Shown here in pieces: positions 1 through 64,000 of a DNA stretch of 64,000 nt. How positions within the stretch are numbered: position 1 is the stretch's first letter; each line of letters begins with the position of its first letter. The notes under the pieces were generated by a model that was not told the DNA's origin, made no database searches, and was given only the letters and a program-made list of their open reading frames with translations. The stretch is from NCBI RefSeq assembly GCF_021462505.1, contig NZ_JAKEDV010000003.1:173432-237431 (forward strand), read 5' to 3'. The position numbers and the translations under genes are program-made. This DNA is from Thermus brockianus. GTDB lineage: Bacteria; Deinococcota; Deinococci; Deinococcales; Thermaceae.

Positions 1-3000
1 TACCTGGACCCCTTGCCCTTCCGGGGGCGGGTGTGGCGGGAAGGGCTCTTGCGCTACGCCCTGGAGGGCCCCGTGCGCCTTGAGGGGGAGGGGCTTTCCT
101 ACCGGGGAAGCTTCGCTCTTCCCTTCCGGGCCCTGGGCCGGGAGGGGGAGGTGGCGGGGCAGTTCCAGGGGGAGGGGCTTTCCTTGGCCTGGGAGGGGGA
201 GGGGCGGTTTGGGGGGCTTCCCTTCGCCTTCCAGGGCGGGTACGGGAAGGCCTTTGCCCTTGCCTTGCGCTACGCCGGGGGGGAGGTGGCCCTGGAGGGG
301 GACGAGGTGCGCTTCCGCCTGGAGGAGGTGGCTCCCTTGGCGGGGGCCTTGGGGGTGGCCTTGAGCGGGCGGGCGGAAGGGGCGGTGGGCCTGGACGGGC
401 GGGGCGAGGCGGAGGCGGCCCTTTCCTACGGGGGGGAGCCCCTGGCCCTGGCCTACCGGGGGGGGGAGGTTCGCCTTTGGCTTCCCAAGCGGGAGCTAGG
501 CCTCGGTTGGCGGCCTAGGGAGGGAGAGCTGAGGGGCCTTGGGGCCTTGGCGGGCGGGGGGAGGCTGGACCTAAAAGGGGTGGAGGCGGCCTTCCGCTAC
601 CCGGGCCTCGTCCTAAGCCTCTCGGGGCCCTTTGGGGCCTTAAGGGTGCAGGGGGTTTACCGGGAGGAGGCCTTGGGGGAGACGGCCTTAGAGGCCACCC
701 TGGACCTTTTGGGGCTTAAGGGGGAAGGGGTTTTGCGCCACGCCTCTCCCTACGCCCAAGGGGAGGTGGCCCTCACCTGGGAGGGCGCCCGCTACCGGGG
801 GGAGGGGCGGCTTAAGAGCCTCCAGTACCTGGTCCAGGAGGGCCCTTTCTGGCTTTCGGGGGAAGGGGGGAGGGTGGAGGCCCTTTGGCAAGCCCCCTTG
901 GCCCTGGAGGCGGCCTATGACGGGGGGCTTGCCTTCTCCTTGCGGGGAAAGGGCGAGGTCATGGGCTTTGCCTTGGAGGCGGATCTGGCCTATGGGGAGG
1001 CGGGGTACCAGGGGGCGCTCTTTGCAAGGGGCCAGGGGCTAAGGCTCACCGCCAAAGGGGAGGGCCCCTTGCGCTTCCTCGTGGAGGGGGAAGGGCTTCC
1101 GGGAAGCCTCCTGGCCCAGGGGGAGCTAAGGGGCCTAGCCCTTTCCGGGAAGGCCACGTACGCCCTCGAGGCGGGCAAGGCCAAGCTTCGGGCCGAGGCG
1201 GGCTTTTGGGGGGAGTTGCCCCGTTTCTCCCTGGAGGGGGAAGGGGCCTTGCAGGGGGAAGGGGCGAGCCTTCCCTTCCGCTTCGCCCAGGAGGGGTTTT
1301 CCCTGGCGGGACTTCGCCTGGTTTCGGAGGCGCCCGACTTACGGCTTCGCCTAGAAGAGGAGAGGCTTTCCCTCTGGGCCGACCTGGACCTCACCCCCTT
1401 TGGCCTTCCCGCCCGGCTCGAGGCCAAGGGGGAGGGCCCCTGGCAAGGGCCTTTGGCCTTCCGCCTGGAAAGGCCGGAGGGGGCGGTGGCGGGGCGGGCC
1501 TGGCTTTCCCCCTTGCGGGCGGAGTTCCAGGGGGAGGCTTACGGGGAGCGCTTTGAGGGGGCGTATGGAGCGGAGGGGCTTTCCCTCCGCTTCCAGGGGC
1601 CAAAGGTGGTGGGGGAGGCCCGGTACGGGAAGGCGCTTTCGGGGCTTCTCCAGGCCCGTTACCCCCTTTCCGACGGGGCCCTTTTGGCCGAGGTGGACCT
1701 AAAGGCGGGGCGGTTTGCCCTAAAGGGCGAGGGGGCTTTGGGGGGAGAAGGGGAGGGTACCTTCTGCCTGCCCAGGCCCTTGGGGGCGTGCCCGGGCCTC
1801 GAGGCCGCCCTCGCCCTGGACCTGGCCTACCGGGGGTTCGCCTTCCGGGGGGCCTACCGCTACCGGGCGGAGGAGGGCTACCTGGGGGCCTGGTCCGGGG
1901 AAGGGGTGGCGGAAAGCCCCTACGGCGGGGCGCGCTTCCTGGGGCGGGAAGGGGGCTTTGACCTGGTGGGGGAGGGGCTTCCCCTAAGGGGGAGGCTAGA
2001 CCTCTTCCCCTTCCGCCTGGCCTACCGCTACGAGGGGCCCCTGCCCAGGGGGCTTGGGGAGCTTTGGGCCGAGGGGACCTACCCCGGGAAGTGGCTTGTG
2101 GGGCGGTACGCCTACGGGGAGGTGGGCCTAGGCCTGGAGGGGCTACCCGGCTTCAGGGTGGCCCTTTCCGGGAGGGGGGTGGAGGGGGAGGTGGGGCCAG
2201 AGGGGGTAGCCCTTGCCCTTTCCGGCTTCGCCTACGGGCCCTTGCGCCTTTCGGGGGAGGTGAAGGGCCCCTGGCGGCGGGTGGCCCTAAGCCTCCGCCT
2301 CGCCGCCTTTGGCCGGGAGGCGCGGGCGGAAGGGGAGTACGGGGAAGGGGCCTTGCGCCTCGCCCTGAAGGGGGACCTGGAGGGGGAGGTGGCTTGGGAC
2401 GGGGCCTGGCGGGGGGAGGTGGCTTTCCGGGAAGGGCGGCTTTCCCTGGAAGGGGAAGGGCTTCCCCGGCTACGGGGGGTGGTCCTGGGGGAGGAGGTGG
2501 CCTTCGCCTGGCCCAGGCTCGCCCTTGGGGCCTTGCGCCTGGACCTCCTGGCCCGGGAGGCCTCGGGGGAGGCGCTTTTCTTAGAGGGCCTCCTCCCGGG
2601 AGGCCTCGAGGCCCGGGGGGAAGGGGAAGGGGTCCGGCTCGCCTACCGGGTGCCGGGGCTCGGCCTGCCCCTGGAGGGGCGGCTGGACCTGAGGGCCCTT
2701 TCCCTCGCCCTCACGAGCCCGGAAGGGGAAGGGGCTTTGGTCTACCAGGGGGGGCGGGTTGCGGGGAGCCTGGGCCTGAACCTCCGGGGCTTCGCCCTGC
2801 GGCTTGGGGGGGAGGGGGAGAAGGTGTCCGTGGCGGGGGAGCACCCCGCATGGGCCTGGTGGGCGGCGGGGGCGGGGCGCCTGGAGGGGGAGGTGGGCCT
2901 GGACGGGGCCTACCGCCTGGACTACCGAGCCGGGGAGGAGAGGGTGAGCCTGGAGGGGCGCCTCCTCACCGCCCGCCTCACCGCCCAGGGGCCCTACCTG

Positions 3001-5196
3001 GAGGGAAGCCTCGCCTACCCGCCGGAAGGGGAGCTCAGGGTGGACCTCCCCCTTCCCCCCTTGGAAAGCCGCTTCCAGGGCCGGGTGTACGGGGAGGGGT
3101 ACGGGGTGGAGGGGGTGTTGGCGGGGGGCGTGGGCCGTGTGGAGGCCAAGGGGACCCTTCTCCCCTTGGCCTTGGACCTCACCCTGAAGGAGGCCGCCCT
3201 GGAGGACTTCGTGGGCCGGTACGCCCCTTACCTGAAGGGGCGGGTTTCGGGCGGCCTCGCCCTGAGGGGGGGCAAGGCGGAAGGGGCGGTGTCCGGCGAG
3301 GTGGCGGTGGCGGGGAAGCGGCTTTCCCTAAGCCTTAAGGGGCGCCTCCAAGGGACGGGCTTCGCCGGGGAAGGGCGCCTGGGGGAAACCCCCTTCCGGG
3401 TGGCCTTGGAGGGCGGGAGGCTGGACCTTAGGGCAAGCCCCCGGGGCTTCCCCCTCCACCTCCTCCTCGCTGCGGTGGCGGGGCCTTTGGAGGGGGAGGC
3501 CTACTGGACGGGGGCGGTGCGCCTGCGCCTTCCCCTCGCCGACCCCTGGCGGGGGGAGGGGGTCTTGGTGGGGGAAAGCCTGGTCTTCCGGGGCGGGGGG
3601 GATGAGCTTAAGGGCCAGGCGGCTTTCCGCCTCGAGGGGGGAAGGGTCTGGGTGGACGCCCTCCGCCTGGCGGGCCGGGGCGTCTGGGAGGGCGGGGGGT
3701 ACTGGAGCCCAGAGGGAAGCGACCTTTACCTGAACCTGAAGGACACGGTCTTCACCCCGGTCCTGCAGGTGGTGCCCGCCTTGAAGCCCTACCGGCCCGA
3801 GGGCTCGGGAAGCCTCGCCTTGCGGCTCCAAGGGGATAGCTTCCAGGCGGGGTTCCAGGACTTCCGCTTCCGCCTTGGCCCGGTGGCGGGGTACCTGCCC
3901 CAAGGGCTCCTTTCCCTGAACGGGGGGGCTAAGGCGGAAGGGGAACTCACCCTAACGGCCCCCTTCCCCGGGCGGGCCAGGCTTGGCCTCGAGGGCCAGT
4001 TGGAGGACTTCCGGGTGAGCGCCAAGGGGGAGGTTTCCCTTCCGGGCCTCAAAGAGGCCACCCCGGCAGAGGTGGTCTTTCGCTACCCCACAGGCCTGGT
4101 GGAGGTTCGCCTAGGAGGGCTAGAGGCCCAGGGAACCCTCTTTCCCTTGCGGTTTGCGGGCTATGGCCGATTGAACTTGAGCTATCCTCGTCTCTACCTG
4201 CAGGAAGGGCTTTTGGACGTGAAGAGCTTTTTTCTATACCAAGAACGAGGAAACTACCACTTGACGGCCAACGCCGAAGTGGTGCGCGCTCGCTTGGCCT
4301 TTGCATCGGATGCCGAAAACGAGCCCAAAGAGCCCCAGAAAACGGTGCCTTCTGAGCCTCTACCCCTGGTGTTTGAGAATGTGCGTCTTTATGCCGAGAG
4401 GGGGGTTCTGATCCAAGAAAGCTTGGTCCAAGGTGAGGTGGGTGGGGAGCTGTACTTGGGCGGGTCTTACCAGGACCCATACCTTTCCGGGGAAGCCCAC
4501 CCGCTAAGGGGAAGTTTTCGCCTGTGGGACGTTCTTTTCAACGTGGTGCCTGAGGGTAGCACGATCCGGTTTAGCCCTAGCCGCGGCATCCTACCCGAGT
4601 TCACCCTTCAGGCCACGGGCGAGGCGCGCGGCTATACCCTGCACCTCCAAGCGGAGGGCAGTTTTTTCCGCGAGAATGGCCGGGTCAAGCTCCGTTTGGA
4701 CCCCAAGTTGACCACGGAACCGGAGTTGACCGAGTTAGAGGCGTACTCGCTCCTGATCCTGGGCACCAAGGATCTTGGCCAGGTTTTGGATGCCTTGCCC
4801 CAAGCCGTTTTAAGTGCTGCGTTGGAAAGTTTGTTGGTGGGCCAGTTGGAGCGGGAACTTGCACGGGTCTTGGGGGTAGACCAGTTTCAGATCCGTGCGC
4901 CCCTTTTCCAAGGAGGGGAGCTTGAGGACACCCGCTTTTCCGTGGGCAAATACGTGACGCCCAACCTGTTTTTGGGGTACGAGGTGGACCTCCGGGGAAC
5001 GCAAAGCCTGTTTGCCCAATACCGGCAGGACAGGTTGACCTTTTCCTTGAGCTCGCAGTTCCCGGTGGGGGAGGGCACTTACCAAACCGTGGCCCTCCAG
5101 ATAGGGTATGAGCTGACGCCTTCCTTGGGCCTTTCTCTGGGGATGGAAAGCGGGGAAAGCGTACGCTTTAGTGTGGGCGCCCTTTACCGGTGGTAG
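1..5196 (+). CDS. tamB: TamB-like translocation/assembly protein, 5' end cut by window
   Basis: The frame is open from base 1, so the true start lies upstream; 1731 residues are visible. Most of the protein is a long run of short alternating beta-strand repeats rich in Gly, Leu, Arg and Glu, as expected for the hydrophobic beta-taco groove of AsmA/TamB proteins, which carry lipid or outer-membrane protein precursors across the periplasm. The last ~350 residues match the conserved TamB C-terminal domain (formerly DUF490), with an LTELEAYSLLILGT-type segment and a final beta-strand region ending in YRW. Base composition changes sharply near base 4150: upstream codons end almost only in G/C, downstream many end in A/T. 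The nearby OmpH-like gene fits outer-membrane biogenesis. Function is inferred from family; confidence in the family is good. Confidence 0.85.
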   Translation, partial: YLDPLPFRGRVWREGLLRYALEGPVRLEGEGLSYRGSFALPFRALGREGEVAGQFQGEGLSLAWEGEGRFGGLPFAFQGGYGKAFALALRYAGGEVALEGDEVRFRLEEVAPLAGALGVALSGRAEGAVGLDGRGEAEAALSYGGEPLALAYRGGEVRLWLPKRELGLGWRPREGELRGLGALAGGGRLDLKGVEAAFRYPGLVLSLSGPFGALRVQGVYREEALGETALEATLDLLGLKGEGVLRHASPYAQGEVALTWEGARYRGEGRLKSLQYLVQEGPFWLSGEGGRVEALWQAPLALEAAYDGGLAFSLRGKGEVMGFALEADLAYGEAGYQGALFARGQGLRLTAKGEGPLRFLVEGEGLPGSLLAQGELRGLALSGKATYALEAGKAKLRAEAGFWGELPRFSLEGEGALQGEGASLPFRFAQEGFSLAGLRLVSEAPDLRLRLEEERLSLWADLDLTPFGLPARLEAKGEGPWQGPLAFRLERPEGAVAGRAWLSPLRAEFQGEAYGERFEGAYGAEGLSLRFQGPKVVGEARYGKALSGLLQARYPLSDGALLAEVDLKAGRFALKGEGALGGEGEGTFCLPRPLGACPGLEAALALDLAYRGFAFRGAYRYRAEEGYLGAWSGEGVAESPYGGARFLGREGGFDLVGEGLPLRGRLDLFPFRLAYRYEGPLPRGLGELWAEGTYPGKWLVGRYAYGEVGLGLEGLPGFRVALSGRGVEGEVGPEGVALALSGFAYGPLRLSGEVKGPWRRVALSLRLAAFGREARAEGEYGEGALRLALKGDLEGEVAWDGAWRGEVAFREGRLSLEGEGLPRLRGVVLGEEVAFAWPRLALGALRLDLLAREASGEALFLEGLLPGGLEARGEGEGVRLAYRVPGLGLPLEGRLDLRALSLALTSPEGEGALVYQGGRVAGSLGLNLRGFALRLGGEGEKVSVAGEHPAWAWWAAGAGRLEGEVGLDGAYRLDYRAGEERVSLEGRLLTARLTAQGPYLEGSLAYPPEGELRVDLPLPPLESRFQGRVYGEGYGVEGVLAGGVGRVEAKGTLLPLALDLTLKEAALEDFVGRYAPYLKGRVSGGLALRGGKAEGAVSGEVAVAGKRLSLSLKGRLQGTGFAGEGRLGETPFRVALEGGRLDLRASPRGFPLHLLLAAVAGPLEGEAYWTGAVRLRLPLADPWRGEGVLVGESLVFRGGGDELKGQAAFRLEGGRVWVDALRLAGRGVWEGGGYWSPEGSDLYLNLKDTVFTPVLQVVPALKPYRPEGSGSLALRLQGDSFQAGFQDFRFRLGPVAGYLPQGLLSLNGGAKAEGELTLTAPFPGRARLGLEGQLEDFRVSAKGEVSLPGLKEATPAEVVFRYPTGLVEVRLGGLEAQGTLFPLRFAGYGRLNLSYPRLYLQEGLLDVKSFFLYQERGNYHLTANAEVVRARLAFASDAENEPKEPQKTVPSEPLPLVFENVRLYAERGVLIQESLVQGEVGGELYLGGSYQDPYLSGEAHPLRGSFRLWDVLFNVVPEGSTIRFSPSRGILPEFTLQATGEARGYTLHLQAEGSFFRENGRVKLRLDPKLTTEPELTELEAYSLLILGTKDLGQVLDALPQAVLSAALESLLVGQLERELARVLGVDQFQIRAPLFQGGELEDTRFSVGKYVTPNLFLGYEVDLRGTQSLFAQYRQDRLTFSLSSQFPVGEGTYQTVALQIGYELTPSLGLSLGMESGESVRFSVGALYRW

Positions 5197-5208
5197 CATG
5201 GCCCCGGT

Positions 5209-6240
5209 ATGCGCGCTTTGGCCAAGCTGACCCCCGAGGAGGGCCTAACCCTGGTGGAACGCCCCGTGCCCGAGCCGGGGCCTGGGGAGATCCTGGTGCG
5301 GGTGGAGGCGGCGAGCATCTGCGGCACCGACCTCCACATCTGGAAGTGGGACGCCTGGTCCCGGGGCAGGGTCCGCCCTCCCCTCATCACCGGGCACGAG
5401 TTCAGCGGGGTGGTGGAGCGGGTGGGTCCCGGGGTCAAGCGCCCCCAGGTGGGGGACCACGTGAGCGTGGAAAGCCACATCGTCTGCCACGCCTGCCCCG
5501 CCTGCCGCACGGGCAACTACCACGTCTGCCTGAACACAGAGATCCTGGGGGTGGACCGGGACGGGGGGTTCGCCGAGTACGTGGTGGTGCCGGCGGAAAA
5601 CGCCTGGGTCAACCCCAAAGACCTCCCCTTTGCGGTGGGGGCCATCCTGGAGCCTTTCGGCAACGCCGTGCACACGGTGTACGCCGGGAGCGGGGTTTCG
5701 GGCAAGAGCGTCCTCATCACCGGGGCTGGCCCCATCGGCCTCATGGCGGCCATGGTGGCCCGGGCGAGCGGGGCGGGGCCCATTTTGGTCTCCGACCCCA
5801 ACCCCTACCGCCTGGCCTTCGCCAAGCCCTACGCCGACCGGCTCATCAACCCCTTGGAGGAGGACCTCTTGGTGGTGGTCCGGCAGGTGACGGGAAGCGG
5901 GGTGGAGGTCCTCTTGGAGTTTTCCGGCAACGAAAGCGCCATCCACCAGGGCCTAAAGGCCCTCATCCCGGGGGGCGAGGCCCGGATCCTCGGCATCCCC
6001 TCCGACCCCATCCGCTTTGACCTGGCGGGGGAGCTCGTCATGCGGGGGATTACCGCCTACGGCATCGCCGGCAGGCGGCTTTGGCAGACCTGGATGCAGG
6101 GGACAGCCTTGGTCTACTCGGGCCGGGTGGACCTCACCCCCCTCATCACCCACCGCCTGCCCCTGAGCCGCTACCGGGAGGCCTTCCAGCTTTTGGCCTC
6201 GGGCCAAGGGGTGAAGGTAATCTTGGACCCGAAGGCGTAG
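5209..6240 (+). CDS. tdh: L-threonine 3-dehydrogenase, zinc- and NAD-dependent
   Basis: 343 residues, a medium-chain zinc dehydrogenase oxidising threonine to 2-amino-3-ketobutyrate. The catalytic zinc region has Cys38, Thr40, His43 and His63-Glu64. The structural zinc loop has Cys93, Cys96, Cys99 and Cys107. The Rossmann fold GAGPIGL motif lies near residue 170. The [14 protein letters not shown] segment and the full length match threonine dehydrogenases rather than generic alcohol dehydrogenases. It starts 12 bases after the TamB-like stop codon and could be co-transcribed with it. A 9-bp hairpin follows its stop codon. Confidence 0.93.
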
Positions 6241-6255
6241 TCCTTCCTAGGGTAG

Positions 6256-6279
6256 CCTCTTCCCGAAAGGGGGAAGAGG
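6256..6279 (+). promoter_or_regulatory. Hairpin covering the ribosome binding site of the next gene
   Basis: CCTCTTCCC (6256-6264) is exactly complementary to GGGAAGAGG (6271-6279), with loop GAAAGG. The right arm is the only purine-rich Shine-Dalgarno-like sequence before the ATG at 6280 and touches that ATG. It could end tdh transcripts, though it has no T-tract, or mask the ribosome binding site. Confidence 0.55.
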
Positions 6280-7338
6280 ATGACGAGGAGGCGTTTCCTA
6301 GCGGCCCTTGCCGCCTTGGCCCTGGCCCGGGGGCAGGGTCTTCGGGTGGAGGTGGTGGCGGAGGGGTTGGAGGTCCCCTGGGCCCTCGCCTTTTTGCCCG
6401 GAGGGGGGTTCCTGGTCTCCGAGCGGCCGGGGCGAATCCGGCTGGTGCGGGGAGGGAGGGTGGGCCTGTACGCCGAGCTTCCCGTGTACCACCGGGGGGA
6501 GTCGGGGCTTTTGGGCCTCGCCCTCCACCCCCGCTTTCCCCAGGCGCCCTACGTCTACGCCTACCGCACGGTGGAGGAGGGAGGGCTTCGCAACCAGGTG
6601 GTGCGCCTCCGGCACGAGGGGGATAGGGGGGTTTTGGATCGGGTCATCTTGGACGGCATCCCCGCCCGTTCCCACGGCCTCCACTCGGGCGGGCGCATCG
6701 CCTTCGGCCCCGATGGGATGCTCTACGTGACCACCGGGGAGGTGTACGAGCGGGAGATGGCCCAGGACCTGGCCTCCTTGGGGGGCAAGATCCTGCGGAT
6801 CACCCCGGAGGGCGAGCCCGCCCCGGGGAACCCCTTTTGGGGGAGGCGGGGGGCCCGGCCCGAGATCTATAGCCTGGGCCACCGCAATCCCCAGGGCCTC
6901 GCCTGGCACCCGGAAACGGGGGAGCTCTTCTCCAGCGAGCACGGCCCGAGCGGGGAGCAAGGCTTCGGCCACGACGAGGTGAACCTCATCCTCCCCGGGG
7001 GCAACTACGGCTGGCCCAGGGGGGTGGGCCGCCTGGGAGACGCCCGCTACCAGGACCCCCTCCACTTCTTCCCCCAGGGCTTCCCCCCGGGAAACCTGGC
7101 CTTTTGGCGGGGGGCGCTCTATTTGGCGGGGCTTCGGGGGGAGGCCCTTTTGCGCCTCGCCCTTGCGGGGGGCAAGGGGGCTTGGCGGGTGGCGGGGGTG
7201 GAAACGGCCCTTTCCGGCTTCGGCCGCCTGCGGGAGGTGCAGGTGGGGCCCGATGGGGCCCTTTACGTCACCACCTCCAACCGGGACGGCCGGGGCCGGG
7301 TGCGCCCGGGGGACGACAAGGTCCTCCGCCTCCTTTAG
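6280..7338 (+). CDS. PQQ-dependent aldose sugar dehydrogenase (GSDH family), exported
   Basis: 352 residues. The N-terminus MTRRRFLAALAALALARGQ is a signal peptide with a twin-arginine-like start, so it should act in the periplasm. The rest is a six-bladed beta-propeller of the glucose/sorbosone dehydrogenase family. HSGGRIAFGPDGMLYVTTGE and GHRNPQGLAWHPETGELF are the typical PQQ- and calcium-binding loops, and SSEHGP and NYGWP are also conserved. It likely oxidises aldose sugars using PQQ. The ribosome binding site is buried in a hairpin. The stop codon TAG forms the first half of the -10 box of the next gene. Confidence 0.88.
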   Translation: MTRRRFLAALAALALARGQGLRVEVVAEGLEVPWALAFLPGGGFLVSERPGRIRLVRGGRVGLYAELPVYHRGESGLLGLALHPRFPQAPYVYAYRTVEEGGLRNQVVRLRHEGDRGVLDRVILDGIPARSHGLHSGGRIAFGPDGMLYVTTGEVYEREMAQDLASLGGKILRITPEGEPAPGNPFWGRRGARPEIYSLGHRNPQGLAWHPETGELFSSEHGPSGEQGFGHDEVNLILPGGNYGWPRGVGRLGDARYQDPLHFFPQGFPPGNLAFWRGALYLAGLRGEALLRLALAGGKGAWRVAGVETALSGFGRLREVQVGPDGALYVTTSNRDGRGRVRPGDDKVLRLL

Positions 7339-7347
7339 GCTTAGGGC

Positions 7348-8340
7348 GTGGAGCGTCTTTTGCCTTTCCGTTTTGACGAGGGGGAAGGGGTCTTCTGGCT
7401 TTTGGACCAGAGGCGGCTTCCCCTCGAGGAGGTCTGGGTGCCCGTGCGCACCGCAAGGGAGATGGCGGAGGCCATCCGGGCCATGGTGGTGCGGGGAGCC
7501 CCCGCCATCGGGGTTTCGGCGGCCTTCGGCATGGTCCTCGCCCACCTTCGGGGGGAAGACCCAAAGGAGGCGGACGCCCTCCTCCGCCAAAGCCGCCCCA
7601 CGGCGGTGAACCTCTTCCACGCCCTGGACCGCCTGCGGCCCCACTGGGGGGACCTGGAGGGGAGCCTAAGGGAGGCCAAGGCCCTCTGGCGGGAGGTGGA
7701 GGAGACGGAGAGGGCCATTGGCCAGCACGGGGCCAAGGTCCTAAGGGGCCAGGTCCTCACCCACTGCAACACGGGGCCCCTGGCCACCGGGGGGTACGGC
7801 ACGGCCCTGGGGGCGATCCTCGAGGCCCACCGCCAGGGGCGGGTCAGCCACGTGTGGGTGGACGAAACCAGGCCCTACCTGCAAGGGGCCCGGCTCACCG
7901 CCTTTGAGCTCATGAAGGCCGGGGTTCCCGCCACCCTCATCGCCGACAACATGGTGGGCTTCCTCATGCAACGGGGCTTGGTGGACGCTGTCATCGTGGG
8001 GGTGGACCGCATGGCCTTAAACGGGGACTTCGCCAACAAGATCGGCACCTACACCCTGGCGGTGCTGGCCCACCACCACGGGATCCCCTTCTACGCCGCC
8101 CTGCCCCTTTCCTCCGTGGACCCCACCCTGGCGAGCGGGGAGGGCATCCCCATTGAGGAGCGCTCCCCGGAGGAGGTGTTGGCGCTCAAGGGGGTGCGCC
8201 TCGCCCCCGAGGGCTTTCCCGCCTACCACCCCGCCTTTGACATCACCCCCCACCGCTACCTCACGGGGATCGTCACGGAAAAGGGCGTGCTCTACCCGCC
8301 CTTTGACGAGGCCCTTCGCCATGCCCTGGGCCTTTCTTGA
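7348..8340 (+). CDS. mtnA: S-methyl-5-thioribose-1-phosphate isomerase
   Basis: 330 residues of the eIF2B-alpha-like fold. It converts methylthioribose-1-phosphate to methylthioribulose-1-phosphate in methionine salvage. Diagnostic segments are MVVRGAPAIGV near residue 45, THCNTGPLATGGYGTA with the catalytic Cys, and GVDRMALNGDFANKIGTY with the catalytic Asp. The GTG start has no Shine-Dalgarno; a TAGGCT hexamer (7336-7341) lies 6 bases upstream, so a leaderless transcript is likely. The 3' end overlaps comF by 20 bases. Confidence 0.95.
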   Translation: MERLLPFRFDEGEGVFWLLDQRRLPLEEVWVPVRTAREMAEAIRAMVVRGAPAIGVSAAFGMVLAHLRGEDPKEADALLRQSRPTAVNLFHALDRLRPHWGDLEGSLREAKALWREVEETERAIGQHGAKVLRGQVLTHCNTGPLATGGYGTALGAILEAHRQGRVSHVWVDETRPYLQGARLTAFELMKAGVPATLIADNMVGFLMQRGLVDAVIVGVDRMALNGDFANKIGTYTLAVLAHHHGIPFYAALPLSSVDPTLASGEGIPIEERSPEEVLALKGVRLAPEGFPAYHPAFDITPHRYLTGIVTEKGVLYPPFDEALRHALGLS

Positions 8341-8935
8341 AGCCCTTTTGGGCCACACCTGCCCGGGTTGCGGCGGCAGGCTGGACGAGCCTCTCCTCTG
8401 CGCCGCCTGCCGGGAGGGGCTTCGGGCCTGGGTCCAGGGGGAGAGCGTCTACCTGGGGCTCTACGGCCGGGTGGGGGGGCTCGCCCGAGCCCTGAAGTAC
8501 GGGGGCCGGTCTGGCCTAGCCCCCCTCCTTGCCCGCCCCTTGGCGGAAGGCATCCTGGCCCAGGGCTGGGCGCTTTCGGGGGTGACGGCGGTGCCCACCC
8601 TCCTGACCCGGCTTCTCCGGAAGGGGTATAACCCGCCCGAGCTTTTGGCCAGGGAACTCGCCCGCCTCCTCCGCCTTCCCTACCGGCGGGTCCTCGCGCG
8701 GGTGCGCTACGCCCCGGGCCAGCCCACCCGGGGGCGGGGAAGGACCCAGCTGCCCCCAGGCCTCTTCGCGCCCAGGGTTCGGGTGGAGGGGGCCTGGCTT
8801 TTGGTGGACGACGTCCTCACGAGCGGGGCCACTTTCCTCCGGGCCAAGGAGGCCCTTTTCCAGGCGGGGGCGGAGAGGGTCTACGGGGCCTTCCTGGCGG
8901 TGCGGGACCCAGCGGCCTTGGGGCCCTACCGGTAA
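8321..8935 (+). CDS. comF: ComF-like amidophosphoribosyltransferase
   Basis: 204 residues. The N-terminus has a zinc-ribbon-like CPGCGG...CAACRE pair of CxxC motifs (about residues 12-34). The C-terminal half is a phosphoribosyltransferase fold with the PRPP-binding motif LVDDVLTSGAT. ComF proteins are needed for DNA uptake, and Thermus is naturally competent, so a competence role is plausible. I chose the ATG inside the mtnA tail because homology begins there; the frame is open further upstream but that stretch only shadows mtnA. Confidence 0.85.
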   Translation: MPWAFLEALLGHTCPGCGGRLDEPLLCAACREGLRAWVQGESVYLGLYGRVGGLARALKYGGRSGLAPLLARPLAEGILAQGWALSGVTAVPTLLTRLLRKGYNPPELLARELARLLRLPYRRVLARVRYAPGQPTRGRGRTQLPPGLFAPRVRVEGAWLLVDDVLTSGATFLRAKEALFQAGAERVYGAFLAVRDPAALGPYR

Positions 8936-8982
8936 GGGCCACACTTTTTTGGACCGAAAGCCCTAGACTGGGGAGAAAGGGG

Positions 8983-9387
8983 GTGGACGTGAAGAAGCTT
9001 CGCCGCCTTCCGGACCTCCTCCCCCACCTTAGGGAAGGGCGCTACCGCTTGGGTCCCCACGTGGCCAAGCACATGCTCCAGGAGGGGTTCACCGAGCTGG
9101 ACATCCTCAGGGCCCTGGAATGGGGCAGGGAGCTTTGCATCTACCCCGAGGACCAGCGGATGCTGGTTTTGGGCTACATGGTCTTCCCGCCCCGCCTGCG
9201 CCTTCCCTTGCACGTGGTTCTGGAGTACGCCAAGCCGCGGCACGTGGACATCGTCACCGCCTTTATCCCGAAGGAGCCCTACCGGGTGTACTCCAGGAAA
9301 CGCCTCGCCGCCATCCTCCGCTTTGATGGGGCCTTGGAGGAGGTGCGCTGGAGCCTGCCCAAAGAGGCTTACCCCGCCTGGGAGTAG
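8983..9387 (+). CDS. DUF4258-like protein
   Basis: 134 residues. The pattern HVAKHMLQEGFTELDILRAL...YPEDQRMLVLGY...LHVVLEY...HVDIVTAFIP matches the small DUF4258 fold, which is often toxin-like or stand-alone and has no settled function. No antitoxin-like partner is adjacent. The start is a GTG; a second GTG lies two codons later. GGGGAGAAAGG just upstream may serve as ribosome binding site and TAGACT (about 8964) as a -10 box. Confidence 0.7.
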   Translation: MDVKKLRRLPDLLPHLREGRYRLGPHVAKHMLQEGFTELDILRALEWGRELCIYPEDQRMLVLGYMVFPPRLRLPLHVVLEYAKPRHVDIVTAFIPKEPYRVYSRKRLAAILRFDGALEEVRWSLPKEAYPAWE

Positions 9388-9399
9388 GCCCAGGCGGGG
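9372..9399. terminator. Perfect 11-bp hairpin between convergent genes
   Basis: CCCCGCCTGGG (9372-9382) pairs with CCCAGGCGGGG (9389-9399) across a 6-base loop that holds the stop codon of the upstream gene. It can serve both convergent transcripts. There is no T-tract. Confidence 0.6.
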
Positions 9400-9414
9400 C
9401 AAGGGGCCTAGGCT

Positions 9415-9906
9415 TTAGCGCTTGAGTTCCCGGATCACCGCCTGGGTGAGGTCCGTGTCCTCGTCGGCGTAGACCACCAGGCCAGACTGGGCCGCCACCT
9501 GCCGGCTCATGACCACGGCGAAGCCCTGGGCCTTGGCCACCTTGGCGATGGCGGCGTCCACGTCCTCGAGGATGGGCTTCAGGACCTGGTTCTGCCGGTC
9601 CTGCCACTTCTTAAGGGTGTCCTGGTAGGTCTTGAGGAGGGCGTCGTAGTCCTGGCGCTCCTTGGCCGAGGCCTGCCCGGAGCGCACCTTCTGGTCCAGG
9701 GGCTTGAGCTTCTCCTCGAGGGGGGAAAGCTCCTTCTTGGCCTGGGACTGCACGTCCTGGACCTTCTTGTAGTCGGGATGGGCCTGGACCAGGGCGTCTG
9801 CGTCCACGAAGCCGATGCGGGTGGCCACGTTCTTGTTCTGGGCCAGCATGGGGGTAAGGAGGGCGCCGAGGGCCAGGAAAAGGGCCGTTAGGGGAAGCCG
9901 TTTCAT
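9415..9906 (-). CDS. OmpH/Skp-like periplasmic chaperone
   Basis: 163 residues. There is a clear signal peptide (MKRLPLTALFLALGALLTPMLAQ), then IGFVDADALVQAHPDYKKVQDVQ, the N-terminal beta-strand signature of OmpH/Skp. A long charged helical section with coiled-coil character follows (about residues 40-115), then a C-terminal strand. Skp-type proteins hold unfolded outer-membrane proteins in the periplasm. This agrees with the TamB-like gene nearby and with Thermus having an outer membrane. Confidence 0.88.
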   Translation of the reverse strand: MKRLPLTALFLALGALLTPMLAQNKNVATRIGFVDADALVQAHPDYKKVQDVQSQAKKELSPLEEKLKPLDQKVRSGQASAKERQDYDALLKTYQDTLKKWQDRQNQVLKPILEDVDAAIAKVAKAQGFAVVMSRQVAAQSGLVVYADEDTDLTQAVIRELKR

Positions 9907-10005
9907 GGGGTAAAGCCTATCTCCTTCCGGTTAGGCCAAGGTGAGAGAAGGCTCCCTTTCCCCTTGAGGGGGTGGGGGGTAGGATACTCCTTGGAGGTGA
10001 GAGGT

Positions 10006-10443
10006 ATGCGCAAAGCTTTAGGGTTGGTGCTATTGCTGGTGTTGGGTTCCTTGGCCTTTGCCCAGCGGGCGGTTTCCTTCCGGCTCTCCTTGCCCCCTGC
10101 GGGGCTCGGGTTCGGCCTCGAGGCCCCCTTGGAGCGGAACCTGGCCTTCCGGGGCTTCGTGGACCTCTTTCCTGGCGGGCCGACTTTCCTGGTGGGCGGC
10201 GAGCTCCTTTTTAAGCCGGATCTGGGCGAGTTGGACCGGGACCTCCGGGGGATTAGGCCCTACTTTGGTGGGGGCCTTGCCGGGCGGTTCGCCCAGAATA
10301 GCGACCTTGGCCTTCACCTTTCCTTGGGGGTTGAGTTGCTGCTAGACCCCAGGACAGGCATTTTCCTGGACGGGGAGTACTTTTACCCCTTCGGAGGTGG
10401 CAGCAGCCATAGCCGTGCGGTGCTTGGGGCGACCCTGAGGTAA
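10006..10443 (+). CDS. Small exported beta-barrel-like hypothetical protein
   Basis: 145 residues with a signal peptide (MRKALGLVLLLVLGSLAFAQ). The mature part has alternating hydrophobic strands and ends in an aromatic/Arg pattern (AVLGATLR), suggesting a small outer-membrane or periplasmic beta protein. The ATG was chosen because GGAGGTGAG lies just upstream and the signal peptide begins there. I recognise no family. It stands alone and is followed by a strong terminator. Confidence 0.7.
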   Translation: MRKALGLVLLLVLGSLAFAQRAVSFRLSLPPAGLGFGLEAPLERNLAFRGFVDLFPGGPTFLVGGELLFKPDLGELDRDLRGIRPYFGGGLAGRFAQNSDLGLHLSLGVELLLDPRTGIFLDGEYFYPFGGGSSHSRAVLGATLR

Positions 10444-10459
10444 AGCCACACGCTATTCT

Positions 10460-10486
10460 CCCCGCCTAATGGGCGGGGACATTTTT
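10460..10486 (+). terminator. Rho-independent terminator
   Basis: CCCCGCC (10460-10466) pairs with GGCGGGG (10472-10478) around a 5-base loop, followed shortly by TTTTT (10482-10486). Confidence 0.85.
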
Positions 10487-10528
10487 CCTTTGACCCTAGG
10501 CTAATCTGGAGATGAAAGGAGGTTAAAG

Positions 10529-11161
10529 ATGCTGGTCCGGGACTGGATGACCAAGGACCCCCTCACGGTAAGCCCCGACACCCCCGTATTGGAGGCCATC
10601 AACCTGCTGAAGCAAAAGGGCTTCCGGCGCCTGCCCGTGGTGAAGGACGGGAAGCTCGTGGGCTTGGTGACGGACAAGGACCTCAAGGACGCCATGCCCT
10701 CCAAGGCCACCACCCTCTCGGTGTGGGAGATGAACTACCTCCTCTCCAAGCTCACCGTGGAGGAGGTGATGGCCAAGCCCGTGGTCACCGTGGGGGCGGA
10801 CGAGCCTTTGGAGAAGGCGGCCCTCCTCATGGAGGAGCGGAAGATCGGGGGCCTGCCGGTGATGGAGGGAGATGGGCTCGTGGGCATCATCACCGTGACC
10901 GACGTGCTCCGGGCCTTCATTGAGGTCTTGGGCCTGAAGCTTGGGGGCCTCCGCATCACCGTGGACATCCCCGATGTTCCCGGGGCGCTTGCCCAGATGG
11001 CCCAGGCGGTGCCCCCGGCCAACATCGTTTCCATCGCCACCGCTGCCCACCTCCAGGGCTACCAGCGCCTGGTGATGCGGGTGGTGGGGGAGGACGTGGA
11101 AGGGGTGCCCAAGCGGCTCCAGGCCGCCGGGGAAAAGGTGGTGGACGTCCGCCCGGGCTAG
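10529..11161 (+). CDS. CBS-pair plus ACT domain protein (AcuB-like)
   Basis: 210 residues. Two CBS motifs lie at about 1-60 and 75-130, with [18 protein letters not shown] and [19 protein letters not shown] as the typical second halves. An ACT-like regulatory domain follows at about 140-210 ([22 protein letters not shown]). Such proteins bind adenine nucleotides and small ligands; the target is unknown. GGAGG lies 8-12 bases before the ATG. Its stop codon overlaps that of convergent pheA in a shared CTAG. Confidence 0.85.
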
Positions 11162-11988
11162 GCGCCGTTCCTGTAGGCGGGGTAGGAGCCCAGGACCTTT
11201 AGGAAGGCCGCCCGGCGGAGGAGACCCAAAAGGGCCTGGGCGGGCCCAGGGTCTTCCAGGTGGCCTTCCAGGTCCAGGTAGAAGAGGTAGCTAAAGGGCT
11301 TGTCCCGCCGGGGCCGGGACTCCAGCTTGGTGAGGTTCACCCCGGCCTCAGCGAAGACCTGCAAGGCCTCCAAAAGCCCCCCGGGGCGGTGGCGCACGGC
11401 GAAGACGATGCTCGTCTTGTGGGGGCCTTCCCCCTTTTGCGCCTCCTCGCGGCCGATGACGAAGAAGCGGGTGTAGTTGTGGGAGTAGTCCTCAATGTTT
11501 TCCGCCAGGACGGTGAGGCCATAGAGCTCCGCCGCCCGCCTCGAGGCGATGGCCCCCACCCCGGGCTCGGGGCTTTCCGCCAGGGCCCTGGCCGCCCCTG
11601 CGGTGTCGTAGACGGGGATGGGGGTGAGGCGGAGCCGGGCCAGGAAGCCGTCGCACTGGGCCAGGGCCTGGGGGTGGCTTTTCACCGCTTTAAGGTCTTT
11701 CAGCTCGGTGCCCTTAGGGGCGAGAAGGCAGTGCTCCACCCGGTGGACGATCTCCCCCACCACGTGGAGGTCGCTTTCCAGGAGGAGGTCGTAGGTCTGG
11801 TTGATGCTGCCGGCGGTGGTGTTTTCCACGGGCACCACGCCGAGCTCCACTTCCCCCGCCTCCACCGCCTCAAAGACCTGGTGAAAGGTGGGGAAGCCCA
11901 CGGGGGTGGCGCCGGGGAAGGTCTTGAGGAGGGCTTCCTCGCTGTACGCCCCTTCGGTGCCCTGGAAGGCGATCCTCATGCCCTCCAT
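11158..11988 (-). CDS. pheA: Prephenate dehydratase
   Basis: 276 residues. It converts prephenate to phenylpyruvate for phenylalanine synthesis. The catalytic domain (about 4-185) has [23 protein letters not shown] and the end signature NYTRFFVIG. The ACT domain (about 195-275) has [19 protein letters not shown] and the ESRP phenylalanine-binding motif. It is a monofunctional enzyme without a fused chorismate mutase. An internal ATG three codons later is an alternative start. Confidence 0.95.
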
Positions 11989-12038
11989 GGTACAGGCACC
12001 CTGGACAGGGGAAAAAGGGCTGGCGTAGCATGGCCTTC

Positions 12039-12779
12039 GTGGCGCGGCTTCTCGTGGTGGACGATGACCCCCGCATCCGTCACCTCCTCGAGGTGGTCCT
12101 TTCCGGCTCGGGCCACGAGGTAGTCTTGGCCGCCTCAGCCAAGGACGCCTTGGAGTTCCTGCGGAAGGAAACCCCTGACCTCATCCTCCTGGACATCATG
12201 ATGCCGGACATGGACGGCCTTACCCTGTTGGGCCGCATCCGGGCCGTGCGCCGCCTGAGCCGGGTGCCCGTCATCATGTTCACCGGAGGGGGAGGGGAGC
12301 TGGAGGGGCCAAGCCGGGCTTTGGGGGCCGACCTTTTCCTGGAAAAGCCCATCAGCGGGCGCCGGCTCAAGCAGGCGGTGGAAAGCCTCCTCTCCCGGGA
12401 GGGTTACCTCCTCCCCGGGGGCGAGCGGGTAGGCACCTTGGAGGAGGTGGGGGAGAGGCTTCGGCAGGCCCTGCCCGAGGAGGAGCGCTTCCGCCTCCTT
12501 TGGCGCAAGGCGCAAAGCCGCCGCGCCCTCCTCGCCAACCTGGTGGCCAAGGGCTGGACCGAGGCCCTTTTGCGCCGCCTGGTGCCGGGGGAGTACGACC
12601 TTTACGATATCCTGGGCCACCTGGCCTACGGCTGGCCCCTCCTTTCCCTGAAGGAGCGGGCCGCCCGGGCGGGGGACCCTCGTTTCGCCCCGCTTCTCCA
12701 GGAGTACCTGAGGGCGGGGCGCCTCCCCCTGGAGGGGGATGGCCTCCTGGAGGAACTGGCGGAAACCCTTTACGCTTAG
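12039..12779 (+). CDS. Response regulator with a restriction-subunit-like C-terminal domain
   Basis: 246 residues from the GTG chosen here. An in-frame ATG at 12030 is the alternative, but TAGCAT (12026-12031) sits exactly 7 bases before the GTG in the leaderless pattern seen elsewhere. Residues 1-120 form a receiver domain with acidic pocket VVDDDP, phospho-acceptor Asp in LILLDIMMP, and the Lys in LEKPIS. The C-terminus is not a DNA-binding domain. YDLYDILGHLAYGWPLLSLKER resembles the C-terminal domain of type I restriction R subunits (FDLICHVAY..PPLTRRERA). No histidine kinase is adjacent. The output function is unknown. Confidence 0.8.
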   Translation: MARLLVVDDDPRIRHLLEVVLSGSGHEVVLAASAKDALEFLRKETPDLILLDIMMPDMDGLTLLGRIRAVRRLSRVPVIMFTGGGGELEGPSRALGADLFLEKPISGRRLKQAVESLLSREGYLLPGGERVGTLEEVGERLRQALPEEERFRLLWRKAQSRRALLANLVAKGWTEALLRRLVPGEYDLYDILGHLAYGWPLLSLKERAARAGDPRFAPLLQEYLRAGRLPLEGDGLLEELAETLYA

Positions 12780-12782
12780 GGG

Positions 12783-13805
12783 ATGGCCGAGCTAGCGGAG
12801 GTTCACGAACCCGAGGCCTGGAACCGGTTGGTTTCCGGCTTCCCCATCACGAGCGCCCTCCAGTCCTTTGGCTGGGGGGAGGTGAAGCGGCTTTCCGGCT
12901 GGGAGCCCAAGCGCTTCGCCGTGTACGAGGGGGATAGGCTTTTGGGGGCGGCCCAGGTCCTCCTGAAACGCCTTCCCGGGGGGCTTCGCCTGGCCTACGC
13001 CCCCCGGGGCCCGGCCCTGTGGCGCCTCGCCGACCTCCCCCAGGTGGCCCGGGCCCTGGCCCAAGGGGTGAGGGGCACCCACCTGGTCCTGGAGCCGGAG
13101 GCGGGCCTTTTGGCGGAGGAGACGCCTCCCGCCTTTTCTGGTCTCTTGCCGGAAGAGCCCATCCAGCCCGGGTACTCCCTTTGGCTGGACCTCACCCAGG
13201 GGGAAGAGGCCTTGCTCAAGGGCATGAAGGAGATGCACCGCCGCAACGCCCGCCTGGCGCAGAAGCGCACCGAGCTTTTCGTGGCGGGGGAGGAGGCTTT
13301 CCCCGAGTTCTTCCGCCTTTTTGAGGAAACGAACCGGCGGGCGAAGCTTCTGCAACATTCGGAAGCGTACTACCGGGCGGTACTAAGGGAGATGAACCAG
13401 CCCTTGGGGGAGGCCTTCCTCGCCCTGGCCGCCAAGGAGGGCGAGCCCTTGGCGGCGGGGCTTTTCGTGGGGTTTGCGGGGAAGGTGGACTACCTCTATG
13501 GGGGGAGTAGCCGCCACCATCCCGAGGCCAAAGCCCCCATGGGGATGCACCTGATGGCCATCCGCCACGGCATCGCCCGGGGCTACCGCATCTACGACCT
13601 TTGGGGCGTCCCCCGGACCCCTGAAGGGAGCCACGCCGAGGGGATCTGGCGCTTCAAGGAAGGCTTTGGCGGGAAGAGGGTGCAGTTTCCCGCCTACACC
13701 CTGCCCCTCTCCCCCCTCTACCGCCCCTTGAAGGCCCTCCTCCGCCTGCGCAAGACCTGGGTGAACCTCAAGGTGCGGGGGAACCCGCGGGATGTCCTGG
13801 GGTAA
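12783..13805 (+). CDS. FemAB/FemX-like aminoacyltransferase, probable peptidoglycan bridge enzyme
   Basis: 340 residues. It has two GNAT-like folds as in FemX/FemAB: SALQSFGWGEVKRLSGW near residue 20, MKEMHRRNARLAQK near 150, and YLYGGSSRHHPEAKAPMGMHLMAIRHGIARGYRIYDLWGV near 235-270, which is the family signature. These enzymes add the first bridge amino acid (glycine in Thermus) to the lipid II stem peptide, using aminoacyl-tRNA. It starts 3 bases after the response regulator stop codon, suggesting co-transcription. Confidence 0.9.
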   Translation: MAELAEVHEPEAWNRLVSGFPITSALQSFGWGEVKRLSGWEPKRFAVYEGDRLLGAAQVLLKRLPGGLRLAYAPRGPALWRLADLPQVARALAQGVRGTHLVLEPEAGLLAEETPPAFSGLLPEEPIQPGYSLWLDLTQGEEALLKGMKEMHRRNARLAQKRTELFVAGEEAFPEFFRLFEETNRRAKLLQHSEAYYRAVLREMNQPLGEAFLALAAKEGEPLAAGLFVGFAGKVDYLYGGSSRHHPEAKAPMGMHLMAIRHGIARGYRIYDLWGVPRTPEGSHAEGIWRFKEGFGGKRVQFPAYTLPLSPLYRPLKALLRLRKTWVNLKVRGNPRDVLG

Positions 13806-13842
13806 AGGGCCTTGTCATCCTTCTCAAAGGCTTTTCGTTAGG

Positions 13843-14406
13843 GTGAGGGGCGTGGTGCGGTACCTCCTCCCCCTCGCCCTGGTCCTCTTCCTCCTCTTCC
13901 TTTGGGTTCGCCCCGGGCCTTCCGGGCCTTCCCCGGCCCCAGGGGTGCGCCTTCAGGGGGTGGAGCTCTGGCTCTTCCCCGAGGAGGAAGGGGTGAAGTG
14001 GCGCTTCCAGGCGGAGGAGATGGTGGAGGAGGGCGGGGTGTTCCGCATCCGGGGGGGGCTTTTTGGGGAGCGGTACGTGGGGGGGCGTCTGGACCTCAGG
14101 CTGAAAGCGCCCGAGGTGGTGGTGGAGCCTGGGGACAACCTGCGCGCCCCCTACGCCGAGGTGGAGATCCTAAGGGGTTGCTACCGCCTGGCCCTTTCCG
14201 CCCCGGGCAAGGGGGAGGTCCTCATCCGGCAGAAGGAAGGCTTCTTCGCCCCCTGGGTGCGGATAGAGGCCCCGAACCTCAGGGGCGAGGCGGAGGCCTT
14301 CCGCTCGGACTTCGCCTTGGAGCGCCTCGAGGCGCAAAACCCAAGGTTTTCCTTCCCCGCAGGGGGAAGCTTTGGTCCCTGCACCGTAAAAGGAGGTAGC
14401 TCATGA
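13843..14406 (+). CDS. LptC-like single-span membrane protein
   Basis: 187 residues from the GTG chosen; the frame is open from 13792, but that extension overlaps FemAB and lacks a signal. One N-terminal membrane span (YLLPLALVLFLLFLWV) is followed by a beta-rich periplasmic domain (VRLQGVELWLFPEEEGVKWRFQAEEM), as in LptC, which links the inner-membrane lipid exporter to the LptA bridge. It is followed directly by two OstA/LptA-like genes, which supports this role. Thermus has no classical lipopolysaccharide, so the cargo is probably another glycolipid. The start is uncertain. Confidence 0.65.
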   Translation: MRGVVRYLLPLALVLFLLFLWVRPGPSGPSPAPGVRLQGVELWLFPEEEGVKWRFQAEEMVEEGGVFRIRGGLFGERYVGGRLDLRLKAPEVVVEPGDNLRAPYAEVEILRGCYRLALSAPGKGEVLIRQKEGFFAPWVRIEAPNLRGEAEAFRSDFALERLEAQNPRFSFPAGGSFGPCTVKGGSS

Positions 14407-15260
14407 GAAAAATGGCGGCGTTGGCCCTTCTCGGTTTGGCCCTAGCGGCTTCGGGCGTGCGGGTCATTCAGGTGGAAGGCGGCAGGCTCTCCGGGGACCT
14501 GCGCTATGGCCCCTGGACCTTTGAGGGGGAGGTGAAAGGGCGGGTCAAGGACCTCCAGATCCAGGCCCCCAAGGCCACCCTCACCGCTCCCAAGGGCAAG
14601 ACCATGCAGGAGGCGGAAGGGGAAAGGGAGGCCCGGTTTGAAGGGGGCGTGGTGGTGCGCCGGGGCCGGGTGGAGGCCCGGGGGCCCGTATTGGTCTACC
14701 GGGAGAAGACGGGGGAGGGGGAGCTCTTGGGGCCCGCCCGCATGCGCCAGGAGCCCAAGCCCGGGGAGGACCCCGTGGAGGTGGAGGCGAGCCGCATGAC
14801 CTTCCAGGTGGACACGGACACCTCCACCAGCGAAAACGCCCTCCTCAGAAGCGGCAACCAGGAAGGGCGGGCCGGCTTCGTCTACTATGAGGAGGAAAAG
14901 GGCCTCGCCGTCTTCACGGACCCCAAGGAGGTGGTCCTCGTCCGCAAGCGCAAGGACGGGGACCTGGTCATCCGGGCCAAGGAGGTGCGGAGCCTCACCG
15001 GCTCCAAGCGCCTCATCGCCACGGGGGGGGTGCGCCTGGTGGACGGGGACCTGGTCACGGTGGGGGATAGCCTCTACTACGACGACACCACCGGGGAGGC
15101 CATCGTCTTGGGGAAGCCGGCTTTGAGCGAGAACAAGAAGGAAGGCTTCAAGCTTTCCGGAAGCACCCTCCTCCACAACGTGAACCGCCACCAGGTGCGG
15201 GTCTATGGCCGGACCTTCCGCCTGCCCACCGAGGAGTTTAAAAAGCTCGGGGAGAAGTGA
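14403..15260 (+). CDS. LptA/OstA-like periplasmic protein
   Basis: 285 residues with a signal peptide (MRKMAALALLGLALAASG). Repeated OstA-type beta-strands are visible: AEGEREARFEGGVVVRRGRVEARGP, ALLRSGNQ, RLIATGGVRLVDGDLVTVGDSLYYDDTTGEAIVLGKP. Such proteins form a beta-jellyroll bridge carrying lipids to the outer membrane. AGGAGG precedes the ATG, and the 5' end overlaps the LptC-like gene by 4 bases. Confidence 0.8.
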   Translation: MRKMAALALLGLALAASGVRVIQVEGGRLSGDLRYGPWTFEGEVKGRVKDLQIQAPKATLTAPKGKTMQEAEGEREARFEGGVVVRRGRVEARGPVLVYREKTGEGELLGPARMRQEPKPGEDPVEVEASRMTFQVDTDTSTSENALLRSGNQEGRAGFVYYEEEKGLAVFTDPKEVVLVRKRKDGDLVIRAKEVRSLTGSKRLIATGGVRLVDGDLVTVGDSLYYDDTTGEAIVLGKPALSENKKEGFKLSGSTLLHNVNRHQVRVYGRTFRLPTEEFKKLGEK

Positions 15261-16180
15261 TGCGCCCTTTCCTCCTGGGCCTCGCCCTCTTCCTCCTTCT
15301 CGCCCTGGCCCAGGAGGCCTTCCGCCCCGAGGTGGAGCTCGTCCGCAAGGACAAGAAGGTGGTGGCCTGGGTGAGCGGGGAGGAGGATAGCCTCTTCTAC
15401 GCCGACTACGGGGACCTAATGGTGGGGGTGTTGGAGGCCTTGGGCGAGGCCCAGGTGGCGGTGGCGGGGCGGGCCTTCTTCCGCGACGGGGGAAGCGCCG
15501 TGGACGAGGGGCTTAAGGTAGGGGACCGGGTGGAGGCCGCCTACAACCCCGATTACACGAAGGAGGGGCTTCCCCACCTCCTGCGCCTGCGCCGGGCGGG
15601 GGAGGGAAAAGGGGAAAGGTACCTCCGCCTCGTCCTCTTTGACCCCAGGGGGGTGGAGGTGCGCCTGGGGGAAGCGGTGCGGGCCACGGGGCCTTTGGCC
15701 GTGGTGGAGCGGGGGAGCGAGGAAACCCTTTTCCTCTCCGGGGGGGGCGCCCGGTACCTGGAGGAGGAGGGGCGCCTCGAGGTGAACCCCGCCCCCGGGG
15801 AGGTCTACGTGGAGGAAGGCGCCACCCGGGTGAAGGGGAGAAGGCTTCGCTACAAGAACGACACCGGAGAGGCCCTTTTGGAAGGCCCCCTGGAGATCAA
15901 GCGGGAAGGGGAAAAGCCCCTTTCGGGCAAGGCGGAAAGCCTCCGCTACCTCCTGGACGAGGAGGCGCTTTGGCTTTATGGGGTGGAGTTCGCCCAAGGC
16001 GGGCGCACCACCAAGGCGGACAGGGCCTTGGTGCGGGAGAAGGAGGGCTTCGCCTACCTCTTCGGGAACGTGGAAAGCCGGGACGAGAAGGGCTTTGTAC
16101 GGGGGGAGAGGGTGCGCTACGCCCTGGAGAAGGGCGAGGTGGTGGTCTTGGGGAGGGTGGCGGGGGAGTTTAAGGACTAG
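15260..16180 (+). CDS. Second LptA/OstA-like periplasmic protein
   Basis: 306 residues from the ATG that shares its A with the previous stop codon (TGATG). There is a signal peptide ([18 protein letters not shown]). The C-terminal half repeats the OstA pattern ([65 protein letters not shown]). The N-terminal ~150 residues are less typical. Together with the two upstream genes it makes a three-gene lipid-transport operon. The 3' end shares CTAG with the convergent ABC ATPase. Confidence 0.75.
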
Positions 16181-17667
16181 GCGGGAACGCCCGCCATGAG
16201 GAGGCCAAGCCGCTCCTCCGTGGCCTCCTCCGGGGAGAGCTCCCCCACAATCCTCCCCTCGTACATGACGAGGATCCGGTCGGCGAGGTTTAGCACCTCG
16301 GAGAGGTCGGCGGAAACGAGGAGCACCGCCATCCCCTGGTCCCGGGCCTCTATGAGGCGCTGGTGGATGAACTCAATGGCCCCCACGTCCACCCCCCGGG
16401 TGGGCTGGGCGGCGACGAGGAGGCGGGGCTTCCTTAGCAGCTCCCTCCCCACCACGATCTTCTGCTGGTTCCCCCCGGAGAAGCGCCTGGCGGAAAGCTC
16501 CGTGGACCGGGGCCGCACGTCAAACCCCTCCACCAGGGCCTTGGCGTGGGCCTCCACCGCCTCGCCGTCCAGAAAGCCCAGGAAGCCCCGGAAGGGGGGC
16601 CTGTGCTGGTCGCCTAGGATGGCGTTTTCCCGCACGGAGAAGTCCAACACCAGGCCCCGGGCGTGCCGGTCCTCGGGGACGTGGCTCACCCCGAGCTCCC
16701 GCACCGCCCGGGCTAGGGAAGGAAGGGGCTTCCCCAGGTAGCGGGCCACCCCCTGGTGGCGGCGGAGGCCGGTGAGGGCTTCCACGAGTTCGGTCTGGCC
16801 GTTCCCCTCCACCCCGGCGATGCCCACGATCTCCCCCGCCCGCACCTGGAAGCTCACCCCCTTGAGCCGGGGCGGGGCGGCGAAGTTATCCAGCTCCAAG
16901 ACCACCTCGCCGGGTCTGGCCGGGCCCTTTTGCACCCTCAAGACCACCTCCCTCCCCACCATCATCCGGGCGAGGGCCTCCAGGGAGGTTTCCGCGGTGT
17001 GCACCGTGCCCACCACCTTCCCGTCCCGGATCACCGTGACCCGGTCGGAAACGGCCAGCACCTCCTTGAGCTTGTGGCTGATGAAGATGGCGGCGTTGCC
17101 CTGGGCCACGTAGGCCCTGAGGAAGCGGAAAAGCTCCTCCGCCTCCTGGGGGGTAAGGACGGCGGTGGGCTCGTCCAGGATGAGGATTTTGGCCTCGCGG
17201 TAAAGGGCCTTGAGGATCTCCACCCGTTGCTGCAGGCCCACGGGGAGGTTTTCAATGCGCTCGTCCAAGGGAACCTGGAAGCCGAGCTCCTCCATGAGGC
17301 CTTGGGCGCGCTTCCTTGCCGCCTCGAGGTCCAGGTAAAGGGGGCTTCCGGGCTCCAGGCCCAGGACCAGGTTCTCCAGCACCGTAAACGGCTCCACCAG
17401 CATGAAGTGCTGGTGCACCATGCCGATGCCGGCGGCGATGGCGTCCAGGGGGCTTCTCGGCCGGTAGGGCTTGCCGTCCACCCACATCTCCCCCTCGTCC
17501 GGGAGCTGGAGGCCGTAGACGATCTTCATGAGGGTGGACTTTCCCGCCCCGTTTTCCCCCACCAGGGCCAAAACCTCGCCCCACTCCAGGTCCAAGGAGA
17601 TGTGGTCGTTGGCGAGGACCAGGGGGAAGCGCTTGGTGATGTCCTTAAGGACCAGGGCCTTCTTCAC
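16177..17667 (-). CDS. Nucleoside/sugar-type ABC transporter ATPase, two ABC domains fused
   Basis: 496 residues. The first ABC domain has Walker [10 protein letters not shown] (about 35-43) and [10 protein letters not shown]. The second has a degenerate Walker A (GVEGNGQTE, about 283-291) and signature SGGNQQK. This duplicated layout is typical of the RbsA/MglA/NupO group. With the upstream BMP-family binding protein, nucleoside uptake is most likely. No permease genes follow; the next gene is convergent. The GTG start was chosen because the frame upstream runs into the previous gene; TATACT lies 6 bases before it and there is no Shine-Dalgarno. Confidence 0.92.
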
Positions 17668-17680
17668 GGGAGGAGTATAC

Positions 17681-17705
17681 AAAAAGCCGGGGCAAGCCCC
17701 GGCTT
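17681..17705 (-). terminator. Terminator of the BMP-family gene
   Basis: On the minus strand, AAAAGCCGGGGC pairs with GCCCCGGCTTTTT around a short TT loop and ends in a T-run. The T-run leads straight into the TATACT box of the next gene. Confidence 0.85.
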
Positions 17706-17720
17706 TTCGCACGGCCCGCC

Positions 17721-18845
17721 TTAGCGGGTTTCCGGCACCTTGAGCTGGCCCTTGATGATCTGCTGCTTGAGCACCTCCAGCTTGCTCACCACGCTCGCCG
17801 GGATCAGGGCCTTGTTGTACTCGTCCAGGGCGTAGCCCACCCCGTTGTTGCTCAGGCCGAACTCCCGCACCCCGCCCTTGAAGGTCTTCTGCACCACGCT
17901 CTTGATGACCTCGTAGGTGGCCACGTCCACCCGCTTCATCATGGAGGTGAGGCCGTGGTTGAGGGTGGCGGGGTTGTTGTCCGTGTCGCCCAGGTAGTTC
18001 TGGTTGGCGTCCACGCCGATGAAGAAGAGGGGCGTGGCCTTGGTGCCGTCGGTGCCGCAGGCCTTGGTGTAGTCGGCGTACTTGGCCACCTTGGCGTAGG
18101 GGTCCGCCTTGCGCACGAAGCGGATGTTGCCGCCCTCCTTGAGGCACTTGGTCTGCTTCACGTAGTCAATGAGCCCGAGGCCCGAACCACCCGCGGCGGC
18201 GTAGATGATGTCGGCGCCCTGGCGCACCTGGGCGGCGGCGATCTCCTTGGCCTTGGCGGGGTCGTTCCAGGCGGCGGGGGTGTTCCCCACGTAGCCCACC
18301 AGGACCTTGCCCTGGATCTTGTCCTCCTTGAAGGCGTACTCCGCCCCGGCGCGGAAGCCCGCCTCAAACTTGTGGATGAGGGGGATGTCCATGCCGCCGA
18401 TGAAGCCCACCACCCCGGTGCGGCTCATCTTGCCGGCGATGTAGCCCACCAGGAAGCTGCCCTCGTGCTCGCGGAACACGAGCCCCACGGCGTTGGCGAG
18501 CTTCCCTTCCCCGGGCACGGCGTCAATCACGGCGAACTTCACCTTGGGGAACTCCTTGGCCGTGGCGGTGATGGCGGGCTCGTTGGCGAAGCCCACGCCG
18601 ATCACCAGGTCAAAGCCCTCCTCGGCGAAGGTGCGGATGCCCTGCCCCACCTGGGAGGGGTCGGCGGGCTCAAAGTCAAAGAGCTTTACCCCGAAGTCCT
18701 TGGCCGCCTTCTGCGCCCCTTCCCAGGCGGACTGGTTGAAGGAGCGGTCAAACTTGCCGCCGGCGTCAAAGGCGATGCCCACCCGCACCTGGGCCAGGCT
18801 TAGGCCCAGGGCTAGAACCCCAATAAGCGCCAGTACACGTTTCAT
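17721..18845 (-). CDS. BMP family (BmpA/PnrA-like) substrate-binding protein
   Basis: 374 residues. The signal peptide [19 protein letters not shown] is followed by [28 protein letters not shown], the family hallmark (DxSFN). Also present are [32 protein letters not shown] and [13 protein letters not shown]. This is the periplasmic receptor of a nucleoside-type ABC transporter. The ATG was chosen because GGAGGTGAG precedes it; a GTG two codons earlier is weaker. A TATAAT box lies at 18877-18882 on the minus strand. Confidence 0.92.
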
Positions 18846-18876
18846 GCTCACCTCCTGCGGCTATTCGCCAGGGGCT

Positions 18877-21727
<2,851 letters not shown>

Positions 21728-21879
21728 GCCCTAAAGTCTACTTGCCCCGTGGGCCTTTCCGGTCTACCCTGAGCCTATGCGGGCAAGGACCCCTTTCGCC
21801 TTCAATAAGGAAGCACGGGCGCTACCGAGGCCCTGGCCTTTTCCCTGTCGGCGGAGGGCGATAGGATAAATAGGCTTTG

Positions 21880-21896
21880 GGCGCTTGGCGCCTTTT
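21880..21896 (+). promoter_or_regulatory. Terminator-like hairpin in the trpB leader
   Basis: GGCGC (21880-21884) pairs with GCGCC (21888-21892) around TTG, followed by TTTT and then directly by GGAG, the trpB ribosome binding site. TAGGAT at 21862-21867 could be the -10 box, so the hairpin would lie early in the leader RNA. Confidence 0.45.
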
Positions 21897-21907
21897 GGAG
21901 AGTGAAG

Positions 21908-23901
<1,994 letters not shown>

Positions 23902-23922
23902 GACTTGCGCCAAAGAGCCTGC

Positions 23923-23946
23923 CCGGGTACCCTAGAGGGTACCCGG
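23923..23946. repeat. Perfect inverted repeat downstream of trpA
   Basis: CCGGGTACCC (23923-23932) is the exact reverse complement of GGGTACCCGG (23937-23946), with spacer TAGA. It may be the trpBA terminator stem, though it has no T-run, or an operator for the ABC genes that follow. Confidence 0.6.
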
Positions 23947-24009
23947 ATCCCCCGCTAGCCTCCTCTGCTGGTGCGCTGGTTTCCAGGGTTATGCCTGAAG
24001 GAGGCGCGC

Positions 24010-24789
24010 GTGTGGGCCATTGAAGTAGAAAACCTTTCCAAGGTATTCCGCAAGACCACCTTCGGCCGCAGGCAGGAGGAGTGGGCGCTGAAAGGGGTTT
24101 CCTTCCGGGTGGCGGAAGGGGAAACCTACGCCCTCTTGGGGCCTAACGGCTCCGGCAAGTCCACCTTGATCCGCATCCTCTCCACCTTGCTCGTGCCCGA
24201 TGCCGGTCGGGTGCGCATCCTGGGCTACTCCTTACCCCAGGAGGAACGGCGGGTGCGGGAAAGGATTGGCCGGGTGAGCGTGGACGCCGCCTTTTACAAG
24301 AAGCTTTCCCCCCGCGAAAACCTCCTCTTCGCCGCCCAGCTTTACGGCATCCCCCCCAAGGAGGCGGAAGGGAGGGCCATGGCCATCTTGGAGCGGCTTG
24401 GCTTGGAAACCCGGCGGTTTGACGACCCCTTGGAGGAGATGAGCCGGGGCATGCAGCAGAAGGTAGCCATCGCCCGCGCCCTCCTCATCCGCCCGCCTCT
24501 CCTCCTCCTGGACGAGCCCACCACGGGGCTAGACCCGCGAAGCCGCCGGGACGTGCAGGGCTTTTTGGAGGAGCTCAGACGGGAGGAGGGCACCACCCTC
24601 CTCCTCACCACCCACGACATGGCCGAGGCGGAGCGCCTGGCCCACCGGGTGGGCTTCCTGGTGCGGGGAAGGCTGGTGGCGGAGGGGACGGTGGAGGAGC
24701 TCAAGGCCGTGGCCGGGGCCGGGAACCTGGAGGAGGCCTTCTTGCGCATGACGGGGGAGGGCCTCGAGGAGGAAACCGATGCTTCGTAA
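24010..24789 (+). CDS. ABC-2 type exporter ATPase
   Basis: 259 residues. Walker A GPNGSGKST (about 44-52), signature MSRGMQQK and Walker B LLLLDEPTTGLDP place it in the DrrA/NatA group of exporter ATPases. The GTG was chosen because AAGGAGG lies 5 bases upstream; the open frame extends further back without a ribosome binding site. It overlaps the permease by 11 bases. The exported substrate is unknown. Confidence 0.9.
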   Translation: MWAIEVENLSKVFRKTTFGRRQEEWALKGVSFRVAEGETYALLGPNGSGKSTLIRILSTLLVPDAGRVRILGYSLPQEERRVRERIGRVSVDAAFYKKLSPRENLLFAAQLYGIPPKEAEGRAMAILERLGLETRRFDDPLEEMSRGMQQKVAIARALLIRPPLLLLDEPTTGLDPRSRRDVQGFLEELRREEGTTLLLTTHDMAEAERLAHRVGFLVRGRLVAEGTVEELKAVAGAGNLEEAFLRMTGEGLEEETDAS

Positions 24790-25606
24790 GTACCTCTTGC
24801 CCATGTGGGCTTTTGTCTTCCGCGACTTCCACCTGACGCGGCGCTACTTCTCCTGGGTGGTGGTCTTCACCTTTTACGCCATCGTCAACGCCGCCACCAT
24901 CGCCCTCATCGGGGTGGCCCAGGGGGATTTCCGCCTCACCCTCACCTTGGTCCTGGGGGCGCTCCTTTGGAGCTACCTTTCCGCCATGTACCAGGAGATC
25001 GCCAACTCCATCGCCTACGAGCGCTGGGAGGGCACCCTGGAGTACACCTTTATGGCCCCCGTGTCCCGCCTGGTCCACCTTTTGGGGGTGAGCCTCTTCG
25101 CCACCTTCTACAGCGTGGTGCGCACCGCGGTCATTCTTTTGGGTCTGGCCCTTTTCGTGGACCTGGACCTCGCCGGGGCCAACCTTTGGGGGGTGTTGGT
25201 GGTGCTTCTGGTGGGGAGCCTGGCCTTCATGGGCCTGGGGCTCATGGCCGCCATCCTGCCGGTGATGAGCCCGGAAAACGGGGCCCAGGCCACCAACATC
25301 CTCCAGGGGGTCTTGCTCTTGGTTTCCGGCATCTACTACCCGGTTTCCGTCCTGCCTGCCTGGCTCCAGCCCTTGGCCTACATCTCCCCCGCCACCTACG
25401 CCCTCGAGGCCAGCCGCAAGCTCCTGGGCATCCCGCACCCGGACTCCGCCCCCGGCCACCTGGTGGGGGCCCCCTTGGGGGCGGTGCTCCCGGAGCTCGG
25501 GGTCCTCCTCCTCATGGGGGTTGCCTTCATCCCCTTGGGCCTTTGGGTGTTCGGCCTGGCGGAGCGCTGGGCCAAGCGCACCGGGAAGCTCAAACGCACG
25601 GGCTAG
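24779..25606 (+). CDS. ABC-2 type exporter permease
   Basis: 275 residues with about six membrane spans. YERWEGTLEYTFMAPVSRLVHLLG and the SGIYYPVSVLPAWLQPLAYISPATYALE loop are typical of ABC-2 permeases. It partners the ATPase just upstream. The stop codon shares CTAG with convergent mqnC. Confidence 0.9.
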   Translation: MLRKYLLPMWAFVFRDFHLTRRYFSWVVVFTFYAIVNAATIALIGVAQGDFRLTLTLVLGALLWSYLSAMYQEIANSIAYERWEGTLEYTFMAPVSRLVHLLGVSLFATFYSVVRTAVILLGLALFVDLDLAGANLWGVLVVLLVGSLAFMGLGLMAAILPVMSPENGAQATNILQGVLLLVSGIYYPVSVLPAWLQPLAYISPATYALEASRKLLGIPHPDSAPGHLVGAPLGAVLPELGVLLLMGVAFIPLGLWVFGLAERWAKRTGKLKRTG

Positions 25607-26736
25607 GCCAGGGGTAGCTCCAGGGGCTCGGGCTCTTTTAGGATGGCCTCGGGGTCGGGGTAGCGGAGGATGCGGTAAAGGGGGTCCCGCTCCGCCGGCC
25701 TAAAGCCCGCGTCCACGATGTGGCGCACGATCTGGCGCACCGTGGCGTGGGTGCGGTTGTGCCCCCCGGCGGCCGACACCACGTTCTCCTCCAGCATGGT
25801 GCTGCCGAAGTCGTCCGCCCCGTAGTACAGGGCGGCCTGGGCCACCTTGAAGCCCAGGGTGGGCCAAGAGGCTTGGAAGTGGGCGAAGTTGTCCAGGGCA
25901 AGCCGGGCGATGCTTAAGGTCTTCAGGTACTCGTGGGCCGTGGCCCCCGGGGCCTTGCCCTTGAGGCGGGTGTGCTCCACCTGGAGGGTCCAAAGGGCGA
26001 AGGCGGCGAAGCCGTTTTGGTGGCGCTCCAGGGCCCTATCCTGCTGGGCGCGGAGGCCCAGGAGGTGGGCGGTGCGCTCCTTGGGGCCTTCCCCAAATCC
26101 GATGACCATGCTGGCCAGGGTGTAGAGGCCCAGGGCCTGGGCGGCGTCCACGATGCGGTACCAGTCCGCCGTCCGGATGCGGGCAGGGGCCGCTTTTTGC
26201 CGCACCTCGTCCACCAGGATCTCCGCCCCCGCCCCCGGCATCCCGTCCAGGCCCGCCTCCTTGAGCCTTTCCAAGATTTCCTCGGCCCTAAGGCCCGTGA
26301 GGCGCTCTAGGCCCAGGATCTCCTCGGGGCTAAAGGCGTCAATCCGGAGGTCGGGGAAGCGCCCCTTGAGGTAGCGGAGGAGGTCCAGGTACCAGTCCAA
26401 GGGGAGGTCGGGGTTCACCCCGCCCTGCATGAGGATGCGCTTTCCCCCCACCTGGTAGAGCTCCTCCACCTTCCTGGCGATCTCCTCGTAGCTTAGGGTG
26501 TAGGCGTCCTTCTGACGCTTGGTGCGGTAGAAGGCGCAGAAGGCGCAGGCCACGGTGCAGACGTTGGTGTAGTTGATGTTGCGGTCTATGAGGAAGGTGA
26601 CCACCTCGGGGTCCGTCTTCTTGAGCCGCACCTCGTGGGCGGCGGCGGCCAGTTCGGGGAGGGGGAGGTCAAAGAGGGCCAGGACCTCCCTTTCCGAAAG
26701 CCTCTCCCCGGCCACGGCCTTCTCCAGGACGTCCAT
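25603..26736 (-). CDS. mqnC: Cyclic dehypoxanthinyl futalosine synthase
   Basis: 377 residues, a radical SAM enzyme of the futalosine route to menaquinone, the respiratory quinone of Thermus. The cluster ligands are Cys60, Cys64 and Cys67 (NVCTVACAFCAFYR). GGVNPDLPLDWYLDLLRYLK and MLEENVVSAAGG are conserved. The ATG chosen has TAGCAT 7 bases upstream; the frame is open further upstream, but that stretch is antisense to the next gene and not conserved. Confidence 0.95.
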   Translation of the reverse strand: MDVLEKAVAGERLSEREVLALFDLPLPELAAAAHEVRLKKTDPEVVTFLIDRNINYTNVCTVACAFCAFYRTKRQKDAYTLSYEEIARKVEELYQVGGKRILMQGGVNPDLPLDWYLDLLRYLKGRFPDLRIDAFSPEEILGLERLTGLRAEEILERLKEAGLDGMPGAGAEILVDEVRQKAAPARIRTADWYRIVDAAQALGLYTLASMVIGFGEGPKERTAHLLGLRAQQDRALERHQNGFAAFALWTLQVEHTRLKGKAPGATAHEYLKTLSIARLALDNFAHFQASWPTLGFKVAQAALYYGADDFGSTMLEENVVSAAGGHNRTHATVRQIVRHIVDAGFRPAERDPLYRILRYPDPEAILKEPEPLELPLA

Positions 26737-26800
26737 GCCCCCTATGCTACACCGGAGAGTCCCCCGGCATGGGGGCCTGGGCCACGGGTAAAATGGCCCC

Positions 26801-27286
26801 ATGGAGCTCAAGCTCATCCCCATTGAGAAGCCGGAGAACCTGAACGTGATCCTGGGCCAGGCCCACTTCATCAAGACCGTGGAGGACCTGCACGAGGCCT
26901 TGGTGACCGCCGTGCCCGGCATCAAGTTCGGCCTCGCCTTCTCCGAGGCGAGCGGCAAGCGCCTCATCCGCCGCTCGGGCACGGACGAGGGCTTGGTGGA
27001 GCTGGCGGTGAAAAACCTCCTGAACCTGGCGGCGGGGCACACCTTCCTCATCGTCCTGGGGGAGGGGTTTTACCCCATCAACGTCCTCCATGCGGTGAAG
27101 GCCTGCCCCGAGGTGGTGCGCATCTTTGCCGCCACCGCCAATCCCCTCAAGGTGGTGGTGGCGGAGGAAGGGGAGCAGCGGGCCATCCTGGGGGTGATGG
27201 ACGGGTTTAAGCCCCTGGGGGTGGAGGACGAGGCCGAGGTGGCCTGGCGCAAGGACCTCCTCCGCCGCTTCGGCTACAAGCTATAA
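26801..27286 (+). CDS. Adenosine-specific kinase family protein
   Basis: 161 residues matching the small adenosine-specific kinase family (formerly DUF355): KPENLNVILGQAHFIKTVEDLHEALV, GIKFGLAFSEASGKRLIRRSGTD, FYPINVLHAVKACPEV and ANPLKVVVAE. The biochemical role rests on distant archaeal homologues. TAAAAT lies 6 bases before the ATG, with no Shine-Dalgarno, so it is probably leaderless and divergent from mqnC. Confidence 0.88.
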   Translation: MELKLIPIEKPENLNVILGQAHFIKTVEDLHEALVTAVPGIKFGLAFSEASGKRLIRRSGTDEGLVELAVKNLLNLAAGHTFLIVLGEGFYPINVLHAVKACPEVVRIFAATANPLKVVVAEEGEQRAILGVMDGFKPLGVEDEAEVAWRKDLLRRFGYKL

Positions 27287-27294
27287 TGCCCGGC

Positions 27295-28442
<1,148 letters not shown>

Positions 28443-28446
28443 GGTG

Positions 28447-30373
<1,927 letters not shown>

Positions 30374-30378
30374 AAGGG

Positions 30379-30404
30379 GGGGCCGGGGCTTTAGCCCCGG
30401 CCCC
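30379..30404. terminator. 11-bp hairpin between convergent metG and protease gene
   Basis: GGGGCCGGGGC (30379-30389) pairs perfectly with GCCCCGGCCCC (30394-30404) around TTTA. It is symmetric and could serve both strands; there is no T-run. Confidence 0.7.
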
Positions 30405-30416
30405 ACGCCCAAGGGG

Positions 30417-31736
30417 CTAGCGGTTTAGCTCTTCCAGGGCCCGCTTGAGGATGGCGTCGTTCTCTAGGTCCAGGACCGCCTGGCCCCTTTCCTCGGGGAG
30501 GGGCCGCTGGCGTTGGGGTTCGGCGTAGGTGAACTTGCCCTCGGCGTCCGCCTTCACCTTGATGGTCTTGCCGTTTAGGGTGACGCTCACCTCCGCCCCC
30601 GGCGGGGCCCCGGCCCCTTGGAAGGAGAAGGGGGTGGGGAAGCGGGTGTCCTTGACCTCAATGTCCGGCTTCAGGCCTTCCTTGTTGATGGCCCGGCGCT
30701 TGGGGGTGAGCCACTCAAAGGTGACCAGGGTGAGCTCCCCGCCGTTCGCCAGGGTGTAAGGGGTCTGGCCCACGCCCTTGCCGAAGGTCTTCTCCCCAAT
30801 CACCTTGGCCCGGCCGTAGTCCTGGAGGGCTCCGGCCACGATCTCGCTGGCGCTGGCGGAGTTTCCGTTCACCAGGACCACCATGGGGCCATCCCAAAGG
30901 GGCCTTCCCGAGGCCTCGCACCAGACCCGGGTGAGGTTCTTGGTGCGGGTGTAGACGATGGGGCCCTCTTTCAGGAAGGCGCTCGCCACGGCGCATCCTT
31001 GGTCCAGGAGGCCACCCCCGTTGTCCCTAAGGTCAAAGATGAGCTTCTTGACGCCTTGGGCCCTCAGGTCCTCAATGGCCTTCTTGAGCTGGTCCTCCAC
31101 CTTGAAGTTGGCGAAGGTTTCCAGGGCGATGTAGCCCACGTCGCCGATCTTGCCGGTGGAGACGGAGATGATCTCCACCTTCTCCCGGATGAGCTCAAAG
31201 ACCAAGGGAGCCGGCACCCCTTCCCGGCGCACCTTGATGGTGACCTTGGTCCCCTCCCGGCCCCGGATGCGGGCCACCACCTCCTGGAGGGGCAGGGCGG
31301 TCACGTCCTCCCCGTCCACCTCGAGGATCACATCCCCCGCCCGCATCCCCGCCCGCTGGGCGGGGAGGCCCTTCATGACCCCCTCAATCTTGGCCCCGGT
31401 GCCGTCGGGGTTGGCGGGGGTTAGGGTGGCCCCGATGCCGAAGAACTCGCCCCTAAGGTCCTCCTGGCGCAGGCTGGCCCGCTGGGGCGGGGAGTAGCTG
31501 GTGAAGGGGTCCTTTAAGGCGGCCACCATGCCGCCGATGGCTCCTTCCAGGAGGGCGTTGAGCTTCTCCTTGGGCAAGGTTTCCAGGTAGTCCTGCTGGA
31601 TCCGCTGGTAGACCTCCAGGAGGGCCTGGCCGTTGGGGTTTTGCAGGAGGCTTTCCGCCTGGGGCCTGGGAAGCTGGGCGTAGACCAGGGCAAGGAGCAC
31701 CCCGATCCCGGCGATGAACCACGCGCGTTTTTTCAT
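30417..31736 (-). CDS. C-terminal processing peptidase (S41 family)
   Basis: 439 residues from the ATG at MKKRAWF. The N-terminal membrane anchor or signal (WFIAGIGVLLALVYA) puts it in the periplasm. A PDZ domain lies at about 95-180 (GIGATLTPANPDGTGAKIEGVMKGLPAQRAGMRAGD). The peptidase domain has the catalytic Ser in NGNSASASEIVAGAL and the Lys in GEKTFGKGVGQT. CTP proteases trim C-termini of exported or cell-wall proteins. Confidence 0.93.
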   Translation of the reverse strand: MKKRAWFIAGIGVLLALVYAQLPRPQAESLLQNPNGQALLEVYQRIQQDYLETLPKEKLNALLEGAIGGMVAALKDPFTSYSPPQRASLRQEDLRGEFFGIGATLTPANPDGTGAKIEGVMKGLPAQRAGMRAGDVILEVDGEDVTALPLQEVVARIRGREGTKVTIKVRREGVPAPLVFELIREKVEIISVSTGKIGDVGYIALETFANFKVEDQLKKAIEDLRAQGVKKLIFDLRDNGGGLLDQGCAVASAFLKEGPIVYTRTKNLTRVWCEASGRPLWDGPMVVLVNGNSASASEIVAGALQDYGRAKVIGEKTFGKGVGQTPYTLANGGELTLVTFEWLTPKRRAINKEGLKPDIEVKDTRFPTPFSFQGAGAPPGAEVSVTLNGKTIKVKADAEGKFTYAEPQRQRPLPEERGQAVLDLENDAILKRALEELNR

Positions 31737-31813
31737 CCTCTCCCTCACCTAGCCTCCACTATAGCGCCCTTCCATGAGAAGCAACCGTGGCCCGCCTTGC
31801 GTATAGTGGGGGC

Positions 31814-32542
31814 ATGATCGCCTTCCACCGGGTGGGCCTGGAGTACCCCCGCACGGGGACCAAGGCGCTTTACAACGTGAACCTCGAGGTGAAGAAGGGG
31901 GAGTTCGTCTACGTGGTGGGGCACTCGGGGGCGGGGAAGTCCACCCTCCTCTCCCTCATTCTGAGGCGGCTTCTCCCCACCCAGGGGGCGGTCTACTTCG
32001 CCGGCCAGAACCTGAAAAACCTAAGGGGCGACCAGGTGGCCCTCCACCGCCGGCGCATCGGCATGGTCTTCCAGGACCACCGCCTCCTTGCCGACCTCAC
32101 CGTGGAGGAGAACCTGGCCTTCGTTCTGGAGGTGCAGGGGGTGCCCCGCAAGGAATGGGCTGAGCGCATCGCCACCGCCCTTCGCCGGGTGGGGCTTGCC
32201 CACAAGAAGCGGGCCTTTCCCGAGGAGCTTTCCGTGGGGGAGGCCCAGCGGGTGGCCATCGCCCGCGCCCTCCTCCTAGACCCCCCCGTGATCCTGGCGG
32301 ACGAGCCCACGGGCAACCTGGACTTGGGAAACGCCCTCCAGGTCCTGGACATCCTCAAGGCCGCCCACAGCCGCGGGGCCACGGTGGTGGTGGCCACCCA
32401 CAGCCGCGAGCTTCTGGAGGCCTACCCCGCCCGGGTGGTGGTCCTCAAGGCAGGGCAGGTGGTGCGGGACGAGCGTCCCGGGGAAGGTGGTAGCATAAGG
32501 GTAAGGGAAAGCCCTGACCGGGGCGGAAAGGAGGGCACATGA
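31814..32542 (+). CDS. ftsE: Cell division ATP-binding protein FtsE
   Basis: 242 residues. Walker A GHSGAGKST, signature LSVGEAQRVAIARAL and Walker B VILADEPTGNLD. MIAFHRVGLEYPRTGTKALYNVNLEVKKGEFVYVVG is the typical FtsE start. TATAGT lies 6 bases before the ATG, so it is probably leaderless. It is followed by hpf with an ATGA overlap, while ftsX is in another operon about 2 kb away. Confidence 0.93.
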   Translation: MIAFHRVGLEYPRTGTKALYNVNLEVKKGEFVYVVGHSGAGKSTLLSLILRRLLPTQGAVYFAGQNLKNLRGDQVALHRRRIGMVFQDHRLLADLTVEENLAFVLEVQGVPRKEWAERIATALRRVGLAHKKRAFPEELSVGEAQRVAIARALLLDPPVILADEPTGNLDLGNALQVLDILKAAHSRGATVVVATHSRELLEAYPARVVVLKAGQVVRDERPGEGGSIRVRESPDRGGKEGT

Positions 32543-33099
32543 ACGTCTACAAGCTCATCGGCCGCAACCTGGAGATTACCGACGCCATCCGGGAGTACGT
32601 GGAAAAGAAGCTTTCCCGCCTGGACCGCTACCAGAACGGGGAGCTCATGGCCAAGGTGGTCCTCTCCTTGGCGGCAAGCCCCCACGTGGAGCGGAAGGCC
32701 AAGGCCGAGGTGCAGGTGGACCTCCCCGGGGGGCTGGTGCGGGTGGAGGAGGAGGACCCGGACCTCTACGCCGCCATTGACCGGATGGTGGACCGCTTGG
32801 AAACCCAGCTCAAGCGCTTCAAGGAGCGGCGCTTCATCGGCAAGCGCCACTCCTACCAAGGCCCCCCGCCCCCGGAGGTGCGGGACCTCGAGGCCCTGCG
32901 CAAGCCCGAGGAGGAGGAAGGCCCCCGTATCGTGCGGGTGAAGCGCTTTGAGATGAAGCCCATGTCCCCGGAGGAGGCGGCCTTCCAGATGGAGGCCTTG
33001 GGGCACGACTTCTTCGTCTTCCGCAACGCCGAAACCGACGAGATCAACGTCATCTACCGCCGCAAGGACGGGAACTACGGGCTCATTGAGCCCGCCTGA
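32539..33099 (+). CDS. hpf: Ribosome hibernation promoting factor, long form
   Basis: 186 residues. The N-terminal domain (1-100) binds the 30S subunit (MNVYKLIGRNLEITDAIREYVEKKLSRLDRY). The C-terminal domain (about 130-186) is the dimerisation tail of long HPF (RIVRVKRFEMKPMSPEEAAFQMEALGHDFFVFRNAETDEINVIYRRKDGNYGLIEP). It pairs two ribosomes into inactive 100S particles in stationary phase. AAGGAGG lies upstream, and it overlaps ftsE by 4 bases. Confidence 0.96.
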   Translation: MNVYKLIGRNLEITDAIREYVEKKLSRLDRYQNGELMAKVVLSLAASPHVERKAKAEVQVDLPGGLVRVEEEDPDLYAAIDRMVDRLETQLKRFKERRFIGKRHSYQGPPPPEVRDLEALRKPEEEEGPRIVRVKRFEMKPMSPEEAAFQMEALGHDFFVFRNAETDEINVIYRRKDGNYGLIEPA

Positions 33100-33123
33100 A
33101 AGCCCACCTGCCCCGGGGCGGGG

Positions 33124-34386
33124 CTAGTAGTAGGCGGCGGGGTCCACGAAGCGGGTTTCGCTTCCCACCCGGACCGCCACGCGGAACTCCAGCTCCTCGG
33201 GGCGGATGAGGAGGCCGCCCCCCGTGTACCCGAGAAGCTGGCCCCGTTCCACCTTCTGCCCCTCCTGGACCAGGGGCTCTTGCAGGTTGGTGTAGACGGT
33301 GGAGAGGGTTTCCGTGTGCACCAGCATCACCGTGTAGCCCAGGTTGGGGAGGTAGAGGATGCCCGCCACGTACCCCTCGGCGGCGGCCTGGACCGGGCTT
33401 CCCGGGGCGGGCCCCTGGATGACCTGGAAGGGGCCCTCCTGGCCGTAGGGCACCAGGACCCGCCCCCCGGGCACGGGGAAGGCCAGGCGGCCCACCTGGG
33501 CGGGGAGGGGTGGGGGGGGCACCACCACCTGGGGACGCAGGGCGGCCTGGCGGCGGGCGGCCTCCTCCCTCCTTCGCGCCTCCTCTTGCCGCCTTCGCTC
33601 CTCTTCTTGCCGCTTAAGCTCCAAAAGCCTTGCCCTTTCCGCCAGGACCCGGGCCTGGAGGGCGGCGAGCTCCGCCTGGAGGCGTTGCCTTTCCTGGAGG
33701 GTGTCCCGCAGGAGGGCCCTTTTCCCCTCCTCTTCCCTGCGCAAGGCGGCTAAGGTGGCCTCGAGGCCCCGCCTCTCCCGCTCCAGGGCGGCTTGGGTTT
33801 CCGCCAGGGACCGCTCCTTCTGGGAAAGGTCGGCGAGGAGGAGGCTTAGCCGCTCCCTTTCCTCCCTTAGGGCCTTCAAGGTGGCCTGGAACGCGCGCAC
33901 CAAGGCGGCGTCCTGCCGGGAGAGGTAGCCCACCCAGCGGGCCCTCACCGCCAGGTCGGCGAAGGACTGGGCCCTGAGGAGGGGCAGGTAGCGCCCGGCC
34001 CTTTCCCGGTGGAGGCTTCGCATGAGGGCTTGGAGCCTGGCCTTGAGGTTTTCCAGGTCCTTCTCCAGCTTGGCGATGCGCCCTTCGGTTTCCCGCACCG
34101 CCTCCTGGAGCCTCCCGATCTCCTGGCGTAGCCGGGCACGCTCGCCCTCCAGGCGGGCGATTTCCCCTTCCAGGCGGGCCTTTTCCTGGAGGAGGTCTTT
34201 CACCCGCTGGGAGAGGCGGCTAAGCTCCCGGTTGAGGGCCTGGATGCGTCTTGCCGCCTCCTCTTCCAGGGCCCGGGCCCGGGCGGTCTGGGCCTCGAGG
34301 CGGCGCACCGCCTCCTCCTGGGCCTTGAGGTCCTGGGCGAGCCCTAGGAGGGAGAGGGCCAGGAGAAGAAGGGGCCAAAGCCGCAC
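33124..34386 (-). CDS. EnvC-like murein hydrolase activator, coiled coil plus degenerate M23 domain
   Basis: 420 residues. A signal peptide (MRLWPLLLLALSLLGLAQ, GTG start) is followed by a long coiled coil (about 20-270) rich in Glu, Arg, Leu and Ala. The C-terminal LytM/M23 domain (about 305-420) lacks the zinc-binding HxxxD site: the usual His-Gly-x-Asp region reads GPFQVIQGPAPGSPVQAAAEG. This matches EnvC, which activates amidases rather than cutting peptidoglycan itself. It lies 1 base after ftsX, its expected partner. Confidence 0.87.
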   Translation of the reverse strand: MRLWPLLLLALSLLGLAQDLKAQEEAVRRLEAQTARARALEEEAARRIQALNRELSRLSQRVKDLLQEKARLEGEIARLEGERARLRQEIGRLQEAVRETEGRIAKLEKDLENLKARLQALMRSLHRERAGRYLPLLRAQSFADLAVRARWVGYLSRQDAALVRAFQATLKALREERERLSLLLADLSQKERSLAETQAALERERRGLEATLAALRREEEGKRALLRDTLQERQRLQAELAALQARVLAERARLLELKRQEEERRRQEEARRREEAARRQAALRPQVVVPPPPLPAQVGRLAFPVPGGRVLVPYGQEGPFQVIQGPAPGSPVQAAAEGYVAGILYLPNLGYTVMLVHTETLSTVYTNLQEPLVQEGQKVERGQLLGYTGGGLLIRPEELEFRVAVRVGSETRFVDPAAYY

Positions 34387-34387
34387 T

Positions 34388-35242
34388 CTAGACCTCCTTC
34401 AGGTAAGCCCGGCTCGCCATGTAGGCTCCGCCCGCCCCCAAAACCCCGGCCAGGAGCAAAACCCCAAGCCCGGTGCGCAGGAGGTCCCCCGGGCTTAGGA
34501 CCGGCACGAAGGGGAGAAGCCCCTGGACCGCCTGGGCCAGGCCCCGGTAGAGAAGCCCCCCCAACACCAGGGCCAAGGCCCCTGCCCCCAGGGTGAGGAG
34601 AAGCCCCTCCACCACGAAAGGCCCCTGGATGAAGCGCCGGGTGGCCCCCACCAGGAGCATGATGGAAAGGGCTTCCTTGCGGCTTTCCACCGAAAGCCGG
34701 ATGGCCCCCATGACGCTGAAGAAGGTGTTGAGGAGGAGAAGCCCCACCAAAACCCCCATGGCGAGGCGGCTTCCCGCGAGCACCTGCACCAGGCGCTCCG
34801 TGAGCTCGCCCCCGTACTCCACCTCCTCCACGCCGGGGAGGTTCTTCAGGCGCTCCGCCACCTTGCGCACCTCCTCGGGGTCCTTGAGCCGCAGGCGCAG
34901 GGTGTCGGGGAGGGGGTTTTCCACCAGGTCCTTGGCCTCCGCCAGGTAGGGGTAGTCCAGGACCAGCTGGGCCAGGGCCTCCTCCTTGGTCTGCAGGCGG
35001 ACTTCCCCCACCTCGGGCCAGACCTGGATTGCGCTAAGGATGGCTTCTAGGTTGGCCTCGGGTTTCAGGAAGGCCGCCACCTCTAAATCCCTTTCCAGGG
35101 TTTCCACCACCCGCTCCAGGTTCCAAAGGAGAAGCCCGAGAAAGTAGAGGAGGGCAAAGGACACGAGCGCCGTGAAGAAGGTGGCGAGGCTTGCCGTGGG
35201 GTGGCGGAGGATCTGCCTTAGGCCCTGGCGGAAGGCGTACAC
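34388..35242 (-). CDS. ftsX: Cell division protein FtsX
   Basis: 284 residues. One N-terminal span, a periplasmic loop of about 120 residues (VAAFLKPEANLEAI...LPGVEEVEYGGELTERL), then three spans with MGAIRLSVESRKEALSIMLLVGATRRFIQGPFVVEG, the FtsX signature. With FtsE it would regulate cell-wall hydrolysis at the septum through the EnvC-like protein downstream. The GTG start has TAAGAT 7 bases upstream, indicating a leaderless message. Confidence 0.93.
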   Translation of the reverse strand: MYAFRQGLRQILRHPTASLATFFTALVSFALLYFLGLLLWNLERVVETLERDLEVAAFLKPEANLEAILSAIQVWPEVGEVRLQTKEEALAQLVLDYPYLAEAKDLVENPLPDTLRLRLKDPEEVRKVAERLKNLPGVEEVEYGGELTERLVQVLAGSRLAMGVLVGLLLLNTFFSVMGAIRLSVESRKEALSIMLLVGATRRFIQGPFVVEGLLLTLGAGALALVLGGLLYRGLAQAVQGLLPFVPVLSPGDLLRTGLGVLLLAGVLGAGGAYMASRAYLKEV

Positions 35243-35289
35243 GCCCTACATCTTACGCAGGGCCTTGGGGCTTGCGGATGAGATGGCCT

Positions 35290-35775
35290 TTAACGCAGGT
35301 GCTCCCGCAGGTAGGCCAAGACGGTGTCCGCATCCTTAAAGGGGTTTACCCCCCGCCAGATCTTTTCCACGCGTCCTTCGGGGTTCAGGAGGAAAGTATC
35401 CCGGCTGTAGAAGCCGAAGAGGCTCCGCACCCCGTAGGCCCGGGCGAGCCGGCCTTGGGGGTCGGGGATCATGCCGCCTTTCAAGGAGAGTTTCTCTATA
35501 AAATCGCACTGCTCGTTGGCGGGATCGTGGCTTACGCCGTAGACCCGCACGCCGAGGTTTCGGAACTCCTCATAGAGCTCGCTATAACGCTTGGCCTGGG
35601 CGGTGCATCCGGGGCTTTTGGCCTTGGGGTAGAACCAGAGGACCACGTAGCTTCCCCGGAAGTCCACGGGGCGGCCGTAGCTGTCCTGGGCTTCTAGGAT
35701 GGGGGCTTTATCCCCAGGGGCGAGGGCTTGCGCCCGGAGGAAGCCTAGAAGGAGGAGGAAGGCGAGGGCGCGCAT
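35290..35775 (-). CDS. Exported peroxiredoxin (AhpC/TSA-BCP type)
   Basis: 161 residues with a signal peptide (MRALAFLLLLGFLRAQ). The peroxidatic Cys is Cys57 in AKSPGCTAQAK. The BCP resolving Cys five residues later is missing; a distant Cys near residue 88 (ANEQCDF) could serve instead. It is probably a periplasmic peroxide reductase, distinct from cytoplasmic bcp in this window. TACGCT lies 6 bases before the ATG. Confidence 0.88.
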   Translation of the reverse strand: MRALAFLLLLGFLRAQALAPGDKAPILEAQDSYGRPVDFRGSYVVLWFYPKAKSPGCTAQAKRYSELYEEFRNLGVRVYGVSHDPANEQCDFIEKLSLKGGMIPDPQGRLARAYGVRSLFGFYSRDTFLLNPEGRVEKIWRGVNPFKDADTVLAYLREHLR

Positions 35776-35878
35776 ACTCTTAGCGTAAGGGTGACGTTTG
35801 AAAGAAATGGTGGCCTGGCCTCCAAGGAAAGGGAGCCTCCGCCTTTTCTGCCAAGGCCAGGGCTGCTAGGCTTGGGCT

Positions 35879-36127
35879 ATGAAACCCTTCCTTCTGGGCC
35901 TAGCCCTGGGAGGGCTTCTGGGGGCGGGGATGGCCTTCCTGGCCCGTCCTGGAGAGGCGGCGCCGGTGCAGTTCGCCTTGCCGCCTGCCCAAGGGGAGGG
36001 GGTTTGCGAGCCCCAGGTCTACCTCTTCCTAAACGGGCAGTTTTTCCGCATGCTTCCCGTCCCGGGTGGCGAGCCCCAGGAGCTTTTCCCGGTGGAGCCC
36101 GTGCCCAACCCCTTTGGCGGCTCCTAG
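35879..36127 (+). CDS. Small single-span hypothetical protein
   Basis: 82 residues with an N-terminal membrane segment (FLLGLALGGLLGAGMAFLA), then a short Pro-rich exported part containing one Cys (GVCEPQVYLFLNGQFFRMLPV). No family recognised. TAGGCT lies 6 bases before the ATG, as in other leaderless genes here. It shares CTAG with the convergent VWA gene, which supports it being real. Confidence 0.65.
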   Translation: MKPFLLGLALGGLLGAGMAFLARPGEAAPVQFALPPAQGEGVCEPQVYLFLNGQFFRMLPVPGGEPQELFPVEPVPNPFGGS

Positions 36128-37062
36128 GCGGGGGAGAGGTAGCGCCTTAGCCCCACCCCCAGAAGGGCGAACACCCCGCCCAGGAGGGCGAAGAGGCCTG
36201 TGGCCTCCTCCTTGGCCACCTCCAGGCGCATCCCTTGGGCCAGGCGGCGGTAGAGCTCAGCAAGCTCCCCTTCCGAGCGGATGAGGTGGTGCTCCCCGCC
36301 CGTCATCTCGGCGATGGCCCAAAGGAGCTCCTCGTCCACCTCGTAGGCCCCCGGGAAGAAGCCGAAGCCCATGACCGGGTCCTCGGGCCCCGGGGTCCAG
36401 CCCGGCACCCCCACGCCCACGGCGTGGACCTTCACGCCCATCCTGGCCGCTTCCGCGGCCGCCTCCAAGGGGTCCATGCCCGTGCGGTTCCGCCCGTCGG
36501 TGAGGAGGAGGATCTCCCCCTTCCCCCCCGCCTGGCGGATCTGGGCTAGGGCCTCCACGATCCCCTCCCCGATGGCGGTGGAGCGGCCGAACTCCAGGCT
36601 ATTCAGGCTGTCCAGGAGCCTTTTGCGGTCCGGGGTGGGGGGGTGGACGGTCTGGGCGGAGCCGCTAAAGGCCACGAGGCCGATGCGGAGCCCTTTGGGG
36701 GCCTCCTCGAGGAAGGTGCGGGCCGCTTCCTTGGCGGCCTCGAGGCGGTTCGGCTTCAGGTCCGTGGCCATCATGCTCCGGCTCACGTCCACCACCAGGA
36801 TCACCACGTTCTCGCTCGTCCGCCCTAGGAGGGGCAAGACGGGGCGGCTTGCGGCGAGGGCCAGGAGGAAAAGCCCCAGGGCGAAGAGGGCCGTGGGGAG
36901 CCAGGGCAGGGGCCCCTTGGCCTCCCGGGCCGCCTCCTGGAGGAGGGATGCCAGGGGGTGGGGCAGGGTGGCCTTGGGCCTTCCCCGCCAAAGCCCCAGG
37001 AGGAGGAAGGCGAGGAGGAGAAGGAGGCTTAAGGCCTCCGGGGCCAAGAGGCTCACGGCCAC
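36124..37062 (-). CDS. VWA-domain membrane protein (BatA-like)
   Basis: 312 residues. Two membrane spans lie at the N-terminus (about 10-25, 55-75) and one at the C-terminus. The von Willebrand A domain (about 85-270) has the metal-binding DVSRSM motif and the downstream Thr/Asp loops (GRSTAIGEG, LLTDGRN). It is the last gene of the MoxR-DUF58-VWA-VWA operon, which in other bacteria aids assembly or stress resistance. It overlaps its neighbour by 10 bases. Confidence 0.87.
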   Translation of the reverse strand: MAVSLLAPEALSLLLLLAFLLLGLWRGRPKATLPHPLASLLQEAAREAKGPLPWLPTALFALGLFLLALAASRPVLPLLGRTSENVVILVVDVSRSMMATDLKPNRLEAAKEAARTFLEEAPKGLRIGLVAFSGSAQTVHPPTPDRKRLLDSLNSLEFGRSTAIGEGIVEALAQIRQAGGKGEILLLTDGRNRTGMDPLEAAAEAARMGVKVHAVGVGVPGWTPGPEDPVMGFGFFPGAYEVDEELLWAIAEMTGGEHHLIRSEGELAELYRRLAQGMRLEVAKEEATGLFALLGGVFALLGVGLRRYLSPA

Positions 37063-37973
37063 CTCCCTTCCCGGGCCAGGGCCAGGTAGGCCCCAAACCC
37101 GAGGAGCAGAAACCCCGCCACCGCTAGGGCCTGGGTGAGCTCCTGGGGGCGGTTTTTCCAGACGTAGTGGGGCTTAAGCGCCTGGTAGAGGGGGCGGAAG
37201 TCCTCCGCGAGCACCCCACCCCCCGTGGCCTGGGCCAGGCGGAGGAGGGTGCCTGGGTCCGTGGGCACGAAGTAAAGCCCCTCCCCGATGCGGCTCACCG
37301 CCCCCCGGGGGTCCCCCAGGGGCCGGACGAAGACGGGAACCTGGGCGCGGGCGAGCGCCGCCGCCACCTCCAAGGGGTCTTTGCCGGCGTTGGCCGCCCC
37401 GTCGGAAAGGAGGAGGATGGCGGCGGGGGGCCTCGCCTCCGGGAGGTCCCGTTCGGGGCCCTCTGGGCGGAGGACCCGCCTGGCCTGTTCCAGCCCCTGG
37501 CCCAAGGGGCTTACACCCCCCGGCTTCAGGCCCGAGAGGGCTTCCAGGAGGGCTTGGCGGTCGGTGGCGGGGGCGAGGACCAAGACCGCCTGGGGGCCAA
37601 AGCTCACGAGGCCCACCTTCACCGAGGGGTCCAGCCCCTTGAGGAAGGCTTGGGCCAGGGCCTTGGCCTTCTCCAGGCGGCTTGGGTTTTCGTCGTCGGC
37701 GGCCATGGAGTGGCTTGTGTCCACCACCACCACGGCCTGGGTGAGGTTTTCCCGCCAGGGAAGGGTGGCCTCGGGCCGGCCTGCGGCGAGGAGGAGGAAG
37801 AGGGGCGCAAGGAGGTAGGGGAGGGGGATGGGCTTGGGCCTGGGGGCGAAGGGGGGGTCCAGGGCGGTTTCTAGCCGCCTTTTCCCCCCTTCCGCCAGGA
37901 GGAAGAGGAGGAGGCCCGCCACCCCCAGGAGGAAGGCCCCTAGGAGAAGGGTTTCTGGGCTCTTGAAGGCCAC
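37053..37973 (-). CDS. VWA-domain membrane protein (BatA-like), second copy
   Basis: 306 residues, with the same layout as the neighbouring VWA gene: N-terminal spans, a VWA domain with DTSHSM (about 85-90) and LLLSDGAANAG, and a C-terminal span (LAVAGFLLLGFGAYLALA). It overlaps the DUF58 gene by 34 bases. The pair may form a heteromeric membrane complex driven by the MoxR ATPase. Confidence 0.86.
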   Translation of the reverse strand: MAFKSPETLLLGAFLLGVAGLLLFLLAEGGKRRLETALDPPFAPRPKPIPLPYLLAPLFLLLAAGRPEATLPWRENLTQAVVVVDTSHSMAADDENPSRLEKAKALAQAFLKGLDPSVKVGLVSFGPQAVLVLAPATDRQALLEALSGLKPGGVSPLGQGLEQARRVLRPEGPERDLPEARPPAAILLLSDGAANAGKDPLEVAAALARAQVPVFVRPLGDPRGAVSRIGEGLYFVPTDPGTLLRLAQATGGGVLAEDFRPLYQALKPHYVWKNRPQELTQALAVAGFLLLGFGAYLALAREGRWP

Positions 37974-38818
37974 CTGCGCCTCCTTTCCACGAAGCGGAGC
38001 AGGAGGGGGAGGAGGTCCATCTCCGTGGAGGCCAGGAGGAGGTCCGCCCCCGCCTTCCCGATCTCCCGGATCCGGTGCGCCCTTAGGGCCTCCGCCCGCT
38101 TCCGGTAGGCCTCCCGCACCCGGGGGTCAAAGGCGTTCACCTCCACCTCCAGGCCCCTTTCCGGGTCGCGGAAGCGCCAGACCCCGCCTTCGGGCAGGGC
38201 CCGCTCCAGGGGGTCCTCCACCAGGACCGCCACCGCATCGTGCCGGGCGGCGAGGCGGGCCAGGGCCTCGGCGAAGGGGTCCAGGAAGTCCGAGAGGACG
38301 AAGACCAGGCTCCGCCGCCGGGCCACCCGCCCGAGGAGGTCAAGCCCTTCAGCCAGGGGCCTGGCGGGGCCCTCCTTCTGCGCCTCCTGCGCCAGGAGGA
38401 GGGCCTGGGCCTTGCCACCCCTGGGGGGGAGGAGGCCAGAGGGGAGGACCGCCCCCACCCGGTTCCCGTGCCTTAGGGCGATGTAGGCCACGCTCAGGGC
38501 GAGCTCCAGGGCCAGGGCGTACTTCTCCCGCCTTCGGGAGCCAAAGCGCATGGAGGGGCTCCCGTCCAGGAGGAGCCAGAGGGTGAGCTCCTTCTCTTCC
38601 CGGAAGCGGCGCACGTGAAGCTCCCCCGTGCGGGCGGTGGCGGGCCAGTCTATGCGCTCCGCCTCGTCCCCAGGGTTATAGGGGGCGATCTCGGCGAGCT
38701 CCAGGCTCTTGCCGTAGAACACCCCCCGGTAGTCCCCGAAGAGGAGGCCATCCAGGGGACGCACCACCTTAAGCTCCAGGCGGGCTAGGAGCGCTTCGGG
38801 CGTCTCCATAAGGGTCAT
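37940..38818 (-). CDS. DUF58 family protein
   Basis: 292 residues. The family core is GDYRGVFYGKSLELAEIAPYNPGDEAERIDWPATARTGELHVRRFREEKELTLWLLLDGSPSMRFG, where DGSPSM is a VWA-like MIDAS. The ATG at MTLMETPEA overlaps the MoxR end by about 50 bases; a second ATG at 38809 is possible. DUF58 proteins accompany MoxR ATPases and VWA proteins, as here. Confidence 0.87.
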   Translation of the reverse strand: MTLMETPEALLARLELKVVRPLDGLLFGDYRGVFYGKSLELAEIAPYNPGDEAERIDWPATARTGELHVRRFREEKELTLWLLLDGSPSMRFGSRRREKYALALELALSVAYIALRHGNRVGAVLPSGLLPPRGGKAQALLLAQEAQKEGPARPLAEGLDLLGRVARRRSLVFVLSDFLDPFAEALARLAARHDAVAVLVEDPLERALPEGGVWRFRDPERGLEVEVNAFDPRVREAYRKRAEALRAHRIREIGKAGADLLLASTEMDLLPLLLRFVERRRRWPSRAQKPFS

Positions 38819-39806
38819 GCAGGGGCACGAAGGGGGCGGGGAGGCGCTCCAAGATGCCCCGGAGCACCGCCTCCGCCGTGATGCCTTCCGCCAGGGCCTG
38901 GTAGGAGAGGACGAGGCGGTGGCGGAGGGCGTCCAGGTAGAGGTCGCGCACGTCCTCGGGGAGGGCGTGGGCCCGGCCCCGCACCAGGGCCAAGGCCTTG
39001 GCCCCCTGGACCAGGGCCAAGGAGGCCCGGGGGCTTGCCCCAAAGGCCACGTAGGGCTTGAGCTCCTTTAGCCCCGCCCCTTCCAGGTTCCGGGTGGCCT
39101 GGACCAGGGCCACGGCGTGCTCCGCCACCTTGGGGTGGACGTAGACCCGGTCGGCCAGGCGGGAGAGTTCTAAAAGCTCCTCCAGGGAGAGCACCTTCTC
39201 CACCCGGATCTCCTCCCCCGTGGTCATGCGGCGGACGATCTCCAACTCCTCGTGGAAGGCGGGGTAGTCCACCACCACCTTGAGGAGGAAGCGGTCCAGC
39301 TGGGCCTCGGGCAGGGGGTAGGTGCCCTCGCTCTCAATGGGGTTTTGCGTGGCCAGGACGAGGAAGGGCTTGGGCAGGGGGTAGGTTTCCTTCCCCAGGG
39401 TTACCTGGCGCTCCTGCATGGCCTCGAGGAGGGCCGACTGCACCTTGGCCGGGGCCCGGTTGATCTCGTCCGCCAGGAGGAGGTGGGCGAAGATGGGCCC
39501 GAGCTCCGTGCGGAACACCCCCTCCTTGGGGTTGTAGATGCGGGTCCCGAGGAGGTCCGCCGGCACCAGGTCCGGGGTGAACTGGATGCGCTTGAAGCTC
39601 CCCCCCAGGGCCTCCGCCAGGGTCCGCACCGCCAGGGTCTTGGCCAGGCCGGGCACCCCCTCAATGAGGAGGTGGCCCCGGGCCAAAAGGGCCACCAGCA
39701 TCCTCTCCAGGAGGTGGTCCTGGCCCACGATGACCCGCTTGACCTCTTTGAGGAGCCGCCTAAGCTTCTCCCCGGCCTCTATGAAAGGCTCTTCCTCCCA
39801 GGGCAT
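38769..39806 (-). CDS. MoxR family AAA+ ATPase
   Basis: 345 residues. The Walker A region is modified to GVPGLAKT. Walker B is LLADEINRAPAKVQSALLEAMQE, and sensor I is FLVLATQNPIE. The C-terminal lid follows (about 230-330). MoxR ATPases act as chaperones with VWA partners, two of which follow. TATACT about 30 bases upstream and GGAGGGAGGGGG before the ATG suggest a normal leader and ribosome binding site. Confidence 0.94.
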   Translation of the reverse strand: MPWEEEPFIEAGEKLRRLLKEVKRVIVGQDHLLERMLVALLARGHLLIEGVPGLAKTLAVRTLAEALGGSFKRIQFTPDLVPADLLGTRIYNPKEGVFRTELGPIFAHLLLADEINRAPAKVQSALLEAMQERQVTLGKETYPLPKPFLVLATQNPIESEGTYPLPEAQLDRFLLKVVVDYPAFHEELEIVRRMTTGEEIRVEKVLSLEELLELSRLADRVYVHPKVAEHAVALVQATRNLEGAGLKELKPYVAFGASPRASLALVQGAKALALVRGRAHALPEDVRDLYLDALRHRLVLSYQALAEGITAEAVLRGILERLPAPFVPLHDPYGDARSAPSPPGA

Positions 39807-39863
39807 GCCCCCTCCCTCCGCTTTGCCGGGAGTATAGCCCTAGCTCCCTGGGGCCATCCCCGC

Positions 39864-40958
39864 CTAGGGCACATTTGGCCGGAAGAGGGCCTTGCCCCGG
39901 GCGGAAAGGGCCTCCTTCCAGGCGGGAAGGGGGTAGACCCCGCCGATCAGGGCCTCCAGGCCTCCAAGCTCGGGGAGGAGGCTCACCGCCTCCGCGAACT
40001 CCTCCCGGGTGTAGGTGTAGCTCCCCACAAGGCCCACCTCCTTGAACCAGAAGGGGGAAAGGTCCACGGGCTCAAGCCCTGGGGCGCCCAGAAGGAGGAC
40101 CCTACCCCCTTCCTCCGCCAGGGCGAGGGCCTCCCGGAAGCCCCGGCCGCTTCCCGAGGCCTCTATCACCCCTGGGTACCCGCCCCTGTGGCCCGTGAAG
40201 AGGAGGTAGCGGTAGCGCCGGCTTCTCGCCCCTTGGGCCTCCTTGGCGCTTGCGAAGACCTCGTCCGCCCCGAAGGCCTTCGCCCTTTCCGCCTGGTGGG
40301 GGTACTTGGCCACGGCCAGGACCCTTCCCCCATAGCCCAAGGCCCTGAGGAGGCGCACGGCGAGAAGGCCCAGGGTGCCCATCCCCAAGACAAGGACCTC
40401 CCCGGGCCATGGCCTGAGCTTCTTGAGGCCCCTCAGCACCACGGCCAAGGGCTCCGCGAGCACCGCCCGCTCCTCCGGGACCCCGTCCGGGATGGGGTAG
40501 AGCCGCTCGGGCCGGGCCAGGACCCACTCCCCCCACCCCCCGGGGAGGTCCCGGTTGTAGCCCAGCATCCCCGGGGCCAAAGCCCCCTCCGCCACGTTCT
40601 CGCAGAGGCCTTCCTCTCCCCCCTGGCACCTCCGGCAGGGGGGAAGCCCCCGGTCAGCGCAGGCCAGGAGGGGGTTCACCGCCACCAGGTTCCCTTCCAC
40701 CTCCCCCAGGATCTCGTGGCCCAGGACGGCGGGGAAGGAGAAGAAGGGGCTTATGGAGGGGGGGCTTTTGCCGTAGAGGAGGGCGAGGTCCGAGCCGCAG
40801 ACCCCGCTTAGCCGGACCCTCACCCGCACGAAGCCCTCCCGTTCGGGCAGGGGGACTTCCGCGAGGGCCAGGGGAAGGAGCCCCTTGGGGAAGCGTTTTC
40901 CCAGGACCCGGGCCCCGAGGAAGCGGGGGAGGGAGGGGGTATAGAGGAGGGCCTTCAT
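39864..40958 (-). CDS. Zinc-dependent medium-chain dehydrogenase
   Basis: 364 residues. The catalytic zinc region is LSGVCGSDLALLYG with GHE near residue 80. The structural zinc loop reads CADRGLPPCRRCQGGEEGLC, with wider spacing than usual. The nucleotide-binding motif is GMGTLGLLAVRLL. The substrate is not clear; the neighbouring aldolase-like gene suggests a sugar or sugar-alcohol pathway. It overlaps that gene by 4 bases. Confidence 0.85.
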   Translation of the reverse strand: MKALLYTPSLPRFLGARVLGKRFPKGLLPLALAEVPLPEREGFVRVRVRLSGVCGSDLALLYGKSPPSISPFFSFPAVLGHEILGEVEGNLVAVNPLLACADRGLPPCRRCQGGEEGLCENVAEGALAPGMLGYNRDLPGGWGEWVLARPERLYPIPDGVPEERAVLAEPLAVVLRGLKKLRPWPGEVLVLGMGTLGLLAVRLLRALGYGGRVLAVAKYPHQAERAKAFGADEVFASAKEAQGARSRRYRYLLFTGHRGGYPGVIEASGSGRGFREALALAEEGGRVLLLGAPGLEPVDLSPFWFKEVGLVGSYTYTREEFAEAVSLLPELGGLEALIGGVYPLPAWKEALSARGKALFRPNVP

Positions 40959-42016
40959 GACATGGGCACGGTGCGGATGAGCTTGCCCTCAATGCGCTCT
41001 AAGATCTCGTCCAGGCTCCGCCCGGTGATGGTGAGGCCGTGGTTCTTAAGCCCCACCACCGCCCGGGTGGGGTCGGGGGCTTGGCGCACCTTCTCCGCCA
41101 CCGCCTGGGCCAGCTCGTAGGTGCCGCAGGGGTAGTTGAAGGGGGTGGCGGGCACCCCCTCCATCCAGGCGTGCACGTGCAGGATGGCCCCCACCCCGGG
41201 GTGTTCCCGGTAGATCATCCAGTGCTCTATGGCGTCCACGCTCACCCGCCTGGGCTCCACGTGGGGGGGGACGGAGAGGAGGATGGCGTTCCTTTCCGGA
41301 TCGTAGTCCTTCACCATGAGGATGTCCCGGCCGATCTCCCTGAGGTTCGCCTTGTCCACCCCGCTCGCCGACATCCAGAAGCGCTTTTCGTCCTTGCGCA
41401 CGGAGAGGTTGCCGTAGGAAAGCCCCCCGATGCCGTAGAGGCGCTTCACGTGGCGGAGGTCCTCGGGGGGGAGGATCTCCTCAATGGGGAAGGGGGCAGG
41501 GAGGAGGTCCCATTCCTTGAGCTTCTTCCCCGCCCGGTACATGCTTTCCGTGAGCGCATCCCCGTGCCAAAGCTCGGGCTCGAGGTCGGGCTCAAAGATG
41601 TTGTTGAGGACGAGGCGGCTACAGGCGATGGGCTTAAGCCTTTGGGCCACCCGCTCAAAGAAGCCTTCCCCCTCGGGCTCCTCATAGTGGCCGAGCTCCA
41701 GGGTGAGGAACTTGACCCCCTTTCCCGGCACGTAGGCCAAGAGCACATTGGAAAGGGCCCGGACCAGGTAGGGGTAGAGCTCGCGCAAGGGGTCTTCCGG
41801 GTACTCGGGCAGCTCCAAAGCGGAGGCCACGAAGGTGGCCTGGGCCTTGCGGCGGTAAGGCCTTGGGTTTTCTGGGGTGATGGCGTTGAGGACCAGGTTG
41901 GGGGCTTCCGCACCCGGGTTAAAGCGGAAGCCCTGGGCCTCCAGCGCCTTGCCCACCCCTTCCAAAAAGGCTTGGAGCCTGGGCGAGGGTTCGCCGTGGA
42001 TGAGGTACTCCCACAT
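40955..42016 (-). CDS. Class II aldolase/adducin-like protein with a novel N-terminal half
   Basis: 353 residues. The C-terminal ~190 residues match class II aldolases: YGIGGLSYGNLSVRKDEKRFWMSASGVDKANL, the metal-binding HVHAW and GLKNHGLTITGRSLDEI. The N-terminal ~150 residues (MWEYLIHGEPSPRLQAFLEGV...) are not part of that fold and I do not recognise them. AAGGAGG precedes the ATG. It pairs with the dehydrogenase downstream, perhaps in sugar-phosphate breakdown. Confidence 0.8.
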   Translation of the reverse strand: MWEYLIHGEPSPRLQAFLEGVGKALEAQGFRFNPGAEAPNLVLNAITPENPRPYRRKAQATFVASALELPEYPEDPLRELYPYLVRALSNVLLAYVPGKGVKFLTLELGHYEEPEGEGFFERVAQRLKPIACSRLVLNNIFEPDLEPELWHGDALTESMYRAGKKLKEWDLLPAPFPIEEILPPEDLRHVKRLYGIGGLSYGNLSVRKDEKRFWMSASGVDKANLREIGRDILMVKDYDPERNAILLSVPPHVEPRRVSVDAIEHWMIYREHPGVGAILHVHAWMEGVPATPFNYPCGTYELAQAVAEKVRQAPDPTRAVVGLKNHGLTITGRSLDEILERIEGKLIRTVPMS

Positions 42017-42060
42017 ACCGCCTCCTTGTCTTGCCCCTAAGCCTACCCCATACTGGCCCT

Positions 42061-43035
42061 ATGGCGGAAGCCTTGTGGGGCAAGGAGGCGCTTTTCCCCG
42101 GGGTTAGGGTGGGGCACTTCACCGACCCCAAGGCCCGCACCGGGTGCACCGTGGTCCTGGTGGAGGAGGGGGCGGTGGCGGCGGCGGACGTGCGGGGGGC
42201 GGCCCCGGGCACGCGGGAGACGGACCTCCTCCTCCCCGAGAACACCGTGGAGAGGGTGCAGGCCGTCCTCCTCACGGGGGGAAGCGCCTTTGGCTTAGGG
42301 GCGGCGGAGGGGGTTATGGCCTACCTCCGGGAACGGGGGAAGGGGTTTCCCACCCCTGGGGGCGTGGTGCCCATCGTCCCCGCCGCCGTGCTCTACGATC
42401 TCGGCCGGGGGGAGGTCTTCCGGCCCCCCTCGCGGGAGGCGGGGTATGGGGCCGCCTTGGCCGCAGGGGAGGAGGTGGCCGAGGGGAGCGTGGGGGCGGG
42501 CACGGGGGCGGTGGCGGGCGGGGTCAAGGGGGGCTTTGGCCTTGCGGGCTACCGCCTGGAAGAGGGCTTTAGGGTGGTGGCCCTGGCGGCGGTGAACAGC
42601 CTGGGCCGCCCCTTTGACCCCTCCACGGGGAGGCTTTACGCCGAGCCCTTCCTGGCCGAGGGGGAGTGGGCCCTTTTGCCGGACCTTTCCCGCTACCGGG
42701 GCTTTCCCGAGGACTACCGCTTCCCCCTCCTTCTCGGCCAGAACACCACCCTGGCGGTGGTGGCCACGGACGCCCCCCTCACCAAGGCGGAGGCCAGGCG
42801 GCTTGCCATCATGGCCCAGGACGGCTTGGCCCGGGCCATCCGCCCCGCCCACACCCCCTTGGACGGGGATGTGGTCTTTGCCCTGGCCCTGGGGGACGGC
42901 AAAGGGGTGGGCCCCCTGGGGCTCTTGCGCCTTGGGGCCTACGCCGCCGACGCTTTAGCCCGGGCCATCGCCCGGGCGGTCCTCCTGGCGGAGGGGATGC
43001 CGGGGGTGCTTGCGTACCGGGAGCTTGCGGGCTAG
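42061..43035 (+). CDS. P1 family (DmpA-like) peptidase
   Basis: 324 residues. PGVRVGHFTDPKARTGCTVVLVEEGAVAAADVRGAAPGTRETDLL and VLLTGGSAFGLGAAEGVMAYL are the family signatures. The autocleavage/nucleophile region expected before a Ser or Thr is around GQNTTLAVVATDA. Members cut N-terminal amino acids from peptides. The ATG chosen has CATACT 6 bases upstream; an earlier in-frame start lacks support. The 3' end shares CTAG with the convergent protease. Confidence 0.9.
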   Translation: MAEALWGKEALFPGVRVGHFTDPKARTGCTVVLVEEGAVAAADVRGAAPGTRETDLLLPENTVERVQAVLLTGGSAFGLGAAEGVMAYLRERGKGFPTPGGVVPIVPAAVLYDLGRGEVFRPPSREAGYGAALAAGEEVAEGSVGAGTGAVAGGVKGGFGLAGYRLEEGFRVVALAAVNSLGRPFDPSTGRLYAEPFLAEGEWALLPDLSRYRGFPEDYRFPLLLGQNTTLAVVATDAPLTKAEARRLAIMAQDGLARAIRPAHTPLDGDVVFALALGDGKGVGPLGLLRLGAYAADALARAIARAVLLAEGMPGVLAYRELAG

Positions 43036-44042
43036 CGCCCCGGGAAAGGGGCGAGGAGGGCTTCCACCTGGAAGACCTCGCCTCCCCTTCGCACGGTGAG
43101 GCGCACCCTTTCCCCCACCTCCCGCTTGCGCACCTCCCGGAGGAGGTCCTCAAAGGAGTTCACCGGGGTGCCGTCCACCTCCAGGATCACGTCGGGGACG
43201 CCCCCCGACTCTAGCCCCCTAAGCCCCGCCCGGTGGGCGGCCCCACCCGGCACCACCTCGCCCACCAGCACCCCGCCCGGGGGAAGCCCGAGCTGCTGGG
43301 CGAGGTCCGGGGTGAGGGCCCTAGGCCCCCGTAGGCCCAGGTAGGGCCAGTAGCGCCTTTCTCCCCCCTCCAATGCGGAGAGTACCCCTTGCCGCCCCAA
43401 AAGGGGCGTGTAGAAGCTCCGGAACCCCTCCTCCGTCTGGCCGATGGCCACCGCTATCCCCAGGACCTTGCCGCTAGCGTCCAACACGGGCCCGCCCGAG
43501 TCCCCGGGGGCGAGGGGGAGGGAGGTTTCCACGAGGCCTTGGGGGAGGAAGGGAGAAGGGCTCACCTCGAGGCGGGTCACCCGCCCGTACCGGGGGGCGA
43601 TGAACTGGCCCCGGCCGTTGCCGATGTGGAGCACGGCCTCCCCCACCCGGGGCCGCCTTTCCGTTTCCAGGGGAAGCGTCCTGGGCGCTTCCCCTTCCGT
43701 GGCGAGCACCGCCAGGTCCAAGGGCTCGGCGAAGCCCAAAAGCCGTGCCGGGGCCCGGGCGCCAGTAGCGAGGACCAGGGTGTAAGGCCCTCCTTCCGCC
43801 ACCACGTGGTAGGCGGTGAGGACGAGGCCTTGGGCGTAGAAGAAGCCCGTGCCCCGGCTCCCCTCGGGGCCTTCTATGCGCAAGGCGGCGGTGTGGGCCT
43901 CGGCGTAGACGGCCTGGAGGGTCTCGGGGGGTGCCTGGATGGGCTCGGCCCACGGGCGAGGGGGCGTGAGGAGGTGGAGGAAGAGGGAGAGAAAGGCCAG
44001 GGCCAGGGGCAGGAGGAGGAGTAGGCCCCACGCTTTGCGCAT
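43032..44042 (-). CDS. HtrA/DegP-like trypsin-fold serine protease with PDZ domain
   Basis: 336 residues. There is an N-terminal signal or anchor (AWGLLLLLPLALAFLSLFLHLL). The protease domain (about 50-215) has the catalytic His in LTAYHVV, Asp in EPLDLAVLA and Ser in LAPGDSGGPVLD. One PDZ domain follows (about 235-330: GVLVGEVVPGGAAHRAGLRG). It is probably a periplasmic quality-control protease. The ATG is at MRKAWG; upstream open frame is not conserved. Confidence 0.93.
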   Translation of the reverse strand: MRKAWGLLLLLPLALAFLSLFLHLLTPPRPWAEPIQAPPETLQAVYAEAHTAALRIEGPEGSRGTGFFYAQGLVLTAYHVVAEGGPYTLVLATGARAPARLLGFAEPLDLAVLATEGEAPRTLPLETERRPRVGEAVLHIGNGRGQFIAPRYGRVTRLEVSPSPFLPQGLVETSLPLAPGDSGGPVLDASGKVLGIAVAIGQTEEGFRSFYTPLLGRQGVLSALEGGERRYWPYLGLRGPRALTPDLAQQLGLPPGGVLVGEVVPGGAAHRAGLRGLESGGVPDVILEVDGTPVNSFEDLLREVRKREVGERVRLTVRRGGEVFQVEALLAPFPGR

Positions 44043-44089
44043 GCCCCTATTCTTCCCCAAAGCCCAAAGGGCCAGGGTACGCAAGGCCA

Positions 44090-45190
44090 CTATCCGTGTC
44101 CAAGGAGGAGAAGCCCGAGGAGGAAAAACCCCACCGCCGGCCAAGGAGGGGGTCGCCGGAGCAAGGTGTGGGCCAGGGCCACCCCGAGGAAGGCCAGGAA
44201 GGGGTGCGGGGATAGCGGCCCCCCCAGGGCCAGGTAAAGGAGGCCGAGGAGGGCGTTCAGGTCGTAAAGGCCCAGGGCAAGCCGGGCCGCCCGGGGCACC
44301 TCCTTGCGGAGGAGAAGCCAAAGGCTCAGGGCGAAGGCGAGCCCCACCAGGGCCCACCCCAGAAGCCGGTGGAGGCTTGGCACCCTCAAAAGGGTGGTGG
44401 GAAGCCCCATCTGGGTGTAGCCAAGGGTGGTGAGGAGGACCAGGAGAAGGCCAAACCCCATCTGGGTCCAACCGATGACCCGGGCCGGCACCGGGGGGCG
44501 GAAGAGGGCGTAGCCCCCGTAAAGGGCGAGGGCGAGGAGCCCAAAGAAGACAGCGTGGGGGAGAAGACCTTCCTGGGCGAGGAAGAGGGCTAGGGCCGCT
44601 GACAGGAAAAGGGCGAGGAGGGTGGGGTAGCGCTTGGGAGAGGCGCCCCGGGCCCTCAGCACCTGGGTGCGGGCGTAGTAGAGGGCGGCCACGTCCCTTA
44701 GGGCTAGGGCGAGGAAGCTTCCCAGGGCCACCTCCGCCTCGAGGCTCCCCGCAAGCACCCCCGCCGGGGCCAAAGCGGCCATGAAGAGGGCCGCCGCCAG
44801 CTCTGGGAAAAGCTCCCGGGACCGGTTTTTGGCGTCGGCGTAGGCCACGTAGGCGGCAAGGGGGAGGGCCAGGAGGAGGGGAAGGAGGAAGGGACCTTGG
44901 GCGGTGCGGGCGGCGAGGAGGAGGCCCGAAAGGGCTAGGAGAATGTAGAAGCCCCCCACCCTAAGGGCCAGCTCCGTGCGGGGGTAGCGCTTGCCCTTCC
45001 GCAGGTCCTGGTAAGCGAGCTTCAGCGGGTGCCGGGCCAAAAAGCCGAAAAGGCCGAGGAGGAGGAGCCCCAGGGTGTGGGGTCCAGGGGAGAGGAGAAG
45101 GCCCAGGAAAACCGGCTCCAGGGTAAAGCCCCAGCCCCCGTGCTCCGCAGGCAGGGCCACCGACCTTAGGGGAACGCTTGTGGTACGCAT
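44090..45190 (-). CDS. YwiC-like multi-span membrane protein
   Basis: 366 residues with about 10 membrane spans. The start RSVALPAEHGGWGFTLEPVFLGLL is the YwiC-like signature (PxEHG), and HPLKLAYQDLRKGKRYPRTE follows. In Bacillus, ywiC lies with narK and fnr, so the link to nitrate respiration is by context; its molecular role is unknown. GGAGG lies 6 bases before the ATG. It is the first gene of the nitrogen-oxide island from the left. Confidence 0.82.
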   Translation of the reverse strand: MRTTSVPLRSVALPAEHGGWGFTLEPVFLGLLLSPGPHTLGLLLLGLFGFLARHPLKLAYQDLRKGKRYPRTELALRVGGFYILLALSGLLLAARTAQGPFLLPLLLALPLAAYVAYADAKNRSRELFPELAAALFMAALAPAGVLAGSLEAEVALGSFLALALRDVAALYYARTQVLRARGASPKRYPTLLALFLSAALALFLAQEGLLPHAVFFGLLALALYGGYALFRPPVPARVIGWTQMGFGLLLVLLTTLGYTQMGLPTTLLRVPSLHRLLGWALVGLAFALSLWLLLRKEVPRAARLALGLYDLNALLGLLYLALGGPLSPHPFLAFLGVALAHTLLRRPPPWPAVGFFLLGLLLLGHG

Positions 45191-45233
45191 CCTCGCCTCC
45201 AGGGTAGGGGAAGGGTGCGGGGGCAAAGGTCCC

Positions 45234-45611
45234 TTAGCCCCACAGCACCTCCAGCATCAACAGGGCGAAAAGAAGCCCAGCCAGGGCAGAAAGCCCGGCG
45301 AAGACCCCCCAAAGGGTTGGGCCCCAGCCAAGCCCCCAACCCAAGGCCATGCCCAGAAGCCCTAGGTTGGCGAGACCCACCTGGACGAGGGCGAGTCCGG
45401 GCCGCCGGAAGACCACGCCCCGGAACCGGGGCAGGGCGTGGTAGGCCACGCCGTAGATCATGAGGCCCACGAAGCCCAGAAGTTGCATATGGGCGTGGGC
45501 AGGTTTCCAGGTGGGTGGCAGCATGCCAAGCCCCATCAGGAGGCCAAGGAGGTTGGCGGCCATGAACCACAGGAGGGCGCTGGTCAGGGCGAGGCGGCTT
45601 GCGGGGATCAT
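45234..45611 (-). CDS. Short membrane protein resembling part of a heme-copper oxidase subunit I
   Basis: 125 residues with four membrane spans. WKPAHAHMQLLGFVGLMIYGVAYHALPRFRG resembles a heme-binding helix pair of cytochrome oxidase/NnrS-type proteins, with three His in the first two cores. It is far too short for a complete oxidase subunit I. It overlaps the cupin gene by ATGA. It may bind heme or act in NO handling, but this is inference from motif and context. Confidence 0.7.
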   Translation of the reverse strand: MIPASRLALTSALLWFMAANLLGLLMGLGMLPPTWKPAHAHMQLLGFVGLMIYGVAYHALPRFRGVVFRRPGLALVQVGLANLGLLGMALGWGLGWGPTLWGVFAGLSALAGLLFALLMLEVLWG

Positions 45612-45904
45612 GGGCGGGGGGTGATGATGCCGAGTACCAAAAACCGCCCCTGGGCGGCCCGCGCCCCGTGGGGCTCGCCTGGGGAGGCGTCAAGGAGCGT
45701 ACCTGGCCGGGCTAGAACCTCCCGTTCCCCGGCGAAGAGGGTGCCCTCTCCTTCCAAGCAGAGGAGGTGGACTCGAGGCTCCCCCTTCCCCCTCACCTCT
45801 TGGCCGTTCTGCAGGCTGAAGAGGACCAGGCGCACCTCGGGGTAGTCGGCCAGGACTTCCACGCCCCGCACCGTTCCGAAGCGGGCATTTTCTAGGAGGT
45901 TCAT
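45608..45904 (-). CDS. Small cupin-domain protein
   Basis: 98 residues forming a single cupin barrel: LVLFSLQNGQEVRGKGEPRVHLLCLEGEGTLFAGEREVLARPGTLLDASPGEPHGARA. Two His and a Glu could bind a metal. It is translationally coupled on both sides by ATGA overlaps, within an operon that starts with the ScdA_N-like gene. Its role in NO or metal homeostasis is only suggested by context. Confidence 0.82.
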   Translation of the reverse strand: MNLLENARFGTVRGVEVLADYPEVRLVLFSLQNGQEVRGKGEPRVHLLCLEGEGTLFAGEREVLARPGTLLDASPGEPHGARAAQGRFLVLGIITPRP

Positions 45905-46104
45905 TGGCGCGCCTCCTTTTGCAGGAAGTGGGCTAAGGCGTTCAGGACCTCTATGGGGTCCTGCCCTGCCTGCCTGGCCGCTTCCTCCAAGGGCTCGGCC
46001 CCGCCGCAGCAGGTGTCCACGCCGAGCTCGTTCAGAAGCCGCACGGCTTCTGGGTAACGCCGCAAGATCTCGTTGACCGGGGTCGTGAGGGCGATCCCTT
46101 CCAT
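45901..46104 (-). CDS. Stand-alone ScdA N-terminal (DUF542) domain protein
   Basis: 67 residues: TTPVNEILRRYPEAVRLLNELGVDTCCGGAEPLEEAARQAGQDPIEVLNAL. The GVDTCCGG motif is the ScdA/YtfE (RIC) N-terminal signature. Full-length RIC proteins add a hemerythrin-like di-iron domain and repair iron-sulfur clusters after NO damage; that domain is absent here. TAGGCT lies 6 bases before the ATG, inside an inverted repeat that may be an operator. Confidence 0.88.
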   Translation of the reverse strand: MEGIALTTPVNEILRRYPEAVRLLNELGVDTCCGGAEPLEEAARQAGQDPIEVLNALAHFLQKEARQ

Positions 46105-46108
46105 GCCT

Positions 46109-46125
46109 TTAGCCTAGGGGGCTAA
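46109..46125. promoter_or_regulatory. Inverted repeat at the ScdA_N operon promoter
   Basis: TTAGCC and GGCTAA are separated by 5 bases and overlap the -10-like TAGGCT of the ScdA_N-like gene on the minus strand. The Rrf2 regulator gene lies just upstream, so this may be its operator. Confidence 0.4.
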
Positions 46126-46149
46126 GTGGAGGAGGGGCCATGACCTAGG

Positions 46150-46566
46150 TTAAACCTTTTCCGGAAGGAGATCTTTAAGGGTGAGGCTCCCTAGGGCCTT
46201 CCGGATTTCCAGGTTCATGCGTACCAGGTTGGGCTTGAGGTAGCAGACGCCCCGCCTTTCCTCTGTTGGACATCGTTTTAGGGTGGCGCAAAGGTCCAGG
46301 GCTACTGGGCCGGAGAGGGTCTCCATGACCTTGAGGAGGCTAATCTCTTCAGGGGCACCTTTGAGCCACACCCCTCCCGCACGTCCCATCCGGCTTTCCA
46401 CCAGCCCCGCCTTGGCCAGCTTGGAAAGCACCTTGGCCATGAAGGCGGGTGGGGCTTTGAGTTTTTGGGCGATCTCCATTGCGGAGAGCCCAGGTTCCTC
46501 CGCCAAAAGGAGGAGGGCATGGAGGGCATAGGACTCTTCCCGCCGAAGGAGGCTGCGCACGGGCAT
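46150..46566 (-). CDS. Rrf2 family regulator, NsrR/IscR-like
   Basis: 138 residues. A winged helix lies at about 1-85 (REESYALHALLLLAEEPGLSAMEIAQKLKAPPAFMAKVLSKLAKAGLVESRMGRAGG). Three cysteines, Cys93, Cys99 and Cys108 (C-x5-C-x8-C), can hold an iron-sulfur cluster as in NsrR. It lies between the ScdA_N operon and the NO-reductase-like operon, so NO sensing is a reasonable inference. TACCAT lies 6 bases before the ATG. Confidence 0.88.
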   Translation of the reverse strand: MPVRSLLRREESYALHALLLLAEEPGLSAMEIAQKLKAPPAFMAKVLSKLAKAGLVESRMGRAGGVWLKGAPEEISLLKVMETLSGPVALDLCATLKRCPTEERRGVCYLKPNLVRMNLEIRKALGSLTLKDLLPEKV

Positions 46567-46580
46567 GCCCCTATGGTAAA

Positions 46581-46601
46581 CCCCCGGGATTCCCCCGGGG
46601 G
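46581..46601 (-). terminator. Terminator after the heme-copper reductase operon
   Basis: On the minus strand, CCCCCGGG pairs with CCCGGGGG around GGAAT, followed by TTTA. It separates the operon from the Rrf2 gene. Confidence 0.65.
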
Positions 46602-46617
46602 CCGGGAAGGAAGGGTT

Positions 46618-48303
46618 CTACCGAACGCCGATGGGCCACGCTTGGGAAAGGAAGTAGTGATTGTAAAGATAGTACAAGAGGAAAAAGGCCAGGAAGAGCA
46701 GGGCGAGCAGGTAAACGCCTTTGGGGGTGACGGAGCCCTCCTCAGAGCGCACGGCGTAGGTGAGGCGAATCTCCTCATCGCTTAGCCGTTTACCCCAAAG
46801 GAGCGAGCCTACCACCAGTAGGACAAAAAGCAGGCCCCCTGCCAAGGAGAGCGCACCGCCAACGCCCATGGCAACAAGCAGGGTGGAAGCTTCCGGGGGG
46901 TAAGCGAAGCCGAAGGGGCTTCCCCCGAACTGGAAGGTGTCTCCGAACCGCCGGGGGAGGCCATAGACCACGCCAAGGCGCATCATCGCTAGGGAGAGCA
47001 AAGCCATGCCTAGGCCAAAGAGCCAAGGTTGCCAGGCGGCCAGGCGCGGCAAGACCACTTTCCGGCGGAAAAGAAGGGGAAGGAGGTAGTAGGTTAGCCC
47101 CATAAAGGCGAGGCTTGTCCCCACCACCACAGTTCCCTTGAAGTGGCCCACCACGGCCAGGGTATTGTGCCACTTCAGGTTCATGTCGTAAGAACCCATG
47201 GTTACGCCGCTTACGCCGCCCAGCAGGCCAAAGAGGAGTACGGAAAGGAAAAGGGCGGAGAACCCGGGATTCCCCCAGGGGGCGCGAAGGAGCCAGGTGA
47301 AAAGCCCTTGGGAAAACCCCTTTATACGTAACCCACGTTCAATGGCGGCGGGCACGGAAAAGGCATGAATCAGGCTTCCCAGGACGGCCACGTGGATGAG
47401 GTAGCCGGTGTTCACCCAGGTCCAAGCGCTGGAGAGCGCTCCTGTCGGTTCGGTGAGGAGGTGGTGAGCCGAGCCCAGGTTAATCCCTAGCAGGTAAAGC
47501 AGAAATGCGATGCGGGATAACCTTTCGCTCGGAGTTGTGCCCCCCACGGTGAAGAGGGCCAGGAGGTACCACGCGGTGACCATGGCGGCAAGGTTGACCT
47601 GTTGGGCTCCGTGGCCGAAACCCCAGTAGGTATGCCGCCACCACAAGGGATCTAGGCTCGGTAGGAGGCCTAAGGACCAGAGAAAAGCGGGGATGAAAGC
47701 GATCGCCCCCGAGAGGAGGGTGGTGGTGGCCAGGATAGCGGCGGTGAGCGCCCCGAAGGCGGCCAGGGGCATGGAGGGGCCGTAGGCCTTTGTCTTCCAG
47801 GCGCGGTGGAGGGTGAGGAAGAAAACGAGGACGGCCAAGATGGCACCCACGGCGAAGAGAAGGACCGCTAGGTAGAAAAGAGAAGGGGCCTTTAGGGGCA
47901 CGTAGGGGGTAAAGGGCAGGAACGAAAGGGGCTGGGCCATGCCCAGGTAGTTGATGAGGACCGCCCCGCCTAGCATGAGCCCGAACCCTCCCCATGCCAG
48001 CTGGGGCAGGGCTAGGGGCGTTTTGAGGATGGCGGACGCAGCGAAGTAGAGGAGGGCCACCTCAAAGAAGAGGATCCAGAAAATGAGCATGTTCCAGCCG
48101 TGCAGGAAGGTGGCCTGATAGTACAGGTTGGGGGGAACCACTTCGGGTCCAAGAACCCGGTTCAAGGTGGTGGGAATTACCCAGAGAAAACCCAGAAGCA
48201 GGAAGACCACAGCGGCCACAGCGTTCCACCGAACCAGGGTTTCGGCAACGCCAAAGAGCTTAAGCCCTGTGGCAGGGCAGGTGCGTTCTAGAGGCAGGGC
48301 CAT
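46618..48303 (-). CDS. Heme-copper reductase subunit I, probable NO reductase
   Basis: 561 residues, about 13-14 membrane spans, close to ba3-type oxidases. Visible ligands are His68 (low-spin heme), His231, His280, His281 (copper B) and His387 (high-spin heme). The oxidase motif His-Pro-Glu-Val-Tyr is replaced by His231-Gly-Ala-Gln-Gln235, so the crosslinked Tyr needed for O2 chemistry is missing. The second axial His of the low-spin heme (HFH in oxidases) is Lys389 (HFK). These changes and the nirK/nirS context point to NO reduction to N2O. It is followed by the Rrf2 regulator. Confidence 0.85.
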   Translation of the reverse strand: MALPLERTCPATGLKLFGVAETLVRWNAVAAVVFLLLGFLWVIPTTLNRVLGPEVVPPNLYYQATFLHGWNMLIFWILFFEVALLYFAASAILKTPLALPQLAWGGFGLMLGGAVLINYLGMAQPLSFLPFTPYVPLKAPSLFYLAVLLFAVGAILAVLVFFLTLHRAWKTKAYGPSMPLAAFGALTAAILATTTLLSGAIAFIPAFLWSLGLLPSLDPLWWRHTYWGFGHGAQQVNLAAMVTAWYLLALFTVGGTTPSERLSRIAFLLYLLGINLGSAHHLLTEPTGALSSAWTWVNTGYLIHVAVLGSLIHAFSVPAAIERGLRIKGFSQGLFTWLLRAPWGNPGFSALFLSVLLFGLLGGVSGVTMGSYDMNLKWHNTLAVVGHFKGTVVVGTSLAFMGLTYYLLPLLFRRKVVLPRLAAWQPWLFGLGMALLSLAMMRLGVVYGLPRRFGDTFQFGGSPFGFAYPPEASTLLVAMGVGGALSLAGGLLFVLLVVGSLLWGKRLSDEEIRLTYAVRSEEGSVTPKGVYLLALLFLAFFLLYYLYNHYFLSQAWPIGVR

Positions 48304-48306
48304 GCT

Positions 48307-48843
48307 TCACCTCCTTGACTTCTCCACCAGGATTCTTCCCAGCATGGTGTGGTGTCCCAAGCCGCAGTAGTCGTTGCAGACGAGGGTGTATTCGCCGGCC
48401 TCGGTGGGTTTAAAGGTATACACCCACTCATAGCCCGGGTAAAGCTGGAGGCTCCACTCGTGGGGGTAAAGGCTAAAGCCGTGGGGGAAGTCCACAGAGC
48501 CCACATGGAGCCTGTAGGTTTCCCCTTCTTCAAGCTTTAGGACAGGGTACCAGCTGAAGGCTTGAGCCATAAGGTAAATGTCGCCAGGGGGTGGAGCCAC
48601 CACGGGGATCCCGTTCAGCTCTCCCACGCGGTGCTGCTCGGTGAACTCCAAGACCTTTTGCCGATAGGCCTGGGGGTCCACCCGGTACGCCTCGCCATGG
48701 GTGGTTTGGCGGCCTGTAAGGTGCCATATGCCCATGAAGGCGGATAAGAAAACGATGGCGAAGAGGGCCGCCAGGGTCAACCAGGTCCGCTCTTCGGGAG
48801 TAACGGGTTCATTGTGCCAGTCCTTGGGAGGATAAAGGGCCAT
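48307..48843 (-). CDS. Heme-copper reductase subunit II with CuA centre
   Basis: 178 residues. One N-terminal span (WLTLAALFAIVFLSAFMGIWHL) is followed by a cupredoxin domain. CuA ligands are all present: His121 (VDFPHGF), Cys156, Cys160, His164 and Met167 (CNDYCGLGHHTM), with the same spacing as in ba3 oxidase. It would take electrons from a cytochrome c or cupredoxin. The ATG at MALYPPKD follows AAGGAGG; longer open frame upstream overlaps the small subunit. Confidence 0.92.
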   Translation of the reverse strand: MALYPPKDWHNEPVTPEERTWLTLAALFAIVFLSAFMGIWHLTGRQTTHGEAYRVDPQAYRQKVLEFTEQHRVGELNGIPVVAPPPGDIYLMAQAFSWYPVLKLEEGETYRLHVGSVDFPHGFSLYPHEWSLQLYPGYEWVYTFKPTEAGEYTLVCNDYCGLGHHTMLGRILVEKSRR

Positions 48844-48853
48844 AGGGACCTCC

Positions 48854-48979
48854 TTAAGGCTTGGGGATACGGCTGATGTCCAGCCAACCCCACACGAGGT
48901 AGAGGCCGACAAAGAGGACCACGTGGATGCCGAGGAGGAGCCAGGGGTTGTCCAAGAGCCAGTGTTCCTTTTCGGGCAT
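48854..48979 (-). CDS. Small single-span subunit of the heme-copper reductase
   Basis: 41 residues: a short N-terminus (MPEKEHWLLDNPWL), one membrane span (LLGIHVVLFVGLYLVWGWL) and a short tail. AAGGAGG lies 7 bases before the ATG, and the stop codon is part of the ribosome binding site of subunit II. Size, topology and position match the small subunit (IIa) of ba3-type enzymes. Confidence 0.8.
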   Translation of the reverse strand: MPEKEHWLLDNPWLLLGIHVVLFVGLYLVWGWLDISRIPKP

Positions 48980-49007
48980 GTGCCACCTCCTTTAACTACG
49001 ACCTACA

Positions 49008-49042
49008 CATCCGAGTTTTATGGAAGGCCGGAAGGGTGTCAA
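49008..49042 (-). promoter_or_regulatory. Promoter of the heme-copper reductase operon
   Basis: On the minus strand, TTGACA (49037-49042) and TAAAAC (49015-49020) are 16 bases apart. The sequence from TAAAAC onward is very similar to the nirK promoter, including CGGATG, GTAGGTC and AGTTA. TTGACA is a perfect -35 box. Confidence 0.7.
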
Positions 49043-49080
49043 GTACAAAAGTCCCTGGGCGGCTCCCCTAAACTTGGCCT

Positions 49081-49524
49081 ATGCCCTTGTGGCTTCCTTC
49101 CCTGATGGCCCTCCTGCCGGCTCACCTACAGAGTCTGGGTGCGGGATTGGGCTGGAAAGGGTTCTGTGGGGACCTGTTGGCAAGCCTGGGACAAAGGGCA
49201 TATGGGGGAGCGGCGGAAGCCTTTTTTTACGAGAGCGTGTTGTTGTGGGGGTTAATCCTTCAGGGGGGGCTAGGCTATACCCTTCTTTTCCTCAGCTTGG
49301 TTCTTCCGGAGGCTTTGAAGGGGGGTGTGGGAACCTTGCTCCGGGCCTCTTCAGGGCTTTTGGCCCTAAGCCTTGCGGCCTTCTACTTGGCCTCGAGGCT
49401 CCTTGGTCTGCCCCTTCCCACCCCTTACGGCCTCGCATGGGGAGGACGGGCGGCCTGGGACCCCTTGGGCGGGTTTTTGGCCCTATGGGAGCTATTGGTG
49501 TTTTGGATCTTCTTGCGGCGCTAG
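49081..49524 (+). CDS. Hypothetical multi-span membrane protein
   Basis: 147 residues with about three to four hydrophobic segments (SVLLWGLILQGGLGYTLLFLSLVL, LLALSLAAFYLASRLLGLPL, LGGFLALWELLVFWIFL). No family recognised. TAAACT lies 6 bases before the ATG. It is divergent from the reductase operon and its 3' end overlaps the convergent DUF454 gene by 33 bases. Confidence 0.65.
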   Translation: MPLWLPSLMALLPAHLQSLGAGLGWKGFCGDLLASLGQRAYGGAAEAFFYESVLLWGLILQGGLGYTLLFLSLVLPEALKGGVGTLLRASSGLLALSLAAFYLASRLLGLPLPTPYGLAWGGRAAWDPLGGFLALWELLVFWIFLRR

Positions 49525-49875
49525 GGTGGGGATCCGCCACCAGAGGAAGTAGATCCCATAGGCAATGAGGAGGAGCACGAGGATCCGGACCCAAGGGTGG
49601 GGGAGGCTAAGGGTGCCGAAAAGCGCCGCTGCCAAGGCTAGGCCGCTGGCTAAGCGTTTGGTGCGGAGGGGTATGCCGCGGCCTTCCCGGTAGTTCTGGA
49701 GCAGAGGGCCGATCCTGGGCAAGGAGAGCAGCCAGCGTTCCAAGCCAGGGTGGCTGCGGGAAAAGAGATAAACGGCGACCAGGAACAGCGGGGTGGCGGG
49801 GAGGACGGGAAGCACGGTTCCCAAAAACCCTAACCCGGTGAAGAGTAGGCCGAGTAGGAGATAAACGAGCCGCAT
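49492..49875 (-). CDS. DUF454 (YbaN-like) inner-membrane protein
   Basis: 127 residues: MRLVYLLLGLLFTGLGFLGTVLPVLPATPLFLVAVYLFSRSHPGLERWLLSLPRIGPLLQNYREGRGIPLRTK is the typical YbaN start, with PVLPTTPF-like and FSRSHP motifs. Function unknown; often near respiratory genes. TAGACT lies 7 bases before the ATG. Confidence 0.88.
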   Translation of the reverse strand: MRLVYLLLGLLFTGLGFLGTVLPVLPATPLFLVAVYLFSRSHPGLERWLLSLPRIGPLLQNYREGRGIPLRTKRLASGLALAAALFGTLSLPHPWVRILVLLLIAYGIYFLWWRIPTLAPQEDPKHQ

Positions 49876-49907
49876 AGCTCGTAGTCTATGCCTGCGCTGT
49901 GGGGTTT

Positions 49908-49929
49908 GGCCTTGGGTTATGTCAAGGCC
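49908..49929. repeat. Inverted repeat upstream of nirK
   Basis: GGCCTTG (49908-49914) and CAAGGCC (49923-49929) are separated by 8 bases. It lies between the divergent DUF454 and nirK genes and may be an operator or a transcript stem. Confidence 0.35.
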
Positions 49930-49959
49930 TAACCCTGTCCCAGGATGAGGGCTAGATCG

Positions 49960-50006
49960 GGACATCTGCCACAAGGACACCTGTCCTTGGGGGTGGGTGC
50001 TAAAAC
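49960..50006 (+). promoter_or_regulatory. nirK promoter with two GGACA-type operator sites
   Basis: The perfect palindrome GGACA-CC-TGTCC (49975-49986) is centred 20.5 bases before TAAAAC (50001-50006). A weaker copy, GGACATCTGCC (49960-49970), lies 15 bases upstream. The same palindrome occurs at dnrS/narC and, with one mismatch, at nirS. Confidence 0.65.
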
Positions 50007-50048
50007 ACGGATGAGTAGGTCCGAGTTAGGGCCTACCGGAGGTGAACG

Positions 50049-51416
50049 ATGAAAGGTGCAAGGTTCCTGTTGGTGGCGGCTGTGGCCCTTGGGGTGCCTG
50101 CCTTAGCAGCGGTCAAACGTTTTGAGCTGACGGCGCAAAGCAGCGTGTTCCCCGTGGACGAGGGGGTTTACGTAAAGGGGTTTTCCTTTAACGGCATGAG
50201 CCCAGGGCCCATGCTGGTGGTGGAAGAGGGCGATACTGTGGAGATAGTTCTCAAGAACGTGGATAGCGTAGCCCACGGGCTCTCCATCCACGCCGCTAAC
50301 ACTCAGACCTCCAAATTCCTGGGCAACGTCCAGCCGGGGGAGGAGCGGGTCTTTCGTTTCACCGCTGACTTCCCGGGGGTCTTCATGTACCACTGCGCCC
50401 CGGGTGGGCACGGGATTATGGCCCATACCATGGGTGGCCAGCACGGCATGATTGTGGTGGAGCCGAAGAAGAAGTACCGCCTCGAGGCCGAACTAAAACG
50501 CCCGCCTGACCTCAAGCTCTACATTGTCCAGAGCGAGTGGTACGCTTCGGGAAGGGACTTCTTTGATGGCAAGGCCACCTATGTGGTTTTCAACGGGTAC
50601 AACTTCCGCTACGTTAACGAGCCCATTCCCGTGCGGCCGGGCGACTACGTGCGCATCTACTTCCTTAACGCCGGTCCCAGCCTCACCAGCACCTTCCACG
50701 TGGTGGGGGGCGTTTGGGAGTACATCTACTACCAGGGCAACCCAGACAACGTCATGAAAGGCAGCCAGACCGTGCTGGCGGGTCCTTCGGACTCCTGGGT
50801 TATTGAGTGGCGGGTGCCTCCGGTGGAAGGGGACTATACCCTGGTAACCCACGTCTTCAATACCGCCATCAAGGGAGCAGTGGGAATATTGCGGGCCAAG
50901 AAGGACGCCCCGCGGGTGCGCACGGTGCCGGCGGAGGGGCCGAAGGCCCTCACCGCCATCCCTGCGGACGCGAAGCGGGTGCTGGACCCCTACGGTCTGG
51001 GAACCCCTGACCACGAGCACACGGTTCGCTTGCCCCTGGACCCCGCCTTGGCCCAACCCGTGACCGTGGGGGCAAAGGCCCTGGATCCCTTGCCCGTGCG
51101 GGTACAGATGGTAGGCAACTCCTTCTATCCCAAGATCTTGGAAATCCCCGTGGGAACCACGGTGGAGTTCGTCAACGAGGACGTCTTTGACCTCTTGGAA
51201 GGAGAGCGCACGGGACGGCACGACGCCGTGGTCATCAACGTTCAAGGGCCCGAGCCCTTTGTTACCCCCAAGCTGGGTCACGGGGAGCGGTACCGCATTA
51301 CCTTTACCCAGCCCGGAGAGTACACCTACATCTGCAGCATCCACCCCTACATGAAGGGGATCATCCGGGTGTACGAACCCGCGCAGCGGGCTGAAACCTC
51401 GCAACACCAGCACTAG
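50049..51416 (+). CDS. nirK: Copper nitrite reductase, three-domain type
   Basis: 455 residues with a signal peptide (about 1-21). Two cupredoxin domains plus a third at the C-terminus. Type 1 copper: His76, Cys116, His126 and Gln131, where most NirK have Met. Type 2 copper: His81, His115 and a His in YTLVTHVFN. The usual catalytic Asp is Ser79 (HGLSIH). The catalytic His lies in TSTFHVVGG. The third domain has Cys429, His432 and Met435 (YICSIHPYMKG). This Ser/Gln, three-domain form is the one described for T. scotoductus. It reduces nitrite to NO in the periplasm. Confidence 0.96.
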   Translation: MKGARFLLVAAVALGVPALAAVKRFELTAQSSVFPVDEGVYVKGFSFNGMSPGPMLVVEEGDTVEIVLKNVDSVAHGLSIHAANTQTSKFLGNVQPGEERVFRFTADFPGVFMYHCAPGGHGIMAHTMGGQHGMIVVEPKKKYRLEAELKRPPDLKLYIVQSEWYASGRDFFDGKATYVVFNGYNFRYVNEPIPVRPGDYVRIYFLNAGPSLTSTFHVVGGVWEYIYYQGNPDNVMKGSQTVLAGPSDSWVIEWRVPPVEGDYTLVTHVFNTAIKGAVGILRAKKDAPRVRTVPAEGPKALTAIPADAKRVLDPYGLGTPDHEHTVRLPLDPALAQPVTVGAKALDPLPVRVQMVGNSFYPKILEIPVGTTVEFVNEDVFDLLEGERTGRHDAVVINVQGPEPFVTPKLGHGERYRITFTQPGEYTYICSIHPYMKGIIRVYEPAQRAETSQHQH

Positions 51417-51429
51417 CCAAAGGTTAGGT

Positions 51430-51463
51430 CCCCCGGAGGCTACCCTCCGGGGGCTTCTTTCTT
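51430..51463 (+). terminator. nirK terminator
   Basis: CCCCCGGAGG (51430-51439) pairs perfectly with CCTCCGGGGG (51444-51453) around CTAC, followed by the T-rich CTTCTTTCTT. Confidence 0.85.
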
Positions 51464-51519
51464 GGAAGCTATGCGTCGGGGATCTTTTGTAGCTAGGTTT
51501 TCCAGGGACCTTTGCCCTA

Positions 51520-51551
51520 GGACATCTGTACTACTCGGATATGGGTATCCT
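51520..51551 (+). promoter_or_regulatory. nirS promoter region
   Basis: GGACA-TC-TGTAC (51520-51531), one mismatch from the nirK palindrome, is centred 20.5 bases before TATCCT (51546-51551). TACTAC-TCGGAT (51529-51540) also aligns with the -10 region of the nirK and NO reductase promoters, so the true -10 box is ambiguous. Confidence 0.5.
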
Positions 51552-51569
51552 AGTTAGCAGAGGTGTGCC

Positions 51570-53180
51570 ATGAAAAAGGCGATGGGCCTGTGGGGTGCGG
51601 TTTTGGTGGCGGCCTTGGCTTTGGCCCAGGCTCCGGGAACCTTGGGTCCAGTGGAGCGGGAGCGGGCTTCGCAGATCTACTTTGACCGTTGCGCCGGTTG
51701 CCACGGGGTTTTGCGCAAGGGGGCAACGGGGCCTGCCCTGGAGCCTAGGCGGATGGCGGAGCGGGGCCTAGAGTACCTGAAGGCGGTGATCTTTGGGGGG
51801 CTCCCTGGGGGCATGCCCGACTGGGGGCGGCAAGGCATTCTGAGCGAGAAGGACACCGAGCTGGTGGCCCGCTTTCTCCTAGAAGAACCCCCAGCGCCCC
51901 CGATTCCGAGCTTTGAGGAGGTCAAGAAGACCTGGAAGGTCTACGTGCCCCCGGAGAAGCGTCCCAACCGCCCGCTCCATAACCGTAACTGGCAGAACTT
52001 CTTTGGCCAGGTGTTGCGGGACACGGGTCAGGTGGCCATCGTTGACGGGGACAAGAAGGAGCTCGTAACCATCGTGCCTACGGGGTTCGCCACCCACATT
52101 CTCCGCTCCTCGGCCACGGGGCGCTACTTCATGGCAATAGGCCGGGATGGCAAGGCCAGCCTGATTGACCTTTGGATGAACCCGCCCCAGGTGGTGGCGG
52201 AGGCCAAGCCCTGTGTGGACGCCCGCTCCATAGAGTCCAGCAAGTTCAAGGGCTACGAGGACAGGTATGCCGTGGTGGGATGCTACTGGCCACCCGCCAT
52301 GGTCATTCTGGATGGTCTTACCCTCGAGCCCCTGAAGATGGTTTCCACCATGTCCTATGTCAAGGGGGCAGGGGAGTTTGTCCAAGAGGCTAGGGTGGCC
52401 GCCATCGTGGCCAGCCAGCACAACCCTGAGTGGATCGTCAACCTAAAGGAGTCGGGGCAAACCTGGCTGGTAAACTACGCCGAGCTCCATAAGCCGGGCC
52501 GCCCGCTACCCATCACGATGATAGACACCGAACGCTTCCTGCACGATGGTGGGTGGGCGCTAAAGCGCTACTTTATCGTGGCGGCCAATGCAGTAAACAA
52601 GCTTATCGTCATTGACACCAAAACCCGGGCGTTCCTGGCCGAGGTGGAAGCGGGGGTAAGACCCCACCCGGGCCGTGGCTCCAACTGGACCCACCCCACC
52701 TACGGGCCCGTCTGGGCCACAGGCAACATCGGCAGCCCCGAGGTGACGGTGGTGGGCGTGGATCCCGAGCAACACCCCCAATACGCCTGGAAGGTGGTGA
52801 AGCGAATCCAACTTCCCTACTCCGGCACCCTGTTCATCAAGGCCCACCCCAATAGCCCGTGGGTCATCGTGGACTTCCCCATGAGCCCAAGCCCCCAGGC
52901 TGCAGCCAGCCTTTGTGCCATAGACAAGCGCAAGCTGGAGGTGGTGAAGTGCTGGGAGGTGCCCGGAGCCCAGGAGCTTAAGGCCCGGATGGTGCACCCC
53001 GAGTTCAACAAGGGGGGAACGGAGATCTGGGTCTCTGCCTGGGGGGCCAAGGACACGCCCACCTTCATCGTGGTCTACGATGCCTTGACCCTTAAGGAGA
53101 AGGCCCGCATCACCGGGGACTGGGTGCGGACTCCTACGGGCAAGTTCAACGTCTACAACACCGCCTACGACATCTACTAG
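51570..53180 (+). CDS. nirS: Cytochrome cd1 nitrite reductase
   Basis: 536 residues. There is a signal peptide (about 1-20). The heme c domain has Cys41-x2-Cys44-His45 (CAGCH). The heme d1 eight-bladed propeller (about 120-536) includes GQVAIVDGDKKELVTIVPTGFATHILRSSATGRYFMAIGRDGKASLIDLW and the C-terminal EIWVSAWGAKDTPTFIVVYDALTLKEKARI. It reduces nitrite to NO in the periplasm. It lies directly downstream of nirK, so both nitrite reductase types are present. Followed by nirJ and a cytochrome c gene. Confidence 0.95.
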   Translation: MKKAMGLWGAVLVAALALAQAPGTLGPVERERASQIYFDRCAGCHGVLRKGATGPALEPRRMAERGLEYLKAVIFGGLPGGMPDWGRQGILSEKDTELVARFLLEEPPAPPIPSFEEVKKTWKVYVPPEKRPNRPLHNRNWQNFFGQVLRDTGQVAIVDGDKKELVTIVPTGFATHILRSSATGRYFMAIGRDGKASLIDLWMNPPQVVAEAKPCVDARSIESSKFKGYEDRYAVVGCYWPPAMVILDGLTLEPLKMVSTMSYVKGAGEFVQEARVAAIVASQHNPEWIVNLKESGQTWLVNYAELHKPGRPLPITMIDTERFLHDGGWALKRYFIVAANAVNKLIVIDTKTRAFLAEVEAGVRPHPGRGSNWTHPTYGPVWATGNIGSPEVTVVGVDPEQHPQYAWKVVKRIQLPYSGTLFIKAHPNSPWVIVDFPMSPSPQAAASLCAIDKRKLEVVKCWEVPGAQELKARMVHPEFNKGGTEIWVSAWGAKDTPTFIVVYDALTLKEKARITGDWVRTPTGKFNVYNTAYDIY

Positions 53181-53187
53181 CGGGTTT

Positions 53188-53209
53188 GGGGGAGGGGAGA
53201 CCCTCCCCC
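53188..53209 (+). terminator. Hairpin after nirS
   Basis: GGGGGAGGG (53188-53196) pairs with CCCTCCCCC (53201-53209) around GAGA. No T-run follows, so partial readthrough into nirJ is possible. Confidence 0.65.
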
Positions 53210-53223
53210 ATGACCCGGGTCAT
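53210..53223. repeat. Perfect 14-bp palindrome before nirJ
   Basis: ATGACCCGGGTCAT is its own reverse complement. It sits between the nirS hairpin and the nirJ start and may be an operator for nirJ. Confidence 0.5.
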
Positions 53224-53259
53224 GGACGCTTACCGTGCTTTCGGCAAAAGCTTGGAACG

Positions 53260-54399
53260 ATGGAACACCCTGATTTTACCCAGTACCCCTACTTGGTCGC
53301 TTGGGAGGTGACCAACGCCTGCATGCTGGCGTGCCGGCACTGCCGGGCCTCGGCCATGCCCCACCCGCTTCCCGGCGAGCTTTCCACCCAAGAGGGCCTA
53401 AGGCTTTTGGAGGAGGTGGCCACCTACCGGCCCAAGCCCCTCCTCCTTCTTACCGGGGGGGATCCCCTGGCCCGAAGCGACCTCTTTCTCCTGGTGGAAC
53501 GGGCCAGGGAGCTGGGGCTCAAGGTAGGGCTCACCCCTGCGGCCACCCCGCTCCTGAACCGAGAGATGGTTTTCCGGCTCAAGGAGGCGGGGGTTACCCG
53601 GCTCGCCCTTTCCTTGGACGGGGCGGCGCCGGAGACCCACGACGCCTTCCGGGGGGAGAGGGGGACCTTTGCCCGGACCCTCGAGGCCCTGGACTGGGCC
53701 AAGGAGGCGGGGCTTCCCACCCAGGTGAACACCACCGTGACCCGAGACAACTGGCCGGAAATCCAAGCCCTTCCCCCTCTTCTGGCGGAGAAGGGCGTGG
53801 TGCTTTGGAGCCTGTTCTTCTTGGTACCGGTGGGCCGGGGAGCGGTGCTTAGGCAACTTTCCGCCCGGCAGTTTGAGGAGGTCCTCCACTGGCTTTACGA
53901 GGTCTCCCAAACGTACCCCTTCCACGTGAAGACCACGGAGGCCCACCACTTCCGCCGGGTGGTCCTGCAAAGGCGGAAGGCGGAAGGAAGGCCGGACCGG
54001 GCCTTGGCCGCAGGGGAGAGCCTTTACCGGGAATATTTCCAAGATGGTATGGAGCATTCCCGCCTGGGGGTTACGGACGGCAACGGCTTCGTTTTCGTCT
54101 CTGCCACCGGGGATGTTGCCCCTTCGGGCTTTTTGCCGGTGTATGCGGGTAACGTGCGCGAAAAGCGCCTTCTGGAGATTTACCGGGAAAGCCCACTCTT
54201 TCGCCAGCTCCGTAACAAGGATCTCCTGAAGGGCAAGTGCGGGGTGTGCGAGTACCGCTATGTGTGCGGGGGTAGCCGGGCCCGCGCCTTTGCGGAAACC
54301 GGGGATTACCTCGGGAGCGATCCCCGTTGCGTCTATGTTCCCCCGGCTTGGTTGGCGCAAGTGGGTAAGGGTTTCCGTTGGGAAGGGAGGCAGGCATGA
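53260..54399 (+). CDS. nirJ: Radical SAM heme d1 biosynthesis protein NirJ
   Basis: 379 residues. The radical SAM cluster is CMLACRHC (about residues 17-24). TGGDPLARSDLF and SLDGAAPETHDAFRG follow. The C-terminal SPASM-type cluster has CGVCEYRYVCGGSRARAFAETGDYLGSDPRC. NirJ acts on the porphyrin side chains during heme d1 synthesis for NirS. The other heme d1 genes (nirE, nirD/L/G/H, nirF, nirN) are not in this window. It overlaps the cytochrome gene by 4 bases. Confidence 0.92.
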   Translation: MEHPDFTQYPYLVAWEVTNACMLACRHCRASAMPHPLPGELSTQEGLRLLEEVATYRPKPLLLLTGGDPLARSDLFLLVERARELGLKVGLTPAATPLLNREMVFRLKEAGVTRLALSLDGAAPETHDAFRGERGTFARTLEALDWAKEAGLPTQVNTTVTRDNWPEIQALPPLLAEKGVVLWSLFFLVPVGRGAVLRQLSARQFEEVLHWLYEVSQTYPFHVKTTEAHHFRRVVLQRRKAEGRPDRALAAGESLYREYFQDGMEHSRLGVTDGNGFVFVSATGDVAPSGFLPVYAGNVREKRLLEIYRESPLFRQLRNKDLLKGKCGVCEYRYVCGGSRARAFAETGDYLGSDPRCVYVPPAWLAQVGKGFRWEGRQA

Positions 54400-54824
54400 A
54401 AAAGGCATTGGTGTTGACGGCTGTAGGGCTTTTTCTAGGCGGCGTATGGGCACAGGATGGAAGCCGGCTTTACGCCCAATACTGCGCCGGTTGCCATCAA
54501 CCCGCCGGGCAGGGGGTAGCGGGGGCGTTCCCGCCCCTCACGGGCCTGGAGCCTTTCTTCAAGGACCCACGGGGACGCTCCTACCTGGTTCAGGTCGTGG
54601 CCTTCGGCCTCCAGGGACCCCTTAAGGTGGGCAACGTGACCTATAACGGCCTCATGCCGGCCTTGGCCCAGCTAAAGGATGAGGAAATCCTTCAGCTACT
54701 CAACTACCTGGGCCAAAGCTTTGGGAACAAGAACCCTAAGCCCTTCACCCTGGCCGAGGTTCAGGAGGCCCGAGCCAAGCGCCTTTCCCCGCAGGAGGTG
54801 CTCAAGGGGAGGCCTTCCCGCTAG
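54396..54824 (+). CDS. nirM: Mono-heme cytochrome c, probable NirS electron donor
   Basis: 142 residues. There is a signal peptide (about 1-19) and heme site Cys30-x2-Cys33-His34 (CAGCH). The axial Met is likely in YNGLMPALAQL. The C-terminal tail after residue 110 is longer than in small cytochrome c551. Translationally coupled to nirJ by ATGA, it would feed electrons to NirS or NirK. The symbol is given by position. Confidence 0.82.
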   Translation: MKKALVLTAVGLFLGGVWAQDGSRLYAQYCAGCHQPAGQGVAGAFPPLTGLEPFFKDPRGRSYLVQVVAFGLQGPLKVGNVTYNGLMPALAQLKDEEILQLLNYLGQSFGNKNPKPFTLAEVQEARAKRLSPQEVLKGRPSR

Positions 54825-54829
54825 AAGCC

Positions 54830-55378
54830 TTAGCCCAAGGCGTGGTCCGGGCAGGCCAGGCGCAGGTCCTCTGGGGCCAGGGGGAGGTGGAGGAGGGCGC
54901 AGTAAAACCCTCCTTCCCGCCGCAGGTGGCGGCAGGTGAGGCAGAGGCCGGTATCGGCCATCACCCCTTGGCGCACGAGCCCCTCGAGGACCCCCATGAG
55001 GGGGAAGAGGAGGCTTTCGGCGTCTACCCCCTCGAGGGCCTTCCGCAAGGGTTGGGCATAGCCCTTTAGGGCCTCGGCCAGGCGCCTTCCCGCCGCCGTG
55101 GGGGCGAGGCGGAAGCGGCGCCCGTCTTTAGGGTCTTTTTCCCGCACCAGAAGCCCTTTCCGCTCCAACGTGGCCAAGGCCTCGCTCACCGTGGCCGGGG
55201 TGAGGGCCAGGAGGTGGGCGAGGTCCACCACCCCGTGGGGGCGCTCGGTGAGGTGGAGGAGGAGTTGGGCCTGGGTGGCCGTAAGGCCCAGGGGGTGGGC
55301 CTCCCGGGTGAGGAGCGCCCTTTCCGCCTGGGCCAAGCGTTCTAGAAGGGCGAGGAGCTTTTCTACCCGGTCTTCCAC
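54830..55378 (-). CDS. MarR family regulator with cysteine-rich C-terminal extension
   Basis: 182 residues. The winged helix spans about 10-135 (TQAQLLLHLTERPHGVVDLAHLLALTPATVSEALATLERKGLLVREKDPKDGRR). The C-terminal tail holds Cys146, Cys149, Cys160 and Cys176, which could bind zinc or an iron-sulfur cluster. It starts at GTG with TAAGCT 6 bases upstream, inside a perfect palindrome that may be its own operator. It lies downstream of the P460 gene on the same strand. Redox or NO sensing is inferred. Confidence 0.85.
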   Translation of the reverse strand: MEDRVEKLLALLERLAQAERALLTREAHPLGLTATQAQLLLHLTERPHGVVDLAHLLALTPATVSEALATLERKGLLVREKDPKDGRRFRLAPTAAGRRLAEALKGYAQPLRKALEGVDAESLLFPLMGVLEGLVRQGVMADTGLCLTCRHLRREGGFYCALLHLPLAPEDLRLACPDHALG

Positions 55379-55379
55379 C

Positions 55380-55393
55380 CCCTAAGCTTAGGG
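55380..55393. promoter_or_regulatory. 14-bp palindrome overlapping the MarR gene promoter
   Basis: CCCTAAGCTTAGGG is fully self-complementary. On the minus strand it contains the -10-like TAAGCT of the MarR gene and also the stop codon of the P460-like gene. Confidence 0.5.
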
Positions 55394-55867
55394 CCGGAAC
55401 TCGCTGAAGACGTAATCGGTGTTGGCCGCCCCTTGGTGGCAGGCGTGGCAGGCCTTGGGGTCAATGGCCAAGGGCCGCTTGTCGGGCCCGAAGGCGTAGT
55501 AGCCCCAGCCTCCCGTTTCCGCATAGCGCTCGGGGTCTTTGACCATCATCCCGATGAGCTTCCTCGGGCCTTCCACCAAGGCGTTCCCCTCGCTTTTGGC
55601 TTCCAGGAGGTCAAAGACGATGACCGTTCCCTTGGGGAAGGGGGACCTTTTCCCCGCCTGGTAGGTGGGAAGCCCCGTGGGGTTCACATAGATGTGGTGC
55701 AGGCCGCCAAAGCTCTCGTACAAGGGATGCCCTGGCTTGAGCTCCATGCTCTTCACGTGGGGCCAAAGCCGGAAACCCTCTGGGTAGGGGAAGTCCCCTT
55801 GGCCCAAGGCCAGGAGTCCTACCGCCGAGGCCGCGAGGAGGAAAAACCGCAGACGTGACCGGTTCAT
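55388..55867 (-). CDS. Cytochrome P460-like (c'-beta-like) periplasmic heme protein
   Basis: 159 residues. There is a signal peptide (MNRSRLRFFLLAASAVGLLALGQ). The beta-rich P460 fold has FPYPEGFRLWPHVKSMEL and GTVIVFDLLEAKSEGN. Heme attachment is CHACH near residue 143. P460 and c'-beta proteins bind NO or oxidise hydroxylamine, which fits NO protection here. Whether the Lys crosslink of true P460 is present cannot be judged. The ATG follows AAGGAGG. Confidence 0.85.
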   Translation of the reverse strand: MNRSRLRFFLLAASAVGLLALGQGDFPYPEGFRLWPHVKSMELKPGHPLYESFGGLHHIYVNPTGLPTYQAGKRSPFPKGTVIVFDLLEAKSEGNALVEGPRKLIGMMVKDPERYAETGGWGYYAFGPDKRPLAIDPKACHACHQGAANTDYVFSEFRP

Positions 55868-55877
55868 ACCTACCTCC

Positions 55878-55916
55878 TTAGGATTCCTAAATAATATGGC
55901 CTCCCCTTGGGGCCTG
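55878..55916 (-). promoter_or_regulatory. Promoter and palindrome of the P460-like gene
   Basis: On the minus strand, TTGACA is followed 18 bases later by TATTAT. Just downstream lies TTAGGA-A-TCCTAA (55878-55890), a perfect odd palindrome between the -10 box and the ribosome binding site. Its half-site TTAGG/CCTAA also occurs in the MarR palindrome. Confidence 0.6.
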
Positions 55917-56243
55917 TCAAGCCTTGGGCCAGGGGCCCTCGAGGCTCCCCTTGAGCGGCGTTTTTGTACCGCCTCCCCTGGGCGCAGAAGCGCAGGGTGC
56001 CCCGGCCTTTTGGGGCTAAAGCCTTCAGCTTCGCTAGGGTTTCCCGCAGGTTCCGCCCGGTGACGGGCAAGGAGAGAGGGTACTTGGCCGGCTTGTGGGC
56101 GAACCCACGGCGTCGGGCACCGGAGGGGGCGAACCCCTTGGCCCACCGTCCACCCGGGCCCCTCCTGGGAGAGGCCATAGACGGCCCGCCAAAACCCTAA
56201 GCTCGTCTTCCGGTGCCGGGAGGGCGGTAGACCCGCTTGACCT
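55917..56243. other. Non-coding or decayed stretch
   Basis: About 330 bases with no gene I can support. A minus-strand open frame (55870-56178) reads through it with segments such as KPAKYPLSLPVTGRNLRETLAKLK, but it has no clear start signal, no recognised family, and runs into the P460 promoter. It could be the remnant of a broken gene. GACC/GGTC at 56239-56250 can form a small hairpin. Confidence 0.4.
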
Positions 56244-56702
56244 TTAGGTCCATTCCGCCTCCGGCATCACACACTCCGGACACTGCATCTCTACGAAGCG
56301 GAGCCAATTGAAAATTTCTTCAACATCCGCCACCGGGCCCAGGTGGTACACCTCCAGGTAGGCATCCGTGATGGCCACCGCGCTGGGGGGGAGGGTTTGG
56401 AGAAGGGTGCCCTTGGGGTCCAGGAGGAGGGGAAGGGGGCTTGGGGAGGGTTCTTGGGCGAGGAGAAAGGCCTGGGCCCCCAGGGCCTGGAGTTCCCCCT
56501 CCCGGAGGGCGAGGGCCTGGGCCAGGGTTTCGTCCCGCACGAGGACGCAGGGCCGGCCCTTGAGGTCGGGGAGGTAGACCTTTTCCCCCTGGGGGGTGGA
56601 GAGGGTACACGTGGGTAAGGGTTTACGGAGCATGCCCTTAGCGTAGGCCAAAGCCCCCAGGGTTCCCGGTAGCGATGCCCAAAGGGGCTTGATCTGGGTC
56701 AT
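56244..56702 (-). CDS. Redoxin-like hypothetical protein with C-terminal CxxC
   Basis: 152 residues. The middle part (about 35-115) resembles a thioredoxin/peroxiredoxin core (GEKVYLPDLKGRPCVLVRD...PLPLLLDPKGTLLQTLPPSAVAITD), but the usual active-site Cys is not at the expected place. The C-terminus ends in EMQCPECVMPEAEW, a CxxC that could bind metal or be redox active. The start at MTQIKPLW is the first ATG with family-like sequence. Function unknown. Confidence 0.65.
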   Translation of the reverse strand: MTQIKPLWASLPGTLGALAYAKGMLRKPLPTCTLSTPQGEKVYLPDLKGRPCVLVRDETLAQALALREGELQALGAQAFLLAQEPSPSPLPLLLDPKGTLLQTLPPSAVAITDAYLEVYHLGPVADVEEIFNWLRFVEMQCPECVMPEAEWT

Positions 56703-56750
56703 GGACCCCCCCTGGGGCCTTTCGCCAGAGTGGGCCTTGGGAGGTGGCCT

Positions 56751-57020
56751 ATGCCCCACGTGATCTGCGAGCCTTGTATCGGCGTGAAGGACCGGTCCTG
56801 CCAGGAGGTCTGCCCGGTGGAGTGCATCTACGATGCCGGGGAGCAGCTTTACATCCACCCGGAGGAGTGCATTGACTGCGGGGCCTGCGTGCCCGCCTGC
56901 CCGGTGAACGCCATCTACCCCGAGGAGGACGTGCCCGAGAAGTGGCGGGACTACGTGGAGAAGAACCGGCTCTGGGCCCAGACCCTGCCCAACGTGCACG
57001 TTCTGGAACCCCAGGGTTAG
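56751..57020 (+). CDS. Seven-iron (3Fe-4S/4Fe-4S) ferredoxin
   Basis: 89 residues. N-terminal cluster ligands are CEPCIGVKDRSCQEVCPVECIYD. The [4Fe-4S] motif is CIDCGACVPACPVNAI. Layout and the ~30-residue tail (PEKWRDYVEKNRLWAQ) match Thermus-type ferredoxins. It is a cytoplasmic electron carrier. GGAGGTGG precedes the ATG. The stop codon overlaps the convergent feoC stop (TTAG). Confidence 0.94.
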   Translation: MPHVICEPCIGVKDRSCQEVCPVECIYDAGEQLYIHPEECIDCGACVPACPVNAIYPEEDVPEKWRDYVEKNRLWAQTLPNVHVLEPQG

Positions 57021-57232
57021 GTACGCCACCAGTAGACCTCCCCGGGTTCTTGGCACACGCCCCGGAAGGCGCAAGCCCCGCAGGCGGTGCCGCAGGGGAG
57101 GGGTTTGGCGTAACCCCGCCGGGCAAGCTGGTGGAGGAGAAGCCTTGCCGCCTCCGGGGTGAGGCCCAGCTCCCGGGCCAGTTGGGATGCGGTCTTGGGC
57201 GTTTTGAGGAGGTCTAGGGCCTTCTGGGTCAT
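57017..57232 (-). CDS. feoC: FeoC-like winged-helix protein with four cysteines
   Basis: 71 residues. A short winged helix (LLKTPKTASQLARELGLTPEAARLLLHQLARRGYAKPLP) is followed by Cys47, Cys51, Cys54 and Cys60 (PCGTACGACAFRGVC), as in FeoC proteins that may carry an iron-sulfur cluster and regulate FeoB. It overlaps the feoB end by ATGA. Confidence 0.85.
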   Translation of the reverse strand: MTQKALDLLKTPKTASQLARELGLTPEAARLLLHQLARRGYAKPLPCGTACGACAFRGVCQEPGEVYWWRT

Positions 57233-59307
57233 GGCTTAAGGGGGAGGTGTCCGGCGAGGAAGGCTAGGGCGTAGGCCAGGAGGAGCTGGTAGGCCACGGA
57301 CGAAGTGGCCCAGCGCGTCCCCACCACCTGGCGCAAGGCGGCCAGGGTGGCCACGCAAGGGGTGTAGAGGAGGACGAAGACCAGGTAGGCCAGGGCCCCC
57401 ATGGGGGCCACGGCGCCCTTCAGGGCGGCCTGCAAGGGGGTGGGCTCGAGGGCCAAGGAAAAGCTCACGGGGGCCACCAGGGAAAGGAGGCCTTGCAGGG
57501 TGCCCGCCAGGGCGTGGCCGAAGGCTTCGCCTAGGGTACGCAGGCCCTCGAGGAGGCTCAAGGGGGCCAGGCCCGCTTCGCCCAGGAAGCTCACCCCCAA
57601 GGCCCCCACCACCACCTCCTTGGCCACAAAGCCCGGGATGAGGGCCCCCACGAGCCGCCAGTCCCCCACGCCCAGGGGTTCAAAGAGGGGGGTCAGCGCC
57701 TGGGCCAGAAGGGCGTAGGGGCTGGTTGCCCCCAAGGGCACGTGGAGGAGGGCCCAGATGAGGAGGACGGCCACCAGGATGGGCCCCCCGGCCCCCCGCA
57801 CGAAGCTTCCCGTGCGGGCCAAGGAGAGGCGGAGGAGGAGCTTTAGAGGCGGGAAGCGGTAGGGGGGAAGCTCCATGGCCCCCTCGCCCCGCCCGGCTTG
57901 GAAGAGGCGCCCAAGGAGCAAAGCGGTGGCGAGCCCCACGAGAAGCCCCAGGAGGTAGAGGCCAAGCACCACCAGGGGGGCGTTTTTCGGGAAGAAGACG
58001 AAGGCAAAGAGGGTGAAGACGGGAAGCCTGGCCCCGCAAGCCAGGAAGGGGATGGCCAAGGCCACCCGCAGGCGGTCTAGGGGGTGGGCGAGGGCCCGGG
58101 TGGCGTAGACGGCGGGCACGTTGCAGCCAAACCCCAGGACCAAGGGGATGAAGGCCTTTCCGGGAAGTCCCGCCCACTGCATGACCCGGTCGGCCACGAA
58201 GGCCATGCGGGCGAGGAACCCGGAAGTTTCCAAAAAAGCCAGGGCCAGGTAGAGGAGGAAGAGCACCGGGGTAAAGGCCAACACCGTGCCCAGCCCCGCC
58301 ACCACGCCCTCCGCCAAGAAGGAGCGGAAAAGGGGCGGCAGGGGTGAGGCGGCAATCCATCCCGCGAGCACCTCCTGCACCTGGCCGATGAGGTCCACCC
58401 AGGGGCTAGAAAGGGCGAAGGTGAAGCGGAAGGCGAGAAAAAGGGCGAGGAGGAAAAGGGGTAGGCCCAAAAGGGGATGGAGGACCAGACGGTCCAGGCG
58501 CTCGGTGAGGGGGGAAGGGGTGCCGTGGCGCTGGACCGCCTTTTCGTACACTTCCTTGGCCTTCTGGTAGCGTCCTTCCAAGGCCAACAGGTAGGGGTCG
58601 TGCCCCTTGCGTAGGAGCTTTTCCCGCTCCTCCTGGGCTGCCCTAAGGAGGGGTTCGGGTAGCGGCACCGCCTCCCCCAAAAGGGCGAGAAGGGCCAGCC
58701 CCCGGTTGGGGCAGGACGGTTCCAGGGCGGCCAAGGCCTCCTCGAGGGGGGAGGGGTAGCGCACGGGGGGTTCGGGCGCCAGGGCCCCTAGCGCCGCCTC
58801 CAAAACCCCCTCTACCTGGCCCCGGGCGGCTATGGCGCCGGCCGCGGGCAGGCCCAGGGCCTCGGCCAGGGCCGCCAGGTCCACCCGAAGCCCCTTGGCC
58901 TCGGCCTCGTCCAGGAGGTTCACCACCAAGGCCATGGGCAGGCCGAGTTCCATGAGCTCCAGGGTGAGGACCAGGTTGCGTTCCAGGTTGCCCGCATCAA
59001 GGACGTTCAGGATCCGGTCCGGGGGGTTTTGCAGGAGTTCTTTGAGGACAAGGGCCTCCTCCGGGGAGGTAGGGAGGAGGCTGTAGGTGCCGGGCAGGTC
59101 CACGAGCTCCACCCGGGCCTCGCCCACGGACAGGTGGGCGGAAAGGCGCTCTAAAGTGGTCCCGGACCAGTTGCCCACCTCGAGGCCCGCCCCCGCCAAG
59201 GCGTTGATGAGGGAGGACTTGCCGGTGTTGGGGTTGCCCACCAAGGCCCACCTTTCCTCCGCCTTTAGGGCCAAGGGAGCCTGGGGTGCGCACCGGGGGC
59301 AACTCAT
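57229..59307 (-). CDS. feoB: Ferrous iron transporter FeoB
   Basis: 692 residues. The N-terminal G domain has GNPNTGKSS (G1), the switch I Thr in NWSGTTLER, DLPGTYSL (G3) and VVNLLDEA in the G4 position. A guanine-dissociation-inhibitor-like spacer is followed by the membrane part with two Gate motifs (GFGCNVPAVYATRAL and VLLYTPCVATLAALRQ). It imports Fe2+ for the many heme and Fe-S enzymes nearby. The first residues MSCPRC add a CxxC. It overlaps feoA and feoC by ATGA. Confidence 0.96.
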   Translation of the reverse strand: MSCPRCAPQAPLALKAEERWALVGNPNTGKSSLINALAGAGLEVGNWSGTTLERLSAHLSVGEARVELVDLPGTYSLLPTSPEEALVLKELLQNPPDRILNVLDAGNLERNLVLTLELMELGLPMALVVNLLDEAEAKGLRVDLAALAEALGLPAAGAIAARGQVEGVLEAALGALAPEPPVRYPSPLEEALAALEPSCPNRGLALLALLGEAVPLPEPLLRAAQEEREKLLRKGHDPYLLALEGRYQKAKEVYEKAVQRHGTPSPLTERLDRLVLHPLLGLPLFLLALFLAFRFTFALSSPWVDLIGQVQEVLAGWIAASPLPPLFRSFLAEGVVAGLGTVLAFTPVLFLLYLALAFLETSGFLARMAFVADRVMQWAGLPGKAFIPLVLGFGCNVPAVYATRALAHPLDRLRVALAIPFLACGARLPVFTLFAFVFFPKNAPLVVLGLYLLGLLVGLATALLLGRLFQAGRGEGAMELPPYRFPPLKLLLRLSLARTGSFVRGAGGPILVAVLLIWALLHVPLGATSPYALLAQALTPLFEPLGVGDWRLVGALIPGFVAKEVVVGALGVSFLGEAGLAPLSLLEGLRTLGEAFGHALAGTLQGLLSLVAPVSFSLALEPTPLQAALKGAVAPMGALAYLVFVLLYTPCVATLAALRQVVGTRWATSSVAYQLLLAYALAFLAGHLPLKP

Positions 59308-59531
59308 GCTTCTTCTAAGGCCTCCACCATCACCGCTTGCGCCTCTTCTTTGCGCAGGAGCAAGAAGGCCTCCCCCGCCCGTACCTCCAGGGGGTCGCCT
59401 AGGGGGGCCTGGAGCAGGACCTCCACGAGGGCTCCGGGACGGAGACCTAGGGCGAGGAGGCGGCGGCGCTCAGGTGCCACCTGGAGCACGCGGGCGCGTC
59501 GGCCGGGAGAAAGCTGGGAAAGGGGATACAT
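59304..59531 (-). CDS. feoA: FeoA-like SH3-domain protein
   Basis: 75 residues: MYPLSQLSPGRRARVLQVAPERRRLLALGLRPGALVEVLLQAPLGDPLEVRAGEAFLLLRKEEAQAVMVE, a typical FeoA SH3-like fold. It assists FeoB. GGAGGTG precedes the ATG. The longer open frame upstream lacks conservation. About 90 bases separate it from dnrT. Confidence 0.92.
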   Translation of the reverse strand: MYPLSQLSPGRRARVLQVAPERRRLLALGLRPGALVEVLLQAPLGDPLEVRAGEAFLLLRKEEAQAVMVEALEEA

Positions 59532-59623
59532 GGGGGCACCTCCTGCTCCTGAGGCTAGGGTAGGTTCGGGGCAAAAGTCAAGTATTTCACTCGGATTTCT
59601 TAGGTTAAAAGCGATCATCGCTC

Positions 59624-60277
59624 TCACGAGATCTCCTCCTCTAGCGCCTTGGGGTTAGGGATTTCCACCTTCCGGCCGGAAAGGCGGATCAGCCCCCGCC
59701 GGTAAAGCTCCCCCAGGTTGCGGGAAACCGCCTCGGGCACGGTGCCCAAAAGGGCGGCGAGCTCGGGGTTGGTGGGCAAGGGGAAGCCCTGGCCCTTTGC
59801 CCGCAACTCCTCCAGCAAAAACTCGCAGAGCCTCTCCCGCACCTCGTGGAAGACCAGGCGGTCCAGGAGGTGGAGGAGCTGGCCTTGCCGGCGGGCCAGG
59901 TAGCGGATCAGGGCCCGGGCCAGGGGGGGTCTTTCCTCCACCAGGCGGAAGAAGGCCTCCTTGGGGATGGCCAGGACCTGGCTTTCTTCCAGGGCCTCGG
60001 CGCTGGCGGGGTAGGTGGGCCGTTCCAGGAAAAGGGCCACCTCGGCCAGGACTCGAGCGGGCCCCTCCACGTGGAGGACCACCTGCTTCCTGCCCTCGGG
60101 GTCTAGCTTGTAGACCTTGATGAGCCCCTTTTGCACCACAAAGAGGGCCCGGACGGGCTCCCCCTCCAGAAAGAGCACCTCCCCCTTTCGCAGGGGGCGG
60201 GGTCGGGCTTCCCGGGCCAGGGCTTCCAGGTCCTTGGGGTCCAGCTCGCGGAAGAGGGGTACTTGGGAGAGGTCCAT
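59624..60277 (-). CDS. dnrT: CRP/FNR family regulator, DnrT-like
   Basis: 217 residues. The cyclic-nucleotide-binding-like domain spans about 1-120 (LFRELDPKDLEALA...GEVLFLEGEPVRALFVVQKGLIKVYKLDPEGRKQVV). The helix-turn-helix lies at about 165-205 (LPTNPELAALLGTVPEAVSRNLGELYRRGLIRLSGRKVEI). FNR-type cluster cysteines are absent. Position next to dnrS and opposite narC matches the Thermus DnrS-DnrT regulators of nitrate and nitrite respiration. Confidence 0.88.
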   Translation of the reverse strand: MDLSQVPLFRELDPKDLEALAREARPRPLRKGEVLFLEGEPVRALFVVQKGLIKVYKLDPEGRKQVVLHVEGPARVLAEVALFLERPTYPASAEALEESQVLAIPKEAFFRLVEERPPLARALIRYLARRQGQLLHLLDRLVFHEVRERLCEFLLEELRAKGQGFPLPTNPELAALLGTVPEAVSRNLGELYRRGLIRLSGRKVEIPNPKALEEEIS

Positions 60278-60280
60278 GCT

Positions 60281-62077
60281 TCACCCCTTCAGGGCATCGA
60301 GGCGCCTTTTGGCTTCCTGAAGGAAGGGCTCCAACTTTAAGGCGCGGGCGTAAGCTTCCTTGGCCACTTCCCTGTAGCCTAGGGCCTCGGCCAGGTCCCC
60401 TAGGCGCAGCAGGCCGGAAAGGGCCCTTTCTTGGAGGTAAGTCCGTTCCGCCTCCGCCCACTCCCCGTAGGGGTCGTCGCCGAATAGGGGGCCTTTGTAA
60501 AGCTCCAGGGCCTGGCGGAGGGTTTTGAAGGCGGAAAGCCCATCCTCTAGGTCCGCTTTACGCATGAGCTCCTCAAAACGCTCAAAGTCCAGGAAGCGCC
60601 GCTCCGGGAGGCGCAGGCGGTAATACTCCCCCTCCCGCTCCACGATGCCGGGCAAGGCCTTGCGCAGATGGTAAACGAGGGCGTAAACTTCCTGCCGGGC
60701 CCGCTCGGGCTCCAACTCGGGGAAGAAGGCTTCGGCCAGGTCATCCACGTAGAGGGCCCGGTCCTTGTTGGCCAAAAGGAACTTGAAGAGGCGGTAAGCC
60801 CCGGTGCGGCCAAAGTCCTTGGGGGAGAGCTCCTTGCCGCGGAAGTAGAGGCGGAAGCCTCCCAGGGCGTAGACCTCCAGGTCAAGCTCCCGCGCCCCGT
60901 TTTGAGGAAAGAGGAGGAGGGTAGCGAGCCGGGAAAACCACAAGGCGGGAGCGGCAGGGCCGGTGGGGGGCTTGGGCGGACGGGCGTGAAACAAGGTGCC
61001 CACGGCCACCACTTGCCCCTTGGCCCAAAGGGGCAAGCAGATCCTGGGCCCCCCTTCCGCTTCGGGGCAGTGGGGAAGGCCGTTTTTCAGGCCCACCACC
61101 TCCCCCCGCCAGGCGGGGCAGTCCCGCATGGCGCACGGGGGGACGAGCCCCAGCTCCATCCGCTCGCCGCCGGGGGTCACCAGCCTTACCCCGGTGGCCT
61201 GGGCGAGCCGTTTGAGCGCCTGGAGGAAGGTGTGCCGGGCCTCAGCAACCTCCCCCCGGTAGAGGCGTTCCCCTAGGGCCAAAAGCCCCACCTCGCCCAG
61301 GCGGGTGAGGAGGGTGTAGAGGGTGCTGGCGAAAAGAGGAGCAATGCGGGAAAGGGCCTCGAGGGCCTCCTGGTGGTCCAGTTCCGGGTTCCGCGCCGCT
61401 AGGTTGAGCACGCCGATGAGGCCGTGGGGAAGCTCCAGGGGGTAGCAGATGTAGGTCTGGTAGCCCAGCTGCTTCACCTTTTGCCGCAGGTACCGGGGGT
61501 CTTGCTGCAGAGTGTGGGTGAAGAGGGGTTCCCGATGGAGGGCCACGATTCCCGGGTATCCCTCGCCCAGGTGAAACCATGGTTTCTCCAAAAACGCTTC
61601 CCGGTGTAGCCCCTCATAAGCGGTGAGGATCAGGTGGTGTCCCTCGGGGTCGGCGAGGAAGAGCTCGGCGGCGTCCATGCCCAACCCCTGGCGCAAGACG
61701 CCTAGGAAGCTTTCCAAGGCGTTGGGGAAGGCTTCCGGGTGACGCAGGAGGTGCTGGGTGAGCCGGGAAAGCTCCAGGAGTAGATCCGGGGGTTCAGCCC
61801 GCTCGGGGTAGAGCTCCACCAGGTACCCGCCGTTTTCCCGGTAGCCCTGGCAGCGAAACCGCTTCCCCTTGAGGAGAAGAGGGGTGCTGGCCCGGTAAGC
61901 GCCCCGTTTCAGCTCCCGCTGCACCGGGCAACGGGCGCACAAGGGGCGGCCAAAGGGATCTTGGCCCTGCACCAGCTCGGCGCAGGGGCCTCGGCCTTCC
62001 AGGCCCAAGGAGGGGTCCGCCTCCAGGACCTCGGCCAACCCTTCGGCGGTGAGCCTAAGCCGGACTAGAGGCCGCAT
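60281..62077 (-). CDS. dnrS: DnrS-like regulator: Cys-rich N-terminus, GAF, BTAD-type C-terminus
   Basis: 598 residues. The N-terminus has Cys32, Cys47 and Cys50 (PCAELVQ..LCARC). A GAF domain lies at about 110-265. A second region with several Cys (PPCAMRDCPAW...HCPEAEGGPRIC) lies near 315-350. The C-terminus (about 410-598) resembles the SARP/BTAD DNA-binding and helical-repeat domain (VYALGGFRLYFRGKELSPKDFGRTGAYRLFKFLLANKDRALYVDDLAEAFFPELEPERARQEVYALVYHLRKAL). TACCCT lies 7 bases before the ATG, and an operator palindrome is further upstream. Sensing of NO, O2 or redox state is inferred. Confidence 0.85.
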   Translation of the reverse strand: MRPLVRLRLTAEGLAEVLEADPSLGLEGRGPCAELVQGQDPFGRPLCARCPVQRELKRGAYRASTPLLLKGKRFRCQGYRENGGYLVELYPERAEPPDLLLELSRLTQHLLRHPEAFPNALESFLGVLRQGLGMDAAELFLADPEGHHLILTAYEGLHREAFLEKPWFHLGEGYPGIVALHREPLFTHTLQQDPRYLRQKVKQLGYQTYICYPLELPHGLIGVLNLAARNPELDHQEALEALSRIAPLFASTLYTLLTRLGEVGLLALGERLYRGEVAEARHTFLQALKRLAQATGVRLVTPGGERMELGLVPPCAMRDCPAWRGEVVGLKNGLPHCPEAEGGPRICLPLWAKGQVVAVGTLFHARPPKPPTGPAAPALWFSRLATLLLFPQNGARELDLEVYALGGFRLYFRGKELSPKDFGRTGAYRLFKFLLANKDRALYVDDLAEAFFPELEPERARQEVYALVYHLRKALPGIVEREGEYYRLRLPERRFLDFERFEELMRKADLEDGLSAFKTLRQALELYKGPLFGDDPYGEWAEAERTYLQERALSGLLRLGDLAEALGYREVAKEAYARALKLEPFLQEAKRRLDALKG

Positions 62078-62084
62078 CGCCTTC

Positions 62085-62116
62085 AGGGTAGGCCTCTTCT
62101 CTTAGGACAGATGTCC
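62085..62116. promoter_or_regulatory. dnrS promoter and shared operator between dnrS and narC
   Basis: GGACA-GA-TGTCC (62105-62116) is a perfect interrupted palindrome. On the minus strand its centre is 20.5 bases before TACCCT (62085-62090), the dnrS -10 box, the same distance as at nirK. It lies 57 bases before the narC ATG. Confidence 0.6.
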
Positions 62117-62172
62117 CGGGCTGGGCAAGTGGTTGCGAGGCGGTGCCCCCACACTAAGGGCCGGAGGTGAGG

Positions 62173-62961
62173 ATGAAGCGAAGGCTCTATCCCCTGGTCC
62201 TGGCCTTCCTCCTGGCCCCTGCCTTGGCCCAGGAGGGGAAGGCCCTTTACGGCCAGTTCTGTGCCGGCTGCCACGGGGCCGAGGCCCAGGGCGTCCCCGG
62301 AGCTATCCCGCCTTTGGCCGGGAACCCCAGGGCCTTAGACGAAACCCACGTGGTCCAGGTGGTGCGCCAAGGGCTTTCCGGACCCTTGGAGGTGGGGGGC
62401 GTCACCTACAACGGGGTCATGCCTCCCATGCCGCAGGTTTCCGAGGCCCAAGCCCGGGCCATCGCCCAGTACCTGAAAGGGCTTTCCGGAGCCAAGCCCG
62501 AGGGACCAGCGCCGGTGGCGACCCAAGGGGATCCCGCCTTGGGCCGGGCCCTTTACCTGGGCCAAAGGCCCTTGCAAAACGGCGGCGCTCCCTGCCAGGC
62601 CTGCCATACCGTGGCCGGGTTGGGTTTCCTGGGGGGTGGTTCCCTGGGCAAGGACCTCACGGACGCCGCCAAGCGGCTGGGAGGGGAGGCGGGGCTCACC
62701 GCCTTGCTCACCAACCCCGCCTTTCCGGTGATGCGGGAGGCGTATAGGGGCAGGCCCCTCACCGAAGCCGAAGCCGCCGCTTTGGCTGCGTTCTTGGTGC
62801 AGGCTTCAGAGGAAACCCCCAGGCCATCTTCCTTGTACCTGGGCCGCTTCTTGGTGGCCGGGGTGTTTCTTTTGGGGCTTCTTCTGGTCTACCAGGCGGC
62901 GGTTTGGCAACTCCGCCCCAAGAGCTTGGCGGAGCGCATCCGGAGCCAGCTTAGGAGGTGA
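62173..62961 (+). CDS. narC: Di-heme cytochrome c of the nitrate reductase operon, membrane anchored
   Basis: 262 residues from the ATG after GGAGGTGAGG. There is a signal peptide (about 1-19). The first heme site is Cys30-x2-Cys33-His34 (CAGCH); the second is CQACH near residue 140. Likely axial Met residues are in GVMPPMPQV and [12 protein letters not shown]-terminal membrane span ([20 protein letters not shown]) ends the protein. In Thermus, NarC links the nitrate reductase to the electron chain. It is followed 2 bases later by narG. Confidence 0.93.
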
Positions 62962-62963
62962 GC

Positions 62964-64000
62964 ATGAGAGACTGGATCAAGGAAGTGGAAAACCCGGCGG
63001 AAAGGAAGTGGGAGGAGTTTTACCGCAACCGCTTCCAGCACGACAAAAGGGTGCGCACCACCCATGGGGTGAACTGCACCGGCTCCTGTTCCTGGGAGGT
63101 CTTCGTCAAGGATGGCATCGTCACCTGGGAACTCCAGGCCACGGACTACCCGAGCCTCGAGGCTGGCCTTCCTCCTTACGAGCCCCGGGGGTGCCAGCGG
63201 GGCATCAGCTTTAGCTGGTACCTTTATAGCCCCATCCGGGTGAAGTACCCCTATGCCCGGGGGGCCCTTTTGGACCTCTGGCGGGAGGCTAAGGCCAAGC
63301 ACCAAGACCCTGTGGCTGCCTGGGAGGCCATCCAGAGCGATCCGCACAAGCGTAAGCGCTACCAAAAGGCGAGGGGCAAAGGGGGGTTCCGCCGGGTGAC
63401 CTGGGAGGAAGCCCTGGAACTCATCGCTGCCGCCGTGGTTTCCACGGTGAAGCGGTACGGGCCTGACCGGGTCATCGGGTTTTCTCCCATCCCTGCCATG
63501 AGCCAAATTTCCTACGCCGCTGGAAGCCGCTTCCTCTCCCTCTTGGGCGGCGTTCCCATGAGCTTTTACGACTGGTACTGCGACCTGCCCAACGCTTCGC
63601 CGGAGATCTGGGGGGAGCAGACGGATGTCCACGAGTCCGCTGACTGGTACAATGCCCGCTTCATCGCCGTCATGGGCTCCAACCTCAACATGACCCGCAC
63701 CCCGGACACCCACTTCATCGCCGAGGTGCGGCACGCCGGGGCGAAGCTCACCGTGTTCAGCCCCGACTTCTCCCAGGTTTCCAAGTACGCTGACTGGTGG
63801 ATTCCCATAAACCCCGGTCAGGACGGTGCTTTCTGGATGGCGGTGAACCATGTCCTCCTAAAGGAGTTCTACGCCGATAAGGAGGTGCCCTACTTTCAGG
63901 AATACCTGAAGCGCTACACGGATAGCCCCTTCCTGGTGGAGATCAAGGATGGCCGTCCCGGGCGCTACCTCCGGGCGAACCGCCTTTCAGCGTACGCCGA
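62964..64000 (+). CDS. narG: Respiratory nitrate reductase alpha subunit, 3' end cut by window
   Basis: The first 345 residues of NarG. The N-terminal [4Fe-4S] ligands are His34, Cys38 and Cys42 ([15 protein letters not shown]), with another Cys in PRGCQRG. The molybdopterin domain begins ([45 protein letters not shown]), and the molybdenum-ligating Asp region [20 protein letters not shown] is present. GGAGGTGAG precedes the ATG. It oxidises quinol to reduce nitrate to nitrite as part of NarGHI; the rest of the operon is outside the window. Confidence 0.97.

Follow-up and report, generated by a model that had tools for sequence, protein, structure and literature searches.

The gene trio at positions 46618–48979 of the window (the whole 64,000-nucleotide stretch of Thermus brockianus DNA analyzed here) is, as judged from its sequence, a three-subunit eNOR, in which the Gln feature and the kind of NO reductase are already known and only one trait stands out: a lysine, Lys389, where the second axial histidine of the low-spin heme would be expected. 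To our knowledge, ligation of the low-spin heme by two His is regarded as invariant throughout the heme-copper superfamily. The window enzyme departs from this two-His rule, keeping the first ligand (H68) and carrying Lys389 at the second position. eNORs are described as B-family NO reductases with Gln in place of the Tyr and with a CuA subunit (PMC8756737). The features of the trio are as follows.

46618..48303, minus strand: eNOR subunit I, the B-family heme-copper catalytic subunit, 561 aa (open reading frame; PDB sequence and fold matches to ba3/B-family oxidases; groups with eNORs)
47137..47139, minus strand: Lys389 codon (AAG); the aligned residue of ba3 is His386, its second axial ligand of the low-spin heme
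47599..47601, minus strand: Gln235 codon, the eNOR hallmark; ba3 has its cross-linked Tyr, Tyr237, here
48307..48843, minus strand: eNOR subunit II, ~178 aa, with a single membrane span at its N-terminus and a cupredoxin domain for CuA (TIGR02866 CoxB match; invariant CuA ligands)
48854..48979, minus strand: small single-helix subunit, 41 aa, like ba3 subunit IIa (other eNOR operons have homologues in the same location)

Subunit II is taken to begin near 48843, at an in-frame ATG; a TTG further upstream opens the longest open reading frame call.

We aligned subunit I with the ba3 oxidase of the same genome. The CuB ligands (H231, H280 and H281, corresponding to ba3 H233, H282 and H283), the high-spin heme ligand (H387, ba3 H384) and the first low-spin heme ligand (H68, ba3 H72) were all kept, in agreement with the initial annotation, which had listed all CuB and high-spin heme histidines as present. 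The same annotation had read residues 231–235 as HGAQQ, with the cross-linked Tyr lost, and residues 387–389 as HFK, with Lys at the second low-spin heme His; the alignment bears out both readings, pairing Q235 with ba3 Y237 and K389 with ba3 H386. The latter assignment is independent of alignment detail, because no gap falls between H387 and K389 (HFK versus HFH). In subunit II, the CuA site that had been called intact has its whole ligand set (H120...C155-N-D-Y-C159-G-L-G-H163-H-T-M166, in the numbering of the aligned stretch), and these ligands are invariant in an alignment of seven homologues; the CuA subunit supports the earlier proposal that electrons would enter through CuA rather than a NorC cytochrome. 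The 41-residue third subunit was likewise found, with counterparts of 41–61 aa immediately upstream of subunit II in eNOR operons of other phyla.

The scaffold had been described as ba3-like, and both the B-family fold and the PDB sequence matches agree with this. For the AF2 model of subunit I (pLDDT 86.7), the best solved-structure matches were ba3 oxidases (TM ~0.79, ~25% identity). The T. thermophilus ba3 oxygen reductase (1EHK and relatives) shares the fold, the I/II/IIa plan, the ligand positions and CuA with the window enzyme, but has Tyr237 and His386 where the latter has Gln235 and Lys389; Gln at the Tyr237 position excluded identity as a ba3-type oxygen reductase. At positions of the one proton channel expected to be conserved in an eNOR, S310 and Y246 are kept in the sequence alignment (ba3 S309 and Y248), ba3 T312 is replaced by His313 and ba3 Y244 by Val. 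The heme-copper descent of subunit I is not in doubt, and Lys389 is a variant site within it.

Gln at the Tyr site is diagnostic of eNORs (PMC8756737, Table A4), whereas sNOR, bNOR and gNOR have Asn or Asp there (PMC8756737); Gln235 ruled out these three families. This Gln was present in all 142 aligned eNOR rows (48 Lys and 94 His) and in all 80 further eNORs, from many phyla, found in a scan of one genome per species. In a tree with four B-family oxidase rows and with archaeal eNORs left out, subunit I fell among the eNORs, which were split from the B-family oxygen reductases at 100/100. Identity as cNOR or qNOR was rejected, as the PDB sequence matches were to B-family oxidases only and subunit II is a CuA protein; a true Thermus NorB, used as a control, matched 4xyd/3o0r. 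A Thermus sequence is already present in the published tree, as is, in the same work, the gene arrangement seen here, with the CuA cupredoxin subunit II gene immediately upstream of subunit I (PMC8756737). The suggestion in the initial annotation that a ba3-like scaffold had been turned to NO reduction thus fits the eNOR membership, although it is not new, the eNOR family having been published (PMC8756737).

Lys389, which that annotation had singled out, was invariant in 44 distinct eNORs, namely 9 from Thermus, 19 from Aquificota and 16 from Bacteroidota; ~115 other eNORs had only His at this position, and across the ~160 eNORs no residue besides H or K was seen. The nine Thermus copies, all HFK, came from seven genomes and two plasmid records, and the Aquificota and Bacteroidota genes are those spanning the site from searches around two HFK genomes. 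Among the 80 eNORs of the one-genome-per-species scan, 78 had HFH and two had HFK (one Aquificota, one Bacteroidota). HFH was also found in ~30 eNORs of another Bacteroidota class, the class holding Rhodothermus marinus, and in five eNORs of another Deinococcota family (L217–L221). Accordingly, Lys is not an oddity of Thermus, as Aquificota and Bacteroidota eNORs carry it too, nor an eNOR-wide trait, as most eNORs have His, including those of the R. marinus class and of the other Deinococcota family. The Lys groups share Y61, G175, G255, W427 and L443, unlike most His-type eNORs.

Changing His to Lys generally takes two base changes. Codon 389 was AAG in eight of the eight Thermus genes checked, and dN/dS among the Thermus genes was ~0.05–0.12; these genes are under strong purifying selection. 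Since Lys is invariant in 44 genes of three phyla and dN/dS is this low, its presence is not due to chance. A pseudogene, a sequencing error or a misalignment would be suggested by the oddity itself and by nothing more, and this explanation, to which we attach next to no weight, is refuted by the conservation data: besides the uniform AAG codon and the low dN/dS (~0.1), the frame is open in every Thermus copy, and the residue recurs in independent assemblies from three phyla.

We further considered the possibility that the enzyme is an eNOR in which Lys389 is not an iron ligand, the low-spin heme being five-coordinate or having water or hydroxide as its sixth ligand, with Lys serving otherwise, for instance as a charge near a propionate or in proton transfer; in that case the heme would be in part high-spin and open to NO binding. 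The ligand role is read from an alignment, and Lys is often labile in natural His/Lys hemes (PMC6879331), both of which are consistent with such an arrangement. However, the Lys, a residue able to ligate, never varies and lies exactly at the ligand position of the gap-free HF[H/K] motif, and mere ligand loss should give Ala, Asn, Gln and the like, rather than the H or K to which the ~160 eNORs are confined. We therefore regard a non-ligating Lys389 as rather unlikely, and ligation of the iron by Lys389 as the simplest reading of the sequences. Comparison of 48 Lys-type with 94 His-type rows revealed no conserved His or Met specific to the Lys group: its conserved His (68, 231, 280, 281, 313, 379 and 387) were all equally conserved in the His group, and its conserved Met were common to both, so nothing points to a replacement heme ligand. 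Another His as ligand of the low-spin heme, the outcome that the initial annotation had named as counting against itself, is accordingly unsupported.

His/Lys hemes occur naturally in the hemoglobin THB1. They also occur in TsdA of Allochromatium vinosum, in which the potential is lower and the Lys is labile (PMC6879331). These proteins provide a precedent for the ligand pair, although both are unrelated soluble proteins and not integral-membrane cytochromes. In the literature searched we found no Lys heme ligand of a heme-copper enzyme, no account of the eNOR low-spin heme, and no spectrum, heme-containing structure or activity of a Lys-type eNOR; the Lys at the eNOR low-spin heme site may already have been noted in the main eNOR paper (Murali et al. 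2024).

The one purified and characterized eNOR is reportedly that obtained by Murali et al. in 2024 from R. marinus. The R. marinus-type eNOR resembles the window enzyme in the Gln at the Tyr site, the CuA subunit II, the small subunit, the CuB and high-spin heme His, residues S310, Y246 and H313, and the link to nirK/nirS, but the eNOR of an R. marinus-like genome (G591) has HFH where the window eNOR has HFK. The ACIII subunit of G591 matches 6F0K_C at every one of the 353 residues that follow the start codon, 6F0K being, as we take it, the structure of the R. marinus ACIII complex, and because of this identity G591 represents R. marinus or a very near relative. Since this genome has an HFH eNOR, the purified enzyme is probably bis-His, and since the characterized eNOR came from R. 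marinus, the Lys-type appears never to have been purified.

In a tree computed with residue 389 masked, the Aquificota and Bacteroidota Lys-types formed one clade, and Thermus lay on a separate long branch. In one data set a single origin of Lys came out best (the tree constrained to it was better by 1.96 log units, p-AU 0.555); in a wider data set two origins were favored, although one origin was not rejected (p-AU 0.273). As a single origin was rejected in neither, Lys would have arisen once or twice and then stayed. Placement of the Thermus eNOR as sister of the other Deinococcota eNORs, which are His-type, was rejected (p-AU 0.0018), implying a separate acquisition. The G+C content is 0.60–0.65 at ~44000–56000 of the window versus 0.66–0.72 over most of the remainder, and third-position GC is lower too. 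The eNOR/nir cluster was also found on T. thermophilus plasmids, on one of them near the nar operon. The low G+C content, together with this plasmid occurrence, suggests that ~44000–56000 is a mobile denitrification island. The genes flanking the trio are listed below.

45234–45611, minus strand: 125-aa protein with an AHAH motif (weak match to the COX1 C-terminal half, E 1.7e-5, below cut-off)
45901..46104, minus strand: ScdA_N/DUF542 protein (PF04405), a relative of the N-terminal part of iron-sulfur repair proteins that respond to NO
46150..46566, minus strand: regulator of the Rrf2 family, within the IscR/NsrR superfamily, encoded immediately downstream of subunit I (PF02082, TIGR00738; synteny on T. 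thermophilus plasmids)
50049..51416, plus strand: NirK-like copper nitrite reductase carrying an extra cupredoxin domain at its C-terminus (TIGR02376, 153.8 bits, under the curated cut-off; Pfam)
51570..53180, plus strand: NirS, cytochrome cd1 nitrite reductase (PF02239, E 2.3e-107, and a cytochrome c domain)
53260..54399, plus strand: radical SAM protein of the TIGR04053 family (483 bits, over cut-off), with relatives among the heme b/heme d1 maturases

The NirK-like protein scored well under the curated Cu-nitrite reductase cut-off, and annotation pipelines may therefore miss its gene. The 125-aa AHAH protein also occurs in the T. thermophilus plasmid clusters, where it is annotated as hypothetical.

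In the genome that contains the window (99.98% complete), cNOR and qNOR were absent, and the heme-copper enzymes were caa3, ba3 and the eNOR. This content bears on whether the enzyme might, when oxygen is low, act mainly on O2 (or on some other substrate), making it a microaerobic or detoxifying oxidase within a denitrification cluster. Such a role would accord with the database annotation as cytochrome c oxidase and with the description of eNORs as possibly proton-translocating (PMC8756737). However, the enzyme lacks the cross-linked Tyr found in heme-copper oxygen reductases, separate caa3 and ba3 oxidases are encoded in the same genome, the neighbors are nir genes and no other heme-copper NO reductase is present, which makes an oxidase role improbable. 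cNOR (NorBC), the usual NO reductase of Thermus, shares with the window enzyme its presumed reaction and its genomic setting, but belongs to another heme-copper family and uses the NorC cytochrome c where the window enzyme has CuA.

Among 27 Thermus genomes, seven carried eNOR, ten an intact cNOR and one both, so that the cNOR gene was absent from six of the seven eNOR genomes. A mutual exclusion of eNOR and cNOR within the genus is suggestive only (Fisher P 0.07–0.16). The single genome with both (G024) has the cNOR and eNOR genes side by side (L211:627–6354). Previous surveys of Thermus screened norBC as the sole NO reductase genes. T. brockianus and T. oshimai strains without norCBH produced no N2O, and NO accumulation was inferred for them (PMC9270275); if the present eNOR is encoded in these strains, its performance under the conditions concerned may be poor. 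Outside Thermus, the Aquificota Lys-type eNOR lies in a single gene run with SCO1 and nirS, and the Bacteroidota Lys-type eNOR has a Crp-type regulator upstream. A 427-aa heme-copper-like protein (L074:9644–10927, plus strand) lies between the Aquificota eNOR and SCO1/nirS; it keeps GHLQQ and the AHYH pair, lacks the CuB His-His pair and is a putative reduced eNOR-like paralogue. A Bacteroidota Lys-type CuA subunit II (L115:7058–7978, plus strand) carries a fused cytochrome c domain at its C-terminus, the arrangement of caa3 oxidases.

With moderate confidence, we favor the reading that the window enzyme is a CuA-fed eNOR-type NO reductase whose low-spin heme has His68 and Lys389 as axial ligands. 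Electrons would be delivered to the CuA of subunit II by a cytochrome c or cupredoxin of the periplasm, from CuA they would pass to the low-spin heme of subunit I and on to the high-spin heme/CuB site (H387; H231, H280 and H281). There, two NO from the neighboring NirS and NirK would be converted to N2O, with Gln235 replacing the oxygen-splitting Tyr. The low-spin heme would be held by His68 and Lys389 rather than by two His and, by analogy with TsdA, would probably show a lowered potential and greater ligand lability. Both NO turnover by the enzyme and the effect of Lys on the heme potential are what we infer, and a low-potential His/Lys heme would count against the model, as electron transfer from CuA to the heme would be harder. 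Lys may serve electron-transfer gating or heme protection. For the wider claim that an eNOR lineage of Thermus, Aquificota and some Bacteroidota is truly His/Lys-ligated, the first such case in the superfamily, having arisen once or twice and tuning or gating electron transfer to the NO site, we see the chances as about even.

If true, a His/Lys low-spin heme breaks the two-His rule of the heme-copper superfamily. Screens requiring all His ligands would discard the Lys-type eNOR lineage. A conserved and selected Lys at this site offers a natural test of how ligands control heme potential and the gating of electron transfer. Moreover, for Thermus strains that were scored as being without an NO reductase, the eNOR is a candidate enzyme by which N2O could form in hot springs.
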